A stretch of DNA of 64,000 bases, taken from contig JAJPEP010000087.1 of NCBI GenBank assembly GCA_021166845.1, forward strand, positions 1 to 64,000. The letters are read 5' to 3'. Numbering within the stretch: the first letter of the stretch is position 1; every line of letters starts with the position of its first letter. The position numbers and the translations under genes are program-made. The notes below the pieces were generated by a model. It did no database searches and was not told where the DNA came from. It saw only the letters and a program-made list of their open reading frames with translations. The stretch comes from Thiobacillus sp. (GTDB lineage Bacteria; Pseudomonadota; Gammaproteobacteria; Burkholderiales; Thiobacillaceae). Shown here piece by piece: positions 1-64,000 of this stretch.

Positions 1-417
1 GGCGTGGTGCAGTTCATCAAGAGCCGCACCGACACCGGCGAGGAGGCCTTTTTCGGTCGCCAGCCCGGCGTCGAGTGGCACGTCACCGGCGACGGCTTCA
101 CCTGGGACACGCAAAACCGCGAGCAGGACATCGCCGCCGCGGAGCGCGGCTGGGCGATTGCCGCGCGCATGCTGGCCGACCCGTCGTACCAGCTGGTGGT
201 GCTGGACGAGCTGACGTATCTCCTGAGCTACGGCTACCTCGATGCCGACGTCGTGCTCGACGCGCTGGCCCACCGGCCGGCGATGCAGCACGTCGTCGTC
301 ACCGGGCGCGCCGCGCCGCACACCCTGATCGAGCTGGCCGACACGGTGTCGGTCATCGCTGACGAAAAACACGCGTTCCGCGCCGGCGTCAAGGCGCAGC
401 GCGGCATCGACCTGTGA
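1..417 (+). CDS. cobO: Corrinoid adenosyltransferase, C-terminal part
   Basis: This is the 3' part of a CobO/BtuR-type ATP:corrinoid adenosyltransferase, which puts the adenosyl ligand on cob(I)alamin or cob(I)yrinate diamide in the cytoplasm. The frame is open from base 1, so the N-terminus with the P-loop lies outside the window. Visible family features are the RSRTDTGE-like region near the start (here KSRTDTGEE), the segment [15 protein letters not shown], and the VTGRAAP block, all typical of CobO. It ends in GTGA. It heads the visible cobalamin operon, which supports the call. The next 80 bp hold only an 18-codon frame before cbiB. Confidence 0.93.
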
Positions 418-496
418 GCCGCCGCGCCGTCGCCGACCGCCTGTTCGAGAACCGCCGGGGGCAGTCCTGAGCGCGCTCCTCGCCGGCGCGGCGCTG

Positions 497-1387
497 TTGC
501 TCGATGCGTTTCTCGGCGAGCCGCGCCGGTTTCATCCGCTGGCGGGATTCGGGCGGCTGGCGGCAGGGCTGGAAGCGCGGCTTAATCCCGGCGGGCACGG
601 GCGGCGGCTGCACGGTGCGGCGGCGCTGGCGCTGCTGGTGGTGCCGGGCGTCGCGCTTGCGTGGTGGCTGCAGCAGCAGCCGGTCGTGGGCGCGCTGTTC
701 AGCGCGCTCGTGCTGTATGCCGCGATCGGTCTGCAAAGTCTGCACCGCCATGCCGAGCCGGTGGCGGCCGCGCTGGCGCGCGACGACCTGGACGCCGCGC
801 GCGCGGGCGTTTCGATGATGGTGAGCCGCGGTACCGCCGCACTCGATGCCGAAGGGGTGTCGCGCGCGACGGTCGAGTCGGTGCTGGAAAACGGCAACGA
901 CGCCGTGTTCGGCGCGCTATTCTGGTTCCTCGTCGCCGGCGCCGCGGGCGCGCTGGGCTACCGGCTGGTCAATACGCTGGATGCCATGTGGGGCTACAAA
1001 ACGCCGCGCTATCTAAGCTTCGGCTGGGCGGCGGCACGGCTCGACGACGTCCTCAACTTTGTGCCGGCGCGGCTGACCGCGTTGAGCTATGCGCTGTTGG
1101 GCCGCACCCGAGTGGCGCTGGCGTGCTGGCGCGTGCAGGCGCCGGCGTGGGACAGCCCCAACGCCGGACCGGTGATGGCTGCCGGCGCGGGCGCTTTGGG
1201 CGTGCGCCTGGGCGGCGCGGCGATATATCACGGGCAGATGGAAGCCCGCCCCGCGCTGGGGCAGGGTGCGGCGCCGCAGGGTGGCGACATCGCGCGCGCC
1301 CTCAAGCTGGTACGCCACAGCGTGTTGCTGTGGCTGGCGGCGCTCGCCGTGGCCGCGCTGATCGCAGGGGGTGTCGACCATGCTTGA
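497..1387 (+). CDS. cbiB: Adenosylcobinamide-phosphate synthase CbiB
   Basis: CbiB joins aminopropanol (phosphate) to adenosylcobyric acid, giving adenosylcobinamide (phosphate). It is an inner-membrane enzyme. The [15 protein letters not shown] opening, the [14 protein letters not shown] block and the DAMWGYK motif are characteristic, and several hydrophobic segments are present. The first usual start codon is TTG at 497, but the hydrophobic N-terminus conserved in the family continues upstream in frame ([11 protein letters not shown]). A CTG at 467, preceded by a G-rich stretch at 457-461, may be the real start. The gene overlaps the following cobD by 8 bases, so translation is probably coupled. 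Confidence 0.92.
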
Positions 1388-2345
1388 ACACGGCGGCAGA
1401 TTGCTGGCTGCGGCCACGCGCTACGGCATCGATCCAGGCGATTGGCTGGATTTGTCCACCGGCATCAACCCGGCCGGCTGGCCGGTGCCGCCGATTCCAC
1501 CCGAGGCGTGGCAGCGGCTTCCCGAAGCCGAGGATGGTCTGGTGTCGGCCGCAGCCGCGTATTACGGTTGCAGCGACGTATTACCGGTGGCCGGTTCGCA
1601 AGCGGTGATCCAGGTCTTGCCCCGGTTGCGCGCGGCCAGCCGGGTCGGCGTGCCGCATCCGGCCTATGCCGAGCATGCCCACGCCTGGCGCGCCGCCGGG
1701 CATGCGGTGACGGCCTGGCAGCCGGAGCAGGGGGTGGAGACGCTCGAAGTGCTGGTGCTGGTTCATCCCAACAATCCCGGCGGACAGACCTATCACCGCG
1801 CCGAGCTGCTCGACTGGCACGCCGAACTGGCGTCGCGCGGTGGCTGGCTGCTGGTGGACGAGGCCTTCATCGACGCCACGCCCGAGGCCAGCCTGGCCGG
1901 GCTGTGTCCGCGTCCGGGCCTCATTGTGTTGCGCAGCCTGGGCAAGTTTTTCGGCTTGGCCGGCGCGCGCGTCGGCTTCGTGCTGGCCGCCCCGGCCCTG
2001 CTTGATGCGCTGGAGGTCCGGCTGGGGCCGTGGGCCGTGAGCGCGCCGTCGCGCTGGGTGGCGCGCGCCGCGCTGGCCGACACCGCCTGGCAGCAGTCCG
2101 CGCGTCCGGCCCTGCTGGAAGCTGGCGCGCGTCTGGCCGGCCTGCTGCGCAGCCGCGGATTGACGCCGGCGGGCGGCACCGCGCTGTTCCAGTGGGTGCG
2201 CACCGCAGACGCCGCCGCCTGGCACGAGCGCCTGGCGCGGCAGGGCATTCTGATCCGCCTGTTCGCCGATCCGTCCAGCCTGCGCTTCGGGCTGCCGCAC
2301 CACGAATCCGACTGGGCGCGGCTCGCCGCGGCATTGGCGTCATGA
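1380..2345 (+). CDS. cobD: Threonine-phosphate decarboxylase (cobalamin pathway)
   Basis: This PLP-dependent fold-type I enzyme decarboxylates L-threonine O-3-phosphate to aminopropanol phosphate, the linker that CbiB attaches. Visible marks are the [13 protein letters not shown] start region, the VHPNNPGG motif, the LLVDEAFID block with the cofactor-contacting Asp, and [16 protein letters not shown] with the PLP-binding lysine. ATG at 1380 gives the MLEHGG start common in this family; GTG at 1371 is also possible. The stop overlaps the cobQ start in an ATGA arrangement. In alphaproteobacteria the same protein is called CobC. Confidence 0.92.
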
Positions 2346-3799
2346 CTACCCTGATGGTGCAGGGCTGCACGTCCGACGCCGGCAAAAGCGCGCTGGTGAC
2401 GGCGCTGTGCCGCTGGCTGGCGCGGCAGGGGGTGAGCGTGGCGCCGTTCAAGCCGCAGAACATGGCGTTGAACAGCGCGGTGACCGCCGACGGCGGCGAG
2501 ATCGGACGGGCGCAGGCGGTGCAGGCCCAGGCAAGCGGATTGCCGCCGCATACCGACATGAACCCGGTGCTGCTGAAGCCCAACTCCGACACCGGCGCGC
2601 AGGTCATCGTCCAGGGGCACGCCATCGGCAACATGCACGCGCTGGATTACCACGCCTACAAGGCGACGGCGCGCGCGGCGGTGTTCGACTCCTACCACCG
2701 GCTGGCGGCGCGGCACGACGCCGTCATCGTCGAAGGCGCGGGCAGCCCGGCGGAAATCAATCTGCGCGCCAACGACATCGCCAACATGGGATTTGCCGAG
2801 GCCGCCGACTGCCCGGTGATCCTGGTCGCCGACATCGACCGCGGCGGCGTGTTCGCGCATCTGGTTGGCACGCTGGCTTTGCTGTCCGAGACCGAGCAGG
2901 CGCGCGTCAAGGGCTTCGTCATCAACCGCTTTCGCGGCGATCTTGCGCTGCTGCAGTCGGGGCTCGACTGGCTCGAAGCGAAAACCGGCAAGCCGGTGCT
3001 CGGCGTGCTGCCCTACCTGCACGGCCTGCACCTCGAAGCCGAGGACGCGTTGCCCGCCGCGTCGGCGCCGGCCCCGGCCGTTGCGCTGCGCGTGGTGGTG
3101 CCGGTGCTGCCGCACATTTCCAATCACACCGACTTCGACCCGCTGCGCACCCATCCGCAGGTGGACCTGCAGTTTGTCGCGCTGGACCAGCCGCTGCCGC
3201 CCGCCGATCTGGTCATCCTGCCGGGCTCGAAAACCGTGCGCACCGACCGCGCCGCGCTCGCCGCCCACGGCTGGGATGCCGCGCTGGAGCGCCATCTGCG
3301 CTACGGCGGCAAGCTGCTCGGCATCTGTGGCGGCTTCCAGATGCTGGGGCGCGCCCTGCACGACCCGGCGGGCATCGAAGGCGAGCCGGGCAGCAGTCCC
3401 GGCTTCGGCTGGCTCGACTTCGAAACCACGCTCGCCGGCGGCAAGCAGCTGCGCAACGTCGCGGGCACGCTGGCCGACGGCGCGACGCCGGTGGCGGGCT
3501 ACGAAATCCATGCCGGGGTGAGCAGCGGCGCGGCGCTCGCGCACCCCTTGTGCTGGCTCGACGGCCGCCCCGACGGCGCGATGTCGAACGACGGCCAGGT
3601 GCGCGGCACCTACCTGCACGGGCTGTTCGACACCCCCGCCGCGGCCGATGCGCTGCTGGCATGGGCGGGCCTGCGCGGCGCCGCCAGCCCCGACATCGCC
3701 GCGCTGCGCGACGCCGCCATCGACCGCCTGGCCGATGCGGTGGAGGCCCATCTCGATACCCACGCGCTACGCGGCCTGCTGGGGCTCGCGCCATGCTGA
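2342..3799 (+). CDS. cobQ: Cobyric acid synthase CobQ
   Basis: CobQ amidates four side chains (b, d, e, g) of adenosylcobyrinic acid a,c-diamide using glutamine and ATP. The 485-residue length is typical. The N-terminal dethiobiotin-synthetase-like ATPase domain shows the modified P-loop [15 protein letters not shown] and the [12 protein letters not shown] block. The C-terminal class I glutamine amidotransferase domain shows the nucleophile cysteine in [12 protein letters not shown] and a late histidine in GTYLHGLFD. It overlaps cobD by 4 bases and cobU by 7, which fits one cotranscribed unit. Confidence 0.96.
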
Positions 3800-4311
3800 C
3801 GCTGATCCTCGGCGGCGCGCGCAGCGGCAAAAGCCGCCTCGCCCTGCAACGCGCCGAAGCCACCGGCAAGCCCGTTTCCTTCATCGCCACCGCCCAGGCG
3901 CACGACGCCGAAATGGCTGCCCGCATCGCGCGCCACCAGGCCGAGCGCCCGCCGCACTGGACCGCGATCGAGGCGCCATTGGACCTCGCCGGCGCGATCC
4001 GCGCGGCGGAGGCGGGCTGCATCGTCGTCGATTGCCTCACGCTGTGGCTGACCAACTGCCTGTGCCAGCCGGACCCCGCCGCGTTCGACGGCGCGCGCGC
4101 CGCGCTGCTCGCCGCCTTGGTCGCGCGCCGCGACGACGAGCTGATCCTGGTCGGCAACGAAACCGGGCTCGGCATCGTTCCGCTGGGCGAGCTCACGCGC
4201 CGTTTCGTCGACGAGGCCGGCTGGCTGAACCAGGACATCGCCCGGCTTGCCGACGAAGTGGTGTTCGTGGCCGCCGGCCTGCCGCTCATCCTGAAAGGAA
4301 ACCCACAATGA
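3793..4311 (+). CDS. cobU: Adenosylcobinamide kinase / guanylyltransferase
   Basis: CobU phosphorylates adenosylcobinamide and then transfers GMP to give adenosylcobinamide-GDP, activating the lower side chain for nucleotide-loop attachment. The 172-residue product has the N-terminal P-loop GGARSGKS, the histidine of [11 protein letters not shown] that carries the GMP intermediate in this family, and the [11 protein letters not shown] block. The stop overlaps the cobT start as ATGA. A ribosome-binding-like AAAGGAAA lies just before cobT inside this gene. Confidence 0.95.
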
Positions 4312-5354
4312 ACCCCCATGCCGCCGCCAAACCGCTGGACGAGGCCGCGCGCGCTGCCGCGCTGGCGCGCCAGGCGCAACTCACCAAGCCAGCCGGCAGC
4401 CTGGGACAGCTGGAAACGCTGGCTGTCACCCTCGCCGCGATGCAGGGCAGGGCGCTGCCGCGCATCCAGCAGCCGTGGATCAGCATTTTTGCCGCCGACC
4501 ACGGCGTTGCCGCGGAGGGCGTGTCGGCGTTTCCGCAGGCCGTCACCCAGCAAATGCTCGCCAACTTCGTCGGCGGCGGCGCGGCCATCAGCGTGCTCGC
4601 GCGCGAAGCCGGGGCGACGCTGGAAGTGATCGACGTCGGCACGCTCGCCCCCTCGCCGGTGGCGGGCGTGATTCAGGCGCAGGTGGGGTGCTGCACCGCC
4701 AACTTCTGCCGGCAGCCCGCGATGCGTGCGGCGCAGGCGCACGCATCGCTCGATGCCGGGGCGGCGGCCTGCGCCCGCGCCCAGGCCGGCGGCGCGGACC
4801 TCTTCATCGGCGGCGAAATGGGCATTGCCAACACCACCACGGCTGCGGCGCTGGCGTGCGCGCTGCTTGGGCTGTCGGGCGCGGCGCTGGCCGGCGCGGG
4901 CACCGGAATCGACCGCGCCGGCGTGGCGCGCAAGGCGGCGCTCATCGACCGCGCGCTGGCGCTGCACGGCCTGGCGGCGGCGTCGCCCGACCCGCTGCAG
5001 GCGCTGTGCGCGGTCGGCGGCTTCGAGATCGGCGCGCTGGCAGGCGCCTATCTGGCGGCGGCGCAGGCGGGGGTGCCGGTGCTGGTGGATGGCTTCATCT
5101 GCAGCGCGGCGGCGCTGCTGGCGGTGCGCCTGAACCCTGGCGCGCGCGACTGGATGCTGTTTGCCCACGCCTCCGCCGAGTCCGGCCACGCCGCCATTTT
5201 GCACGCGCTCGATGCGCAGCCGCTGCTTGCGCTCGACATGCGGCTGGGCGAAGCCAGCGGGGCGGCGGCGGCCATCCCGCTGCTGCGGCTGGCGTGCGCG
5301 CTGCATGCGGGCATGGCGACTTTTGCCGAAGCCGGGGTGGCCAGTAATGGTTAA
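4308..5354 (+). CDS. cobT: Nicotinate-nucleotide--dimethylbenzimidazole phosphoribosyltransferase
   Basis: CobT makes alpha-ribazole phosphate from dimethylbenzimidazole and nicotinate mononucleotide. The 348-residue length matches the family. Key blocks are [12 protein letters not shown] near residue 25, [26 protein letters not shown] and [15 protein letters not shown]. The start ATG overlaps the cobU stop. The next gene, cobC, begins inside its last codons, 8 bases before the end. No bluB or other dimethylbenzimidazole synthesis gene is visible here. Confidence 0.96.
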
Positions 5355-5955
5355 ACCCGCCGCTGAGCCGGTGCTGCTCGGCTTTCTGCGTCACGGCGAG
5401 GTGGCGGGCGCGGCGCATGTGTACCGCGGGCGCAGCGATGCGCCGCTCACCCCGCGCGGCCGGGAACGAATGCACGCAGCGCTTGCGGCGATGCCGGCCT
5501 GGGGCGCGATCGTGAGCAGTCCGGCGCGGCGCTGTCTCGATTTCGCGCGCGAAGCCGCCGCCGAGCGGGGGATCGCTTGCAGCGTCGATGCCGACTGGCG
5601 CGAACTCGATTTCGGCGCCTGGGAAGACCTGCGGCCGGATGAAGCCGCCGCGCGCGATGCTGATTTTCATGCGGCCTTCGTGCGCGATCCGCGCCGCCAC
5701 GCGCCGCCCGGCGGCGAAACGCTGGACGCGCTGGATGCGCGGGTGAACGCGGCGCTGGGCCGGCTGGGCGAGAGCGCCCGCGCGCCCACGCTCGTCATCA
5801 CCCACGCCGGCGCGATGCGCGCGGTGCTGGCGCGCGTGCTGGGCCTGGCCGACAGCCACCGCGCGCGGGTGGCGCTGACCCCCGGCTCCGGCTTCGTGCT
5901 GTCGTGGCTGGCCGGGGCGCCGCCGCTTTTGACGGCCTTGCGATGCGCGGACTGA
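5347..5955 (+). CDS. cobC: Alpha-ribazole phosphatase, histidine phosphatase family
   Basis: This 202-residue protein belongs to the phosphoglycerate mutase-like histidine phosphatase superfamily. The phosphate-accepting histidine is in FLRHGEV near residue 15 and the second active-site histidine is in [12 protein letters not shown]. Position between cobT and cobS points to removal of phosphate from alpha-ribazole phosphate or from adenosylcobalamin phosphate, the final steps of cobalamin assembly. The specific substrate is inferred from context, since the superfamily is broad. It overlaps cobS by 13 bases. Confidence 0.88.
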
Positions 5956-6674
5956 TCCTCGCCCTCGGTTTCCTGACGCGGCTGCCGCTGCCCGCGGTGC
6001 GCGATTATCAGCCCGCCGAATTCGCGCGCGCGCTGGCGTGGTTCCCGGCGGCCGGGCTGGTGGTGGGGGCGGCGGTGGCGCTGGCCGCCGCCCTGGGGGC
6101 GGCGCTCGATCCGTGGCTGGGCGCGCTGGCCGGCGTTGCGACGTGGGCCTGGATCACCAGCGGCCTCCATCTCGACGGCCTCGCCGACACCGCGGACGCG
6201 CTGGGCGCGGCGCACCGCGACCCCGCGCGCTTTCTCGCCGTGCTGGCCGATCCGCATGTCGGCAGCTTCGGCGTCATCGCGCTGGTGCTGCAGCTGACAG
6301 CCAAGCTGGTGCTGCTGCACTGGCTGCTCACGCTCGAACTGCCGTGGCTGGTGCTGGTGCTGATCCCGGCTTGGGCGCGCTGGTCCGCGGCCGGCTGGGC
6401 GCTCTTGCTGCCGCCGCTGAAACCGGGCCTGGGGGAACGGCTTTCCCGGTCCGGCAACCGTGCGGGCTGGATCGCGGGCGGCCTGGCCCTGGCGACAATC
6501 AGCGCAGCTTCGCCGTTTGCTTTCGCCGCGTTGGTCCCGGCCCTCCTCTGGGGGGGCTGGGTGCGGCTCAAGCTTGGCGGACAAAGCGGCGACATCCTGG
6601 GTGCGGGCATCGAGTGGTGCGAATCCGCGGCCTTGCTGCTGGCCGGTGTTTTTTTCGCGGCCATTATCCTGTAG
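5943..6674 (+). CDS. cobS: Adenosylcobinamide-GDP ribazoletransferase (cobalamin synthase)
   Basis: CobS joins adenosylcobinamide-GDP with alpha-ribazole (phosphate) at the inner membrane. The 243-residue protein has FLTRLPLP near the N-terminus, the metal-binding family motif HLDGLADTADAL around residues 79-90, the DPHVGSFG block and several transmembrane segments. It is the last gene of the visible cobalamin operon. A 59-bp gap separates it from gluQ. Confidence 0.95.
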   Translation: MRGLILALGFLTRLPLPAVRDYQPAEFARALAWFPAAGLVVGAAVALAAALGAALDPWLGALAGVATWAWITSGLHLDGLADTADALGAAHRDPARFLAVLADPHVGSFGVIALVLQLTAKLVLLHWLLTLELPWLVLVLIPAWARWSAAGWALLLPPLKPGLGERLSRSGNRAGWIAGGLALATISAASPFAFAALVPALLWGGWVRLKLGGQSGDILGAGIEWCESAALLLAGVFFAAIIL

Positions 6675-6733
6675 CCCGCTTGCCGTTCATCGGCGCCGCA
6701 GCAGGATAAAGCCACGCGCGGCATAATTGCCGG

Positions 6734-7663
6734 GTGAACTCCGCACCCTATGTCGGGCGCTTTGCGCCGTCCCCCTCCGGCCCCCTGCACTTCGGCTCGC
6801 TCGTCGCCGCGGTGGCGAGCTGGCTCGACGCCCGCGCGGCGGGCGGGCGCTGGCTCGTGCGAATGGAAGACCTCGACCGGCCGCGCTGCGAGCCCGGCGC
6901 GGCCGACATCATCCTGCGCCAGCTGGAAGCCTATGGCCTCGCCTGGGACGGCGCGGTGCTGGTGCAGTCGCAGCGCGACGACGCCTATGCCGAGGCGCTC
7001 GACGCCTTGAAGGAAAGCGGCGCGGCCTACCCCTGCGCCTGCACCCGCAGCCAGCTCGCGCAGGCGCCACGCAACCGCGAGGGCGAGATTCTCTACCCCG
7101 GCACCTGCCGCAATGGTTTGCCGGCCGGTGCGGTCGCCCGTGCCTGGCGGGTACGCGTGCCGGATGTGAATACCCGCTTCCACGACCGCATCCACGGCGA
7201 CCTGCAGCAAAACCTGGCGCATGAGGTCGGCGACTTCATCGTCAGGCGCGCCGACGGCCTGTTCGCCTACCAGCTGGCGGTGGTGGTCGACGACGCGTTC
7301 CAGGGCATCACCCACGTCGTGCGCGGCGCCGACCTGTTGTGGAACACCCCGCGCCAGATTTATCTGCAAACCTTGTTGGGCCTGCCGACGCCGAGCTATG
7401 CCCATGTCCCGCTCATCACCAACGCCGCCGGGCAAAAGCTGTCCAAGCAGACCCTGGCCCCCGCCCTGCCCGGAACCGGGCGGAGCGCCGTGCTGGCGCA
7501 GGCCCTCGCCGCCCTCGGCCACCCGCCCCCCGCCGAGCTGGCGGACGCCGAACCGGCCGAACTGCTGGCGTGGGCTGCCGCCCGCTGGAATATCGAAAAG
7601 GTGCCGACCCGGCCGGCGGTTGCCAACCCGGCCCAAGCCCCCGACAATTTGCCTGACCCCTGA
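6734..7663 (+). CDS. gluQ: Glutamyl-Q tRNA(Asp) synthetase
   Basis: GluQ-RS is a shortened glutamyl-tRNA synthetase that attaches glutamate to the queuosine base of tRNA-Asp. It lacks the anticodon-binding domain, and the 309-residue length agrees. The HIGH-like motif is PSPSGPLHFGSL and the KMSKS-like motif is GQKLSKQ. The zinc site is visible as CAC followed by YPGTC. The start is GTG, chosen because the conserved YVGRFAPSP follows closely; no clear ribosome-binding site precedes it. The last codons and stop lie inside a heptamer tandem repeat. Confidence 0.94.
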   Translation: MNSAPYVGRFAPSPSGPLHFGSLVAAVASWLDARAAGGRWLVRMEDLDRPRCEPGAADIILRQLEAYGLAWDGAVLVQSQRDDAYAEALDALKESGAAYPCACTRSQLAQAPRNREGEILYPGTCRNGLPAGAVARAWRVRVPDVNTRFHDRIHGDLQQNLAHEVGDFIVRRADGLFAYQLAVVVDDAFQGITHVVRGADLLWNTPRQIYLQTLLGLPTPSYAHVPLITNAAGQKLSKQTLAPALPGTGRSAVLAQALAALGHPPPAELADAEPAELLAWAAARWNIEKVPTRPAVANPAQAPDNLPDP

Positions 7664-7694
7664 CCCCTGACCCCTGACCCCTGACCCCTGACCC
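7653..7694. repeat. Tandem heptamer CTGACCC, six copies
   Basis: Six perfect copies of the 7-base unit CTGACCC run from within the last codons of gluQ to just before the next gene. Every copy carries TGA, so all three frames are closed whatever the copy number. The gluQ stop falls in the second copy. Such an array is prone to slipped-strand changes, but these would alter only the spacing to the following gene. Confidence 0.95.
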
Positions 7695-7699
7695 CTGCC

Positions 7700-8254
7700 A
7701 TGGCCCAACTCCCCTCCGCCGTCGACCAAGTCCTGCACGTTCACGCAGCCTTCATCCACGCCGTCGTCAACGCGCTGCGCGACCGCAGCCAGCTGCCCGA
7801 CCTGATGAAGCAGCTCGATGCCGCCGAGCAGGCCGGCTGGCCGCGGCTGGTCGGCGCGCTGCGCCACGTCGTCAACGGCCGTCGCGACCCCTCGATCAAA
7901 CTGGGGCTGGACGAGGAAGACAGCATCCTGCTCGACGCCATCCTGCGCGGCCTCGACAACCCCGCCACCCTGCCGCCGCTGAATGCCCAGCCGGACGGCA
8001 GCGGCGCCGCCCCCGGCCTGGCCGCGCTGATCGATGCCTCGGCGCGCGGCGACGCGCAGGCGATGTCAGTGCTCGCCAACATGGCTGAGCAGATGATGAA
8101 GGCGGGCGGTGACATGGCCTTGCTGGGCGGGCGCATGCGCCGGCTGGTCAACGGCGAGCGCGACGCCGACCAGCTGGTTGCCGGGATGGGGCCGCTGGGG
8201 CGCGAGTTGCTGATCAGCCTGCTCGACGAACTGGCGAAGCTGCGGCCGCAGTAA
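7700..8254 (+). CDS. Uncharacterised 184-residue protein
   Basis: I do not recognise this family. The product is soluble and largely helical in appearance, with no signal peptide or membrane segment. It has a charged first half (HVVNGRRDPSIKLGLDEEDS) and a second half with LANMAEQMMKAGGDMALLGGRMRRLVNGERD. It follows gluQ on the same strand after a heptamer repeat and its ATG sits directly after the last partial copy, so no normal ribosome-binding site is seen. Codon use matches the neighbours, which supports a real gene. Confidence 0.75.
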   Translation: MAQLPSAVDQVLHVHAAFIHAVVNALRDRSQLPDLMKQLDAAEQAGWPRLVGALRHVVNGRRDPSIKLGLDEEDSILLDAILRGLDNPATLPPLNAQPDGSGAAPGLAALIDASARGDAQAMSVLANMAEQMMKAGGDMALLGGRMRRLVNGERDADQLVAGMGPLGRELLISLLDELAKLRPQ

Positions 8255-8302
8255 ATCTGTTTGGTGGATGAGGGGTAGCCTTTGTGCAAAGCATGGTAGA
8301 TA

Positions 8303-8322
8303 CTGGTGATATGTATCGCCAG
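8303..8322. promoter_or_regulatory. Inverted repeat before vapB, candidate operator
   Basis: CTGGTGATA and TATCGCCAG form a 9-base inverted repeat with one mismatch and a 2-base centre, ending 11 bases before the vapB start. VapB antitoxins with AbrB-type domains usually bind such palindromes to repress their own operon. A second small palindrome, CTTTGTGCAAAG, lies at 8280-8291. The assignment is inferred from position. Confidence 0.5.
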
Positions 8323-8333
8323 AGGAGGGCGCG

Positions 8334-8567
8334 ATGGAAACCGCAAAATTATTTGTAACAGGCCGCAGTCAGGCGGTGCGTTTGCCGCGCGCCTACCGCT
8401 TCGAAGGTACCGAAGTGGTGGTTAAGCATTTCGGCGGCGGCGTGCTGCTGCTCCCCAAGGACAACCCTTGGGGAATTCTCGAGGAGGCGCTGAACGAGTT
8501 CGAGCCGGGCTTTGAGATGGTGCGCGGGGCGCAGGATCAGGCGGCACGGGAAGCGATCAAGCCGTGA
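8334..8567 (+). CDS. vapB: VapB-type antitoxin, AbrB/SpoVT fold
   Basis: This 77-residue protein starts with METAKLFVTGRSQAVRLP, the swapped-hairpin AbrB-like DNA-binding domain typical of VapB antitoxins. The C-terminal part is acidic and is expected to wrap the toxin. A strong ribosome-binding site (GAGGAGG) is at 8322-8328. It overlaps vapC by 4 bases. VapB neutralises VapC and represses the operon. Confidence 0.9.
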   Translation: METAKLFVTGRSQAVRLPRAYRFEGTEVVVKHFGGGVLLLPKDNPWGILEEALNEFEPGFEMVRGAQDQAAREAIKP

Positions 8568-8959
8568 GGTATTTGCTGGATACCAATATCTGCATCTACC
8601 TCATCAATCACCGCCCGCCTTCGGTGCTGGCGCGGTTTCACGATTGCAGTGCGGGGGATATAGGCGTTTCCGTCGTCACTGCGCTTGAATTGGCTTATGG
8701 AGTGGAAAAGAGCGGCTCCGCGCGCAACAGGCTGGCGCTGGAAAAATTCCTGGCGCCGCTTGAAGTGTTGCCCCTGGATGAAGCCGTCTTGTGGCATTAC
8801 GCGCGTGTGCGCACCGTGCTGGAAAGCCAGGGCAAGACGATCGGCGCGCTGGATATGCAAATCGCGGCGCATGCGCTGAGTTTGGGGTGTACGCTGGTTA
8901 CGAACAATATGCGTGAGTTTGAACGAGTCGAGGGACTGAAACTCGACAATTGGGCATAA
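8564..8959 (+). CDS. vapC: VapC-type PIN-domain ribonuclease toxin
   Basis: This 131-residue PIN-domain protein starts at a GTG overlapping the vapB stop. The acidic active-site residues are visible: Asp in YLLDTNICIYL, Glu in VTALELAYG, Asp in IGALDMQIAAHA and the final TNNMREFERVEGL block typical of VapC. VapC toxins cleave tRNA or rRNA. The module appears complete. Confidence 0.93.
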   Translation: MRYLLDTNICIYLINHRPPSVLARFHDCSAGDIGVSVVTALELAYGVEKSGSARNRLALEKFLAPLEVLPLDEAVLWHYARVRTVLESQGKTIGALDMQIAAHALSLGCTLVTNNMREFERVEGLKLDNWA

Positions 8960-9039
8960 GGGCTTTTTGACAAGGAGTCGCCAACCCAGCTAAAATGCGC
9001 CCCTTTTCGGCCGTCCTCTGCCGGGAAAGCTGTCCCCAA

Positions 9040-9116
9040 GGTGATGTAGCTCAGTCGGTTAGAGCATCGGATTCATAATCCGGGGGTCGGTGGTTCAAGT
9101 CCACTCATCACCACCA
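9040..9116 (+). tRNA. tRNA-Met (anticodon CAT)
   Basis: A full cloverleaf can be drawn. The acceptor stem GGTGATG pairs with CATCACC, the anticodon stem is TCGGA/TCCGG with loop TTCATAA (anticodon CAT at 9074-9076), and the T arm GGTGG-TTCAAGT-CCACT follows. CCA is encoded at 9114-9116. The first base pair G-C and the sequence fit elongator tRNA-Met rather than initiator; a lysidine-modified tRNA-Ile with the same anticodon cannot be fully excluded by eye. Confidence 0.92.
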
Positions 9117-9196
9117 GATTCCTTTTCGTCGCCGCTTGAATCAAAGGCCACGGCGAAATCCCAGCCCCCAGTCTATTCACTGTCCCGGCGCCCCCC

Positions 9197-10537
9197 ATGA
9201 AAAAAATCTACATCAAAACCTTCGGCTGTCAGATGAACGAGTACGACTCGGACAAGATGGCCGACGTGCTCAATCTGTCCGAAGGTCTGACCCCGACCGA
9301 CACGCCGGAAGATGCCGACGTCATCCTGTTCAACACCTGCTCGGTGCGCGAAAAGGCGCAGGAAAAGGTGTTCCACGAACTCGGCCGGGTGCGCCATCTC
9401 AAGCAGGCCAATCCCAGGCTCATCATCGGCGTCGGCGGCTGCGTAGCGTCGCAGGAAGGCGCGGCGATCGTGGCGCGGGCGCCCTTCGTCGACGTGGTGT
9501 TCGGCCCGCAGACGCTGCACCGCCTGCCCGAGCTGATCGCTCAACGCCGCGCGACCGGCCGCTCGCAGGTCGACATCAGCTTTCCCGAAATCGAGAAGTT
9601 CGACCACCTGCCGCCCGCGCGCGTCGAAGGCGCGTCGGCCATCGTGGAGATCAAGGAAGGCTGTTCCAAGAACTGCACCTTTTGCGTCGTGCCCTACACG
9701 CGCGGCGAGGAAGTCTCGCGCCCGTTCGACGACGTCATCGCCGAGGTCGCCGACCTTGCCGGGCGCGGCGTGAAGGAAGTCACCCTGCTGGGGCAGAACG
9801 TCAACGCCTACCAGGGCGCGCTGGAAGAGGGCGGCACCGCCGACCTCGCGTTCCTGCTGGAAATGGTGCACGAGATTCCCGGCATCGAGCGCATCCGCTA
9901 CACCACCAGCCACCCGCGCGAGATGACGCAGCGGCTGATCGAGGCCTACGGCCGCCTGCCGAAGCTGGTGTCGCATCTGCACCTGCCGGTGCAGTCCGGT
10001 TCCGACCGCATCCTGGCGGCGATGAAGCGCGGCCACAGCGTGCTCGAATTCAAATCGATCGTGCGCAAACTGCGCGAGCAGCGTCCCGACCTGTGTCTGT
10101 CGTCGGATTTCATCGTCGGCTTTCCGGGCGAGACCGAGGCCGATTTCGAGGCGACGATGATGCTGATCCAGGAGCTCGATTTCGACGCCAGCTTCTCCTT
10201 CATCTACAGCAAGCGTCCCGGCACCCCGGCGTCGGACTACCCGGACGACGTGCCGGCCGCGCTGAAAACGCAGCGCCTGATGAAGCTGCAGGCGCAGATC
10301 GAGGCGCAGGCGCAGGCGGTGAACCAGGCCATGGTCGGCACTCGACAACGAGTATTGGTCGAAGGCCACGCCCGCAAAAACGCGGAAGAACTCGCCGGCC
10401 GCACCGGCAACAACCGCATCGTCAACTTCGCCGGCCAGCCGCGCCTGATCGGCTGCTTCGTCGACGTCACCATCACCCAGGCTTTGCCGCACAGCTTGCG
10501 CGGCGAGGTCGCCATCACCGAAAGCGAAACCGCTTGA
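9197..10537 (+). CDS. miaB: tRNA-2-methylthio-N6-dimethylallyladenosine synthase MiaB
   Basis: MiaB is a radical-SAM methylthiotransferase that converts i6A37 to ms2i6A37 in tRNAs reading UNN codons. The 446-residue product has the N-terminal UPF0004 domain ([31 protein letters not shown] giving three cluster cysteines), the radical-SAM CxxxCxxC in [17 protein letters not shown] near residues 154-161, and a C-terminal TRAM domain. It begins the miaB-ybeZ-ybeY-corC string common in proteobacteria, and its stop overlaps the next start as TTGA. Confidence 0.97.
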
Positions 10538-11493
10538 AAACCGATATCGTTGAATTGCGGCTGGCCCCGGAAGACAACCGACGCCTGGCCAACCTGTGCG
10601 GGCCGATGGACGAGAACCTGCGGCAGATCGAGGCGGCGTTCGACGTCACCATCGGCCGCCGCGGCGCCAGCTTTCGCGTCAGCGGCGACGCCGCGCAGGC
10701 CGAAAAAGGCGCAACCGCGATCGAGCACTTCTACAACCGCGCGCACGATACGCTCTCCCTCGACGACATCCAGCTCGGCCTGGTCGAAATCACCCGCGGC
10801 CGCGCCGACGAGGAAGGTCCCGCGCTGCGCACCCGCCGCGCCGACCTGCGCGCGCGCACCCCGCGCCAGGGCGATTACATCGAGCAGATCCGCAGCCACG
10901 ACATCACCTTCGGCGTCGGTCCGGCCGGCACCGGCAAGACCTACCTGGCCGTCGCCTGCGCGGTCGACGCGCTGGAGCGCGAGCAGGTCAAGCGCCTGGT
11001 GCTGACGCGCCCGGCGGTGGAAGCCGGCGAGCGGCTCGGCTTCCTGCCGGGCGACCTGACGCAGAAGGTCGATCCCTACCTGCGCCCGCTGTACGACGCG
11101 CTGTACGACCTGATGGGCTTCGACAAGGTCACGAGGCTGATCGAACGCCACGCCATCGAGGTGGCGCCGCTCGCCTTCATGCGCGGGCGCACGCTGAATC
11201 ACGCCTTCATCATTCTCGACGAGGCGCAGAACACCACGGCCGAGCAGATGCAGATGTTCCTCACCCGCATCGGTTTCGGCGCGCGCGCGGTGGTGACCGG
11301 CGACCCGACGCAGATCGACCTGCCCAAGCACATCAAATCCGGCCTGATGGATGCAGTCGAGGTGCTCGGCGACGTGCGCGGGATCGCCTTCACCCACTTC
11401 CTGTCCGAAGATGTGGTGCGCCATCCGCTGGTCGGCCGCATCGTCGACGCCTATGCCGCGCGCCGCGCGGAAAACGAAAAACGTGGCGCCTGA
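10534..11493 (+). CDS. ybeZ: PhoH-like ATPase YbeZ
   Basis: This 319-residue PhoH-family P-loop ATPase has Walker [12 protein letters not shown] and Walker [12 protein letters not shown], plus the [12 protein letters not shown] block. YbeZ is associated with YbeY in RNA processing and ribosome quality control. The start is TTG at 10534, overlapping the miaB stop; the TDIVEL beginning is usual for this family and no ATG or GTG lies nearby in frame. It overlaps ybeY by 11 bases. Confidence 0.94.
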
Positions 11494-11926
11494 ATTCAGC
11501 CTGTCGGTGCAGTTCGCCAGCGACGCGGACGCGCTGCCGGGCCGCGCGCAGGTCCGCCGCTGGGTCGCCGCCGCGCTGGAGCATCCGGCCGAGATCAGCG
11601 TGCGCATCGTCGACGCCGAGGAGGCGCAGGCGCTCAATCGGGATTACCGCGACAAGTCCTACGTGCCCAATGTGCTGACCTTCGAATATGGCGAAGTTTC
11701 GCCCGGCATATTGGGCGGCGACGTCGTGATCTGCGCGCCGGTGGTCGAGCGCGAGGCGCGCGAGCAGGGCAAGCCGGCGAAGCATCATTACGCCCACATG
11801 ACCATCCACGGCGTGCTGCACCTGCAGGGCTACGACCATATCGACCCGGCAGAGGCCGAAATCATGGAATCGCGCGAAATCGCTATACTGAAGCAGTTTC
11901 ACATCCCCAATCCCTATTCTTCCTGA
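11483..11926 (+). CDS. ybeY: Endoribonuclease YbeY
   Basis: YbeY is a single-strand endoribonuclease needed for 16S rRNA 3' maturation and ribosome quality control. The zinc-binding HGVLHLQGYDH motif (His-x3-His-x5-His) is intact near residue 112, as is the DKSYVPNVLTF block. The start is GTG at 11483, giving 147 residues, a normal length; it overlaps the ybeZ end. A 15-bp gap leads to corC. Confidence 0.95.
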   Translation: MAPEFSLSVQFASDADALPGRAQVRRWVAAALEHPAEISVRIVDAEEAQALNRDYRDKSYVPNVLTFEYGEVSPGILGGDVVICAPVVEREAREQGKPAKHHYAHMTIHGVLHLQGYDHIDPAEAEIMESREIAILKQFHIPNPYSS

Positions 11927-11941
11927 CCGTTACCCCCCCTT

Positions 11942-12796
11942 ATGGAGTCCGACAGTAGTCCCAAACCGAGCTTGCTCGAGCGCATCTCCCACTGGCTGAT
12001 GCGCGAACCCGAAGACCGTGAACAGCTGATCGAACTGCTGCACGGCGCCTACGAAAACAACCTGATGGATGCCGACGCCCTGGCGATGATCGAGGGCGTG
12101 CTGCAGGTGTCCGAAATGCGCGTCGGCGAGATCATGATCCCGCGCGCGCAGATGGACGTCATCGACATCAACGATGCGCCCGAAGTGTTCATTCCCCGTG
12201 TCATCGAAACCGCGCACTCGCGCTTCCCGGTCATCGACAAGGACCGCGACGACGTCATCGGCATCCTGCTGGCGAAGGACCTGCTGCGGCACTACGCGGA
12301 GTCCGACAGCGACATCCGCGGCATGCTGCGCCCGGCCGTGTTCATTCCCGAATCGAAGCGGCTCAACGTGCTGCTGAAGGAATTCCGCTCCAACCGCAAC
12401 CACATCGCCATCGTCGTCGACGAATATGGCGGCGTGGCGGGGCTGGTGACGATCGAGGACGTGCTGGAGCAGATCGTCGGCGACATCGAGGACGAATACG
12501 ACTTCGACGAAACCGAGGACAACATCATCCGCGAGAACGAAGGCGTGTTCCGCGTCAAGGCCGGCACCGAAATCGAGGACTTCAACCAGAGCCTCGGCGC
12601 GCATTTCTCAGACGAGGAATTCGACACCGTCGGCGGCCTCGTCGTCTCGCGCTTCGGCCACCTGCCCAAGCGCGGCGAGTCGGTCCAGTTCGACGGCTTC
12701 CTGTTCAGCATATTGCGCGCCGACAGCCGCCGCCTGCACGCCGTGCGCGTCACCCGCCTGCCGCCGGAAGAGAACGCGCAGCTGCCGCTGGTGTGA
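11942..12796 (+). CDS. corC: CorC/HlyC-family CBS domain protein
   Basis: This 284-residue protein has a short N-terminal linker, two CBS domains (about residues 60-185, with EIMIPRAQMDVID and VVDEYGGVAGLVTIEDVLEQIVGDI) and a C-terminal CorC/HlyC domain (about 200-280). It corresponds to YbeX, which is linked to Mg/Co efflux and ribosome maturation in enterobacteria. It closes the miaB-ybeZ-ybeY-corC string. The lnt gene that often follows is absent here and replaced by a repeat. Confidence 0.92.
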   Translation: MESDSSPKPSLLERISHWLMREPEDREQLIELLHGAYENNLMDADALAMIEGVLQVSEMRVGEIMIPRAQMDVIDINDAPEVFIPRVIETAHSRFPVIDKDRDDVIGILLAKDLLRHYAESDSDIRGMLRPAVFIPESKRLNVLLKEFRSNRNHIAIVVDEYGGVAGLVTIEDVLEQIVGDIEDEYDFDETEDNIIRENEGVFRVKAGTEIEDFNQSLGAHFSDEEFDTVGGLVVSRFGHLPKRGESVQFDGFLFSILRADSRRLHAVRVTRLPPEENAQLPLV

Positions 12797-12900
12797 GCCT
12801 TGTCCGTGCGGAGGCCCAAGGGCTGCGGGGTACAGGACCCAGGACCGGATTGCGTCTCGATGCCCGCAATGACGGATTATTTGCGTAGCTGGGCATGGTG

Positions 12901-12956
12901 GTAGGGTGCACTCCGTGCACCGATTGATGCCTGAAGGTGCACGGAGTGCACCCTAC
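12901..12956. repeat. REP palindrome pair (inverted, REPIN-like)
   Basis: Two copies of the window's main repeat face each other: a direct copy at 12901-12921 and an inverted copy at 12936-12956. Each is GTAG followed by a GGTGCAC-TCC-GTGCACC hairpin. The GTAG foot is typical of REP elements mobilised by RAYT transposases, and a RAYT gene lies at 60122-60658. The pair sits between the convergent 3' ends of corC and the MidA-type gene. Confidence 0.9.
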
Positions 12957-12972
12957 TAATCGCGGCAACAAT

Positions 12973-14118
12973 TTAAAGCGAATGCCGGCGGTCGCCGCGC
13001 GCGAAGCCGGCCACTGGCGCGATGCCGCCCTTGCCGAACCCGATCACCTTGAACAGCTCGCCCATCTCGGCGGGCGACACCAGCCGCTGCACCGCATTGG
13101 CCTGCGGCAGATACGCCGCCGCGTCATCAGGCGACGTCTGCATCAGCAGTTCGGTCAGCCCGCTGTTCAGCAGAAAACCCGCCTGGCTGATGTAGCCTGC
13201 GAGTTCCAGTCCGGCCGCCGTTCCCGCCTGCGCCACCGCGCTGAAGTCGACGTGCGCGGTGAGGTCGCACAAGCCCGGCAGGTAGAACGGATCGTCCAGC
13301 GCGTGGTGGCGGTAATGCGCGCGCAGCGTGCCCATGTGGCGCTGCGGGTGGTAGTACTCGGCGGCGACAAAGCCGTAGTCGATCATCAGGATCAGGCCGC
13401 GATCCAGGCATTGCGCGAGCGAGGCGATCAGCGCATCGGCTGTCAGGTTGATTTCGGAGACATAGCCGGGCGCGAGATCCAGCGCGTCGGCGCGGGCGCG
13501 CAGCACGGGGTCGGCGATGGGGCGGTCCTGCCAGGCGAAGGCCTCGCCTTCCACGATCACGCCGTGTGAAAGCGGGCCGTTTTCCGTCCAGTGCACCATC
13601 TCCGCCGGCAGCGCGTCCAGCACTTCGTTGCCGAGGATGACGCCGCTGAAATGCGCGGGCAGCGCGTCCAGCCACCGCACCCGGCCGGCAAGCTGCGGCA
13701 AGTCGCGTGCAAGGATTTCCTGTTGGCGCTGACGCAGGTCGGCACTCACTTCCAGAATCGAATAGCGTGCGGGCAGCGCATCGAGCCGTTCCAGCTCTCC
13801 CAGCAGATCCGCCGCCAGCCGCCCGCTGCCGGCGCCGAGTTCCAGCACCTCGCCGCCGGTCTCCGCCAGCACTGGTGCAATCGCGTGCGCCAGGGTGCGG
13901 CCGAACAGCGGCGTCAGTTCCGGCGCGGTGACAAAGTCGCCGGCCGCGCCGAACTTCATCGCCCCGGCGGCATAGTAGCCGAGGCCGGGCGCATAGAGCG
14001 CCGCTTCCATGTAACGCGAGAACGGAATCCAGCCGCCCGCCGCGTCGATCAGCGTGCGCAGATGCGCGGCGACGCGCTGGCTGTGGACAAGGGCATCAGG
14101 GGTGGGGGCGGGAAGCAT
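12973..14118 (-). CDS. MidA/NDUFAF7-like SAM-dependent methyltransferase
   Basis: This 381-residue protein belongs to the DUF185/MidA family, whose mitochondrial member NDUFAF7 methylates an arginine in complex I. Visible are the IPFSRYMEAALYAPGLGYY entry, the SAM-binding VLELGAGSGRLAADLL motif near residue 93, the GNEVLDALPAEM block and LILMIDYGF. The bacterial substrate is not known. It is divergent from the pteridine reductase gene, with a 73-bp gap holding both promoters. Confidence 0.9.
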   Translation of the reverse strand: MLPAPTPDALVHSQRVAAHLRTLIDAAGGWIPFSRYMEAALYAPGLGYYAAGAMKFGAAGDFVTAPELTPLFGRTLAHAIAPVLAETGGEVLELGAGSGRLAADLLGELERLDALPARYSILEVSADLRQRQQEILARDLPQLAGRVRWLDALPAHFSGVILGNEVLDALPAEMVHWTENGPLSHGVIVEGEAFAWQDRPIADPVLRARADALDLAPGYVSEINLTADALIASLAQCLDRGLILMIDYGFVAAEYYHPQRHMGTLRAHYRHHALDDPFYLPGLCDLTAHVDFSAVAQAGTAAGLELAGYISQAGFLLNSGLTELLMQTSPDDAAAYLPQANAVQRLVSPAEMGELFKVIGFGKGGIAPVAGFARGDRRHSL

Positions 14119-14191
14119 GGGTCGGGCAGTTCAGGGATAATGCGGAATGGCTGGATAATCCAGAATCGAGTGACTATAAGGGCGAATCCCG

Positions 14192-14932
14192 ATGCAAGGC
14201 AAAGTCGTATTGATTACCGGTGGGGCCAAGCGGGTGGGCGCGGCATCGGCGCGCCTGCTGCATGCGGCAGGCGCCAACCTGATGATCCACTACCGCAGCT
14301 CGGCGGCCGAGGCGCGCGCGCTGCAGGATGAACTGAATGCCATCCGCGCCGATTCGGTGGCGCTGATCCAGGCCGACCTGCACGACACTGGCGGGCTGCC
14401 CAGCCTGGTCCACCAGACCGTCGCCACCTTCGGCGGCCTCGACGTTCTGCTCAACAATGCGTCGAGCTTCTATCCCACCCCGGTCGGCGACATCACCGAA
14501 AAGGACTGGGCCGACTTGATGGGCACCAACCTCAAGGCCCCCATGTTCCTGTCGCAGGCTGCCGCCCCCGAACTCAAGAAGCGCCACGGCTGCATCATCA
14601 ACATCACCGACATCCACGCCGAGCGGCCGATGAAAAGCTACGTCGTCTATTCCGTCGCCAAGGCCGGCCTGGTCGGGCTCACCAAATCGCTGGCGCGTGA
14701 ACTGGCGCCCGAAGTGCGCGTCAACGGCATCGCCCCGGGGCCGATCATGTGGCCCGAAGGCGACTCGAATTTCGACGAAGTCTCGCGCCAGCGCATCATC
14801 TCGCACACCATGCTGAAGCGCGCCGGCGATCCCCACGACATCGCTCTGGCGGTGCGCTTCTTCGCGATGGACACGTACTTCGTGACGGGGCAGATTCTGG
14901 CGGTGGACGGCGGGCGCAGCGCGAAGCTCTGA
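14192..14932 (+). CDS. Pteridine reductase, SDR family
   Basis: This 246-residue short-chain dehydrogenase has the N-terminal NADP-binding ITGGAKRVGAA motif, NNASSFYP, and the catalytic YSVAK around residues 153-157. The GGAKRVG and NNASSF motifs are characteristic of pteridine reductases (PTR1/FolM type), which reduce dihydrobiopterin or dihydrofolate analogues. Its exact substrate is inferred. The stop is followed by a 9-codon frame that looks non-functional. Confidence 0.85.
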   Translation: MQGKVVLITGGAKRVGAASARLLHAAGANLMIHYRSSAAEARALQDELNAIRADSVALIQADLHDTGGLPSLVHQTVATFGGLDVLLNNASSFYPTPVGDITEKDWADLMGTNLKAPMFLSQAAAPELKKRHGCIINITDIHAERPMKSYVVYSVAKAGLVGLTKSLARELAPEVRVNGIAPGPIMWPEGDSNFDEVSRQRIISHTMLKRAGDPHDIALAVRFFAMDTYFVTGQILAVDGGRSAKL

Positions 14933-15035
14933 TGACGCATCCGCTCGACGAAAAGTTGTAGATACTTCTCTTTGCCTGGAGTCTGTTTGAAACAGACGCC
15001 GGGCGCCGCCCATCCCTATTCGTGGTATCCCCGCC

Positions 15036-16169
15036 GTGCCTGACATGATGGTTTCTGACGTGAGCTGGACTGAAGCCGACGAGTCCCGGTCCGCCCGCTG
15101 GCGCGCCGAGAGCGGCGCGCCGGCGCCCAGGCGCGTGACGGTCGCGGATGACCGCATCACGGCCGATGCGGCCTATCGTCTGGCGAGCGTGGGCACCGCG
15201 CTGCTGTGGCGCGGCGACTTTCAGAATGCGCGCCAATTGCTGCAGGCCATCGCGCGCCGCATCGACCGCAAACCGCGCAAAGCCGCGGCGTCGCCGATCG
15301 AATCCTTCAACTTTCATCGCCAGGCCCAGTCGCAGCGTGCCCGCACCCTGGGCATGCTGCTGGTGCCGCTGGAGGCGGACTACAGCATTCCCTTGCGCCG
15401 CGCGCCGAATGTGAAAGAGGCCTGCGCCGAAGCCTATGGCGCGGGCGAGGCGCCCTCGGTGGTCTCGCTGCGCGAGTTGCTTGGCGTAATCGGCGCCCAT
15501 GAGTGGCGCAAAAACGGCGTCGAAGTTCCGGCGCTCGGCGACCGCATCCACCCGCACTACGGCGTGTTTTCGCCGGTGCGCGGTGAGTACGTGGGGTTGG
15601 TGGCCGAGGCGCCGCTGCCGTCATCGAAGCTGGCCTTCGACATCGGCACGGGAAGCGGCGTGCTCGCAGCCGTGCTTGCCAGGAGAGGGGTCAAGCACGT
15701 CGTCGCCACCGACCAGGACCCGCGCGCCCTGGCGTGCGCGCGCCAGAATATCGCCCGGCTTGGCCTTGCGGGGCGGGTGGAGGTTGTCGAGGCCGACCTG
15801 TTCCCGCAAGGCCGCGCGCCGCTCATCGTTTGCAATCCGCCGTGGCTGCCCGCGCGCGCCAACTCGCCGATCGAACGCGCGATCTACGATCCGGAGAGCC
15901 GCATGCTGCGGGGCTTCCTGAACGGGCTGGCGGCGCACCTGGAGCCGGGCGGCGAAGGCTGGCTGATCCTGTCGGACCTGGCCGAGCACTTGGGGCTGCG
16001 CTCGCGCGAGACCTTGCTGGCTGCGTTCGACGCTGCGGGTTTGAACGTGGTGGGGCGAATGGATGCCAAACCCACGCATCCCCGCGCCTCGGATGCTGCC
16101 GATCCGCTCCACGCCGCGCGCGCGGCCGAGGTGACGTCGCTCTGGCGGCTCGCGGCAAGAAATCTTTAA
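15036..16169 (+). CDS. Class I SAM methyltransferase with NPPW motif
   Basis: This 377-residue protein has a C-terminal small-methyltransferase domain: SAM-binding AFDIGTGSGVLAAVLARRG near residue 205 and the catalytic NPPW near 268. That tetrad is typical of N5-glutamine or N6-adenine methyltransferases such as PrmC and RsmC types. The N-terminal 180 residues are not recognised and may bind the substrate. The start is GTG at 15036; ATGs at 15045 and 15048 are alternatives. It stands alone between the pteridine reductase and metK. Confidence 0.8.
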   Translation: MPDMMVSDVSWTEADESRSARWRAESGAPAPRRVTVADDRITADAAYRLASVGTALLWRGDFQNARQLLQAIARRIDRKPRKAAASPIESFNFHRQAQSQRARTLGMLLVPLEADYSIPLRRAPNVKEACAEAYGAGEAPSVVSLRELLGVIGAHEWRKNGVEVPALGDRIHPHYGVFSPVRGEYVGLVAEAPLPSSKLAFDIGTGSGVLAAVLARRGVKHVVATDQDPRALACARQNIARLGLAGRVEVVEADLFPQGRAPLIVCNPPWLPARANSPIERAIYDPESRMLRGFLNGLAAHLEPGGEGWLILSDLAEHLGLRSRETLLAAFDAAGLNVVGRMDAKPTHPRASDAADPLHAARAAEVTSLWRLAARNL

Positions 16170-16194
16170 GGTGACGCAGAATTATTCATAATTT

Positions 16195-16285
16195 GTCATT
16201 GCGAGCGCAGCGAAGCAATCCAGCGGCCAGCGGAATTGAATTAACGGGCGCTGGATCGCCACGGCCCTGCGGGCCTCGCGATGAC
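16195..16285. repeat. Palindromic repeat pair of a second family (GTCATTGCGAG type)
   Basis: The segment starts GTCATTGCGAGCGCAGCGAA and ends with a degenerate inverse (CTCGCGATGAC). The same type occurs at 59118-59203 in better-preserved inverted form, and a fragment (CCCGCAATGACGG) lies near 12868. It is an intergenic repeat family distinct from the GTAG REP family. It lies in the leader region of metK, 55 bases before the start. Confidence 0.75.
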
Positions 16286-16339
16286 GGAATAAATCAGTGC
16301 TTCATTAACCTACTCACCACGCCACACAGGAAACGCACC

Positions 16340-17518
16340 ATGAATCCCCGCCGCCATTTGTTTACCTCCGAGTCCGTTGCCGAAGGCCATCCGGACAAGA
16401 TCGCCGACCAGATTTCGGACGCCATCCTGGATGCCTTCCTGGCCGAAGAACCCGCGGCCAGGGTGGCGTGCGAAACCTTCGTGGCCGACAACCTGGTGGT
16501 GATTGCCGGCGAGTTCAAAACCGTCCGCAAGGCGTTGTTCGACGAGATTCGAGACCGCGCCGAGGCGATCGCCCGCCAGGTGCTGCGCGACATCGGTTAC
16601 CGCGATACCGAAACCGGAATCGACCCCGACACCTGCGAAGTGCAGGTGCGCTTCAACCACCAGTCGATCCAGATTCACAAAGGCATCACCCTGGCCGGCG
16701 GCGACATCGGCGCCGGCGACCAAGGGCTGATGTTCGGCTACGCCTGCGACGAAACCCCCGACCTGATGCCCTACCCGGTCTGGCTGGCGCATCGCCTGGT
16801 GCAAAAGCAGGCCGAACTGCGCAAATCCGGCGCCCTGCCCTGGCTGCGCCCCGACGCCAAAAGCCAGGTCACTGTCGCCTACGAAGGCCACCAGGTCGCG
16901 GGCATCGAGAACGTCATCATCTCCACGCAGATCGAGCGCGATCTCGACCCCGCCTGGGTCACGCAGGAAGTCACGCGCGAAATCATCGACCCGCTGGTGC
17001 CGATGGCGCTGCGCACCCCGACCTTCAAGTTGCGGGTCAACCCCGCCGGCCCCTTCGAAATCGGCGGCCCCAACGGCGACACCGGCCTCACCGGCCGCAA
17101 GATCATCGTCGACACCTATGGCGGGTCCTGCCCGCACGGCGGCGGCGCGTTTTCCGGAAAGGATCCGAGCAAGGTCGATCGTTCGGCGGCCTACATGGCC
17201 CGGTACATCGCCAAGAACCTGGTGGCGGCGGGCTATGCCAGGCGCTGCCTGGTTCAGCTGGCGTATGCCATCGGCGTCGCCGAGCCGGTTTCCCTGCTGA
17301 TCGAAACCTACGGCACCGGAACCGTGCCGGATGAAAAGCTGGAAGCGATGGTGCGCGGCACTTTCGAGCTGACCCCGCGCGGCATCATCGACAGCCTCGA
17401 CCTGCGTCGCCCCATCTATCGGCAGACGGCCGCGTACGGGCATTTTGGGCGGGCCGAACCGGACTTCAGCTGGGAACGCGTGGACCAGGCGCAAAAGCTG
17501 GCGCGGTGTAACGCCTGA
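16340..17518 (+). CDS. metK: S-adenosylmethionine synthase
   Basis: MetK makes SAM from methionine and ATP. The product is 392 residues, the usual length. Visible blocks are [20 protein letters not shown] at the N-terminus, [13 protein letters not shown] (ATP site hexapeptide-like region) and [19 protein letters not shown]. The ATG at 16340 has an AGGAAA site in front; the frame is open further upstream through a repeat but that extension is not family-like. No SAM riboswitch is apparent in the leader. Confidence 0.97.
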
Positions 17519-17554
17519 TCCTGAACGGAGCCGATCCGGCGCGGCCGCATCGGC

Positions 17555-17589
17555 GGGGGCTGTCGTTTATCGCAGACAGGCCCCCCCTT
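17555..17589. terminator. Hairpin between convergent metK and bactofilin genes
   Basis: GGGGGCTGTC pairs with GACAGGCCCCC with one bulge, across a 10-base loop. It lies between the 3' ends of two convergent genes, so it may end transcription from both sides. There is no strong T-run after it, which makes the call moderate. Confidence 0.4.
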
Positions 17590-17599
17590 CAGGCCGCGA

Positions 17600-18211
17600 T
17601 CAGCCGTGACGTTTCCCCGCCTGGTTTCGGGCCAGGGTGGAGCCGAACTGGATCTGTTTCAGTTCGGCTGTCTTTTCTTGAACCGGTTCAGCCGCCTGCG
17701 CAGGCGTTTCCGGTACCTTGGCCAGGCGTGCGCCGGCTGAAAGCGTCGCCACGTCGCCACTCAGGGTGCCGCCTTCCTCGACCATCAGCGCCCCGTAGCG
17801 GATCGTCCCCGAGACCCTGCCGGTGGCGTAGATCACCAGACGCTTGCGCGCGGTCAGGTCGCCCTCGAAGGTGCCGCGCACTTCCGCCACATCGATTTCG
17901 GCCTTGCCCGAAAACACACCGCCCTCGGCGATGCGAATGTCGCGGCTGTTCATCGATGCTTCCACGCGGCCTTCCACCACCAGAATTTCGCAATCGGTGA
18001 TTTCAGAGCCCTTCAGCTTGATGTTCGGTCCGACGATGAGCTTGTTGCCGGCTTCGCTCGGCGCGTTCTTTGCGGCTTCCGGATAGGCTTCTGCCCTTGG
18101 GGCATCGACCGGTTTGACGGGCTCGGCTCGCTTGGCGGGTTCGTGCGCCGAATGGCTGCTCCTGTTCGAATCGGTTTTTGCGTTGCCGGGGTGCATAAAG
18201 TTCTTGAGCAT
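17600..18211 (-). CDS. Bactofilin (polymer-forming cytoskeletal protein)
   Basis: Bactofilins assemble into filaments at the membrane and position envelope or polar machinery. The 203-residue product has a charged, flexible N-terminal tail (about 1-55) and a right-handed beta-helix core (about 60-150) rich in repeated G-x-V/I turns (IVGPNIKLKG, VEGRVEASM, TFEGDLTARKRL, SGTIRYGALMVEEGG). The MLKNFM start at 18211 is preferred; the longer frame to 18331 gives an unlikely aromatic extension. About 360 bases separate its start from the next gene. Confidence 0.85.
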   Translation of the reverse strand: MLKNFMHPGNAKTDSNRSSHSAHEPAKRAEPVKPVDAPRAEAYPEAAKNAPSEAGNKLIVGPNIKLKGSEITDCEILVVEGRVEASMNSRDIRIAEGGVFSGKAEIDVAEVRGTFEGDLTARKRLVIYATGRVSGTIRYGALMVEEGGTLSGDVATLSAGARLAKVPETPAQAAEPVQEKTAELKQIQFGSTLARNQAGKRHG

Positions 18212-18571
18212 GGGAATGGGACTCTTTCGGTGAGCTGGGTTGCAGAAACGCCATGGCGCGGTTGCGGCCATGAATGGCTGCAACACGGCCCACACAGCAA
18301 TACCCGGGCCATAAAAAAAGCCCCTTAGCAAACAGGCGGATAACCAATTTGTCCGGAGCGGTTGGGGGCAGCGGACCGTGCAAAATGTCGCTTACCGGCG
18401 ACACCCAATTCGGCTTCTTTGAGAAATGATCCAATAAAACAGAAAGTTAGGACGGGTTGTGCGTGTCGTCGAAGTGCGACATACGCTTTGATCGTCTTGC
18501 CTTGGGGCGGGAGCCGACGTTGACGCGGCTGCCAAAAATCAAGGCTACTGGCCTTGACTCCGCATCCGCGC
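18212..18571. other. Intergenic stretch without a recognisable gene
   Basis: This 360-base stretch holds the upstream region of the bactofilin gene and the downstream region of the MFS gene, both on the minus strand. I see no convincing coding frame, RNA gene or repeat of the window's families in it. Confidence 0.5.
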
Positions 18572-19984
18572 CTATCCCGCCTCAGGCACCCTCCCCCGGC
18601 TGACGCTTTCCCCGTCCCCGGGGCGCAGCGACCAGAACGACAGCGACGACAGCATGGTCAGCCCGCCCAGCGTCAGAAAGGCGTAGTGCAGCGCGCTCGT
18701 CACCGCCACGCGGTCGGTTTGCGGCAGGTCGCCCAGATACCAGCCGGCGACCAGCGACCCGCAGGCCAGCCCGAAGCTCATCGACATCTGCTGCATCGAA
18801 CTGGAAATCGTGCTGGCCATGCTCGAGTCGGGCGCATCGATGTCGGCAAAGGCCATCGAATTCATGCTGGTGTATTGCAGCGAATTGAAGAACCCTATCG
18901 CCAGCCCCAGCAGCACGATCAGCCCAATCGGGGTCGCCGGGCGCACCAGCGAAAACAAGCAAACGACAACCCCGATCATCACCGTATTCACGATCAGGAT
19001 GCGACGGTAGCCGAACTGCGCCAGTACCCGCGAAGAGATGAACTTCATGAACATGGCGGCCGCCGCGGCAGGCATCATCAGCAGGCCCGACTGCCAGGCG
19101 GGCATGCCGAGCCCGAGCTGGTAGAGCAATGGCAGCAGAAAAGGCATGCCACCCATCCCCAGGCGCGTGATGAAGCCGCCCACCACCGCGACGCGAAACG
19201 TGCGCACCCGGAACAGCGCCAGGCGCAGCAGTGGATGGGCCGTCTCGCGGGCATGCAAGAAATACGCGGCCAGCAGGCTGAGGCTGAGCACCAGCAGCAG
19301 GGCCGCCGAGGCCGCGTCGATCTGGTGCTCGCCGAAGATTTCCAGCAGCCAGGACAGCAAAGCCGCGCCGCTGCCGAACAGCACCAGGCCGACGACATCC
19401 AGTGGGCGCCGGGGATCGCCCCGGTAATCCGGCATGTAGCGATGCGCCAGCCACAGCGCCATCAATCCCACCGGCACGTTGATGAAGAAGATGTAGTGCC
19501 ACGAGAGCCAATGCACGATCAGGCCGCCGACCGTGGGCCCGAGCAGGGGCCCGAGCAGCGCCGGGATGATGACGAAGTTCATTGCCCGCAGCAGCTCCGA
19601 TTTGGGAAAAGTGCGGATGATCGCCAGCCGCCCCACCGGCATCATCATTGCCGCGCCGACGCCTTGCAGAATGCGCCCCGCCACCAGCATCGGCGCATTC
19701 AGCGCCAGGCCGCACAGGATCGAGGCAACGGTGAAGAGGGCGACCGCGATGCTGAACACGCGGCGCGTGCCGAACCGGTCCGCCATCCAGCCGCTCACCG
19801 GAATGCACACCGCCAGGCTCAGGATGTAGCTCGTCACCACCGCCTTCAGGCTCAGCGGCGTCACCCGCAGACCCTCCGCGATCACCGGCACCGCCGTATT
19901 GACGATGGTGGTATCGAGCCCCTCCATGAACAGCGCCACGGCCACGACCCAGGGCAGGTAGGTTTTGACGGTGGCGCTGATCAT
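18572..19984 (-). CDS. DHA2-family MFS drug efflux transporter
   Basis: This 470-residue inner-membrane protein has the hydrophobicity pattern of a 14-segment DHA2 (EmrB/QacA-like) proton-driven exporter. Family marks are FMEGLDTTIVNTAVP in the first segment, the loop motif GWMADRFGTRRVF, GRILQGVGAAMMMP, and the motif-C-like ALLGPLLGPTVGG. No membrane-fusion partner is adjacent, so it may act alone. The substrate cannot be told. Confidence 0.88.
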   Translation of the reverse strand: MISATVKTYLPWVVAVALFMEGLDTTIVNTAVPVIAEGLRVTPLSLKAVVTSYILSLAVCIPVSGWMADRFGTRRVFSIAVALFTVASILCGLALNAPMLVAGRILQGVGAAMMMPVGRLAIIRTFPKSELLRAMNFVIIPALLGPLLGPTVGGLIVHWLSWHYIFFINVPVGLMALWLAHRYMPDYRGDPRRPLDVVGLVLFGSGAALLSWLLEIFGEHQIDAASAALLLVLSLSLLAAYFLHARETAHPLLRLALFRVRTFRVAVVGGFITRLGMGGMPFLLPLLYQLGLGMPAWQSGLLMMPAAAAAMFMKFISSRVLAQFGYRRILIVNTVMIGVVVCLFSLVRPATPIGLIVLLGLAIGFFNSLQYTSMNSMAFADIDAPDSSMASTISSSMQQMSMSFGLACGSLVAGWYLGDLPQTDRVAVTSALHYAFLTLGGLTMLSSLSFWSLRPGDGESVSRGRVPEAG

Positions 19985-20060
19985 CTGTGCGGGTGTCGTG
20001 GCGGCGGCGGGCAGCGTGGATGCTGCTGTCCAGGGGCGATGGCTTTAGATATTGCCTACA

Positions 20061-20077
20061 ATACGGCAGTGCCGTAT
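20061..20077. promoter_or_regulatory. Perfect palindrome before a toxin-antitoxin locus, candidate operator
   Basis: ATACGGCA-G-TGCCGTAT is a perfect 8-base inverted repeat with a single central base, ending 9 bases before the toxin start. A TACAAT that could be a -10 box (20057-20062) overlaps its edge. Such an arrangement fits self-repression by the HTH antitoxin encoded downstream. Confidence 0.6.
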
Positions 20078-20086
20078 CCTTGTCCA

Positions 20087-20406
20087 ATGTACACCGTCAT
20101 CGAAACGGACGGACGTTTTCGTGCGTGCGGCAGCCCAGGTCTGGATCGATGCCGAGCGCGTCGCGTTCATCGACTGGCTGGCGGCCAACCCGGATGCGGG
20201 CGATGTCATTCCGGGTTCCGGCGGGTGTCGTAAAGTCCGGTGGACGCGTCCCGGCATGGGCAAACGCGGCGGTGCGCGGGTCATTTATTTCAATCGCCCT
20301 GGAACAGGGCGAAATCTGGCTGTTGATGGTGTACGTGAAAGCCAAATTCGACAACCTGCCCGCGTCATTTTTGAAACAACTGCGAGAGGCCATAGAACAT
20401 GGATAA
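20087..20406 (+). pseudogene. RelE/HigB-type toxin, disrupted by two frameshifts
   Basis: Translated across three frames, the segment reads as a typical RelE-family toxin: MYTVIETD, then VFVRAAAQVWID and IDWLAANPDAGDVIPGSGG, then VIYFNR, then LEQGEIWLLMVYVKAKF to the end. The first shift coincides with a tandem GGAC duplication near 20110, and the second with one extra C in the CCC near 20299. Each adds one base to the phase. No frame encodes the whole toxin, so it is inactive unless these are assembly errors. The antitoxin downstream is intact. Confidence 0.8.
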
Positions 20407-20683
20407 GGAAATGGAACAGTTCCAGAAGGATTTGCTGAACTCCGTCCGTCAGATGAAGGCGGGCAAGGGCACCCGGAAAACCCAGGTCGCCCTGTCGCCC
20501 ATCGCCGAGGCACGTAGCCGGCTGGGGATGTCGCAAGCCGAGCTGGCCAGCCTGATGGGCGTGTCTACCCGCACGCTGCAAGACTGGGAGCAAGGCCGTC
20601 GCAAGCCCACTGGTGCGGCGCAAACGCTGCTTCGTGTTGCGATTGCGCATCCGGAGGCTTTGCTTGACTTGAAGGCTGCGTAG
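20399..20683 (+). CDS. HTH (XRE-type) antitoxin, NadS-like
   Basis: This 94-residue protein has a helix-turn-helix at about residues 42-80 (RLGMSQAELASLMGVSTRTL, then the recognition-helix flank QDWEQGRRKP). HTH proteins of this form follow RelE-type toxins in many proteobacterial loci and act as antitoxin and operon repressor. It overlaps the disrupted toxin by 8 bases. With the toxin broken it could still bind the palindrome at 20061-20077. Confidence 0.82.
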   Translation: MDKEMEQFQKDLLNSVRQMKAGKGTRKTQVALSPIAEARSRLGMSQAELASLMGVSTRTLQDWEQGRRKPTGAAQTLLRVAIAHPEALLDLKAA

Positions 20684-21012
20684 TGAAGTTGCGCAATGCC
20701 CCTGCCATCATGGCAAAACATCAAATCCCGCTCGCCACCCCCGGCGAAATCCTGCTGGAAGAATTCCTCAAGCCGCTGGGCGTGACCCAATACCGGCTGG
20801 CCAAGGAAATCGGCGTACCGCAACGCCGCATCGGGGAAATCGTCGCCGGCAAGCGCAGCATCACCGCCGATACCGCCGCGCGCCTGGGCGTCTACTTCGG
20901 CGTGGAAGCCGAGTTCTGGCTGAACCTGCAGGCGCACTACGATCTGGCGATCACGCGCGAGGCGCTGGCCGAGAATCTGGCGGCGATTCAGCCGCTGGCG
21001 GCGGCAGCGTAA
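20683..21012 (+). CDS. HigA-family antitoxin-like HTH protein
   Basis: This protein belongs to the HigA/VapI addiction-module antidote family: IPLATPGEILLEEFLKPLGV, an HTH (YRLAKEIGVPQRRIGEIVAGK) and the AEFWLNLQAHYDLAI ending are diagnostic. GTG at 20683 overlaps the preceding stop; ATG at 20710 is a more family-like start. No HigB toxin is next to it, so it is unpaired, or it serves the preceding module. Confidence 0.82.
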   Translation: MKLRNAPAIMAKHQIPLATPGEILLEEFLKPLGVTQYRLAKEIGVPQRRIGEIVAGKRSITADTAARLGVYFGVEAEFWLNLQAHYDLAITREALAENLAAIQPLAAAA

Positions 21013-21103
21013 TTCGGGATGGCAAAAGGCAAGACCTCGTGCCTCTGGAATTCTGCTCCGCGGGAAACCGTGGCCGGCGCCCGGCTATAGGCTATATTCG
21101 CGA

Positions 21104-22024
21104 ATGCTGATCATGGCCATTTTCAATGAAATGCCCGGCACCGTGGCTTTTTTGCTGCTGGTGGCCGGCTTCGGGGTGGCTGTCGCGGCTTTCAACGCAC
21201 TGGTTCGCTGGAGCCTGCGTGCGCCGAAAGTGGTGGGGCAGTCCACGCCGGGTACGATGGGGCTGACCTATTCGGAAACGCGAATCCCAACCGCCAACGG
21301 AAAACGGATTTCCGCCTGGCTCATTCCGGCGCCGGCGCCGGGGGCGTCGCCCGCGCTGGCAGTGATACACGGATGGGGAGGCAATGCAGGGACGATGCTT
21401 TCCCTTGCCGGGCCACTGCATCGTGCCGGTTACGCGCTGCTGTTTTTCGATGCGCGCAGCCATGGGCGGAGCGACCCGGACACGTTTTCTTCCATGCCCC
21501 GTTTCGCCGAGGATATCGAGCATGCGGTGGACTGGCTCAAATGCCAGCCGGGCGTGGATCCCGGACGGATAGGGGTGGTCGGCCATTCCGTGGGAGCGGC
21601 CGCCGCCCTGCTTGCCGCCTCGCGCCGGAGCGATCTGGCGGCCGTGGTCAGCATCGCCGCCTTTGCGCATCCCGAGACGGTCATGCGCCGCCTGCTGGCC
21701 ACCCGACACGTGCCTTATCTCCCTTTCGGCTGGTATATCCTGCGTTACGTCCAGCACGTGATCGGTTATCGTTTCGACGATATCGCGCCACTCAACACCA
21801 TTGGGCGCATACGCTGCCCGGTCCTGCTGGTTCACGGCACCGGGGATGCGATGATTCCCGTAGCGGAAGCGCACGCATTGCACGCCCGATGCAACCGGAA
21901 GGACAGATTGCTTCTGGTGAAGGGGAGCCATGACCGTTACGAAGATCTGGAGCGCCAGATCGGCGACGTCGTCGTTTTTCTCGATGACGCCATGAAACCT
22001 CAATCGCCCGCCCTGTTCAAATGA
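21104..22024 (+). CDS. Membrane-anchored alpha/beta hydrolase
   Basis: The 306-residue protein has an N-terminal membrane segment (about residues 12-32) and an alpha/beta hydrolase domain. The nucleophile serine is in GVVGHSVGAAAALLAA, the acid is probably Asp in VHGTGDAMIPV and the histidine is in VKGSHDRYEDL. The fold resembles the BAAT/YfhR-like group. Substrate is unknown. It is followed closely by a GST-like gene and may be cotranscribed with it. Confidence 0.8.
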   Translation: MLIMAIFNEMPGTVAFLLLVAGFGVAVAAFNALVRWSLRAPKVVGQSTPGTMGLTYSETRIPTANGKRISAWLIPAPAPGASPALAVIHGWGGNAGTMLSLAGPLHRAGYALLFFDARSHGRSDPDTFSSMPRFAEDIEHAVDWLKCQPGVDPGRIGVVGHSVGAAAALLAASRRSDLAAVVSIAAFAHPETVMRRLLATRHVPYLPFGWYILRYVQHVIGYRFDDIAPLNTIGRIRCPVLLVHGTGDAMIPVAEAHALHARCNRKDRLLLVKGSHDRYEDLERQIGDVVVFLDDAMKPQSPALFK

Positions 22025-22055
22025 AACCTCGATCCCCCACCCTGTGCAAAGAGCC

Positions 22056-22769
22056 ATGCCGATGATTGAACTACACCAGTTCCGCCCTTTCTGGGGCTTG
22101 CCCAATGCCAGCCCGTTCTGCATGAAGGTGGAAACCTATTTGCGGTTTCGCGGCATTCCCTACAGGGTGGTACCTAGCGGGCCACGCAAGTCGCCAACCG
22201 GCAAGATCCCCTTCATCGTGGAGGATGGCCGCAGCATTACCGATTCCGAGACCATCATCCACCATTTCGAGAGGCGGGAACCGGTGCACCTGGACGCCGG
22301 CCTGAGCGAGGCCGAGCGGGCGACAGCTTTTTTTGTGCGCGAACTGGTGGAGGAACAGCTTTATTGGCAGGTCACCTACATGCGCTGGGGCGATCCTGCC
22401 GGCTGGGCGGTATTTAGGCCGGATCTGGTGAAATACCTGCCCTTGGGCATGCGCGGCCCGGTGCTGTTCCTGTTGCGCCGGATGTTACTGCGGCAGATGG
22501 GCCAGAGAGGGCTTACCCGCGCAGACCCGCAGGGTGCCTACGCCAGGGGCAAGGCGGTTCTGGATGCCCTGGCAGGCCTGCTGGGCGACAAACCCTATCT
22601 TCTTGGCGCTGAGCCACGCAGCCTGGACATAAGCCTGTATGCTTTTCTTGCCAACATCCTGGATCAGCCCCACGGCAATCCACTCCAGGCGCATGGCAAG
22701 GCGCTCGTCAATCTGGTCGGCTACTGTGCGCGCATGAAAGCGTTGTGCTGGCAGGGATGGACTCTTTAA
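22056..22769 (+). CDS. Glutathione S-transferase-like protein
   Basis: The protein has an N-terminal thioredoxin-like domain with SPFCMKVETYLRF and the glutathione-contact region GKIPFIVEDG followed by ITDSETIIHHF, and a helical C-terminal domain with DISLYAFLANIL. The N-terminal layout resembles the metaxin/Tom37-related GST subgroup found in bacteria. ATG at 22056 or 22062 could start it. The enzymatic role is not known. Confidence 0.8.
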   Translation: MPMIELHQFRPFWGLPNASPFCMKVETYLRFRGIPYRVVPSGPRKSPTGKIPFIVEDGRSITDSETIIHHFERREPVHLDAGLSEAERATAFFVRELVEEQLYWQVTYMRWGDPAGWAVFRPDLVKYLPLGMRGPVLFLLRRMLLRQMGQRGLTRADPQGAYARGKAVLDALAGLLGDKPYLLGAEPRSLDISLYAFLANILDQPHGNPLQAHGKALVNLVGYCARMKALCWQGWTL

Positions 22770-22786
22770 TGATGCCGAGGAAATCG

Positions 22787-22861
22787 TGTCCGACCCTATA
22801 TCCGCGCTATATCCGCGATATCGTGTCCGACCCTATATCCGCGACCCTATATCCGCGGCCC
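22787..22861. repeat. Imperfect direct repeats of CCTATATCCGCG
   Basis: A run containing two copies of GTGTCCGACCCTATATCCGC and additional CTATATCCGCG copies fills the start of the gap after the GST gene. The units are not evenly spaced. It has no inverted symmetry beyond short segments and no neighbouring recombinase, so its nature is unclear. Confidence 0.8.
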
Positions 22862-22945
22862 AGTTCCTCTGTGGCCGGAAACCCTTTCAAGGGCGGATGC
22901 TGGCTTCAGATGCGATGACATTGCGACGCCCTATGAAAGGGGGAA

Positions 22946-23266
22946 CTAAAAGGTGACAGCCCACGATTTATTCGCCTTGATCTGTTCATACATCCAGGCC
23001 GGGTCCATATCCGCCCCATTCGGCCAGGTCACCACGCCCAGATCGAGGCGCGCTTGATCGAAACACGCCTTGTCCTTGAGTGCTTCGAAGATTCCGCATT
23101 CCTTGGCAGTCAGCACGGATGAAAAATCCGCGATGCCGTTTGTGCCGTCCATGAACGTGACTGCCAAACGATAGTCCGGCAGCACGGACAGGGCTTTTAC
23201 CCGCCAAGGCGCGGCGGGGATTACTCCAGCGGCTTGATTTGCTTCGGGTGTTGTTTGGATTGACAT
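22946..23266 (-). CDS. DUF2442 protein
   Basis: The 106-residue product matches DUF2442: VKALSVLPDYRLAVTFMDG, ADFSSVLTAKECGIFEALKD and VVTWPNGADMDPAWMYEQI are its typical blocks. DUF2442 genes very often pair with DUF4160, as here, and the pair has been considered a toxin-antitoxin-like unit. That function is only an inference. It overlaps the upstream DUF4160 gene. Confidence 0.85.
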   Translation of the reverse strand: MSIQTTPEANQAAGVIPAAPWRVKALSVLPDYRLAVTFMDGTNGIADFSSVLTAKECGIFEALKDKACFDQARLDLGVVTWPNGADMDPAWMYEQIKANKSWAVTF

Positions 23267-23482
23267 AGATTCCAGTCCTCCATCAATTCTTCACGATGTT
23301 CGATCGCCCATTCAATGGTGAGACTGAGCGCACGCCGGGGCAGGCTGCCGCCGATTACCTCAAGAGTCCGGATGTCAATCAAGGCTTCGTGTTCCGCATA
23401 CATCGCATGAAAATGCGATGGCGCGTGTCCTCTCCAGAACATTTGAATGACGATGCCAAAAAAACTGACTGATTGTCGGCAT
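23221..23482 (-). pseudogene. DUF4160 protein, frameshifted in a T7 tract
   Basis: A family-like start (MPTISQFF on the minus strand from 23482) is joined to the rest (GIVIQMFWRGHAPSHFHAMY and onward) only if one base is removed from a seven-base homopolymer at 23458-23464. As sequenced, translation from 23482 leaves the frame, and translation from the ATG at 23442 gives a 73-residue protein without the conserved first strand. It may be a point indel, a phase-variable tract or a sequencing error. The downstream DUF2442 gene overlaps its end. Confidence 0.72.
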
Positions 23483-23505
23483 GGCTTACCTCGACATCTG
23501 CACGA

Positions 23506-24525
23506 TTATCGCCCTGCGTTCCGGGATGTATACCCCCGATACCACTCCACCCACTTCTCGATTCCGTATTCCAGCGTCGTCGCCGGCTTGAAGCCGGTGT
23601 CGCGAACCAGCTCGTCGATATCCGCGTAGGTCGCCTGCACGTCGCCGTCCTGCATCGGCAGGAAGTTCTTCTTCGCGGTCTGGCCGAGCGCGGTTTCGAT
23701 GGCGCCGATGAAGTCCATCAGCTGCACCGGGGTGTGGTTGCCGATGTTGTAGAGGCGGTAGGGCGCGTGGCTTGATGCCGGGTCGGGGTTCTTGTGGTCG
23801 AAGTTCGGGTTGCCCTGCGGGATGCGGTCGAGCACCTTCACCGTGCCGTCGGCGATGTCGTCGATGTAGGTGAAGTCGCGCATCATGTCGCCGTGGTTGA
23901 AGACGTCGATGGTGCGGTTTTCCAGGATGGCGGAGGTGAACAGCCACGGCGACATGTCGGGTCGGCCCCACGGTCCGTAGACGGTGAAGTAGCGCAGCCC
24001 GGTGGTCGGCAGGCCGTAGAGGTGCGAATAGGTGTGCGCCATCAGCTCGTTGGCCTTCTTGCTGGCGGCGTACAGGCTGACCGGGTGGTTGACCGGGTCG
24101 TGGGTGGAGAACGGAATCTTGGTGTTGGCGCCGTATACGGAAGACGAGCTGGCGTAGACGAAGTGCTTGACGCCGTGGTGGCGGCAGCCTTCGAGCAGGT
24201 TGGCGAAGCCGACGATGTTGGACTGCACGTAGGCGTGCGGATTCTTCAGCGAGTAGCGCACGCCGGCCTGGGCGGCGAGGTTGATGACGGCGTCGAAGTG
24301 GCCCTTCTCGAACAGGTCCTCCATCACCATGCGGTCGGAGATGTCGTCCTTGAGAAAGCGGAAGTTGGGCCAGGGCTTCAGCTGTTCCAGCCGCGCCAGC
24401 TTCAACGCGGGGTCGTAGTAGTCGTTGAGGTTGTCGATGCCGACGACTTCGTCGCCGCGTTTCAACAGGATTTGCGCGATGTGCATGCCGATGAATCCGG
24501 CGGCGCCGGTGAGCAGGATTTTCAT
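23506..24525 (-). CDS. NAD-dependent nucleotide-sugar epimerase (UDP-glucuronate 4-epimerase type)
   Basis: This 339-residue extended SDR has the NAD-binding GAAGFIGMH motif at the N-terminus, YASSSSVYG, and the catalytic YAASK near residue 152. The LNDYYDPALK segment and RYFTVYGPWGRPDM are typical of UDP-glucuronate/galacturonate epimerases used for capsule or LPS sugars. It is divergent from waaA by 55 bases, consistent with an envelope-sugar role. Confidence 0.88.
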   Translation of the reverse strand: MKILLTGAAGFIGMHIAQILLKRGDEVVGIDNLNDYYDPALKLARLEQLKPWPNFRFLKDDISDRMVMEDLFEKGHFDAVINLAAQAGVRYSLKNPHAYVQSNIVGFANLLEGCRHHGVKHFVYASSSSVYGANTKIPFSTHDPVNHPVSLYAASKKANELMAHTYSHLYGLPTTGLRYFTVYGPWGRPDMSPWLFTSAILENRTIDVFNHGDMMRDFTYIDDIADGTVKVLDRIPQGNPNFDHKNPDPASSHAPYRLYNIGNHTPVQLMDFIGAIETALGQTAKKNFLPMQDGDVQATYADIDELVRDTGFKPATTLEYGIEKWVEWYRGYTSRNAGR

Positions 24526-24580
24526 TGTTTGGCCTCCAAAGTCGCATCGATTCTAGCACTGGGGCCTTTACAATCCGGCG

Positions 24581-25855
24581 ATGCCCAAGCTCCGTCTGCT
24601 ATTCGACTGGACCCTGTACCGCCTGGCCCTGCTGCTGGCCGCGCCGCTGATCCCGCTGCGCCTCTTGTGGCGCGGCCGGCGCGAGCGCGGCTATTGGCAG
24701 CACTGGGGCGAGCGGCTGGCGCTCGGGTCGGCGCCGGCGGCGGGCGCGCTGTGGATCCATGCGGTGTCGGTGGGCGAGATGCGCGCGGCGCAGCCGCTGG
24801 TCGATGCGTTGCGCGCCGCGCATCCGGATGTCCCCGTGCTGTTCACCTGCATGACGCCGACCGGGCGCGCTACCGCCGAAGCGCTGTACGGCGCTTTCGC
24901 CCGCATCGTCTACCTGCCCTACGATTACGCCGGCTCCATGCGCCGCTTCATGCGCCGCGTGCGGCCGCGCGTCGGCATCCTGATGGAAACCGAGCTGTGG
25001 CCCAATCTGATTCATGCCGCGGCGCGGGCGGGCGTGCCCCTGATGCTGGCGAATGCACGGCTGTCGGAACGCTCGGCGCGCGGCTATGCGCGGCTGCCGG
25101 CGCTGACGCGGGCGTGCCTTGCGCGGGTGGATGTGGTCGCCGCGCAGACGGAAGCCGATGCCGGGCGGCTGGAAAAACTGGGCGCGACTTCAGTCCACGT
25201 CGCCGGCAATCTCAAGTTCGACATCGCGCCGCCGGCCGCACAGCTTGAACTGGGCGCGGTTTGGAAAGCCAGATGGGGGCCGCGCCCGGTGCTGCTGGCC
25301 GCCAGCACGCGCGAGAGTGAAGAGGCGCCGCTGTTGCGCGCCTTCGCCAAGGCTGCGCCGCCCGAGATGCTGCTGGTGCTGGCGCCGCGCCATCCGCAGC
25401 GCTTCGACGAGGTGGCGGGGCTGGTCGAAGCGGCGGGCCTGGCGTATCGGCGCCGCAGCACGCTGGATGGAGAACTCGACCCGCAGACGCGGGTGTTGCT
25501 CGGCGACAGTCTGGGCGAACTGTTCGCGTATTACGCGGCGTGCGATGTGGCCTTCGTCGGCGGTAGCCTTGCGCCGCTGGGCGGGCAGAACCTGATCGAG
25601 GCGGCGAGCGTGGGGCGGCCGGTGCTGGTGGGGCCGCATACCTTCAACTTCGAGGAGGTGACGCGGCTGGCGATCGAGGCCGGCGCGGCGGTACGGGTGA
25701 ACGATGCCGACGACCTGCTGGCAAATGCGTTGAAGCTGCTGAACGATGCGCCGACGCGCACCCGCATGGGCGAGGCCGGCCTGGCTTTCGCCGCGCGCCA
25801 CCGCGGCGCGGCGGCGCGGGTGGCGGCACTGGCGCCCGTGCGGGCGCTTGGGTAG
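24581..25855 (+). CDS. waaA: 3-deoxy-D-manno-octulosonic acid transferase
   Basis: WaaA (KdtA) adds Kdo to lipid A precursor at the inner face of the inner membrane. The 424-residue product has an N-terminal membrane anchor, then WIHAVSVGEMRAAQPL, MTPTGRATAEAL, LMETELWPNLI and, in the C-terminal GT-B half, FVGGSLAPLGGQNLIEAAS. All are diagnostic. Downstream tolC is convergent, with 12 bases between ends. Confidence 0.96.
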   Translation: MPKLRLLFDWTLYRLALLLAAPLIPLRLLWRGRRERGYWQHWGERLALGSAPAAGALWIHAVSVGEMRAAQPLVDALRAAHPDVPVLFTCMTPTGRATAEALYGAFARIVYLPYDYAGSMRRFMRRVRPRVGILMETELWPNLIHAAARAGVPLMLANARLSERSARGYARLPALTRACLARVDVVAAQTEADAGRLEKLGATSVHVAGNLKFDIAPPAAQLELGAVWKARWGPRPVLLAASTRESEEAPLLRAFAKAAPPEMLLVLAPRHPQRFDEVAGLVEAAGLAYRRRSTLDGELDPQTRVLLGDSLGELFAYYAACDVAFVGGSLAPLGGQNLIEAASVGRPVLVGPHTFNFEEVTRLAIEAGAAVRVNDADDLLANALKLLNDAPTRTRMGEAGLAFAARHRGAAARVAALAPVRALG

Positions 25856-25867
25856 ACGCTCGAGTGC

Positions 25868-27184
25868 TTATTGCACCGCTGCCGGCGGGCGCAGGTGCTG
25901 GTCGATCAGGATCAGATCGTCGGGGCTGAGGGTGCCGACGGCGGCCTTGAGCGACAGCCCGGACAGCAGGTAGGCGTAGCGCGCGCCAGCAAGGTCGCGC
26001 CGGGCGGACAGCACCTGTTGCTCGGCATCGAGCACGTCGAGGTTGGTGCGCACGCCGACTTCCAGGCCGAGCTTGGTGGAATCGAGCTGCGCTTTGGTCG
26101 AGACCAGCGCCTGCTCCAGCGCACGCACGCGGGCGACGCCGCTGTTGACGTTGAGCCAGGCTTGGCGGGCCAGCAGGCTGGCCTCGCGGGCGGCGGCTTC
26201 GACATCCTGGCGCGCCTTTTCCTGGTTGGCGACCGCTTCGCGCACCCGCGAGTTGACGAGTCCGCCCTGGTAGATTGGCAGGTTGAATTCCACGCCGATG
26301 CTGGCGATGCGGGTATCGACCTGCGTGGCGCCGAAATTCTGGTTGTTGCTGATGGTGTAGCCGGCGACGGCGTCCAGCGTCGGATAGTGGCCGGCGCGGT
26401 TGCGCTCGACTTCCTGGTCGGCGATGGTCTTGGCGATGCGCTGGATTTCGGCCTGCAGGTTGCCCTCGGCGGCGCGCGCGGCCCACTCGTCGAGGCTGCC
26501 GGGTTCAATCTGCAGCAGTTTGTCGTCGACCAGGCTGTCGAGCGTGCCGGCAGGTTTGCCGATGAGTTTTTCCAGCGCGCGCAGGCGGATGTTGAGGCTG
26601 TTCTGCTCGGCGATTTCCTGGGCGACGGTGAGGTCGTAACGCGCCTGCGCTTCGTGGGTGTCGGTGATGGTGGCGGTGCCGACTTCGAAGTTGCGCTTGG
26701 CGGCGGCCAGCTGTTCGGCGATGGCGGCCTTCTGCGCACCGATGAAGGCGATGTTGTCCTGCGACTCCAGCACATCGAAATACGCCTGCGCCACGCGCAG
26801 GATCAGATCCTGCCTCGCCACCATCAATTGCATTTCGGCGATCTTCACCTGCTCCTTGGCCTGCGCGTACTGCACCCAGTTCTGCTTGCGGAACAGCGGC
26901 TGCGCGGCGGTGATTGACATGCCGTTGGAGTCGTAATCGGCATCGCCGCCGGGCAGGCTGGAGTCGACGCTGTTGTAGCGCATGTCGCCGCCCGCATTGA
27001 CGTTGGGCAGCAGCCCGGCGCGGCCCTGCACCGCCGTTTCCTGGCCGGCCCGATACGCCGCACGGGCGGCCGCGTATTCCGCGTCGTAGCTCAGCGCATC
27101 GCGGTACGTGTCGAACAGATTGGCGGCCTGGGCGGCGGGCGCCAGCGCCAGCGCCAGTGCGATAAAAAGGGGCTCGAGTCGCAT
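25868..27184 (-). CDS. tolC: TolC-family outer-membrane channel
   Basis: The 438-residue product starts with a signal peptide (cleavage likely after AAQAA, residue 20) and consists of two repeated outer-membrane efflux domains with long helical stretches (NLFDTYRDALSYDAEY, QPLFRKQNWVQYAQAKEQV, LPIYQGGLVNSRVREA). This matches TolC, the exit duct for type I secretion and RND pumps. It follows the rhodanese and pcm genes on the minus strand with a 26-bp gap, an arrangement also known from other betaproteobacteria. Confidence 0.93.
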   Translation of the reverse strand: MRLEPLFIALALALAPAAQAANLFDTYRDALSYDAEYAAARAAYRAGQETAVQGRAGLLPNVNAGGDMRYNSVDSSLPGGDADYDSNGMSITAAQPLFRKQNWVQYAQAKEQVKIAEMQLMVARQDLILRVAQAYFDVLESQDNIAFIGAQKAAIAEQLAAAKRNFEVGTATITDTHEAQARYDLTVAQEIAEQNSLNIRLRALEKLIGKPAGTLDSLVDDKLLQIEPGSLDEWAARAAEGNLQAEIQRIAKTIADQEVERNRAGHYPTLDAVAGYTISNNQNFGATQVDTRIASIGVEFNLPIYQGGLVNSRVREAVANQEKARQDVEAAAREASLLARQAWLNVNSGVARVRALEQALVSTKAQLDSTKLGLEVGVRTNLDVLDAEQQVLSARRDLAGARYAYLLSGLSLKAAVGTLSPDDLILIDQHLRPPAAVQ

Positions 27185-27210
27185 GGTGAATCCAGTCGTT
27201 GAAGTTCGGG

Positions 27211-27528
27211 TCAGTAGCGCGGCATGGCCGGATCGACCTCGTCGGCCCAGGCGGCTACGCCGCCCGACAGGTTGATGACGTCGCCGAAGCCCATTGTTTC
27301 AAGGTAGCGGGCCGCATGATAACTGCGGACGCCATGATGGCAGATGACCACCGTTTCCGCTTGTTTGTTCAATTCAGCCAGGCGCGCGGGCAGCTCGCGC
27401 ATCGGAATCAGGACGGCGCCGGGCAGGCGGCACAGCGTCCATTCCCACGGTTCGCGCACGTCGAGCAGCACCGGGGTGTGTCCGGTTTCGATATGGGCGG
27501 CGAGTTCGGCGGGGCGGAACTGGCGCAT
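27211..27528 (-). CDS. Single-domain rhodanese
   Basis: This 105-residue rhodanese-fold protein has VLLDVREPWEWTLCRLPGA and the active-site loop VICHHGVRSYHAARYL, in which the catalytic cysteine is present. Such proteins transfer sulfane sulfur or act as persulfide carriers. It lies between pcm and tolC, 21 bases after pcm, so it is likely in the same operon. Confidence 0.9.
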   Translation of the reverse strand: MRQFRPAELAAHIETGHTPVLLDVREPWEWTLCRLPGAVLIPMRELPARLAELNKQAETVVICHHGVRSYHAARYLETMGFGDVINLSGGVAAWADEVDPAMPRY

Positions 27529-27549
27529 TCGGAATAGGCTCTGTCGGAT

Positions 27550-28203
27550 TCAGAACACGAACGCGGCGGGTTGCGGCGCATTGACGAGCGGCGCCACGCA
27601 GGTTTCAAACAAGGTCACGCTGCGGGTGGCGCCGGGTGCGGTGCGGGTGATCAGTTGCGCATGCATTACCGGCGCTTCGCCCGTGATGGCGAACAGCCGG
27701 CCGCCGACGTTGAGGCGCTGAAGAAACGCCTCCGACAGCAGCGGGGTCGAGCCGGTCAGCACGATCGCATCGAAGCCGCTCATGTCGGGCCAGTCGCGGG
27801 CGGCGTCGGCGGTGTGCAGCGTCACGTTGTCGAAGCCGTGCGCGCGCAGCTTGCGCGTCGCGTCGGCGGTGAATTCGGGGAAGATGTCCACCGACGTCAC
27901 GCCGGCGGCCCGGGAAGCCAGCAGGGCGGTGAGGTAGCCGCTGCCGGTGCCGATTTCCAGCACGCGGTCGCCGGGGCGAATGTCGAGTTCCTGCAGCACC
28001 CGCGCTTCCATTTTGGGCGTCCACATCGCCTGGTCGTGGCCGAGCGGGATTTCCATGTCGACGAAGGCCAGCGCCTGGTGCGCTGGCGGCACGAAGTCTT
28101 CGCGCCGCACCTTGAACAGCAGATCCAGCACGTCCTGATTCAGGACTTCCCAAGGGCGGATTTGCTGCTCCACCATGTTGTAGCGTGTCTGCTCGATGTC
28201 CAT
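27550..28203 (-). CDS. pcm: Protein-L-isoaspartate O-methyltransferase
   Basis: PCMT repairs isoaspartyl residues in damaged proteins with SAM. The 217-residue product has the N-terminal NMVEQQIRPWEVL region, PLGHDQAMWTPKMEARVLQ, and the SAM site VLEIGTGSGYLTALLA near residue 80. The usual substrate-loop S is replaced by W in AMWTPK (canonical Q-x-I-S-x-P), as in the YxxxR-type paralogues common upstream of tolC in this group, so activity may differ. It is divergent from the thiC leader. Confidence 0.87.
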   Translation of the reverse strand: MDIEQTRYNMVEQQIRPWEVLNQDVLDLLFKVRREDFVPPAHQALAFVDMEIPLGHDQAMWTPKMEARVLQELDIRPGDRVLEIGTGSGYLTALLASRAAGVTSVDIFPEFTADATRKLRAHGFDNVTLHTADAARDWPDMSGFDAIVLTGSTPLLSEAFLQRLNVGGRLFAITGEAPVMHAQLITRTAPGATRSVTLFETCVAPLVNAPQPAAFVF

Positions 28204-28279
28204 GCGGTACCCTTGAATATCAATAAGTTAGATGGGGTCTTGTCTTGCAATTATTTCACATTTCGGCTAACTTTGACCG

Positions 28280-30433
<2,154 letters not shown>

Positions 30434-30439
30434 ACACCC

Positions 30440-32308
30440 ATGGAAGATTTCGATATCGACGAGGACGGCAGCGCGGCGGATGAACTGGGTTTTCTGTTCG
30501 ACAGCGCCGCCCGGCGCATCCTGAGCGATGAGAGTCCAGAAGGCTTTGTAGCCTGGTTTCAGCTTGCCGCCCCGCAATTCGCTCCGTTGTTCATGCGTCG
30601 GTTGCCCGACGATGCGGCCTTCCGGCGCGGGTTCCTGACGCAGTTCGCCCGGATTATCTGGAATAAAACCCCGCTGCCCGGAAATCGTTTTCAGCCGCGC
30701 CCGATTCCGAAATCCGAGCGCAACCAGGCTTGCCTGTGCGGCTCCGGCAAAAAATACAAGCACTGCTGTCACGCGCTTGAAGGCCTGGAACAGGGTTTGC
30801 CCGAATTCAGCATGCTGCTGCATGTCCTGGAGACCGTGCCTGTCAAGCAGTTCGTGGAGTTGCCCTTCTCGCACCTGAATCTGGACGAGCTGGCCTATGT
30901 GGCGAATGCCTGGATGAGCAATGGCAGCGCCAGGGAGGCCGCCAAGCTGCTGGAGGGTCTGTTCGTCGATTGCACGAAACTCGACGACCGCGCCGAGCCG
31001 GCGCTCTATTGCCTGCTCGACTGTTACGAGCGGCTCAACAACCCGCTCAAGAAGAAACGCCTGCTGCAACGCGCCATGGCCGCGCCCGACAAAGCGCTGC
31101 GCGCCGCCGCCATCCAGCGGCAATGCACCATTCATGCCGACCGTGGCGAATACGACCTGGCCTGGGCCTTGTTTCAACAGGCGCAGCGTCTCGCACCTGA
31201 CGACTCCAGCCTGTCGCACCTCGAAATCCTGATACTCAATAGCCAGGGCGAACATGCGCGCGCCAGGGAGCGTGCCGCGTTCTGGATTGCCCGCCTGTCC
31301 AAAGACAAGACGGGGCAATACGCGAATCTGATCGCATTCCTGCGTGATGCCACCGACGATCCGGGCGGCTCCATGCTGAACATCCTGCAGGAAAATCATC
31401 CTGCCTTGCAGCAGTGTGCCGATTTGATGGCGCGACTGCCGCCCGCCGCCTGCCATTACAGGCTCGATATGGACGCACAGGATGCCGGTCCGCTTGAGCC
31501 GGACCCGACCCTGCGGCGGCTGCACGCACAATGGGCAAGGTATGCGCGGGTTCTGGGAGAGACGAGTCCTGCCATCAACTGGGACGCACGCTTGCCCTGG
31601 CTGGCCTGGCTGGAAAAAAATCCGGTGGCCTGGCAAAGCTTCGACGTGCTGCTCGACATCGTCCAGGCATTGCGAGACACCGAGCCGCGCCTGACGGGCA
31701 TGGAAACGGAGATGGTGCTCCCCCTGCTGCAGCGTGCCGAAGCATTGCTGCGGCTTGTCCTCAAGCAGCATCGCGCCGAAGGCCGGAGGCTTGAGTGGGG
31801 CTGGCACGAGAACCGCCCGGCACTCAGCCTGCTCGCCAGCCTGGCCTTTTACCATGTCGAACATGACGATCTGGCACGCGCCGTCGATCTGCTGGAGTGG
31901 TGCGTACTCACGCTCAACCCCAACGACAACCAGGGCCTGCGCGACCCGCTGATCCATCTGTACCTGTGCGTCAATCGCATCGACGACGCCCTCGATCTGG
32001 CCGCGCGTTACCCCGACGACCTGCCCGCCATGCAGTACGGCGGCATCCTGGCCTTGTACATGGCCGGCAAGATCGAAGCGGCCGCGCGGCAACTCAAGCA
32101 GACGGCCCGTGCCTATCCCGAAATCGCCCGTATGCTGCTCAGCGCCGCCCCGCGCCGCCCCGCGCTGAATCCCGGCTACAGCACGCTCGGTGGCAAGGAC
32201 GAAGCCTGGTATTACCGCGAAGACAACCTCGATGTGTGGCAGCAGAGCGGCGGGCTGGCATGGTTGCGTCAGGCCTTGCCAAAACAGCCGGCCAGGAACA
32301 GGAAATAG
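30440..32308 (+). CDS. SEC-C zinc-motif protein with TPR-like repeats
   Basis: The 622-residue protein has a SEC-C motif near residues 97-109 (ACLCGSGKKYKHCCH: C-x-C-x8-C-C), a zinc site first seen at the SecA C-terminus. The remainder is mostly helical with TPR-like pairs (ALYCLLDCYERLNNPLKKKR, EYDLAWALFQQAQRLAPDD). No signal peptide is visible. It begins 7 bases after thiC and may be cotranscribed with it. The function is unknown; protein-binding or chaperone-like roles are plausible. Confidence 0.75.
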   Translation: MEDFDIDEDGSAADELGFLFDSAARRILSDESPEGFVAWFQLAAPQFAPLFMRRLPDDAAFRRGFLTQFARIIWNKTPLPGNRFQPRPIPKSERNQACLCGSGKKYKHCCHALEGLEQGLPEFSMLLHVLETVPVKQFVELPFSHLNLDELAYVANAWMSNGSAREAAKLLEGLFVDCTKLDDRAEPALYCLLDCYERLNNPLKKKRLLQRAMAAPDKALRAAAIQRQCTIHADRGEYDLAWALFQQAQRLAPDDSSLSHLEILILNSQGEHARARERAAFWIARLSKDKTGQYANLIAFLRDATDDPGGSMLNILQENHPALQQCADLMARLPPAACHYRLDMDAQDAGPLEPDPTLRRLHAQWARYARVLGETSPAINWDARLPWLAWLEKNPVAWQSFDVLLDIVQALRDTEPRLTGMETEMVLPLLQRAEALLRLVLKQHRAEGRRLEWGWHENRPALSLLASLAFYHVEHDDLARAVDLLEWCVLTLNPNDNQGLRDPLIHLYLCVNRIDDALDLAARYPDDLPAMQYGGILALYMAGKIEAAARQLKQTARAYPEIARMLLSAAPRRPALNPGYSTLGGKDEAWYYREDNLDVWQQSGGLAWLRQALPKQPARNRK

Positions 32309-32432
32309 CCGCAGGGCTCATCGCATCGGCAGGCGTGGTTGTTTGGGGATTGTCTGGAAATAAGCGCTTGATTAATCGGGTTGTGTATAAGCACCATCAA
32401 GCGTGTTGTTAACAGTATTTTGGGTGCGCGCC

Positions 32433-32690
32433 ATGTCACATCTGACCGCCAACGACCTTAAAACCAAGGGGATAGCCGCGATTGAGGCTGTCCTTGCCGA
32501 GCATTCCGAAGCGATTGTGTCGGTGCGCGGCAAGGAGCGCTTCGTGGTGATGGATATTGCCCGGTATCACTACTTGCGCGAGTGCGAGCTGGAAACGGCG
32601 CTGGCCGAGACGCGCGCCGATCTGGCGGCGGGGCGTTTTACTGAGGCCACAGCGGAAGAACATCTGGCGCAGGTAAAATCTTCGGCATGA
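32433..32690 (+). CDS. Phd/YefM-type antitoxin
   Basis: The 85-residue protein fits the Phd/YefM fold: an N-terminal domain (LTANDLKTKGIAAIEAVL, IVSVRGKERFVVMDIARYHYL) that binds DNA, and an acidic helical tail that would mask the toxin. The stop overlaps the toxin start as ATGA. An inverted repeat CGCTTGA/TCAAGCG spans 32365-32403 upstream and may be its binding site. Confidence 0.85.
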   Translation: MSHLTANDLKTKGIAAIEAVLAEHSEAIVSVRGKERFVVMDIARYHYLRECELETALAETRADLAAGRFTEATAEEHLAQVKSSA

Positions 32691-32962
32691 GTTATCGGTT
32701 GATTTTTGCCGATCAGTACACCAAACGCGTGGCATGTTTTCTCAAGCGGCATCCCGATCTGGAAAAGCAGTATCTCAAAACCCTGCAACTGCTTGAGCTG
32801 AACCCGCATCATCCGTTGCTGCGCCTGCATGCCCTGAGCGGCAAGCCGCACACGCTGCGTTCGGTTTCGATCAATTTGTCTTACCGCATCATGCTGGAAA
32901 TCCTGATTCAGGACGAACAGATTATCCCGGTGAATGTGGGCGATCACGACACGGTGTATTGA
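32687..32962 (+). CDS. RelE/YafQ-type toxin
   Basis: The 91-residue product is a RelE-superfamily toxin of the mRNA-interferase type: SYRLIFADQYTKRVACFLKRHPDL, LLRLHALSGKPHTLRSVSINLSYRIML and the ending VGDHDTVY match the YafQ/RelE pattern, including a late histidine. It is paired with the Phd-type antitoxin, and both reading frames are intact. Confidence 0.85.
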   Translation: MSYRLIFADQYTKRVACFLKRHPDLEKQYLKTLQLLELNPHHPLLRLHALSGKPHTLRSVSINLSYRIMLEILIQDEQIIPVNVGDHDTVY

Positions 32963-32984
32963 GGGAGCTTTCATGCGCTGCCCC

Positions 32985-32990
32985 TATAAT
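32985..32990 (+). promoter_or_regulatory. Consensus -10 box before uppP
   Basis: A perfect TATAAT lies 42 bases before the uppP start. No good -35 is seen at 16-18 bases upstream. If used, transcription would begin near 32997, inside the hairpin described at 32995-33021. Confidence 0.45.
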
Positions 32991-32994
32991 CACG

Positions 32995-33021
32995 AGCGCG
33001 CCGCTGTGGCGCGCTTTTTTT
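32995..33021 (+). terminator. Rho-independent terminator after the relE-type toxin gene
   Basis: AGCGCGCC and GGCGCGCT form an 8-base perfect stem with a 5-base loop, followed by seven T. It ends just 10 bases before the uppP start, so it probably ends transcription of the phd/relE unit and insulates uppP. Confidence 0.85.
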
Positions 33022-33031
33022 GTGCGCAACG

Positions 33032-33862
33032 ATGACCGATTCCACCCTGCTGTTGCACGCCCTCATCCTCGGCCTGGTCGAAGGCGTCACCGAGTTCCTG
33101 CCGATCTCCAGCACCGGCCATCTGATTCTGGCGGGGCAGCTCTTGGGCTTCAACGGCGAGAAGGCCAAGGTGTTCATGATCGCCATCCAGCTGGCGGCGA
33201 TCTTTGCGGTGGTGTGGGAATACCGGGTACGGCTTTCGCATGTGGCGGTGACGCTGCGCAGCGAGCCGGCGTCGCAGCGGCTGGCGATCAACCTGATGGC
33301 GGGCTTTTTGCCGGCGGCGGTGCTCGGCTTCCTGTTCTACAAGGAAATCAAGCACTACCTGTTCAACCCCATCGTGGTGGCGACCGCGCTGGTGGCCGGC
33401 GGCGCGATGATCCTGTGGGCGGAGCGGCGCAAGCATGTCGTCAGCACGGAGACGGTGGATGACCTCAACTGGCGCCGTGCGCTGGCGGTGGGTTTTGCCC
33501 AGGCGCTGGCGATGATCCCCGGCACCTCGCGCTCGGGCGCGACCATCATCGGCGGGCTGTTCCTCGGCCTGTCGAGAAAAGCGGCGGCGGAGTTCTCTTT
33601 TCTGCTCGCCATCCCCACCATGCTCGCCGCCACCGCCTACGACCTCTACAAGAACTGGCAGCTGTTCGATGCCGGCGACATTCCCTTGTTTATGGTGGGC
33701 GGAATGGCGTCGTTTGTCAGCGCCCTGATTGCCGTGCGCACGCTGCTCAAGTTCGTCAGCCGTCACGATTACACGGTGTTCGCCTGGTACCGCATCGTGT
33801 TCGGCGGCGTGGTGCTGGCGACCGCCTACAGCGGCCTGGTCGACTGGGGCGTGGTGTACTGA
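33032..33862 (+). CDS. uppP: Undecaprenyl-diphosphatase UppP
   Basis: UppP (BacA) recycles the undecaprenyl carrier for peptidoglycan and polysaccharide synthesis and gives bacitracin tolerance. The 276-residue membrane protein has the two signature regions: [20 protein letters not shown] and [19 protein letters not shown]. The ATG at 33032 is chosen over the GTG at 33020, which lies in the terminator tail. It is convergent with regA, 4 bases apart. Confidence 0.96.
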
Positions 33863-33866
33863 GCGG

Positions 33867-34400
33867 CTAATCCGCCTTGGGCGGATTTTTTTCGAGTTTG
33901 CGCTGCAGGGTGCGGCGGTGCATTTTCAGCGCGCGCGCGGTGGCCGAGATGTTGCCGTCGTGCTCGTTCAATACTTTCTGGATGTGCTCCCATTCCATTC
34001 GCGCGACCGTCAGGGGCTCCGGGCTGACTGCCAGCGCAGCGTCCGGCTCGTCGCGCAGCAGCGCGGCGAGGACTTCGTCGGCGTCGGCCGGCTTCGCCAG
34101 GTAATGCCGGGCGCCCAGCCGCACCGCTTCGACCGCGGTGGCGATGCTGGCATAGCCGGTGAGCACGACGATAGCGGGGGCGGGCACGCGCGCGGTCAGC
34201 ATGGCGACGACTTTCAGCCCCGATTCGCCGGGCAGTTTCAGGTCGACGACAGCATGGCTGGGGGCAAACGCTTCCGCTGCGGCCTGGGCGGCGGCGGCGT
34301 CGTGCGCCAGCGCCACCTCGAAGCCGCGCTTTTTCATGGCGCGCGACAAGGCAGTGGCGAAATCGACGTCGTCCTCGACGATCAAAAGTGTACGGGTCAT
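33867..34400 (-). CDS. regA: RegA/PrrA/ActR-type redox response regulator
   Basis: The 177-residue protein has a receiver domain with acidic residues at 9-11 (VEDDVD), the phosphorylated Asp 53 (VVDLKLPGESG) and Lys 103, then a short linker and a Fis-type HTH at about 138-170 (IQKVLNEHDGNISATARALK followed by MHRRTLQRKL). Size and layout match RegA/PrrA/ActR. In other proteobacteria this regulator controls carbon fixation, hydrogenase and respiratory genes in response to redox. It overlaps regB by 4 bases. Confidence 0.92.
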   Translation of the reverse strand: MTRTLLIVEDDVDFATALSRAMKKRGFEVALAHDAAAAQAAAEAFAPSHAVVDLKLPGESGLKVVAMLTARVPAPAIVVLTGYASIATAVEAVRLGARHYLAKPADADEVLAALLRDEPDAALAVSPEPLTVARMEWEHIQKVLNEHDGNISATARALKMHRRTLQRKLEKNPPKAD

Positions 34401-35653
34401 GTTGTTTGCTTCCATGGCAGGGTGATGCGCACTCGGGTGCCGCCGCCGTCGCGCTCGGCGAGGGTGAGGCTGCCGCCGAGCCGTTCCAGCGTGGCGTGGG
34501 TGAGTGCCAGCCCCATGCCCCAGCCGCGCCCCGGCTTGCCGCTGAACAGTACGCGCCCGGCCTGCGCCTTCTGCTCGGGGGTGAAGCCGGGGCCGCGATC
34601 GGCGACGTCGATGAAGAGGACGTCGCCCTCGGTCGCGGCGCTCAATTCGACGACATCGGGCGAGGCATCGGCGGCGTTGTTCAGCACATTCAGGATCGCC
34701 TGCTCCAGCCCGTCGGGCGGGGTGAAGTGACGATGATCGGGCGGCAGTTTGGTCGCGATCCGCGTGTCGGGGCGCAGCATCTGCCAACGCTCGGCCAGCG
34801 CGGCCAGCCAGGTGTCGAGCGGCTGCGCGGCGGGCGGGGTGTCCTGCGCGCGCGCGGCGAGCTGGGTGAGGATGCGCTTGCATGCCTGTGCCTGCTTTTC
34901 GAGCAGGCGGCAATCGGCGCCGATGTCGGGATCGTTGGCGAATTCGGCGGCGAGTTCGTGCGCGGTGGTCTGGATGGTGGCAAGCGGCGTGGCGAGTTCG
35001 TGCGCCGCCAGCGCCGCTTGCGTGCCGAGCGCGACGATGCGCTCGTCGCGCAGCTGTTTTTCGCGCAGGGCGGACAGCTCCTGGTCGCGCAGGCGCAGCG
35101 CGGCATGCATGCGGGTGACGAAAAACGCGATCAGTCCCGCGCTGATGAGGAAGTTGAACCACATGCCGCCCAGGTGCATGCCGTAGGCCGCGATCGGATC
35201 GGCCATCGCCAGCGGCTGGTAGACAAACAGCAGCAGCGCGTAATAGCCGCCCGCCACTGCCGCCAGCAGCCACACCCAGCGCGGGCGCAGGCTGATCGCG
35301 GCGATGACGACCGGCACCAGCATCAGCGACACAAAGGGGTTGGTCGCGCCGCCGCTGAAGAACGCCAGCACCGCAAACGCGGTGAGGTCGGCCAGCAGGT
35401 GCGCCAGAAATTCCATCTGCGTCGCGGGAACGTCCAGCCGCAGCCGCCACGCGGTGGAAAGCGAGAACAGCCCCATCAGTGCCAGCACCGCGGCCATCGG
35501 CAGCAGCGGCATGCGGATGTCGAGGCCCCAGTGCAGCCAGACGATGCCCACCGCCCAGCCGGCGATCAGCGACATCCGCACGGCGAGCAGGCGCCCCAGC
35601 AGGGCACGCGCGGGCAGGGTGGAGCGCAGCGTGGAATCGGTCGAAGGCGGCAT
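34397..35653 (-). CDS. regB: RegB/PrrB/ActS-type redox sensor kinase
   Basis: The 418-residue kinase has an N-terminal block of six hydrophobic segments (about 25-180), the quinone-sensing heptapeptide GGATNPF at 101-107, the H-box AAHELATPLATI with the autophosphorylated His 218, a cysteine at 258 (QACKRIL) in the position of the redox-active cysteine of RegB, and ATPase boxes NVLNNAADAS, VADRGPGF and GWGMGLAL. This set identifies RegB rather than a generic kinase. It is cotranscribed with regA. The RuBisCO operon 22 kb away is a likely target by analogy. Confidence 0.93.
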   Translation of the reverse strand: MPPSTDSTLRSTLPARALLGRLLAVRMSLIAGWAVGIVWLHWGLDIRMPLLPMAAVLALMGLFSLSTAWRLRLDVPATQMEFLAHLLADLTAFAVLAFFSGGATNPFVSLMLVPVVIAAISLRPRWVWLLAAVAGGYYALLLFVYQPLAMADPIAAYGMHLGGMWFNFLISAGLIAFFVTRMHAALRLRDQELSALREKQLRDERIVALGTQAALAAHELATPLATIQTTAHELAAEFANDPDIGADCRLLEKQAQACKRILTQLAARAQDTPPAAQPLDTWLAALAERWQMLRPDTRIATKLPPDHRHFTPPDGLEQAILNVLNNAADASPDVVELSAATEGDVLFIDVADRGPGFTPEQKAQAGRVLFSGKPGRGWGMGLALTHATLERLGGSLTLAERDGGGTRVRITLPWKQTT

Positions 35654-35958
35654 GACGGCATTGTAATGCGCGCGTCGCGATGCGTTGCGGGCTGCGGCAA
35701 TTTGCCCAGCCGTGGATGAGGAAGCGCCGACGGCGCTTCATCGCGCATCGGCCTGCCCCGAGGAAACGGCCAATCACTCGGCCAGGCCCGCTAGCGGGCA
35801 AGTCGCAGGTTGTCGTCCGCCTGTACGTTTTTATGCCTGGCTTCCGGCCTGAAAGCCGCGCGGACAAACACTCCCGACCTGTCCTGCGACGATTTGTCAC
35901 ATTCTGCGGAAGCGGCCAATAAGAGACAATCGGGTCCCCTTTTATCCCGTCATGCGCC
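35654..35958. other. Divergent intergenic region regB / oprC
   Basis: This 305-base region separates divergent regB and the TonB receptor gene. It contains several short GC-rich hairpins (for example CGCCGACGGCGCTTC near 35728 and GCCCGCTAGCGGGC near 35787) and a weak promoter candidate TTGTCA at 35894 with CAATAA at 35917. No riboswitch with a cobalamin-box pattern is visible. Confidence 0.45.
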
Positions 35959-38196
35959 ATGAAAACGCCTGCTTTCGTTCCCCGCCTGCTGCCTTTGCTG
36001 ATTGCCGCCAGCCTGTTGCCCGTCACGGCCAGTGCGGAAGACGCTTCCCCCCTAATGACGATTGTGGTGACCGGCACGCCGGAAGACGTCGCCCCGTTTG
36101 GCGTTGAGGTGGAAAACTTGCAGTCCTTGCGCCCCGCGACCAGCGATTCGGCTAGTCTACTCAGGGACGTCCCCGGCGTGAGCCTGTACGGCTCCGGCGG
36201 CGTTTCCAGCCTGCCCGCGATCCACGGCCTGGCGGACGACCGCCTGCGCATCAAGGTCGACGGCATGGACCTGATCTCGGCGTGCGGCAACCACATGAAC
36301 CCGCCGCTCTCGTATATCGACCCGACCAGCGTCGACGCCGTCACGGTTTTTGCCGGACTCGCGCCGGTGAGCTCCGGCGGCGACAGCATCGGCGGCACGA
36401 TCCTGGTGGATTCGGCCGCGCCGGCGTTCGCGAAGGCGGGCGAAGGCGTATTGAAGAAGGGCGAGGCCGGCATGTTCTACCGCAGCAACGGCGATGCCCG
36501 TGGCGGCAACCTGTCGGCGACGATCGCCAGCGAAAAGGTGAGCGTGACCTACAGTGGTTCGACGGTGAAGGCCGACAATTACCATGCCGGCGACAATTTC
36601 AAGTCGACCTATATCGACGCCGATGATGGGCACATCGTCGATGCCGACGAAGTCGGCTCCAGCATGTACAAGTCGACCAACCAGTCGATCGCCCTGGCCG
36701 CGGGCCATGAAAATCATCTGCTCGAACTGAAACTGGGCCTGCAGGACATTCCCTACCAGGGCTGGCCCAACCAGCGCATGGACATGACCGGCAACGACAG
36801 CGAGCAGGTCAACCTGCGCTACGAGGGGCAATACGACTGGGGCAAGCTGGAAGCGCGGGCCTATCATGAAAATACGCGGCATTACATGCAGTTCTTCGAT
36901 GACAAATTGTTCTGGTACGGCAATGGGACAACCATTCCCGATGGAACCGCCTGCATACCCACCGAAGGCAAGACCGGATGCGCGGCAGGCATGCCGATGG
37001 ATACCGAAGGGAAAAATACCGGCGCGGTCGTCAAGGCGGATATCCCGCTGTCGGCGCGAGACCTGATCCGCGTTGGCACTGAAGTACAGCGCTACCGCCT
37101 GGACGACTGGTGGGATCCATCCGGCAGGGGGATGGCGCCCGACGTGTTCTGGAACATCAACAACGGCGAGCGCGACCGTCTGGCGGCATTCGGCGAATGG
37201 GAAGCGCAATGGAACCCGCGGTGGTTGACGCAGTTCGGCTTGCGCTACGAAAAAGTCGACATGGATGCCGGCGAGGTGCAGGGGTATAACGCCACGTACA
37301 CGGCCGACGCAACCGCCTTCAATAATGCCGACCGCGAGAAAACCGACCACAACATCGACTTGACCGCGCTGGCCCGCTTTATGCCAGCCAAAACACGAAC
37401 CCTCGAATTCGGTTATGCGCGGAAGACCCGCTCCCCCAACCTCTACGAGCGCTACACCTGGTCGACCGGCGGCATGGCGATGCGCATGATCAACTGGTTC
37501 GGCGACGGCAATGGCTATGTCGGCAACCTCGAACTGGAACCGGAAATTGCCCATACCGTGAGCGCGACGTTCGACTTGCACGACGCCGCGCAGGAAAAAT
37601 GGGGATTGAAAGTCACGCCCTACTACACGTACGTCGATGATTACATCAACGCCACGCCAATCATCGCGCCCACCACCGATACGGAGTTCGTCTACCTGCG
37701 GTTCGTCAACCAGGATGCGCAGCTCTACGGCATCGATATTTCCGGTCATCTGCCGCTGGCAAAAACCGGGCGTTACGGCAGCTTCACGGCGACCGGCATG
37801 CTGAATTACGTCAGGGGCGAAACCGCTTCGGGTGAGAAAGACAACCTCTACAACATCATGCCGCTGAACGCGAAACTGGCTGTCGTGCAGCGCCTGCGCA
37901 ACTGGACCAATACCGCCGAGGTCGTTCTGGTGGACGCCAAGGATGACGTCTCCGATGTCCGCAACGAAATGGAAACCGCCGGCTACGGCCTTCTCAACCT
38001 GCGCAGCAGCTACCAGTGGAAGCAGGTGCGCCTCGACCTCGGCGTCGAGAACGTCCTCGACCGGTTCTATGAACACCCGCTGGGCGGGGCCTACCTCGGC
38101 GAGGGCAAGACCATGTCCGCAACCGGAGTTCCGTGGGGCGTTCCTGTTCCCGGCATGGGCCGTTCGATCTACACTGCGGTCAATGTCCAGTTCTAA
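35959..38196 (+). CDS. oprC: TonB-dependent copper receptor, OprC/NosA type
   Basis: The 745-residue protein has a signal peptide (cleavage likely after ASAE, residue 27), a TonB box-like MTIVVTG, a plug domain and a 22-strand barrel ending in aromatic F. The plug segment VDGMDLISACGNHMNPPLSYIDP, with Cys, His and Met close together, is characteristic of OprC/NosA, which bind and import copper. The CxxxHM-type site here is CGNHM. The next gene encodes a copper chaperone, which supports a copper role rather than cobalamin or siderophore uptake. Confidence 0.9.
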   Translation: MKTPAFVPRLLPLLIAASLLPVTASAEDASPLMTIVVTGTPEDVAPFGVEVENLQSLRPATSDSASLLRDVPGVSLYGSGGVSSLPAIHGLADDRLRIKVDGMDLISACGNHMNPPLSYIDPTSVDAVTVFAGLAPVSSGGDSIGGTILVDSAAPAFAKAGEGVLKKGEAGMFYRSNGDARGGNLSATIASEKVSVTYSGSTVKADNYHAGDNFKSTYIDADDGHIVDADEVGSSMYKSTNQSIALAAGHENHLLELKLGLQDIPYQGWPNQRMDMTGNDSEQVNLRYEGQYDWGKLEARAYHENTRHYMQFFDDKLFWYGNGTTIPDGTACIPTEGKTGCAAGMPMDTEGKNTGAVVKADIPLSARDLIRVGTEVQRYRLDDWWDPSGRGMAPDVFWNINNGERDRLAAFGEWEAQWNPRWLTQFGLRYEKVDMDAGEVQGYNATYTADATAFNNADREKTDHNIDLTALARFMPAKTRTLEFGYARKTRSPNLYERYTWSTGGMAMRMINWFGDGNGYVGNLELEPEIAHTVSATFDLHDAAQEKWGLKVTPYYTYVDDYINATPIIAPTTDTEFVYLRFVNQDAQLYGIDISGHLPLAKTGRYGSFTATGMLNYVRGETASGEKDNLYNIMPLNAKLAVVQRLRNWTNTAEVVLVDAKDDVSDVRNEMETAGYGLLNLRSSYQWKQVRLDLGVENVLDRFYEHPLGGAYLGEGKTMSATGVPWGVPVPGMGRSIYTAVNVQF

Positions 38197-38224
38197 TGGT
38201 TTTACTTTCTTTAAGGAGAAATCG

Positions 38225-38689
38225 ATGAAAACGCTTGTTGCTGCCGTGTTGCTGGCCAGTGCCGCCACCCTGCCCGCCTGGGCCGCCAATGTCGGCGTCA
38301 CCGACGCGTGGGCGCGCGCCACCATGCCGGGACAAAAAGTCAGCGGCGCCTACATGCAGATCCGTTCGGACGCCGATGCGCGACTCGTCGGCGCATCCAG
38401 CCCGGCGGTGCCGCGGGTGGAAGTGCATGAAATGAAGATGGACGGCGACGTGATGCGGATGCGCGAAGTGAAGGCGATCGAGTTGCCGAAGGGCAAGACG
38501 GTTTCACTCGAACCCGGCGGCTATCACATCATGCTGATGAACCTGGCGAAACCGATTGCCGCCGGCGAGATCATCCCGCTGGTCCTGACGGTGGAGTCGG
38601 GCGGCAAGCAGCAGACCATCGAGGTGAAGGCAGAAGCCCGCGCACCCATGGGCGGCGGCATGCCCATGCAGCATAAAATCACTAAATAG
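38225..38689 (+). CDS. PCu(A)C periplasmic copper chaperone
   Basis: The 154-residue protein has a signal peptide (cleavage near AWA, residue 20) and the PCu(A)C copper-binding pattern: HEMKMDGDVMRMREV with His and Met, and GGYHIMLMNL with a second His-Met pair. A Met/His-rich tail (GGGMPMQHK) is also present. These proteins deliver Cu(I) to the Cu(A) or Cu(B) site of cytochrome oxidases. A clear ribosome-binding site (AAGGAG at 38212) precedes the ATG, 28 bases after oprC. Confidence 0.92.
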   Translation: MKTLVAAVLLASAATLPAWAANVGVTDAWARATMPGQKVSGAYMQIRSDADARLVGASSPAVPRVEVHEMKMDGDVMRMREVKAIELPKGKTVSLEPGGYHIMLMNLAKPIAAGEIIPLVLTVESGGKQQTIEVKAEARAPMGGGMPMQHKITK

Positions 38690-38919
38690 CCGGCGCACTT
38701 TTCGGCCCGAGGGCGGGTCACGCTACAGCGTGTCCTGTCCGCTCCCCGGAATGGCGCCGCGCGCGCAAGTCGTCGGGCAGCGTGCCGCCAGTGCCTGCAG
38801 GATCATCGCAGGATCTGGATGGCGGCTCTCGGCCGCGATCCGCTCCAGCGCGGCGCGCCCGCCCAGGGTTCGCCGGGCAACTCCGACAGGCTGCCAGGCC
38901 TTCGCGGTCACGGGGCTGA

Positions 38920-39864
<945 letters not shown>

Positions 39865-39905
39865 CCCCGGCGCCTCTCTCCTAACGCCTTACGCCTCACG
39901 ATCCC

Positions 39906-40361
39906 ATGCGCTACTGGCTGATGAAATCCGAGCCCTCCGACGTCAGCATCGACGACCTCGCCGCCATGCCGAATCAAAGCGTCGCCTGGTACGGCGTGCG
40001 CAACTACCAGGCGCGCAATTTCATGCGCGACCAGATGCGGCCCGGCGACAAGGTGCTGTTCTACCATTCGTCGTGCGCCGAGCCGGGCATTGTCGGGCTG
40101 GCCGTGGTCGGCGTGGCGGCCTATCCCGACGCCACCCAGTTCGATCCCGCGAACAAGTACTTCGACCCCAAGGCCACGCCGGAAACGCCGCGCTGGTTCA
40201 ATGTGGACGTGAAGCTGGTGAAGAAGACGCGGCTGATGCCCTTGTCCGAAATCCGCGGCTACCCGGAACTCGCCCACATGCGCATCCTGCAAAAGGGCAA
40301 CCGGCTGTCGATCACCCCGGTCGATCCGGCCGAATACGCTTTCATCGTCAAGCATCTTTAA
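39906..40361 (+). CDS. EVE domain protein
   Basis: The 151-residue EVE-domain (PUA-like) protein has the signature YWLMKSEPSDVSIDDL, WYGVRNYQARNFMR, GDKVLFYHSS and a late ILQKGNRLSITPV. EVE domains are thought to recognise modified bases in DNA or RNA. Bacterial members are often standalone housekeeping-type genes, as here, and sometimes belong to modification-dependent restriction. The stop overlaps the next start. Confidence 0.92.
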   Translation: MRYWLMKSEPSDVSIDDLAAMPNQSVAWYGVRNYQARNFMRDQMRPGDKVLFYHSSCAEPGIVGLAVVGVAAYPDATQFDPANKYFDPKATPETPRWFNVDVKLVKKTRLMPLSEIRGYPELAHMRILQKGNRLSITPVDPAEYAFIVKHL

Positions 40362-41167
40362 TGCCGGAACTGGCCCCCGCCCTGCTCGCGGCCTACGTCG
40401 CACTCGGCCTGGCGGTTGGCTTCGTCGCCGGCCTGCTCGGCGTCGGCGGCGGACTCATCATCGTGCCGGTTCTGATCATGCTGCTGCACGCGCAGGACCT
40501 TGCCGCCGGCATGGAACCGCAATTGGCGCTCGGCACCTCGCTGGCCTCGATCCTGTTCACCTCGCTCTCCAGCGTGCGCGCGCACCATCGCCACGGCGCG
40601 GTCGAGTGGCCGCTGCTGCGGCGCATTACGCCCGGCATCCTGCTCGGCACGCTGGTTGGCGCCATGCTGGCGGCGCGGATGTCGGCCCTGGCGCTGAAGC
40701 TGTTTTTTGTCGCCTTCCTGTTTTACGCCGCCATCCAGATGTGGCTGGACTTCAAGCCGGCGCCGCATCGCGAATTGCCGGGGCGCGCCGGGACGATGCT
40801 GGCGGGCGGCGCGATCGGTGCGGTGTCGAGCTGGGTCGGCATCGGCGGCGGCACCCTGTCGGTGCCGTTCATGCTGTGGCACAACGTGCCGCTGCACCGG
40901 GCGATCGCCACCTCGGCCGCGATCGGCTTTCCGATTGCCGTCGCAGGCGCAGTCGGCTATCTGCTGGGCGGCTGGAATGCGAGCGGCCTGCCCGACGGCA
41001 GCCTCGGCTACATCTATCTGCCGGCGCTTGCCGGCATCGTGCTGGGCAGCGTATTGACCGCGCCGCTTGGTGCGCGCACCGCGCACCGCCTGCCGGTGCG
41101 CCCGCTGAAGCGGGTTTTTGCACTGCTGCTGGGGGTGCTGGCGCTGCGCATGGTCTGGACGTTTTAG
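40361..41167 (+). CDS. TauE/SafE-family membrane permease
   Basis: The 268-residue protein has about eight hydrophobic segments and the family signature VAGLLGVGGGLIIVPVLIMLL near residue 22, repeated as SSWVGIGGGTLSVPFMLW in the second half. TauE/SafE proteins export or import sulfur-containing anions such as sulfite or sulfoacetate. In a sulfur oxidiser sulfite export is plausible, but the substrate is not shown. The ATG overlaps the EVE gene stop by one base. Confidence 0.88.
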   Translation: MPELAPALLAAYVALGLAVGFVAGLLGVGGGLIIVPVLIMLLHAQDLAAGMEPQLALGTSLASILFTSLSSVRAHHRHGAVEWPLLRRITPGILLGTLVGAMLAARMSALALKLFFVAFLFYAAIQMWLDFKPAPHRELPGRAGTMLAGGAIGAVSSWVGIGGGTLSVPFMLWHNVPLHRAIATSAAIGFPIAVAGAVGYLLGGWNASGLPDGSLGYIYLPALAGIVLGSVLTAPLGARTAHRLPVRPLKRVFALLLGVLALRMVWTF

Positions 41168-41333
41168 GCGATGCGTTGCGGAGTCCCGCCCCTGAACGCC
41201 TGATTTCATCAATGAATTGAGCTGCGCTGCGCGTAACGATTTGATGCTTGAGCGGCGGTGTTGCCCGCGTTAGTCTTTCGACACATGCCGATATTCGTCG
41301 CATGGTCGATTCCCTAATCCGTGGAGATATAAC

Positions 41334-42239
41334 ATGGCACATCTGCAAGCAGTTCACACCATGCTGCAACCGCAGCAAAGCGCATACACGCAACTCACCA
41401 CGTATTTCGATCCGCATAGCCAGGTTGCCTGGGGCTACATGCATTCGGAACCGCGTCCCTGCTTTACCCCGACTTTGCTGCAGGAGTTGCTGTCCTGGGG
41501 AAGCGAGATGGCCGGCATGGTCGACGACCCCGCGCAGGGGGACGTGAAATATTTTGTTTTGGCGTCAAAAGTACCCGATACCTTCAGCCTGGGGGGCGAC
41601 CTCGATCTTTTCCTGCGGCATATTGCGGCGCGTGACCACGATGCGTTGTATCGCTACGCGGTTTCCTGCATCGACTGCTCGTATGCCGTGCACACCCATC
41701 TGAACCGACCCAATGTGACAAGCATTGCCCTGGTTCAGGGGCAGGCGCTCGGTGGCGGGTTTGAAAGTGCATTGGCAGCCAAGGTCTTGATCGCCGAGCG
41801 CGGTGCCAGGATGGGTCTGCCGGAGATCCTGTTCAACCTGTTTCCCGGGATGGGCGCGATGACCTTTCTGGGGCGTCGTGTCGGTCATCACCAGGCTGAA
41901 AAAATTATCCTCAGCGGAAAACTTTATCTGGCGGAAGAGTTGTACCAGATGGGGGTAGTGGATGTGCTGGCCGAGCCGGGCGAGGGTGAAAGCGCGGTCT
42001 ATGACTATATCCGCCGCGAGGAAAAATCCCGCAATGGGATCCTGGCCCTGCGCGCCGCGCGCGAGATCAGCCAGCCTGTGTCTTACGATGAATTGATACG
42101 CATCACCGAAGTCTGGGTGGATGCAGCCTTGAGACTGGAGGCGAAGGATCTGCGGATGATGGAACGGCTGGTCAACCGACAAACGGGCAAGGCTGAAATG
42201 GCTAATGCAGTCTCCCCGTCAAGTGCCTTCAGCGCGTAA
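41334..42239 (+). CDS. rpfF: DSF synthase RpfF, crotonase family
   Basis: RpfF makes DSF-type cis-2-enoic fatty acid signals from acyl-ACP by dehydratase and thioesterase steps. The 301-residue product has the oxyanion-hole blocks SLGGDLDLFLRHI and QALGGGFESALAAK, and LPEILFNLFPGMGAM. The two catalytic glutamates known from Xanthomonas RpfF correspond to Glu in GGGFE and Glu in LPEIL. A GGAG ribosome-binding site is at 41322-41325. The sensor kinase rpfC is convergent, and the two 3' ends overlap by 21 bases. Confidence 0.91.
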   Translation: MAHLQAVHTMLQPQQSAYTQLTTYFDPHSQVAWGYMHSEPRPCFTPTLLQELLSWGSEMAGMVDDPAQGDVKYFVLASKVPDTFSLGGDLDLFLRHIAARDHDALYRYAVSCIDCSYAVHTHLNRPNVTSIALVQGQALGGGFESALAAKVLIAERGARMGLPEILFNLFPGMGAMTFLGRRVGHHQAEKIILSGKLYLAEELYQMGVVDVLAEPGEGESAVYDYIRREEKSRNGILALRAAREISQPVSYDELIRITEVWVDAALRLEAKDLRMMERLVNRQTGKAEMANAVSPSSAFSA

Positions 42240-44753
42240 TTTCCGGTCCAGATAGGTGGTCAGGGCGGTTTGCGCTCGGGTGAGCGCAAACCGAAGCTCG
42301 TCCAGTTTCTGATCTGCGTCAATTCCTGTCATTTCATAGAGTTTGATGCGTTCGGCGTCGGCGCACAGCTGCGCTAACTGGTTGGCGCCGAGATCGCGGG
42401 CGCCGCCTTTCAGCATGTGTAGTTGATGGCGCCATTGTCCGTAATCCCGGGCGGCCAGCGCACGTTCGATGTCGCGCAGCGTGCGTCCGCTCTCTTCCTC
42501 AAAGCTGGCGAGCAGGTCTTCCACGAAGGCCGTGCCCCCCAGTTGCGCCAGTTCGTTCAGCACGCGCTCATCAAGCTCCCCTTCCCATTGTTCCGATGAC
42601 GTTGCCTTGTCCGCAGCGGCGGGTGTCTGCCGGACGACCAGCCGGGCGATGGCATCGATGAGATCGAGGCTGTTGACCGGCTTGGTGAGGAAACTGTCGG
42701 CCCCCGCTTCTTCGCAGACGGCCTGCGCTTCGGCGCGCGCGTCGGCGGTGAGCATGATGATGGGCAGGTGGCCGTTTTCCATGAACCGCCAGCGTTGCAC
42801 CACCTCGGGCCCGGACAGCTGCGGCATGTGCATGTCGATAATGGCCAGGTGATAGGTTTGCCCGGCGGATTCGAGCATCGCCAGTGCTTCCTCGCCGTCG
42901 TGCGCCAGGTGGACCTCATGGCCGGCGTGTTCCAGCAGGCCGCGGGTCACCCGCTGGTTGACCGGGTTGTCTTCCGCCACCAGGATGCGCAGGCGGGCGT
43001 TTTGACCGGACTGCGCCAGGAAGCGATTGGCCAGCGACACCACGTTGGCCGGCATGCCGTGGCTGGCGACCGCGTGGATGGCGTTGAACAGCAGGGTGGT
43101 GTTGACCGGCGTGCGCAGCACCGAGGCATAGCCTTCGCGCATCAGCAAGGTGTCGTCGTGTGGCGGGGCGATGCTGGCGTCGGATTCGACCAGGATGACC
43201 GGGAGCGCGGCCAGCCTGGTGCCGTCGCGCAGCAGATGCAGAAAGGCCGCTGGATCCCCTGGCAGCGCGCTGCGTTCCACCACCACCGCGCCTACAAGCG
43301 TTCCGCCCGACGCATTGGCGGACAACTCGGCGGCAAGCCGGCTGGTGTTGTCCACAGTCACGGTTTCGGCCCCCCAGTTGCGTATGACCGCCTGGAGGCG
43401 GGTCGCAAGTTCGCTTCCCGCCAGGATGGCCACCCGCATCGGCGCGTCGAAATGTTCGTCGGATACCGGGATCGGGGCAGCCTGCAGGGCAAACGGCAGC
43501 TCGAACCAGAAGGTCGTGCCTTCGCCCTCGCGGCTGTGCAGGCCGATTTGCCCGCCCAGCGTCTCCACCAGTTGCCTGGCGATGGTGGTGCCCAGCCCGC
43601 TTCCGCCAAAGCGGCGTGTGACGGACGGATCGGCCTGGGTGAAGCTGTCGAAGATGCTTGCCTGCGCGGCTTCCGGAATGCCGATGCCGGTGTCGACAAC
43701 CTCGAAGCGCAGCCGTTGCGGATGGCTTTGCCCGGCCGGGCTGACGTACACGTCTACCCGGCCCTGCTCGGTGAACTTGATGGCATTGCCGATCAGGTTG
43801 ATGAGGACCTGGCGCAGGTGACGCGCATCGCCATGCAGGTGAAACGGCGTCTGCGGCGCAATGTGCGCCGCCAGCATCATTCCCTTGCCCTGGGCCAGGG
43901 GTTGCATCATGGCGACCGTGCCGTTGACCAGACGGTGCAGGTCGAAATCCTCGCCCGTGGTGACGATACGCCCGGCTTCGATGCGCGAGATGTCGAGCAC
44001 GTTGTCGATCAGTTCCAGCAGGGTGTTGGCCGATGCACGGATGATCTGGGCGAATTCCTGCTGTTCCTTGTCGAGTTTCGTCTCCGCCAGCAGGTCGGAG
44101 ACGCCGATGACGCCATTCAGCGGCGTGCGCAACTCGTGGCTCATGTTGGCGAGAAAGTTGGATTTGGCCTGGTTGGCCTCCTGTTCGCGCTTGACCGCAG
44201 TATGAAGTTGTTTCAGCAGGCTGGACGAGTAAATGGGAATCACGATGAGCGTAAGCCATATGCCCCACCAGAGCGGGGTATGGGCCTGCCAGAAGGGATT
44301 GAACTGATAGACAACGATGAACCCGATTACAGATGCAAGCGTCGAGACGCGCAGATAGGGCATTCCATAGCGGAAGCCATTGCCCAGCGTGACCCACAGA
44401 TATGTTGCGACAATTGGCGCACCGGTTTCATTCGTGATGGCCAGCATGTAGGTGGCGACGGTGAAATCATGCAGCATGCCGATGCTGCGGCGGGGAACGG
44501 AGGCGCCCGGATCGGCGATTGCGCCGATCAGCAGGGCCAGGGAAACAGCCGTGAGGGTCAGCCCGATGAAGTGGACCTGTTCAGCCATGGCGGAACTATG
44601 CTCCAGCCATTCGAGTGAGAAATACAGGTAGAAACCCGCAACGATGCACAGGCGAATGAGCGCTTGCTGAAACTCGGTATCCGGCCGGCTGCGAATCCGT
44701 TTGAGCAGGCGCTGTAAAAACTCCGGCATCGGCATATGAAGCATGGCCTTCAT
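42219..44753 (-). CDS. rpfC: Hybrid sensor kinase RpfC-like
   Basis: The 844-residue protein has an N-terminal block of five or so membrane segments (about 33-180), HisKA with His 206 (NMSHELRTPLNGVIG), HATPase with NLIGNAIKFTEQ, DTGIGIPE and GGSGLGTTIA, a degenerate receiver-like stretch (about 439-560), a true receiver with Asp 640 (AIIDMHMPQLSG), and a C-terminal HPt domain with His 779 (QLHMLKGGARDLGA). This is the RpfC layout. The ATG at 44753 lies 7 bases after rpfG, so the two form one operon. Confidence 0.9.
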   Translation of the reverse strand: MKAMLHMPMPEFLQRLLKRIRSRPDTEFQQALIRLCIVAGFYLYFSLEWLEHSSAMAEQVHFIGLTLTAVSLALLIGAIADPGASVPRRSIGMLHDFTVATYMLAITNETGAPIVATYLWVTLGNGFRYGMPYLRVSTLASVIGFIVVYQFNPFWQAHTPLWWGIWLTLIVIPIYSSSLLKQLHTAVKREQEANQAKSNFLANMSHELRTPLNGVIGVSDLLAETKLDKEQQEFAQIIRASANTLLELIDNVLDISRIEAGRIVTTGEDFDLHRLVNGTVAMMQPLAQGKGMMLAAHIAPQTPFHLHGDARHLRQVLINLIGNAIKFTEQGRVDVYVSPAGQSHPQRLRFEVVDTGIGIPEAAQASIFDSFTQADPSVTRRFGGSGLGTTIARQLVETLGGQIGLHSREGEGTTFWFELPFALQAAPIPVSDEHFDAPMRVAILAGSELATRLQAVIRNWGAETVTVDNTSRLAAELSANASGGTLVGAVVVERSALPGDPAAFLHLLRDGTRLAALPVILVESDASIAPPHDDTLLMREGYASVLRTPVNTTLLFNAIHAVASHGMPANVVSLANRFLAQSGQNARLRILVAEDNPVNQRVTRGLLEHAGHEVHLAHDGEEALAMLESAGQTYHLAIIDMHMPQLSGPEVVQRWRFMENGHLPIIMLTADARAEAQAVCEEAGADSFLTKPVNSLDLIDAIARLVVRQTPAAADKATSSEQWEGELDERVLNELAQLGGTAFVEDLLASFEEESGRTLRDIERALAARDYGQWRHQLHMLKGGARDLGANQLAQLCADAERIKLYEMTGIDADQKLDELRFALTRAQTALTTYLDRKLRAEGT

Positions 44754-44760
44754 GCGTCGG

Positions 44761-45882
44761 CTACGCCTGGGTATCGCCCAACTCGCGCATGATGGTGGCC
44801 ACGGCATCGAGGCGCTGTTCGAACGCGCGCACGCAGACGGGGTCGAAATGCCTGCCGCTTTCGGACTGGACGTAGTACAGGGCATCCTGAAACGTCCACG
44901 CGCGCTTGTAGGGGCGATTGGAGGTGAGCGCGTCGAACACGTCGGCCACCGCCACAATGCGCGCGGCCAGCGGGATGTTCGCACCGGCCAGGCCCTGCGG
45001 GTAGCCGCTGCCGTCGAATCTTTCGTGATGGCCGAGCGCGATCACCGCGCCCATCTGCAGGTAGCGCGAGGGGCTGTCGGCCAGGATCCCGTGGCCGATC
45101 AGCGGGTGACGACGCATGATGGCCCGCTCTTCCGGGGTGTGCCGCCCAGGCTTCAGAAGAATCTGGTCGGGAATGCCGATCTTGCCGATGTCGTGCATCG
45201 GCGCGGCGGTTTCGATCTCGTCGCATTCCATCGCGGTGAGACTGAGTTCCTCGGCGATCAGGCGGGCGTATTTCGCCATGCGGACAATGTGGTTGCCGGT
45301 TGCCATGTCGCGGTATTCACCGGCCTTGGCCAGCTTCATCAGGGTTTCGCGTTCGCGCGTGCGCACCTCGCGGGTGGCCAGCACCACCTGCTCTTCCAGC
45401 CACAGTGCGCGGTCGGCCAGCATTTTCTGGCTGCGCCGCAGGGCCAGCAGATTGAGGCAGCGTGCGCGGTATTCCTGCGGGTCGATCGGCCGGATGAGGA
45501 AGTCGGTGGCGCCGTTTTCCAGTGCCTGATAACGAATCCGGCGGTCCTCCACCACGGTGACGATGATCAGCGGCACATCGGCCAGACAGCGCTCCGCACG
45601 GACGCGACGGGTGAATTCGATGCCGTTCATGCCCGGCATGCGGTAGTCGCTGATGATGAGGTCCGGCGCCACGCGCTGCATCTGCGCCAACGCGTCCAAC
45701 GGGTCGGCAAAGCTGTCCACCACCACATCGGGCTCCAGCGTGCGCGCCAGGCCTTCGAGCAGGCTGCGCGCAGTGCTGCGGTCATCGACAATCACCACCC
45801 GCGCTCCGTGGCGCAAGCGCGTATCGCGCGGCGGGGCGGCCGGCAATGAGGATGGTACGATGCGCAGTTGCTTGGCGGACAC
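44761..45882 (-). CDS. rpfG: RpfG-like response regulator, HD-GYP c-di-GMP phosphodiesterase
   Basis: The 373-residue protein joins a receiver domain (Asp 79 in LIISDYRMPG) with an HD-GYP domain: HD at 230-231 (PMHDIGKIGIPD), HHERFDGSGYPQGL with GYP at about 293-295, and RIVAVADVFDAL. HD-GYP domains hydrolyse cyclic di-GMP. In Xanthomonas, RpfC phosphorylates RpfG upon DSF sensing and lowers c-di-GMP. The key residues are intact. It is the first gene of the rpfG-rpfC operon. Confidence 0.92.
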   Translation of the reverse strand: MSAKQLRIVPSSLPAAPPRDTRLRHGARVVIVDDRSTARSLLEGLARTLEPDVVVDSFADPLDALAQMQRVAPDLIISDYRMPGMNGIEFTRRVRAERCLADVPLIIVTVVEDRRIRYQALENGATDFLIRPIDPQEYRARCLNLLALRRSQKMLADRALWLEEQVVLATREVRTRERETLMKLAKAGEYRDMATGNHIVRMAKYARLIAEELSLTAMECDEIETAAPMHDIGKIGIPDQILLKPGRHTPEERAIMRRHPLIGHGILADSPSRYLQMGAVIALGHHERFDGSGYPQGLAGANIPLAARIVAVADVFDALTSNRPYKRAWTFQDALYYVQSESGRHFDPVCVRAFEQRLDAVATIMRELGDTQA

Positions 45883-45973
45883 TAGTTTTCTACCTTGAAC
45901 GATTGATTATTAAACGGTTTAGTTGAATTATCGGGCGGCTGGATCATGAACTTTAACGCGCAGGAGAGATGAA

Positions 45974-46723
45974 ATGAAGAAAAACATGGTGTTGGGTCTG
46001 GCGGCTGGATTGCTTGCATTGTTTTCGCTGACGGCGTTTGCCGGGCCGGTGGCGGATTATGCGCGCGAGAGGAAATGGGCGGATGAAATCGTGCCCGGAC
46101 TGGTGGTGGGCGATCCGGTCTACCTGCAGACGCCGCGCGGCCACCACAAATTCCTCACACTGTTTACCCCGGCGGACACCGGCAAGGCGGCCATCGTCGT
46201 CCACGGCATGGGCATCCACCCCGACTGGGGCATGGTCGGCACCCTGCGCACCGAACTGGCCGACCGCGGCTTTGCCACCCTGTCGATCCAGATGCCGATC
46301 CTCGCCGCCGACGCCACGGGCGAAGCCTACCCGCCGACTTTCCCCGAGGCCGCCGAGCGCATTGCCGAGGCGGTCGCGTTTCTCAAGGCCAAGGGCTACA
46401 AGCGGATTGCCATCGTTTCCCACAGCATGGGCTCGCGCATGAGCCGTGCGTATATGACCGGCAAACCCGACCCCGCCGTGAAGTCGTGGGCGAGCCTGGG
46501 CATTTCGATCGATGACTACAAGGCCGTGAAACGGCCGATTCTCGATCTGTATGGCGACAACGACCTGCCGCAGGTGCTGGCGAACGCCGGCAAGCGCAAG
46601 CAGAGTCTGGCGACCAAGGGCTCAAGGCAGGTGATGATTGCCCGCGCCGACCATTTTTTCACCGGGCATGAGGGTGAGATGGTTGAGGCGGTGGCGGACT
46701 TTCTGAATGCGACGTTGAAATAA
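45974..46723 (+). CDS. Exported DUF3530-like alpha/beta hydrolase
   Basis: The 249-residue product has a clear signal peptide (cleavage near AFAG, residue 23) and an alpha/beta hydrolase-like domain with AAIVVHGMGIHPDW, the nucleophile elbow IVSHSMGSRMSRAY and a late ARADHFFTGHEGEMV with histidines. It resembles the DUF3530 group. Its location in the periplasm is predicted and the substrate is unknown. A strong AGGAGAG site at 45962 precedes the ATG. Confidence 0.78.
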   Translation: MKKNMVLGLAAGLLALFSLTAFAGPVADYARERKWADEIVPGLVVGDPVYLQTPRGHHKFLTLFTPADTGKAAIVVHGMGIHPDWGMVGTLRTELADRGFATLSIQMPILAADATGEAYPPTFPEAAERIAEAVAFLKAKGYKRIAIVSHSMGSRMSRAYMTGKPDPAVKSWASLGISIDDYKAVKRPILDLYGDNDLPQVLANAGKRKQSLATKGSRQVMIARADHFFTGHEGEMVEAVADFLNATLK

Positions 46724-46731
46724 AACCCTCT

Positions 46732-46822
46732 CCGCGAAGGACGCGAAGAGGCGCGAAGGGGTTCCTGGAATGCGACAGGCGGCTCCCAGGGTTTTCTTGG
46801 CGTTCCTTCGCGAGCTTCGCGG
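46732..46822. repeat. Long imperfect inverted repeat between convergent genes
   Basis: CCGCGAAGGACGCGAAG at 46732 pairs with CTTCGCGAGCTTCGCGG ending at 46822 with a few mismatches. It lies between the 3' ends of the hydrolase gene and purC and is likely a repeat of genome-wide type; it could also slow transcription from either side. Confidence 0.6.
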
Positions 46823-46835
46823 ATAACGTCTTTAT

Positions 46836-47732
46836 TTACCCCAGCAGGCGCGACATCGCCTCGCGGTATTTCTCGCTGGTCTTTGTCACGATTTCGGGGG
46901 GCAGTTCCGGTCCCGGCGCCTGCTTGTTCCAGCCGCTCGCTTCCAGCCAGTCGCGCACGAACTGCTTGTCGAAGCTGGGCGGGTTGCTCCCGGGACGGTA
47001 CTGGTCGGCCGGCCAGAAGCGCGACGAATCCGGGGTCAGCGCCTCGTCGATCCACACCAGCTGCCCTTTTTCATCCAGCCCGAATTCGAACTTGGTGTCG
47101 GCGATGATGATGCCGCGCGTCAGCGCGTATTCCGCCGCGGCCTTGTACAGCGCGAGGCTGACGTCGCGCACCCGCTTGGACAGGTCGGCGCCGATCAGTT
47201 CGGCCATTTGTTCAAACGCGATGTTCTCGTCATGGGCGCCGACCGCTGCCTTGGTCGACGGCGTGAAGATCGGTTGCGGCAGGCGGTCGGCCTGTTTCAG
47301 CCCGGCCGGAAGCGCAATGCCGCATACCGACTGGCTGGCCTGGTATTCCTTCCAGCCCGAGCCGACCAGGTAGCCGCGCACGATGGCCTCCACCGGCAGC
47401 GCCTTGAGTTTTCTCACCACGATGGCGCGACCGGCCACCTGGTCGCGCTCGTTTTCGGCGACGACCGATTCCGGCGCGATGTCGAGCGCCTGGCTCGGCA
47501 CGACGGACTTGAGCTTGTCGAACCAGAATGCCGACACCTTCGTCAGCACGCAGCCCTTGCCGGGGATCGGCGTCGGCATCACCACGTCGAAGGCCGACAG
47601 GCGGTCGGTGGTGACGATCAGCAGTTTGTCGTCGCCGACGGCGTAGATGTCGCGCACCTTGCCGCGATGCACCAGCGGCAGGGAAGCGATGTGCGATTCG
47701 AGCAGGGGTGGGCCGAGGAGCGGTGCGGACAT
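46836..47732 (-). CDS. purC: SAICAR synthase
   Basis: PurC condenses CAIR with aspartate in purine synthesis. From ATG at 47732 the product is 298 residues, the eukaryote-like long form also common in betaproteobacteria. Visible blocks are [66 protein letters not shown] and [13 protein letters not shown]. There is no stop codon between the upstream permease gene and this ATG, so the two frames are joined. A TATAAT (minus strand, 47763-47768) just upstream suggests its own promoter. Confidence 0.93.
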
Positions 47733-48821
47733 GGCAGATGAGGCAGGATCGGAAGAGCCGGCATTATAGCCGCCGCGATAAAGCTCGCTCTGCTCGTATA
47801 CGCCGCGCAGCTCGCGCAGCGCCACCAGCAGCACCGCCGCCAGCGGCACCGCCAGGAGCACGCCGACAAATCCGAACAACTGGCCGAATGCGGCCAGGGC
47901 GAAGATGACGGCCACCGGATGCAGGCCGACTCGTTCACCGACGATGCGCGGGGTGATCACGTAGCCTTCGAAGAGCTGGCCGACCATGAATATTCCTGCC
48001 ACCCAGGCCACCCCGATCCAGTCGGCAAACTGCAACAGCGCCACCAGCAAGGCCAGCGTCAGGCCCAGGCCGATTCCGAGAAAAGGCACGAAGGACAGCA
48101 GTCCGGTGAGAATGCCGATCGGCAGGGCGTAGTCGAGACCCAGCACCCACAGTGCAATGCCGTGATACAGCGCGAGGATGGTCATGACCGCCAGCTGCCC
48201 GCGCATGAATTCGCCGACCACCGCGTCCATCGCGCGTGCCACGCGGGTGACACGCCCTGTCCAGGCACGCGGCACCAGCTCGGCGACGCGCGCCACCATC
48301 ACGTCCCAGTCCTTCAGCAGATAAAACATCACGACCGGAATCAGCAGCAGGTTGACCAGCACGCCCAGGACGGCAAGCGCGCCGGTTTGCAGGCTGGGCA
48401 GCCAGTTGGCGCTGTTTTCGGTCGCCTGTTCGGTCAGCCAGCTTTTGAGCGCATCGAGATTGGGGGCGATGGCGATGCCGAGGGTCTGCTGCAGCCAGGG
48501 CAGGAAGCGGGTTTGCAGCAGGTCGAGGGTGGCCGGGAGGCGTTGGCTCAGTTCGGCAAACTGGCCTTGAAACAGGGGCAGGGCAATCAGGACCAGGCCA
48601 AAGACGGCGAGTCCGGCCAGCACGATCACCGCAACGGTTCCGGCGACGCGCGACCAGCCGTGCGCTTCCAGGCGGTCGACCAGCGGGTCGAAGATGTAGG
48701 CGAGCAGAGCGCCGGCCAGGAAGGGGGTGAGAATGGGGCCCAGCAGATAGATCAGCCCGCCCGTGACGAGCAGCACGGAGAGCGCGAGCCAGGGGAGGTG
48801 GAACGGGCGGGGAGTCGACAT
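47733..48821 (-). CDS. AI-2E/PerM-family permease, open into purC
   Basis: This is an AI-2 exporter/PerM-family inner-membrane protein: [21 protein letters not shown] at the start, about eight membrane segments, the conserved [20 protein letters not shown] and the ending [19 protein letters not shown]. The usual end would be near the YRGGYNAG segment, but no stop occurs; the frame continues through about 15 linker codons into the purC ATG. ATG at 48821 is preferred; 48869 is also possible. It is divergent from purM. Substrate is unknown. Confidence 0.85.
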
Positions 48822-48862
48822 AGGCGGTAAAATACCGCACTTTTTGCATTCTGGAGCCGGGC

Positions 48863-49891
48863 GTGTCATCCATTTCCTATAAAGACGCCGGCGTCGACAT
48901 CGACGCCGGCGATGCGCTGGTCGAGCGTATCAAGCCGCTGGCCAGGCGCACCATGCGCCCCGAAGTGCTGACGGGTATCGGCGGCTTCGGCGCGCTGGTC
49001 GAGATTTCGAAGAAATTCAGGGAGCCGGTGCTGGTTTCCGGCACCGACGGCGTCGGCACCAAACTCAAGCTGGCGTTCGAGCTGAACCGCCATGACACCG
49101 TCGGCATCGACCTGGTGGCAATGAGCGTCAATGACATCCTGGTGCAGGGCGCCGAGCCGCTGTTCTTTCTCGATTACTTCGCCTGCGGCAAGCTCACCCT
49201 CGACACCGCGGAAGCGGTGATCGCCGGCATCGCCACCGGCTGCGAGCAGGCCGGATGCGCGCTGATCGGCGGCGAAACCGCCGAGATGCCCGGCATGTAT
49301 CCGGAAGGCGAGTACGACCTGGCCGGCTTCGCCGTCGGCGTGGTGGAAAAATCGAAAGTCATCGGCGGCCAGGGCATCGTCGCGGGCGACGTGGTGCTGG
49401 GGCTGGCGTCTTCCGGCGCGCATTCCAACGGCTATTCGCTGGTCCGCAAGCTGATCGATGTGTCGGGCATCGACCTCGGGTCGGACTTCCACGGCCGTCC
49501 GCTTGCCGACGCCGTGATGGCGCCGACGCGGATTTACGTCAAGCCCGTGCTTTCGCTGCTGGAAAAGCTCAGCGTCAAGGGCATGGCGCACATCACCGGC
49601 GGCGGCATCACCGGCAACCTGCCGCGCTGCCTGCCCGAGAGCGTCGCCGCACGCGTCGATCCGGCCAGCTGGACGCGCCCGCCGCTGTTCGACTGGCTGC
49701 AGCAGGCCGGCAACGTCGATTCGGCCGAAATGCTGCGCACCTTCAACTGCGGCATCGGCCTGTGCGTCGTGGTGGCCGCAAGCGACGCCGCAGCGGCAAT
49801 GGCGCACCTCACGGCAAGCGGCGAGACCGTGTGGCGCATCGGCGAAATCGTCGCCCGCCCCGATGGCGCGGAGCAGGTGATTTATTCGTGA
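48863..49891 (+). CDS. purM: Phosphoribosylformylglycinamidine cyclo-ligase
   Basis: PurM closes the imidazole ring to make AIR. The 342-residue product has the N-terminal [20 protein letters not shown], the [15 protein letters not shown] block and [21 protein letters not shown], all diagnostic. The start is GTG at 48863. The stop overlaps the purN start (GTGA), so the two are translated together. It is divergent from the PerM-like gene with 41 bases between starts. Confidence 0.97.
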
Positions 49892-50520
49892 GTTGCCGCG
49901 TCGTCGTGCTGCTGTCCGGGCGCGGCAGCAACTTTCAGGCGATTGCGGAGGCACGGCTGCCGATTGAAATTGTCGCCGTCATCAGCAACCGGCCCCATGC
50001 CGCGGGGCTGGACTATGCGCGTACGCACGGCCTCGCCGCAATTGCGCTCGACCACACCGCACACCCCGACCGCGCAGCCTTCGACGCCCTGCTGGCCGAG
50101 GAAATCGAGCGTCACCGGCCCGATCTGGTGGTGCTGGCGGGCTACATGCGCATCCTCAGCCCGGCCTTCATCGCGCGCTTCGAGGGCCGCCTGCTGAACA
50201 TCCATCCCTCGCTGCTGCCGATGTTCCAAGGGCTGAAAACCCATGAGCGCGCGCTCGCGGAAGGGGTCAAGATCCACGGCTGCACGGTGCATTTCGTCAC
50301 CGCCGATCTCGATCATGGCCCCATCGTCATCCAGGCCGCGGTGCCGGTGCGCGCGGACGATACCCCCGACACGCTGGCGGCGCGGGTGCTGCGGCAGGAA
50401 CACCGCATCTATCCCCAAGCCGTCCGCTGGTTCGCCGAAGGGCGACTGGAAATAAACCGCGGCCGGGTAAACTTGAAGGACGATCCGACGTCACAGTCTG
50501 TGTTTCCCGCCGGAATGTGA
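49888..50520 (+). CDS. purN: Phosphoribosylglycinamide formyltransferase
   Basis: PurN transfers a formyl group from 10-formyl-THF to GAR. The 210-residue product has the N-terminal [13 protein letters not shown] and the active-site blocks [30 protein letters not shown] and [17 protein letters not shown], containing the catalytic Asn, His and Asp. The start GTG overlaps the purM stop. The overlap of its stop with a GTG of the next gene suggests the DUF3108 genes share the transcript. Confidence 0.96.
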
Positions 50521-50522
50521 TC

Positions 50523-51218
50523 ATGCTCAAGACCCTGCTTCTTGCGGCCGGCCTGTTCGCCGCCGCAGCCCAGGCGGCCCCGCAGCAAATGAACCTGGTG
50601 TACGACCTCTACCGCAACGGCCATAAACTCGGCCAGGTGACCGACATCTTCATCCGCAACGGCAGCCGCTACACCCTCACCAGCGAAACGCGTGCGGACG
50701 GCCCGCTGAAAATGCTGTGGCCGGGCGTCATCCGCCTCGAAAGCACAGGCCTGGTCACCCGCCAGGGCCTGCTCCCCACGCAATTCCGGCATGCCCGCAG
50801 CGATGCGCCGCACAAGCTGGCGACCGCGCGCCTCGACTGGAAGCAGCGCAGCATCGCCTGGCAGTACAAGGGCGATTCGTGGACCGTCGACGGCTTGCAG
50901 AATGGCACGCAGGATCAGCTGTCGCAGGTGTACCAGTTCATGTTCGCCCCCAGCCTGCCCGCCGACTACAGCCTGCAGGTGGTGAGCGGGCGCGATCTCA
51001 ACGACTATCGCTATGTGAAAAGCGAGGGCGGCAAGCTGCAGACCCCCTTGGGCGCATTGGCCACCCGCCAATACCGGCGCATCACGAAAAAACCCGATGA
51101 AAAAACCATCACCGTGTGGATCGCCCCCGCGCGCGATAACCTCCCGGTGCAAATCCGGGTGAGCGAAGACGGCGTCACCCTCGAGCAGCGCCTGGTGCGT
51201 GCCAGCGTCAAGGACTAG
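50523..51218 (+). CDS. Exported DUF3108 protein (first of two)
   Basis: The 231-residue product has a signal peptide (cleavage after AAQAA, about residue 19) and a DUF3108 domain (YDLYRNGHKLGQVTDIFIRN, SLQVVSGRDLNDYRYVK, TVWIAPARDNLPVQIRV). The domain is a beta-barrel-like fold found in the periplasm. Function is unknown. It is followed after 5 bases by a second DUF3108 gene. Confidence 0.82.
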   Translation: MLKTLLLAAGLFAAAAQAAPQQMNLVYDLYRNGHKLGQVTDIFIRNGSRYTLTSETRADGPLKMLWPGVIRLESTGLVTRQGLLPTQFRHARSDAPHKLATARLDWKQRSIAWQYKGDSWTVDGLQNGTQDQLSQVYQFMFAPSLPADYSLQVVSGRDLNDYRYVKSEGGKLQTPLGALATRQYRRITKKPDEKTITVWIAPARDNLPVQIRVSEDGVTLEQRLVRASVKD

Positions 51219-51223
51219 CTGCG

Positions 51224-52240
51224 ATGGGGCGCGGCGCTCGCCCATGGTGGCTGGCTCTGGCGGGATCGCTGCTGCTGCATGGTGCGCTGCTTGGGAGGCT
51301 GTCCTGGCCCCTGCCGCAGTGGCAGGCCCAACCCGAATCGCTTCCCATCGAGGTGCGGATGATGCCGGCGCCGCCTGTCGCGGCGCCGCGCCCTTCGGTG
51401 AAACCTCCTGTTCCGCCATCGCGCCCCAAGCCTGCCCCATTGCCTGAACCGGTCGAAAATGTCAAAGAGGCGGCCATCCCGGAAGTCGCCGCTGACGTCG
51501 CCATGGCCGCGCCGCCCGATGAACTACCGGTCGAAATACCCGGGCTTGAACCGGAGCCGGCGAGCCCGTCCGCAGCAGAGGCCGAGCCGGCAGCGCCCCC
51601 GCTGAACCCGCTGCCGCCGCGCCTTGACCTGCGTTTCCAGGTGCGCTATGGGCTGGCCAGGGGCGAACAGACATTGGTGTGGATCAACGAAGGCGATCGC
51701 TACACGATCACCAGCGTGGCCGGCGCCACCGGCCTTGCAGGCGTGTTTTATCATGGCCGCTTCGTGCAGACCAGCCGCGGCCGCATTGCCCCGGGCGGCC
51801 TGGTGCCGGAAGAATTCTGGGATCAGCGCGGCGACAAGCGCAGCAGCGCGCGCTTCAACGCGGCCAGCGGCCGTCTCACCTTACATCCGGCCAAAGGTGC
51901 GCCGCGCCATTTTTCATATACCGGCGACGTGCAGGACGCGCTGAGCCTTATTTTCCAGATGGCGCTGACCGCCCCGCCCTCGGGCGAACAGCTGGACTAC
52001 GCGGTGTTCAACGGCAAAAAGCTGCGCCACTATACGTACGATGTGCGCGGCGAAGAAATTCTGGAGACCGCGCTCGGTCCGCTCCGAACGCTGCACCTCG
52101 CACGCAAGACCGGGGATGACGGCCGCTTCGAAATCTGGCTCGCCATCGACCGGCATTACCTGCCGGTGCGCGTGCTGCGGGTCGAGGAATCCGGTGCGGA
52201 AGGCGAAATGGCGATCCGGGCGATCGATTTTCCGGAATAG
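51224..52240 (+). CDS. DUF3108 protein with TonB-like proline-rich linker (second of two)
   Basis: The 338-residue product has an N-terminal membrane anchor (about residues 8-24), a Pro/Glu-rich linker (about 40-128, with PPVPPSRPKPAPLPEP) like that of TonB, and a C-terminal DUF3108 domain (RFQVRYGLARGEQTLVW, FNGKKLRHYTYDVRGEEIL, IDRHYLPVRVLRVEES). The linker would let the domain reach across the periplasm while held at the inner membrane. Tandem arrangement with the exported paralogue suggests a joint role. Confidence 0.8.
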   Translation: MGRGARPWWLALAGSLLLHGALLGRLSWPLPQWQAQPESLPIEVRMMPAPPVAAPRPSVKPPVPPSRPKPAPLPEPVENVKEAAIPEVAADVAMAAPPDELPVEIPGLEPEPASPSAAEAEPAAPPLNPLPPRLDLRFQVRYGLARGEQTLVWINEGDRYTITSVAGATGLAGVFYHGRFVQTSRGRIAPGGLVPEEFWDQRGDKRSSARFNAASGRLTLHPAKGAPRHFSYTGDVQDALSLIFQMALTAPPSGEQLDYAVFNGKKLRHYTYDVRGEEILETALGPLRTLHLARKTGDDGRFEIWLAIDRHYLPVRVLRVEESGAEGEMAIRAIDFPE

Positions 52241-52313
52241 GGGGGCGCAGCAGGGCGCTGCCGCCGACGACTTGCACGGGTTGCCGCCAGGATTCAAAAC
52301 AAGGCCCGCAGTT

Positions 52314-52740
52314 GTAAGGTGTGCCATGCGCACCATTTTTGAATACCGCGTGCACGGAGTGCACCCTACTCGCCGATGCCGCCCCGCCCAGTTATCCGTA
52401 GGGTGCACTCCGTGCACCGATCGGGCAGGGGCGGGGTCGGAAGCGTGGTTTGGTGCGCGCACGTGGGACCGTTTTGGATACCCGTCTCGGAGCCTTCTCC
52501 CATCCGCAATCGCATATCGCGCAGGTGCTGGAAGGTGCACGGAGTGCACCCTACTCGCCGATGCCGCCACACCCAGTTATTCGTAGGGTGCACTTCGTGC
52601 ACCGATCGGGCAGGGGCGGGGTCGGAAGCGTGGTTCGGTGCGCACACGTGGGACCGTTTTGGGCGCCCCGTCTCGGCTCCTTCGCCCACCAGCAATCGCA
52701 TGTCGCGCAGGTGCTGGAAGGTGCGCGGAGCGCACCCTAC
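52314..52740. repeat. Tandem array of REP pairs with a 185-bp period
   Basis: Seven GTAG REP palindromes lie here: a degenerate direct copy at 52314, inverted copies at 52350, 52534 and 52720, and direct copies at 52398 and 52583. The segments starting at 52350 and 52535 are near-identical 185-bp units, and a third begins at 52721. Each unit carries a REP pair around a short spacer plus about 115 bp of shared non-coding sequence. The array occupies the gap between convergent DUF3108 and DUF192 genes. Six copies are clear and the first is degenerate. Confidence 0.9.
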
Positions 52741-53204
52741 TCGCCGATTACCTGCCGCGGCCCGACCGGGATGCCGGTGACCCGCGTGCCGGGTTTGATG
52801 CCCTTGCCGCGAAATGCGCCCTGCGGCACTTCGAGCGCGTAGCGTACCGGGGTTTGCGGGCAGCGGGCGCCCAGGGTCTGTGGTTGCATGTCCTCGATGT
52901 TGACGATGGCGCCGTCGTCGGCGAGGAAGGCGATCGACAGCGGGATGAGGGTGTTTTTCATCCAGAAGCAGTGTCTGTCCTTTTTCGGGAAGATGAACAG
53001 CATGCCGGCATTGTCATCGAGATGCGTGCGTTCCATCAGGCCCCTCATCTGTTGCTGCGGGGTGCGGGCGACTTCGACTTCAAAGACATGCGCGCCGGCC
53101 TGAAGCTTGGTTCGCGGGGCGGGCGAGGCGGCTGTCGCGGCCAGCGAGGCGGCCGCGAGCAGCGCGGCGAGGGTTGTCCGAAGCCGAAGCCTAGAGGACT
53201 GCAC
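52737..53204 (-). CDS. DUF192 exported protein
   Basis: The 155-residue product has a signal peptide (hydrophobic [17 protein letters not shown], cleavage near residue 28) and a DUF192 domain: VARTPQQQMRGLMERTHL, MLFIFPKKDRHCFWMKNTLIPL and VRYALEVPQGAF. DUF192 proteins are small periplasmic or secreted proteins of unknown function. The GTG at 53204 overlaps the purK end by 14 bases, so it seems cotranscribed with purE-purK. The 3' end runs into the REP array. Confidence 0.85.
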   Translation of the reverse strand: MQSSRLRLRTTLAALLAAASLAATAASPAPRTKLQAGAHVFEVEVARTPQQQMRGLMERTHLDDNAGMLFIFPKKDRHCFWMKNTLIPLSIAFLADDGAIVNIEDMQPQTLGARCPQTPVRYALEVPQGAFRGKGIKPGTRVTGIPVGPRQVIGE

Positions 53205-54327
53205 GCATTTTCTCCGCCAGCGCCAGCGCGGCGGGCAGGTTGGCGTCGAGCACGTTGAAGTGGCCCATCTTGCGCCCCGGCCGCGCGGCTTCCTTGCCGT
53301 ACAGGTGCAGCTTGATGTTGTCATGCGCGAGCAGCGCGTCCCAGTGCGGCCCGCCGTCGTGCCAGCGGTCGCCGAGGATATTGACCATCGCAACCGGCGA
53401 CAGCAGGCGGGTATCGCCGAGCGGCAGGCCGCACAGCGCGCGCACCTGCTGTTCGAACTGGTTGGTGACGCAGGCGTCCAGCGTGTAGTGGCCGGAGTTG
53501 TGCGGGCGCGGGGCGATTTCGTTGATCATCAGCCGGCCATCGGCGACGAAGAACTCGACCGCCATCACGCCGACGTAGCCGAGCTTGTCGGCCACCGCGC
53601 GCGCCATCTCGCGCGCCTGTTGCGAGAGGCTGTCGGGCACGCGGGCGGGGACGATGGAGATGTCGAGAATGCCGTTGTCGTGGCGATTTTCGGCGACCGG
53701 GAACAGCGCGCATTCGCCGGCGTCGCTGCGCGCCAGCACCACCGATACTTCAAGTTCGAGCTGGACGAAGCCTTCCAGCACGCAGGGCTGGCCGCCGAAT
53801 TCGCGGAACGCGGCGCGTGCCTCTTCCAGCGTGCCGACCCGGGCCTGGCCCTTGCCGTCGTAACCGAAGCGCGAGACCTTCAACAGCGCCGGCGCGCCGG
53901 TCGCCGCCAGCGCGGCGTCGAGGTCGGCTTCGCTGGCGACCAGCGCGAACGGCGCGGTGGCGAAGCCGTGCTCGCGCAGCCAGGTTTTCTCGTGGCTGCG
54001 GTCCTGCGCGATGGCGACCGATGCTGCCCCGGGGGACACCCGGCAATGGTTCGCCAGCTCGATCAGGCTGGCGGCGGGAACATTCTCGAATTCGGTGGTG
54101 ACGGCGGCGCAGGCGGCGCCGAGCTGCCGCAGGGCGCCGTGGTCGGTGTAGTCGGCCTGCAGGTGGACGTCGGCCATTTTCCCCGCGGGACTGGCGAAAT
54201 CGGGGTCGAGCACCATGACCTTGTAGCCCATGGTGCGCGCGGCGATGGTGAACATGCGGCCGAGCTGGCCGCCGCCGAGGATGCCGAGGGTCGTGCCGGG
54301 CAGGATGGGCAGCGGCTTACTCGACAT
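53191..54327 (-). CDS. purK: N5-carboxyaminoimidazole ribonucleotide synthase
   Basis: PurK carboxylates AIR with ATP and bicarbonate to N5-CAIR. The 378-residue ATP-grasp protein has the N-terminal [48 protein letters not shown] and the C-terminal [20 protein letters not shown]. The ATG at 54327 overlaps the purE stop by 11 bases. It forms an operon with purE and the DUF192 gene. Confidence 0.96.
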
Positions 54328-54814
54328 CGGGCAGGTCCATCGCCAGCACCGAGTCCGACTGGCCGCGGCGAAAGTCGTTGAGCTGCGCCGCCAGGCCATT
54401 GTCGTACCGGGCGATCAGCGCCGCCGCGAACAGCGCCGCGTTGGCCGCGCCGGCCTCGCCGATGGCAAAGGTGGCGACCGGAATGCCCTTCGGCATCTGC
54501 ACGATGGAGAGCAGCGAATCCATGCCCTTGAGGTATTTCGACGGCACCGGCACGCCGAGCACCGGCACGATGGTCTTGGCGGCGATCATCCCGGGCAGGT
54601 GGGCGGCGCCGCCGGCGCCCGCGATGATCGCCTTGAGGCCGCGTGCTTCCGCGGTCGAGGCGTAGTCGTACAGCAGATCCGGGGTGCGGTGCGCCGACAC
54701 CACCCTGGTTTCGTACGAGATGCCCAGCTGCTTCAGCAGCATCGCCGCATGCTTCATCACCTCCCAGTCGCTGGAAGACCCCATCACCACTCCCCCCTGA
54801 GGCGCGTTCATCAT
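54317..54814 (-). CDS. purE: N5-CAIR mutase, catalytic subunit PurE
   Basis: PurE moves the carboxyl group of N5-CAIR to C4, giving CAIR for PurC. The 165-residue class I enzyme has [31 protein letters not shown] with the catalytic His, and [17 protein letters not shown]. It is the first gene of purE-purK-DUF192. A divergent small membrane protein gene starts 83 bases away. Confidence 0.97.
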
Positions 54815-54896
54815 GCCGACCCTTGCAATGCGAAAGGCGGCATTTTAACAGGGGTGTTGGCGCGCGGATTCCCTACAATGGCGCGTGCATTTCTGG

Positions 54897-55253
54897 ATGA
54901 CGACCATGCCCGCTTCCCTGCAAACCCTGATCCTGCTCACGCTTTCCAACGTTTTCAGGACGTTTGCCTGGTATGCGCACCTGAAGGACATAAACAATCA
55001 GCCCTGGGTGATCGCCGCCTTCGCCAGCTGGGGCATCGCCCTGTTCGAGTATCTGCTGCAGGTTCCGGCCAACCGCATCGGTTTCACGGTCATGAGCCTG
55101 CCGCAGCTCAAGATCATGCAGGAAGTCATCGCGCTGTCGGTGTTCGTGCCGTTCGCGGTGCTGTACATGAAGGTGGAACTGAAATGGGATTTCCTGTGGG
55201 CGGCGCTGTGCCTCGTCGGGGCGGTGTACTTCATGTTCCGCGAGCCGGTGTAG
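54897..55253 (+). CDS. DUF486 small membrane protein
   Basis: The 118-residue protein has four hydrophobic segments and fits the DUF486 family (LLTLSNVFRTFAWYAHLKD, IALFEYLLQVPANRIGF, LKWDFLWAALCLVGAVYFMF). The layout is like small multidrug transporters but the function is unknown. ATG at 54897 is preferred; 54906 and a GTG at 54885 are alternatives. Confidence 0.85.
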   Translation: MTTMPASLQTLILLTLSNVFRTFAWYAHLKDINNQPWVIAAFASWGIALFEYLLQVPANRIGFTVMSLPQLKIMQEVIALSVFVPFAVLYMKVELKWDFLWAALCLVGAVYFMFREPV

Positions 55254-55408
55254 CGGACGCCAAACCATCGCGGCGTGGACGCCGCTTACCCACAAAACTC
55301 CCGCCGGCCATCACTTGTAGGAGGGGCTTTAGCCCCGATGGGCCACCCAGATCGCGGCTGAACCCACGAGCATGCAGAAGCGCCTTCCAGGGCGCGAACC
55401 CCCCAACA

Positions 55409-55435
55409 AAACGCCCCGCACAGGGCGGGGCGTTT
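55409..55435 (-). terminator. Hairpin after the dsrC-like gene
   Basis: AAACGCCCCGC and GCGGGGCGTTT form an 11-base perfect stem with a 5-base loop, 18 bases downstream of the DsrC-like stop. On the minus strand it is followed by TTTTG, fitting an intrinsic terminator. The 155 bases on the other side, up to the DUF486 gene, hold a short palindrome (AGGGGCTTTAGCCCC) near 55322. Confidence 0.8.
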
Positions 55436-55453
55436 CGATGCGGCGGGATGCGC

Positions 55454-55786
55454 TTACACGCAGCCGGTCGGTTTCGGGGTGCCGGCGTAGCGGCCTGCCT
55501 GTTTGGCGGGTCCGAACGGGTAGAGGTCGAACAGGAATTTCTTGTCGCCCCATTCCGGGCCGAATTCTTCCTTCAGGCCTTTTTGCAGGAAGCGCAGGTT
55601 GGGCGCGGTGCCGTTCTGGGCGAAGAAGTCGCGCATGTAGCGGATGATCTTCCAGTGGTTTTCGCCCAGTTCCAGCTTGTCTTCCTTGGCCAGTTCGACG
55701 GCCAGTTCTTCGGACCAGTCTTCCAGGTTGACCAGATAGCCTTCGGGGTCGGTTTCGACCATTCTGCCGTTGATTTCACGTTCCAT
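55454..55786 (-). CDS. DsrC/TusE-family sulfur carrier with one C-terminal cysteine
   Basis: The 110-residue protein shows the DsrC/TusE family: EGYLVNLEDWSEELAVELAK, NHWKIIRYMRDFF and the flexible C-terminal arm ending KPTGCV. The penultimate cysteine (CysA), which carries the persulfide, is present. The second cysteine of true DsrC (CysB, 11 residues earlier) is replaced by glycine (AKQAGRYAG). It therefore resembles TusE-like or DsrC-related carriers that do not form the intramolecular trisulfide of dissimilatory sulfite reductase cycling. ATG at 55786 is preferred. Confidence 0.9.
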   Translation of the reverse strand: MEREINGRMVETDPEGYLVNLEDWSEELAVELAKEDKLELGENHWKIIRYMRDFFAQNGTAPNLRFLQKGLKEEFGPEWGDKKFLFDLYPFGPAKQAGRYAGTPKPTGCV

Positions 55787-55882
55787 GATTGTCGTCCTTG
55801 CGTGTAATGAAAATTGCGATGGACGAACCATAAAATACCCGAGTAAATTAGTCAACCATAGAGGCAGAGTGGTTATTGAGAA

Positions 55883-56257
55883 TCATTTGCGGGAAATTTT
55901 GCCGCCCGCGGCCTTGTAGGCTTCGAAACCGCCTTCGATATAGCGCGCCTTCACGCCCGCGGCCTGCAGGCGATCGACCACGCTGTTCGACACGGCGCCG
56001 CCGCGCACGCAGTAGATCACCACGTCGAGCGTTCGCGGCACGGCGCCGATCCAGGCGTCGATTTTTTCGGGGTTTTTCCACAGCGCGCCGGGGATGGTTT
56101 CGTCGGACGCCGCGTAGTCGGCCTCGCGGCGCACGTCGAATACCAGCGTGACGTCGGGATCGAGCTTGGCGGGCTTGACGGTGCGCGCCAAATCCGCGCA
56201 TTTCTCGGTTGGACTGTTGCAGCCGCAGCGCTTCAGGGGTTGAGTTTTGGGTTCCAT
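55883..56257 (-). CDS. Rhodanese-domain protein
   Basis: The 124-residue protein has a cysteine-rich N-terminal tip (KRCGCNSPTEKCADL) and a rhodanese domain with LVFDVRREADYAASDETIPGA and the active-site loop VIYCVRGGAVSNSVVDRL holding the catalytic cysteine. It lies on the same strand as the DsrC/TusE-like gene, 96 bases upstream, so it could load sulfur onto it. That link is inferred from the neighbourhood. Confidence 0.88.
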   Translation of the reverse strand: MEPKTQPLKRCGCNSPTEKCADLARTVKPAKLDPDVTLVFDVRREADYAASDETIPGALWKNPEKIDAWIGAVPRTLDVVIYCVRGGAVSNSVVDRLQAAGVKARYIEGGFEAYKAAGGKISRK

Positions 56258-56407
56258 GTTTCCTTTCTTCCGTTTTCGATGCACGACCTGCTGAAGATAG
56301 CGCGGATCGATGCTTTAAGGGGCAATGATGTAGACATAATATTTCCCAGCCCGTTTCAGCGGGCGGATGGATAAACCCGGATTGTCCATTCGTGCGAGAG
56401 GCTTTGC

Positions 56408-56464
56408 GTAGGGTGCACTCCGTGCACCTTACTAACGTCAATCGGTGCACGAAGTGCACCCTAC
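56408..56464. repeat. REP palindrome pair (inverted)
   Basis: A direct GTAG REP copy at 56408-56428 and an inverted copy at 56444-56464 (loop variant GAA) form a pair about 70 bases past the cbbR stop, between the rhodanese start and the cbbR 3' end. Confidence 0.9.
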
Positions 56465-56533
56465 GGCCTGCTTGCCCGCTTCAAAAAGTGGCTGAATACA
56501 TCAGCCCGAACAGTGCGCACACGCCGATCGCCT

Positions 56534-57460
56534 TCATGACGTCGGCCTTGCAAAAGGCTTCCCCGTTCCGGCCCCGGCCGGCGCCAGCACGAATTCCTTG
56601 AATGCCTGCGCCACCGGCGAGAGGCGCTTGTTGGCGCGGTGGACGACGTACCAGTGGCGCATGATGGGAAAGCCTTCGACCTCGAGCACGGCCAGCCGCT
56701 TGAGCGCCAGTTCCATCTCCAGCGTCTGCAGCGAGAGGATGCCCAGCCCCAGCCCGGCCTGCACCGCCTGCTTGATCGCTTCGTTGCTGCTCATTTCCAT
56801 GCTGCTGCGGATTTCCAGCCCGCGGGCGGCGAAGAAGCGCTCCATCGCGCCGCGGGTGCCGGAGCCGGCTTCGCGCACCAGGAAGGATTCGGTCGCGAGG
56901 CTTGCCATGGAGATGTTCTTTTGCCCAACCAGCGGGTGGTCGGGCGGGGCGATCACCACCAGCGGGTTGTCCATGAAGCGGATGGCGTCCAGGCCCAGCC
57001 CGTCCGGCACCTGGCCCATGATGGCGAGGTCGATGCGATTGCCGACAAGCTGGTCCAGCACGGCAGCGCGGTTGGAGACATCCAGGTGGACCGACACCCC
57101 GGGGTGTCTGCCGCGAAACCGGGCCAGGATATCGGTGGCGACGACATTCACGGTCGAGGTCGCGGCCAGGTTGAGCTGGCCGCTGTCGATGCTCTGCAGC
57201 TGCGCCAGATTGGCCTGCAAGTCGTCCAGCCGCGCGGTGATGGCCTGGCTGGCGTGCAGCACCTCGCGCCCGGCCTCGGTGAGAAAGATCTTCTTTCCAA
57301 GCTGCTCGGTAAGCCGCATTCCCAGGATGGCCTCGATCCCCCGCACCTGCATCGACACGGCGGGCTGCGAGAGGTGCAGCTCTTCGGCCGCGCGGGAAAA
57401 CGAAAGATGGCGGGCCACCGCGTCAAAAACCCTGAATTGGCGCAGCGTCAGTCGGCGCAT
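56534..57460 (-). CDS. cbbR: LysR-type regulator CbbR
   Basis: CbbR activates Calvin-cycle operons and senses metabolites such as RuBP or NADPH. The 308-residue protein has an N-terminal winged HTH (LRQFRVFDAVARHLSFSRAA, LHLSQPAVSMQVRGIE) and an effector domain. It is divergent from cbbM, the usual place of cbbR, and its sequence (SQPAVSMQV, GNRIDLAIMGQVPD) is CbbR-like. It probably binds the 200-base region between the two genes and represses itself. Confidence 0.92.
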   Translation of the reverse strand: MRRLTLRQFRVFDAVARHLSFSRAAEELHLSQPAVSMQVRGIEAILGMRLTEQLGKKIFLTEAGREVLHASQAITARLDDLQANLAQLQSIDSGQLNLAATSTVNVVATDILARFRGRHPGVSVHLDVSNRAAVLDQLVGNRIDLAIMGQVPDGLGLDAIRFMDNPLVVIAPPDHPLVGQKNISMASLATESFLVREAGSGTRGAMERFFAARGLEIRSSMEMSSNEAIKQAVQAGLGLGILSLQTLEMELALKRLAVLEVEGFPIMRHWYVVHRANKRLSPVAQAFKEFVLAPAGAGTGKPFARPTS

Positions 57461-57582
57461 TTATGTATAAGTAAAATCATATGGTTTTTATCATAACAAT
57501 TTAATTTTAATTATAGAAGGCCGTGCGTATAGTCCACCCCATCGCTTTCAGGGGTATTGCGCCTGGAGTAAATGGGTTTTTC
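57461..57582. promoter_or_regulatory. cbbR-cbbM control region
   Basis: The first 65 bases next to cbbR are strikingly AT-rich for this genome, with several T-n11-A and TTA/TAA half-sites suitable for LysR-type binding (for example TTATCATAACAATTTAA at 57489). A -10 candidate TATAGT is at 57538-57543 with TTTTAA 17 bases before it. Transcription of cbbM would then start near 57550. Confidence 0.55.
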
Positions 57583-57636
57583 GTAGGGTGCGCCATGCGC
57601 ACCAGATCAATGGACGGTGCGCACAGCGCACCCTGC
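57583..57636. repeat. REP palindrome pair in the cbbM leader
   Basis: A direct copy (57583-57603, GGTGCGC-CAT-GCGCACC) and an inverted copy (57616-57636) sit just before the cbbM ribosome-binding site (AAGGAG at 57648). The stem uses CGC/GCG instead of CAC/GTG, a compensated change. In the mRNA leader each copy, or the pair together, would fold into a strong hairpin upstream of the translation start. Confidence 0.92.
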
Positions 57637-57659
57637 GTTATTTATCAAGGAGTCATGCA

Positions 57660-59039
57660 ATGGATCAATCCGCACGTTACGCCGACCTCAGCCTGAAAGA
57701 GGAAGACCTGATCAAGGGCGACAAGCACATTCTCGTCGCTTATCACATGCAGCCCGCCACCGGCTATGGCTACCTGGAAGTGGCCGCGCACATCGCCGCC
57801 GAGTCCTCCACCGGCACCAACGTCGAAGTCTCCACCACGGACGACTTCACCAAGGGCGTGGACGCACTGGTGTATTTCATCGATGAAGCCAAGGGCGTGA
57901 TGAAAGTCGCCTACCCGAACGACCTGTTCGACCGCAACGTGACCGACGGCCGCGCCATGCTGGTGTCGTTCCTGACGCTGGCGATCGGCAACAACCAGGG
58001 CATGGGCGACGTCAAGCACCTGCAGATGCAGGATTTCTATGTGCCCTGGTCCATGCTGCGCCAGTTCGACGGCCCGGCCAAGGACATCACCGACCTGTGG
58101 GACATCCTGGGTCGCCCGCGCGTCAACGGCGGCTACATCGCCGGCACCATCATCAAGCCCAAGCTGGGCCTGCGCCCCGAGCCGTTCGCGCACGCCGCGT
58201 ACCAGTTCTGGCTGGGCGGCGACTTCATCAAGAACGACGAACCGCAGGGCAACCAGGTTTTCTGCCCGGTCAAAAAAGTGATTCCGCTGGTGTACGACGC
58301 GATGAAGCGCGCCATGGACGAAACCGGCCAGGCCAAGCTGTTCTCCATGAACATCACCGCCGACGACCATTACGAAATGCTCGCTCGCGCCGATTTCGCG
58401 CTGGAAACTTTCGGCCCGGATGCCAACAAGGTCGCCTTCCTGGTCGACGGTTACGTCGGCGGTCCCGGCATGATCACCACCGCGCGTCGCCAGTACCCGC
58501 AACAGTACCTGCACTATCACCGTGCCGGCCACGGCGCCGTGACTTCGCCTTCCGCCGTGCGCGGCTACACCGCCTTCGTGCTGGCCAAGATGTCGCGTCT
58601 GCAAGGGGCTTCCGGCATCCACGTCGGCACCATGGGCTACGGCAAGATGGAAGGCGGCCGCGATGACCGCAACATCGCCTACATGATCGAGCGCGACTCG
58701 GCCGACGGTCCTTACTACCATCAGGAATGGCACGGCATGAAGCCCACCACCCCGATCATCTCCGGCGGCATGAACGCGCTGCGCCTGCCCGGCTTCTTCG
58801 AGAACCTCGGCCACGGCAACGTGATCAACACCTCCGGCGGCGGCTCCTACGGCCACATCGACAGCCCGGCGGCCGGCGCGATCTCCCTGCGCCAGTCCTA
58901 CGAGTGCTGGAAGGCCGGCGCCGACCCGATCGAGTTCGCCAAAGAGCACAAGGAATTTGCCCGCGCGTTCGAGTCCTTCCCCGGCGACGCCGACAAGATC
59001 TTCCCCGGCTGGCGCGAAAAGCTGGGCGTGCACAAGTAA
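57660..59039 (+). CDS. cbbM: Ribulose-bisphosphate carboxylase, form II
   Basis: CbbM fixes CO2 on RuBP. The 459-residue product is a form II RuBisCO: Lys 166 in [14 protein letters not shown] and the carbamylated Lys 191 in [14 protein letters not shown] fall at the same numbers as in the Rhodospirillum rubrum enzyme, and the loop 6 and phosphate-site motifs [11 protein letters not shown] and [10 protein letters not shown] are intact. The ATG at 57660 follows AAGGAG. It is controlled by divergent CbbR and followed by a terminator and cbbQ. Confidence 0.98.
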
Positions 59040-59065
59040 GCAGGTTGTGCACTGAAGCAGTAAAT

Positions 59066-59098
59066 AACGCCCCCGGTGCACTGGGGGCGTTGTTTTTT
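59066..59098 (+). terminator. Rho-independent terminator after cbbM
   Basis: AACGCCCCC and GGGGGCGTT make a 9-base perfect stem with an 8-base loop, followed by G and six T. It would end most cbbM transcripts, so cbbQ and cbbO would be made at lower level by read-through or from their own promoter. Confidence 0.92.
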
Positions 59099-59117
59099 AG
59101 AAAGCCCTGCAATTGCC

Positions 59118-59203
59118 GTCATTGCGAGCAAAGCGAAGCAATCCAGTTGCTTGATTCGGCGCGACATCCTGGATTGCCGCGTCGCTTCGCTCCTCGCAAT
59201 GAC
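59118..59203. repeat. Palindromic repeat pair of the second family
   Basis: GTCATTGCGAGCAAAGCGAA at 59118 faces its inverse TTCGCTCCTCGCAATGAC ending at 59203. This is the same family as at 16195-16285. It fills most of the gap between the cbbM terminator and cbbQ. Confidence 0.88.
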
Positions 59204-59244
59204 AGCGCTTTGGGTTACCAAGCGTTGCCAGTGTGGAGTCACAA

Positions 59245-60048
59245 ATGATCGACAAAGACCAGTACAAGATTCAGCAGGAACCGTTCTACCAGCAGCAGAA
59301 GAACGAAGTCGCGCTGTACGAGGCCGCCTACCGCAACCGCCTGCCCGTGATGGTGAAAGGCCCCACCGGCTGCGGCAAGTCGCGCTTCATCGAATACATG
59401 GCGTGGAAGCTCGGCAAGCCGCTCATCACCGTGGCCTGCAACGAGGACATGACCGCGTCCGACCTGGTCGGGCGCTACCTGCTGGAAGCCAACGGCACCC
59501 GCTGGCTCGACGGTCCCCTCACCACCGCCGCGCGCATCGGCGCCATCTGCTACCTTGATGAAATCGTCGAAGCGCGCCAGGACACCACCGTGGTGATCCA
59601 CCCGCTCACCGACCACCGCCGCACCCTGCCGCTCGACAAGAAGGGCGAGCTGCTCCATGCGCACCCCGATTTCCAGCTGGTGATTTCCTACAATCCCGGC
59701 TACAAGACGCTGATGAAGGACTTGAAGCAGTCGACCAAGCAGCGCTTCACCGCCTTCGATTTCGACTATCCCGAAGCCGCGCTGGAAACGCGGATCGTGG
59801 CGGAAGAGACCGGCATGGACGAAGCGGTGGCCGCCAAGCTGGTGAAAATCGCCGGCGTCGCCCGCAACCTCAAAGGGCACGGCCTGGACGAAGGCATCTC
59901 CACCCGTCTGCTGGTGTACGCCGCGACCCTGATCAAGGACGGCGTGGACCCGACGGACGCCTGCCGCATGGCGCTGGTGCGCCCGATCACCGACGACGCC
60001 GACATCCGCGAAACATTGGATCACGCCATCGACGCCACGTTTGCGTGA
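59245..60048 (+). CDS. cbbQ: RuBisCO activase subunit CbbQ
   Basis: CbbQ is a MoxR-type AAA+ ATPase that, with CbbO, removes inhibitory sugar phosphates from RuBisCO. The 267-residue product has Walker [10 protein letters not shown] near residue 41, Walker [13 protein letters not shown], sensor 1 LVISYNPGY and the [13 protein letters not shown] region. The ATG at 59245 follows GGAG; a GTG at 59233 is less likely. The RAYT gene and REP copies interrupt the usual direct link to cbbO. Confidence 0.95.
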
Positions 60049-60059
60049 TATGAAGAAAC

Positions 60060-60117
60060 GTAGGGTGCACTTCGTGCACCGTCCTTCTTTAACCGCCGTG
60101 CGCGAAGCGCACCCTAC
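60060..60117. repeat. REP palindrome pair upstream of the RAYT gene
   Basis: A direct GTAG REP at 60060-60080 (loop TTC) and an inverted one at 60098-60117 (GCGCGAAGCGC stem) flank a short spacer. The pair begins 11 bases after the cbbQ stop and ends 4 bases before the RAYT ATG, the typical flanking position of elements used by RAYTs. Confidence 0.92.
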
Positions 60118-60121
60118 GTAA

Positions 60122-60658
60122 ATGTCCCACTATCGCCGTTCCCGGATGGGTGGCGCCACGTACTTTTTCACGGTGGTGACGTATCGTCGACAGCCGTTAC
60201 TGACCCGACCGGAGGCGATGGATGCCCTGCGCGAGGCTTTTCGTTCCGTTCAACACGCCCACCCTTTTGAGATGGACGCCGTCACCATCCTGCCCGATCA
60301 TTTGCACGCCCTATGGACGTTGCCTGCGGGCGACGAAGACTTCAGTCGTCGCTGGGCCATGATCAAACGCCTCGTATCCGGAGCGGTCGGGCATCTTGCG
60401 GCGCCCGTCTCCACGCCCTCCATGAAAACAAGGCATGAATCCGGATTCTGGCAACGGCGCTTCTGGGAGCACCTGATACGCGATGACAATGATTTCGCGC
60501 GTCACATGGATTACATCCACTTCAACGCCGTAAAGCATGGCCACGCAGAGCGCCCGGCGGATTGGCCGCATTCGAGCTTCCAAAGATGCGTGGAGCGAGG
60601 CATTTACCCGGCAGATTGGGCATCGGGCGTGGAGATCGAAGGTGAATTCGGTGAGTGA
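60122..60658 (+). CDS. REP-associated tyrosine transposase (RAYT)
   Basis: This 178-residue protein is a Y1/HUH-type nuclease of the REP-associated group. The HUH motif is visible as PDHLHALWTLP near residue 62, and the catalytic tyrosine in DYIHFNAVKHG near residue 133. The FWQRRFWEHLIRDDNDF stretch is typical of RAYTs. It is flanked on both sides by REP pairs whose GTAG foot matches the known preference of RAYTs. It is single-copy and probably domesticated or a mobiliser of the surrounding repeats. A fragment of its 3' end is repeated downstream at 60827. Confidence 0.92.
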   Translation: MSHYRRSRMGGATYFFTVVTYRRQPLLTRPEAMDALREAFRSVQHAHPFEMDAVTILPDHLHALWTLPAGDEDFSRRWAMIKRLVSGAVGHLAAPVSTPSMKTRHESGFWQRRFWEHLIRDDNDFARHMDYIHFNAVKHGHAERPADWPHSSFQRCVERGIYPADWASGVEIEGEFGE

Positions 60659-60681
60659 AAATACGCAATGCGGTCCACTTT

Positions 60682-60990
60682 GTAGGGTGCACTCCGTGCA
60701 CCATCCATGGAGCAGGCAATGCGGTGCACGAAGTGCACCCTACGTTGAGTGCATGATGGGTAGCGGGTGCGTGCAATATCGCTCCACCCTTCGTAGGGTG
60801 CACTCCGTGCACCATCCACGGAGCAGACTTCAACGCCGTAAAGCATGGCCACGCAGGGCGTCCGGCGGATTTTCCGTATTCCACCCTTTGTGGCAATGCG
60901 GTGCACGGAGTGCACCCTACGTTGAGGGCATGATGGGTAGTGGGTGCGCGCAGTATGGTGCCACCCTTTGTAGGGTGCACTCCGTGCACC
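60682..60990. repeat. Duplicated REP block between RAYT gene and cbbO
   Basis: REP copies lie at 60682 (direct), 60723 (inverted), 60793 (direct), 60900 (inverted) and 60970 (direct). The segments 60682-60792 and 60793-60969 are tandem duplicates, sharing the spacer CATGATGGGTAG and CATCCATGGAGCAG-like flanks. The second copy contains an inserted piece of the RAYT 3' end. The last REP ends 17 bases before the cbbO start, and the sequence ATGGAGCAG after it supplies the cbbO ribosome-binding site. Confidence 0.9.
60827..60882 (+). pseudogene. Duplicated fragment of the RAYT gene 3' part
   Basis: The 56 bases match 60519-60574 of the RAYT gene with several differences (for example CAGGGCG versus CAGAGCG and TTTTCC versus TTGGCC). 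The fragment corresponds to the region just after the catalytic tyrosine. It is embedded between REP copies and is not translated as RAYT. Confidence 0.85.
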
Positions 60991-61006
60991 ATTCATGGAG
61001 CAGACC

Positions 61007-63415
61007 ATGACCGAAACCGAATACCAGCACCCCCTGATGGCGGCCTACTGGAAGCAGCTCGACACCCGCTTTCCGAAGGTGGAGGAGGTGTTCGAGGATG
61101 TCATGGCCGAGGCGCTGTCGGTGCTCACGCGCGAAGGGCTCGATGCCTACCTCGAGGCCGGCCGCGTCATCGGCAAGCTGGGGCGCGGCGAGGAGCCGAT
61201 GCTGGCATTCCTGGAAGAATGGCCGTCCGCCGCGAAGGCGGTGGGCGAATCCGCTTTGCCGGCGGTGATGGCGCTGATCCAGCGCATGCAGAAGTCGCCT
61301 AACGGCCGCGCCATCGCGCCTTTTCTGCAGACCCTGGCGCCGGTGGCGCGGCGCCTGCAAACGCAGGAGCAGTTGCAGCTTTACCTGGATATCACGCTGG
61401 ATTTCATGGAGCGCACCACCGGCTCCATCCACGGCCACCACACCACCTTTCCCAGCCCGGGCCTGCCGGAGTTCCTTGCCCAGGCGCCGAACCTGCTCAG
61501 CCAGCTCTCGCTGGCCGGCCTGAAGAACTGGGTGGAATACGGCATCCGCAACTACGGCACCCATCCCGAGCGGCAGAAGGATTTCTTCAGCCTGCAGTCG
61601 GCCGACAGCCGCGCGGTGCTGCAGCGCGAGCGCCACGGCACCCTGCTGGCGGACGTCGAGCACAAGCTGGACCTGTACCTGCGCGGGCTGTGGCAGGATG
61701 GCGACCACCTGGTGCCGTACTCCACAGCGTTCGATGAAATCCGCAAGCCGATTCCGTATTACGACAAGCTCGGCATCCGCCTGCCCGACGTGTACGACGA
61801 CTTCACTCCCCCCGTAGGGTGCATTCCATGCACCAAAAGCGGTGCGCATAGCGCACCCTACGAAGGCGAATCGCAGCGCATACCCGGCATCGACCGCTAC
61901 CGCGCCGTGCTCGCCCACATCGTCGGTCACCGCCGCTGGTCCGAGGCGCAGATCGCCGACAACTGGAGCCCGTTCCAGCGCATGGCGGTGGAGTTCTTCG
62001 AGGACTGCCGCATCGAGACGCTCCTGATCCGCGAATACCCCGGCCTGCGCCGGCTTTTCCTCGCGCTGCATCCGAAGCCGCTGGAAGGCGCCTGCGATCC
62101 GGAAACCACTTCCTGCCTGCGCCACCGGATGGCGATGCTGTCGCGCGCGCTGCTGGAAACGGCTGGTGCACAAAGTGCACCCTACGACGCCTCGGAGTCT
62201 TCCCGTAGGGTGCGCTTCGCGCACCGCCCCGATCATTCAAGTCACGGCTATGCCGACCCCGCTTTGCGCGAATTCGTTGAGCGCTTCCATGAAGTAATGG
62301 CGCAAGGCGAGTCCTCGACCAGCGAAATCGCCGCGCTGGCGCTCTCCTACGTCGCCAAAACGCGCCGCCAGAGCGACCAGCTCGCCAAAATCCACTTCGC
62401 CGACACGGTCGTCGACTACCGCGACGACAACCGCCAGTTGTGGAAATTCATCGAGTCGGGCGACGAGGAAGAAGCCTTCGACGAGAAGCGCAAGATCGAG
62501 CCCGGCGAGGAAATCCAGGGCCTGCCGCCGCGCCATTACCCCGAGTGGGACTACAGCAGCCAGACCTACCGCCCCGACTGGGCCAGCGTGTACGCCGCGC
62601 TGCATCCCAGCGGCAACCCGGCCGACATCGACCGCCTGCTCGCCAAGCACAGCGCGCTCGCCAAGCAGCTGAAGAAGATGCTCGACCTTTTGAAGCCGCA
62701 GGACAAGGTGCGCATCCGCTACCAGGAAGAGGGCAGCGAGCTCGATCTCGACGTCGCGATCCGCTCGCTGATCGACTTCAAGGGCGGCGCCACCCCCGAC
62801 CCGCGCATCAACATGAGCCACAAGACCAGCGGCCGCGACATCGCCGTGCTGCTGCTGCTGGACCTGTCGGAATCGCTCAACGAAAAAGCGGCGGGCTCCG
62901 ACCAGACCATCCTCGAACTCTCCCAGGAGGCGGTGTCGCTGCTGGCCTGGGCGATCGAGAAGCTGGGCGATTCGTTCGCCATCGCGGGCTTTCATTCCAA
63001 CACCCGCCACGACGTGCGCTACCTGCACATCAAGGGCTACGGCGAGCACTTCAACGACGACGTCAAGGCGCGCCTGGCCGCGATGGAGGCCGGCTATTCC
63101 ACCCGCATGGGCGCCGCGATGCGCCACGCCGCCCATTACCTCGGCGCGCGTCCGGCCGACAAGAAGCTCATGCTCATCCTCACCGACGGCATGCCGTCCG
63201 ACGTCGACGTTCACGATGAGCGCCTGCTGATCGAAGACGCCCGCCAGGCCGTCAAAGAGCTCGACCAGCAGGGCATTTTCCCCTACTGCATCAACCTCGA
63301 CCCCAAGGCCGACGAATACGTCGGCGACATCTTCGGCCGCCAGTACACCGTCATCGACCGCATCGAGCGGCTGCCGGAGCGGCTGCCGCAGCTGTTCATG
63401 GCGCTGACGAAGTAG
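61007..63415 (+). CDS. cbbO: RuBisCO activase adaptor CbbO with two REP-derived inserts
   Basis: CbbO is the substrate-adaptor partner of CbbQ. It has a C-terminal von Willebrand A domain that contacts RuBisCO: MIDAS residues LDLSESLNEK with Asp 619 and LTDGMPSD with Asp 727. The 802-residue frame runs uninterrupted from the ATG at 61007 through two GTAG REP insertions, at residues 270-285 (VGCIPCTKSGAHSAPY) and about 387-407 (GAQSAPYDASESSRR and onward). Both lie in the N-terminal half, away from the VWA domain. Apart from these the sequence is normal for the family, so the protein is probably functional. Confidence 0.94.
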   Translation: MTETEYQHPLMAAYWKQLDTRFPKVEEVFEDVMAEALSVLTREGLDAYLEAGRVIGKLGRGEEPMLAFLEEWPSAAKAVGESALPAVMALIQRMQKSPNGRAIAPFLQTLAPVARRLQTQEQLQLYLDITLDFMERTTGSIHGHHTTFPSPGLPEFLAQAPNLLSQLSLAGLKNWVEYGIRNYGTHPERQKDFFSLQSADSRAVLQRERHGTLLADVEHKLDLYLRGLWQDGDHLVPYSTAFDEIRKPIPYYDKLGIRLPDVYDDFTPPVGCIPCTKSGAHSAPYEGESQRIPGIDRYRAVLAHIVGHRRWSEAQIADNWSPFQRMAVEFFEDCRIETLLIREYPGLRRLFLALHPKPLEGACDPETTSCLRHRMAMLSRALLETAGAQSAPYDASESSRRVRFAHRPDHSSHGYADPALREFVERFHEVMAQGESSTSEIAALALSYVAKTRRQSDQLAKIHFADTVVDYRDDNRQLWKFIESGDEEEAFDEKRKIEPGEEIQGLPPRHYPEWDYSSQTYRPDWASVYAALHPSGNPADIDRLLAKHSALAKQLKKMLDLLKPQDKVRIRYQEEGSELDLDVAIRSLIDFKGGATPDPRINMSHKTSGRDIAVLLLLDLSESLNEKAAGSDQTILELSQEAVSLLAWAIEKLGDSFAIAGFHSNTRHDVRYLHIKGYGEHFNDDVKARLAAMEAGYSTRMGAAMRHAAHYLGARPADKKLMLILTDGMPSDVDVHDERLLIEDARQAVKELDQQGIFPYCINLDPKADEYVGDIFGRQYTVIDRIERLPERLPQLFMALTK
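61814..61861. repeat. REP pair inside cbbO, exactly 16 codons
   Basis: A direct copy (61814-61834, stem GGTGCAT-TCC-ATGCACC) and an inverted copy (61841-61861, GGTGCGC-ATA-GCGCACC) form a 48-base insert that starts and ends on codon boundaries. It adds 16 residues between DDFTPP and EGESQRIPG. Both stems carry compensated base changes relative to the main type. Confidence 0.93.
62165..62225. repeat. Second REP pair inside cbbO
   Basis: Here the order is reversed: an inverted copy at 62165-62185 (GGTGCAC-AAA-GTGCACC) precedes a direct copy at 62205-62225 (GGTGCGC-TTC-GCGCACC), with 19 bases between. The frame is kept through both. The inserted region adds roughly 20 to 25 residues before the HGYADPALREFVERFHE block. 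Confidence 0.9.
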
Positions 63416-63721
63416 GCTGGCGTCGACTGAATAGTTGAAGGCATTGACTAGAGGTGCTGGGTGTCCTGCGTGTTATCATCAAAAACTTTTCGTTACCTTG
63501 GGTGAAGATCGCCAATCTTGACCGGGCCAAGCCACAGCCAACAAAATGTGTGCTCGAGATCGAGCGGCGTGGCTGCACATGATGCAAAACATGTAAAGAA
63601 AGACATGTACGCTCAACTACTGAACGCCATTCCAATCCGCAGACCACAAAACTGGTAATGATCGAAGTGCAAAGCGACGACTATCTGGGTGAGGACAATA
63701 TTGTTCGGTTTAAAGATCATA
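63416..63721. other. AT-richer stretch after cbbO, no clear gene
   Basis: The 306 bases between cbbO and the glycosyltransferase start are visibly less GC-rich than the preceding 63 kb. The longest sensible frame is a 25-codon one starting at 63658 (MIEVQSDDYLGEDN). I do not recognise it. Promoter elements for the following gene may lie here, but none is clear. Confidence 0.5.
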
Positions 63722-64000
63722 ATGGGCAGGCTTGAAGTAAGTATTATGCAAGTGCTTAGGCCTGGAGTTGGCCAGCTAGGTACCTACTCGCCACGACCTG
63801 TTTCTTTGCGCCTCGTACAACCCAACACCCAATTGCGTGGACAAGTCTTGCCCAGAATTTCCATTGTCGTGCCCTCCTTTAATCAAGGCAGGTTCATTGG
63901 GAAAACTTTGCGATCAATCATTGATCAGCAGTATCCAAATTTGGAACTGATTGTTGTTGACGGTGGGTCGACAGACAATACGCTTTGCGTTATTAAGCAA
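63722..64000 (+). CDS. Family 2 glycosyltransferase, N-terminal part
   Basis: The frame is open to the window's end. It reads ISIVVPSFNQGRFIGKTLRS, then LELIVVDGGSTDNT, the nucleotide-sugar-binding start of a GT-A (family 2) glycosyltransferase. ATG at 63722 or 63746 could start it. Composition is lower in GC than the rest, so it may begin an acquired polysaccharide cluster. Sugar specificity is not determinable from the part seen. Confidence 0.85.
   Translation, partial: MGRLEVSIMQVLRPGVGQLGTYSPRPVSLRLVQPNTQLRGQVLPRISIVVPSFNQGRFIGKTLRSIIDQQYPNLELIVVDGGSTDNTLCVIKQ

Follow-up and report, generated by a model that had tools for sequence, protein, structure and literature searches.

The cbbO gene in the window (the whole 64,000-nucleotide stretch analysed here) contains two pairs of REP palindromes of one family, termed REP-A, and its 806-aa reading frame stays open through four exact copies of the unit, as the original prediction had claimed. 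We consider it probable (roughly 0.83) that GTAG-type REP pairs of this family inserted into cbbO and stayed because they kept the frame and fell into tolerated loops, the process probably being driven by a RAYT (REP-associated tyrosine transposase) and filtered by selection. The earlier reading of these inserts had the right idea and is partly supported; it was incomplete, overlooking the recurrent landing loop at the first site and the RAYT gene a short way upstream of cbbO. The features concerned are listed below.

57588..59039, + strand: cbbM, form II rubisco gene (ORF)
59233..60048, + strand: cbbQ, AAA+ partner gene (ORF)
60060..60117, strand not given: REP-A pair preceding the RAYT gene; one mismatch in its second unit
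60122..60658, + strand: RAYT gene, 178 aa, between cbbQ and cbbO
60682..60990, strand not given: five REP-A units, after the RAYT gene and before cbbO
60995..63415, + strand: cbbO, CbbQO rubisco-activase subunit, 806 aa, open ORF
61802..61879, + strand: site 1 insert segment (FTPPVGCIPCTKSGAHSAPYEGESQR), 23 residues longer (net) than in most relatives by codon comparison across 82 genes
61814-61834, + strand: REP unit 1 (family A), exact match
61841-61861, - strand: REP unit 2 (family A), exact match, forming a 48-nt inverted pair with unit 1
62156..62242, + strand: site 2 insert segment (ETAGAQSAPYDASESSRRVRFAHRPDHSS), 26 residues longer (net)
62165-62185, - strand: REP unit 3 (family A), exact match
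62205-62225, + strand: REP unit 4 (family A), exact match, in a codon phase different from that of unit 1

Like the CbbO of CbbQO activases, the encoded protein possesses a C-terminal VWA domain (Pfam, residues 618–771), and its gene adjoins an upstream cbbQ. Residues D623, S625, S627, T703 and D731 are unchanged across all 93 aligned sequences and correspond to the MIDAS positions of the motif. The window CbbO gave no match to NCBIfam models. For cbbO, translation more likely starts at the second ATG (61007, MTETEYQ), where the consensus of the relatives begins. We take the preceding genes to be cbbQ, from sequence and position, and cbbM, from sequence; each of seven loci compared has a match to the window's cbbQ, 75–97% identical, on the upstream side of cbbO. 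The probable start of cbbM is 57660, since the 5′ end of the listed ORF overlaps a REP-A pair at 57583–57636. This pair, directly upstream of cbbM, could mislead start calling.

The exact REP-A pattern is GTAGGGTGC-N7-GCACC, a GTAG tag followed by an imperfect-loop palindrome, GGTGC-N7-GCACC. With up to two mismatches allowed, the window contains 32 matches, whereas 100 shuffles averaged 0.71. The 3.2-Mb genome of the same organism contains 112 at up to one mismatch, against one for the reversed pattern, and REP-A is therefore a real repeat family. In 36 of its 55 genomic clusters the units form +− pairs spanning 45–58 nt, and REP-A flanks the RAYT gene at 60122–60658 on both sides; tag, inverted pairs and RAYT association are all those of the GTAG superfamily. 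The RAYT protein matches NCBIfam NF047646 at 187 bits (cut-off 80) and Pfam Y1_Tnp at 22.9 bits, slightly below the cut-off of 23; the genome holds four NF047646 matches, two of them above cut-off. A RAYT-like gene also occupies the cbbQ–cbbO gap of the relatives G006 (94%) and L057 (66%). Other contents of this gap include two small ORFs, alike in L069:1913-2562 and L086:1574-2230, which presumably resemble a MazE/MazF-type toxin–antitoxin pair, and two ORFs of 129 and 228 codons in the 1.3-kb gap at L074:2192-3500.

The first REP pair in cbbO (61814–61861) is exactly 48 nt long with codon boundaries at both ends, as had been proposed, and only one of the three forward frames of this 48-mer is stop-free. 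The second pair (62165–62225) spans 61 nt, which is not a multiple of three. The claim that both pairs keep the frame thus holds for the first; at site 2 the frame is kept only by the segment as a whole. Most relatives have 3 codons at each site, against 26 codons at site 1 and 29 at site 2 in the window.

The alignment with relatives that had been suggested for checking the prediction was run on 82 CbbO proteins: those of the window, of G006 and of 80 loci, the best 80 of 257 relatives (one genome per species). Frames are open over the matched length in 81 of the 82, with an internal stop in L043. Site 1, measured from VYDD to (I)SG, is empty (10–15 residues) in 51 of the 82 and filled (20–118 residues) in 31, the window having 33. 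Site 2, from SRALL to HGY, is empty in 78 and filled in four (window, G006, L057 and L088). Relatives without the segments are gapped at both places, and we therefore conclude that REP DNA was inserted and added protein. The added stretches exceed the palindromes themselves in length. The window CbbO thereby differs from most relatives by two REP-derived segments. The idea of a transposable palindrome creating new protein segments accordingly stands at the level of sequence.

Under a loose classification, the filled site 1 belongs to family A in five genes, to A together with C in G006, to C in L069 and to B in 22, with two unassigned. Strict A and B patterns place A at site 1 in six genes and at site 2 in four, while 13 genes have B at site 1. 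The 38 strict matches in the 82 cbbO genes all fall within site 1 or 2, and none elsewhere. These patterns gave no match in the 82 genes reversed, nor in cbbQ and cbbM of 81 loci (some of which do not have both genes). Family B palindromes show no GTAG at their unit ends and are not classed as GTAG REPs. On a gene tree built without the insert columns, with 22 of 79 inner branches open, the minimum number of filled/empty changes, gains and losses mixed, is 22 for site 1 (27 when coded by family) and three for site 2. In L088 both sites are filled, with B at site 1 and A at site 2. As judged from these comparisons, palindromes of three families have landed repeatedly at site 1 among the orthologues.

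Site 1 of the G006 CbbO (L005 / L211) has grown to about 108 extra residues with several A and C units. Another insert, of 28 residues, lies elsewhere in L094 cbbO, at about codon 79 of the aligned core, and its DNA contains unclassified G/C-rich inverted repeats.

The homologous loop was also inspected in 20 CbbO-type paralogues, which are 25–38% identical to the window protein in local alignment; it could be read in 19, one being poorly aligned. Family-B peptides are present in two of the 19, L174 of genome G032 (DAYDDFQLPSPASGGGAGGEGEKVSGLE) and L177 of genome G010 (DAFDDFILPSPGPVGHPLTQAGEANRVSGLE). In other paralogues the loop varies in length without any REP, and it is therefore a naturally permissive place.

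Exact REP-A copies, counted on both strands, number 91 in the genome of the window, 207 in G006 and 24 in G001 (the genome of L034), and 0–3 in the other 33 of the first 36 genomes. Further genomes with a family-A insert contain 124 (L057), 75 (L068), 59 (L106) and 76 (L088) copies, so that all seven genomes with such an insert hold 24–207. Thirteen comparison genomes without an A insert contain 14, 0, 1, 0, 2, 0, 113, 28, 0, 0, 0, 3 and 3 copies, that is, 0–3 in ten of the 13, and the L102 genome has the same three REP-A places as G049 of the 36-genome set. REP-A is resident yet absent from cbbO in L033 (14 copies), L069 (113) and L074 (28). A inserts were thus observed only where REP-A is resident, yet residence is no guarantee of an insert.

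Searching with the window RAYT by tblastn, we detected a relative in L057 alone among the 80 loci (a distant RAYT could escape this search) and also in G006. The three genes with a RAYT in the cbbQ–cbbO gap (window, G006, L057) are the three with REP-A at both sites, a link that comprises three genes from two places in the tree. No RAYT was found in the L088 locus, which has A at site 2. None was matched in G024, a genome with 40 family-B copies, and thus a RAYT of this family is not the mover there.

A different history, which we regard as unlikely although deserving of attention, involves few insertions followed by spread of the filled segments between lineages through homologous recombination of cbbO. 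The left junction GAAACGGCTGGTGC at site 2 is common to four otherwise divergent genes and was not found beside any other REP copy in 272 loci; one old or exchanged insertion fits this better than several, and site 2 may represent such a single event. Flanking residues are also alike beside family B and C inserts (e.g., FILP), and the open inner branches of the tree would accommodate exchange. L067 (filled) and L080 (empty) encode proteins that are 97.9% identical, and the alleles differ by about four replaced codons and not by a clean insertion, so that allele exchange may have spread some inserts. Recombination may have carried some of the alleles at site 1. However, no divergence peak adjoins the insert in this pair, the three families and the paralogues require several separate gains, and family A is present only where the host genome holds that REP.

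CbbO is under strong purifying selection. Outside the inserts, omega is 0.12–0.16 between the window and G006, both of which carry inserts, and about 0.05 or less between filled L067 and empty L080; within the inserts it is 0.3–1.0, on 17–48 codons. An AlphaFold model based on 93 sequences has a mean pLDDT of 79.9, a pTM of 0.46 and seven stretches below 50. The inserts are two of these low-pLDDT stretches (274–292 for site 1, 394–413 for site 2), each between well-predicted elements, and the native linker 488–509 is also below 50. Both inserts are thus predicted to be disordered loops.

It is doubtful that such inserts are adaptive, in the sense that a flexible extension tunes the docking of CbbO on the CbbQ ring or on rubisco and that filling of site 1 was selected for. 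In favor of this, one loop was filled repeatedly by different families, in orthologues and paralogues alike, and both sites fall in the part of CbbO that matches residues 1–444 of a related CbbO, described as binding the CbbQ ring (PMC4660213). However, the insert is absent from 51 of the 82 proteins, it is present in L067 but not in its close sister L080, different families encode unrelated peptides, and the omega values inside the inserts, on few codons, are 0.3–1.0.

A role of the inserts as DNA or mRNA, in which a hairpin would affect mRNA stability, pausing or operon tuning and the peptide would be a by-product, appears improbable. Predicted RNA folding is strong relative to composition shuffles in L057 (z = −9.1), L106 (−9.7) and the window (−4.3), as this role would suggest. 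Nevertheless, the inserts of L062 (0.07), L077 (0.03), L094 (−0.64), L056 (−1.29) and L090 (−1.72) have lost the fold and are still in frame, and matches are restricted to two protein loops instead of being spread over the gene.

Finally, a DD or ED codon pair precedes every filled site 1, including the two filled paralogues, but it is highly improbable that an insertion machinery preferring DNA that encodes this pair, and not protein tolerance, makes the hotspot, as the pair is also found at most empty sites, three families use the site (B in a genome without a RAYT match), the context of site 2 is different, and no target signature was found beside 105 REP-A copies, where no base exceeds 60% in the 12 upstream positions and downstream columns reach up to 82%, falling where the partner unit lies.

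We therefore return to insertion and tolerance as the preferred reading. RAYTs act by a single-strand mechanism, and we infer that insertion into cbbO was local and RAYT-driven: family-A elements would be moved by the RAYT whose gene ends about 0.3 kb ahead of cbbO, or by a related one from another part of the genome, and their pairs would insert into cbbO. Insertions out of frame or elsewhere in the gene would be removed by selection, and the remaining peptides would be kept in the mature protein as floppy linkers with little effect.

Of the 55 clusters in the genome of the window, only the two in cbbO were seen to lie 40 or more codons deep in a family-supported gene, a count that covers few of the 25 clusters lying only within 40 codons of a long-ORF end. 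Nine other ORFs have REP-A at least 40 codons from both ends, and a Pfam domain was found in none of them. G024, a single-contig genome of the same genus, has its 40 family-B units in 22 clusters, one of them in cbbO; the scan covered one or more spanning ORFs for every one of the remaining 21. Six clusters are read in frame, either inside a Pfam domain or between the domains of one protein; the proteins are GatB, methionyl-tRNA synthetase, aminopeptidase N, an aminotransferase, DnaE and a radical-SAM protein. Two cases, HemF and a tetrapyrrole-methylase-like gene, are uncertain, the unit being near the N-terminus, and the unit precedes the domain in the frames of NarJ, DUF559 and PgpA. Comparison with relatives covered GatB, which has about 10 extra residues, and the radical-SAM protein, whose loop varies and has similar peptides in two further genomes. 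In-frame palindromes are thus not confined to cbbO in this genus.

REPIN / RAYT systems comprise high-copy inverted REP pairs and RAYT genes, as does the genome of the window, and are usually described as extragenic; unlike them, this genome also has REP pairs inside cbbO, beside a RAYT gene. Palindromes inside protein genes, retained as extra peptides, are also known as Rickettsia palindromic elements (RPE). The likeness to the cbbO inserts is one of analogy, as both are palindromes in genes, whereas the elements and the host groups differ. RPE in protein genes are cited by Di Nocera et al. 2013 (PMC3733652), who assign RPE-4 and RPE-6 to the CGTC superfamily and list that superfamily as having no link to transposase genes.

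The same source describes GTAG/CGTC REPs inside many real genes, more than half of the inserts being pairs or groups, with 20–30 residues added, or 43–82 in clusters (PMC3733652). Many of the affected genes function in DNA synthesis and repair, the recB genes of two Xanthomonas species are the one pair of genes with insertions at about the same site, and neutral placement in flexible linkers or loops was considered. The view that REPs are normally confined to intergenic DNA is therefore not supported as it was put, given these published in-frame REPs (PMC3733652) and the in-frame palindromes of another family in several housekeeping genes of G024. The cbbO inserts are likewise tagged palindromes, often paired, that add residues to a real gene; unlike the cases in the portion of PMC3733652 consulted, palindromes of three families occupy a single loop in 31 of 82 orthologues, and two paralogues are filled as well. 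Neither 'cbb' nor 'rubisco' appears in the main text of that paper, and our literature search found no cbbO case in print, nor one in which several families occupy the same loop in orthologues as well as paralogues. In-frame REPs in genes are thus a known kind, and the multi-family hotspot in orthologues and paralogues was not found described.

We tentatively speculate, and consider it rather unlikely, that site 1 is a true landing loop which REP-type elements of different origin keep entering, that in the lineage of the window a RAYT captured between cbbQ and cbbO seeds the neighboring gene, and that the disordered extensions are used to tune CbbQ–CbbO–rubisco coupling. Repeat DNA has come to land in a single loop of this helper of carbon fixation, and CbbO alignments and models contain loops derived from repeats. 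With three families in one loop, and filled and empty alleles in close relatives, cbbO provides a natural experiment on mobile palindromes becoming protein, in which one can test if the inserts are neutral or have been put to use, and if a RAYT acts on the genes close to it.
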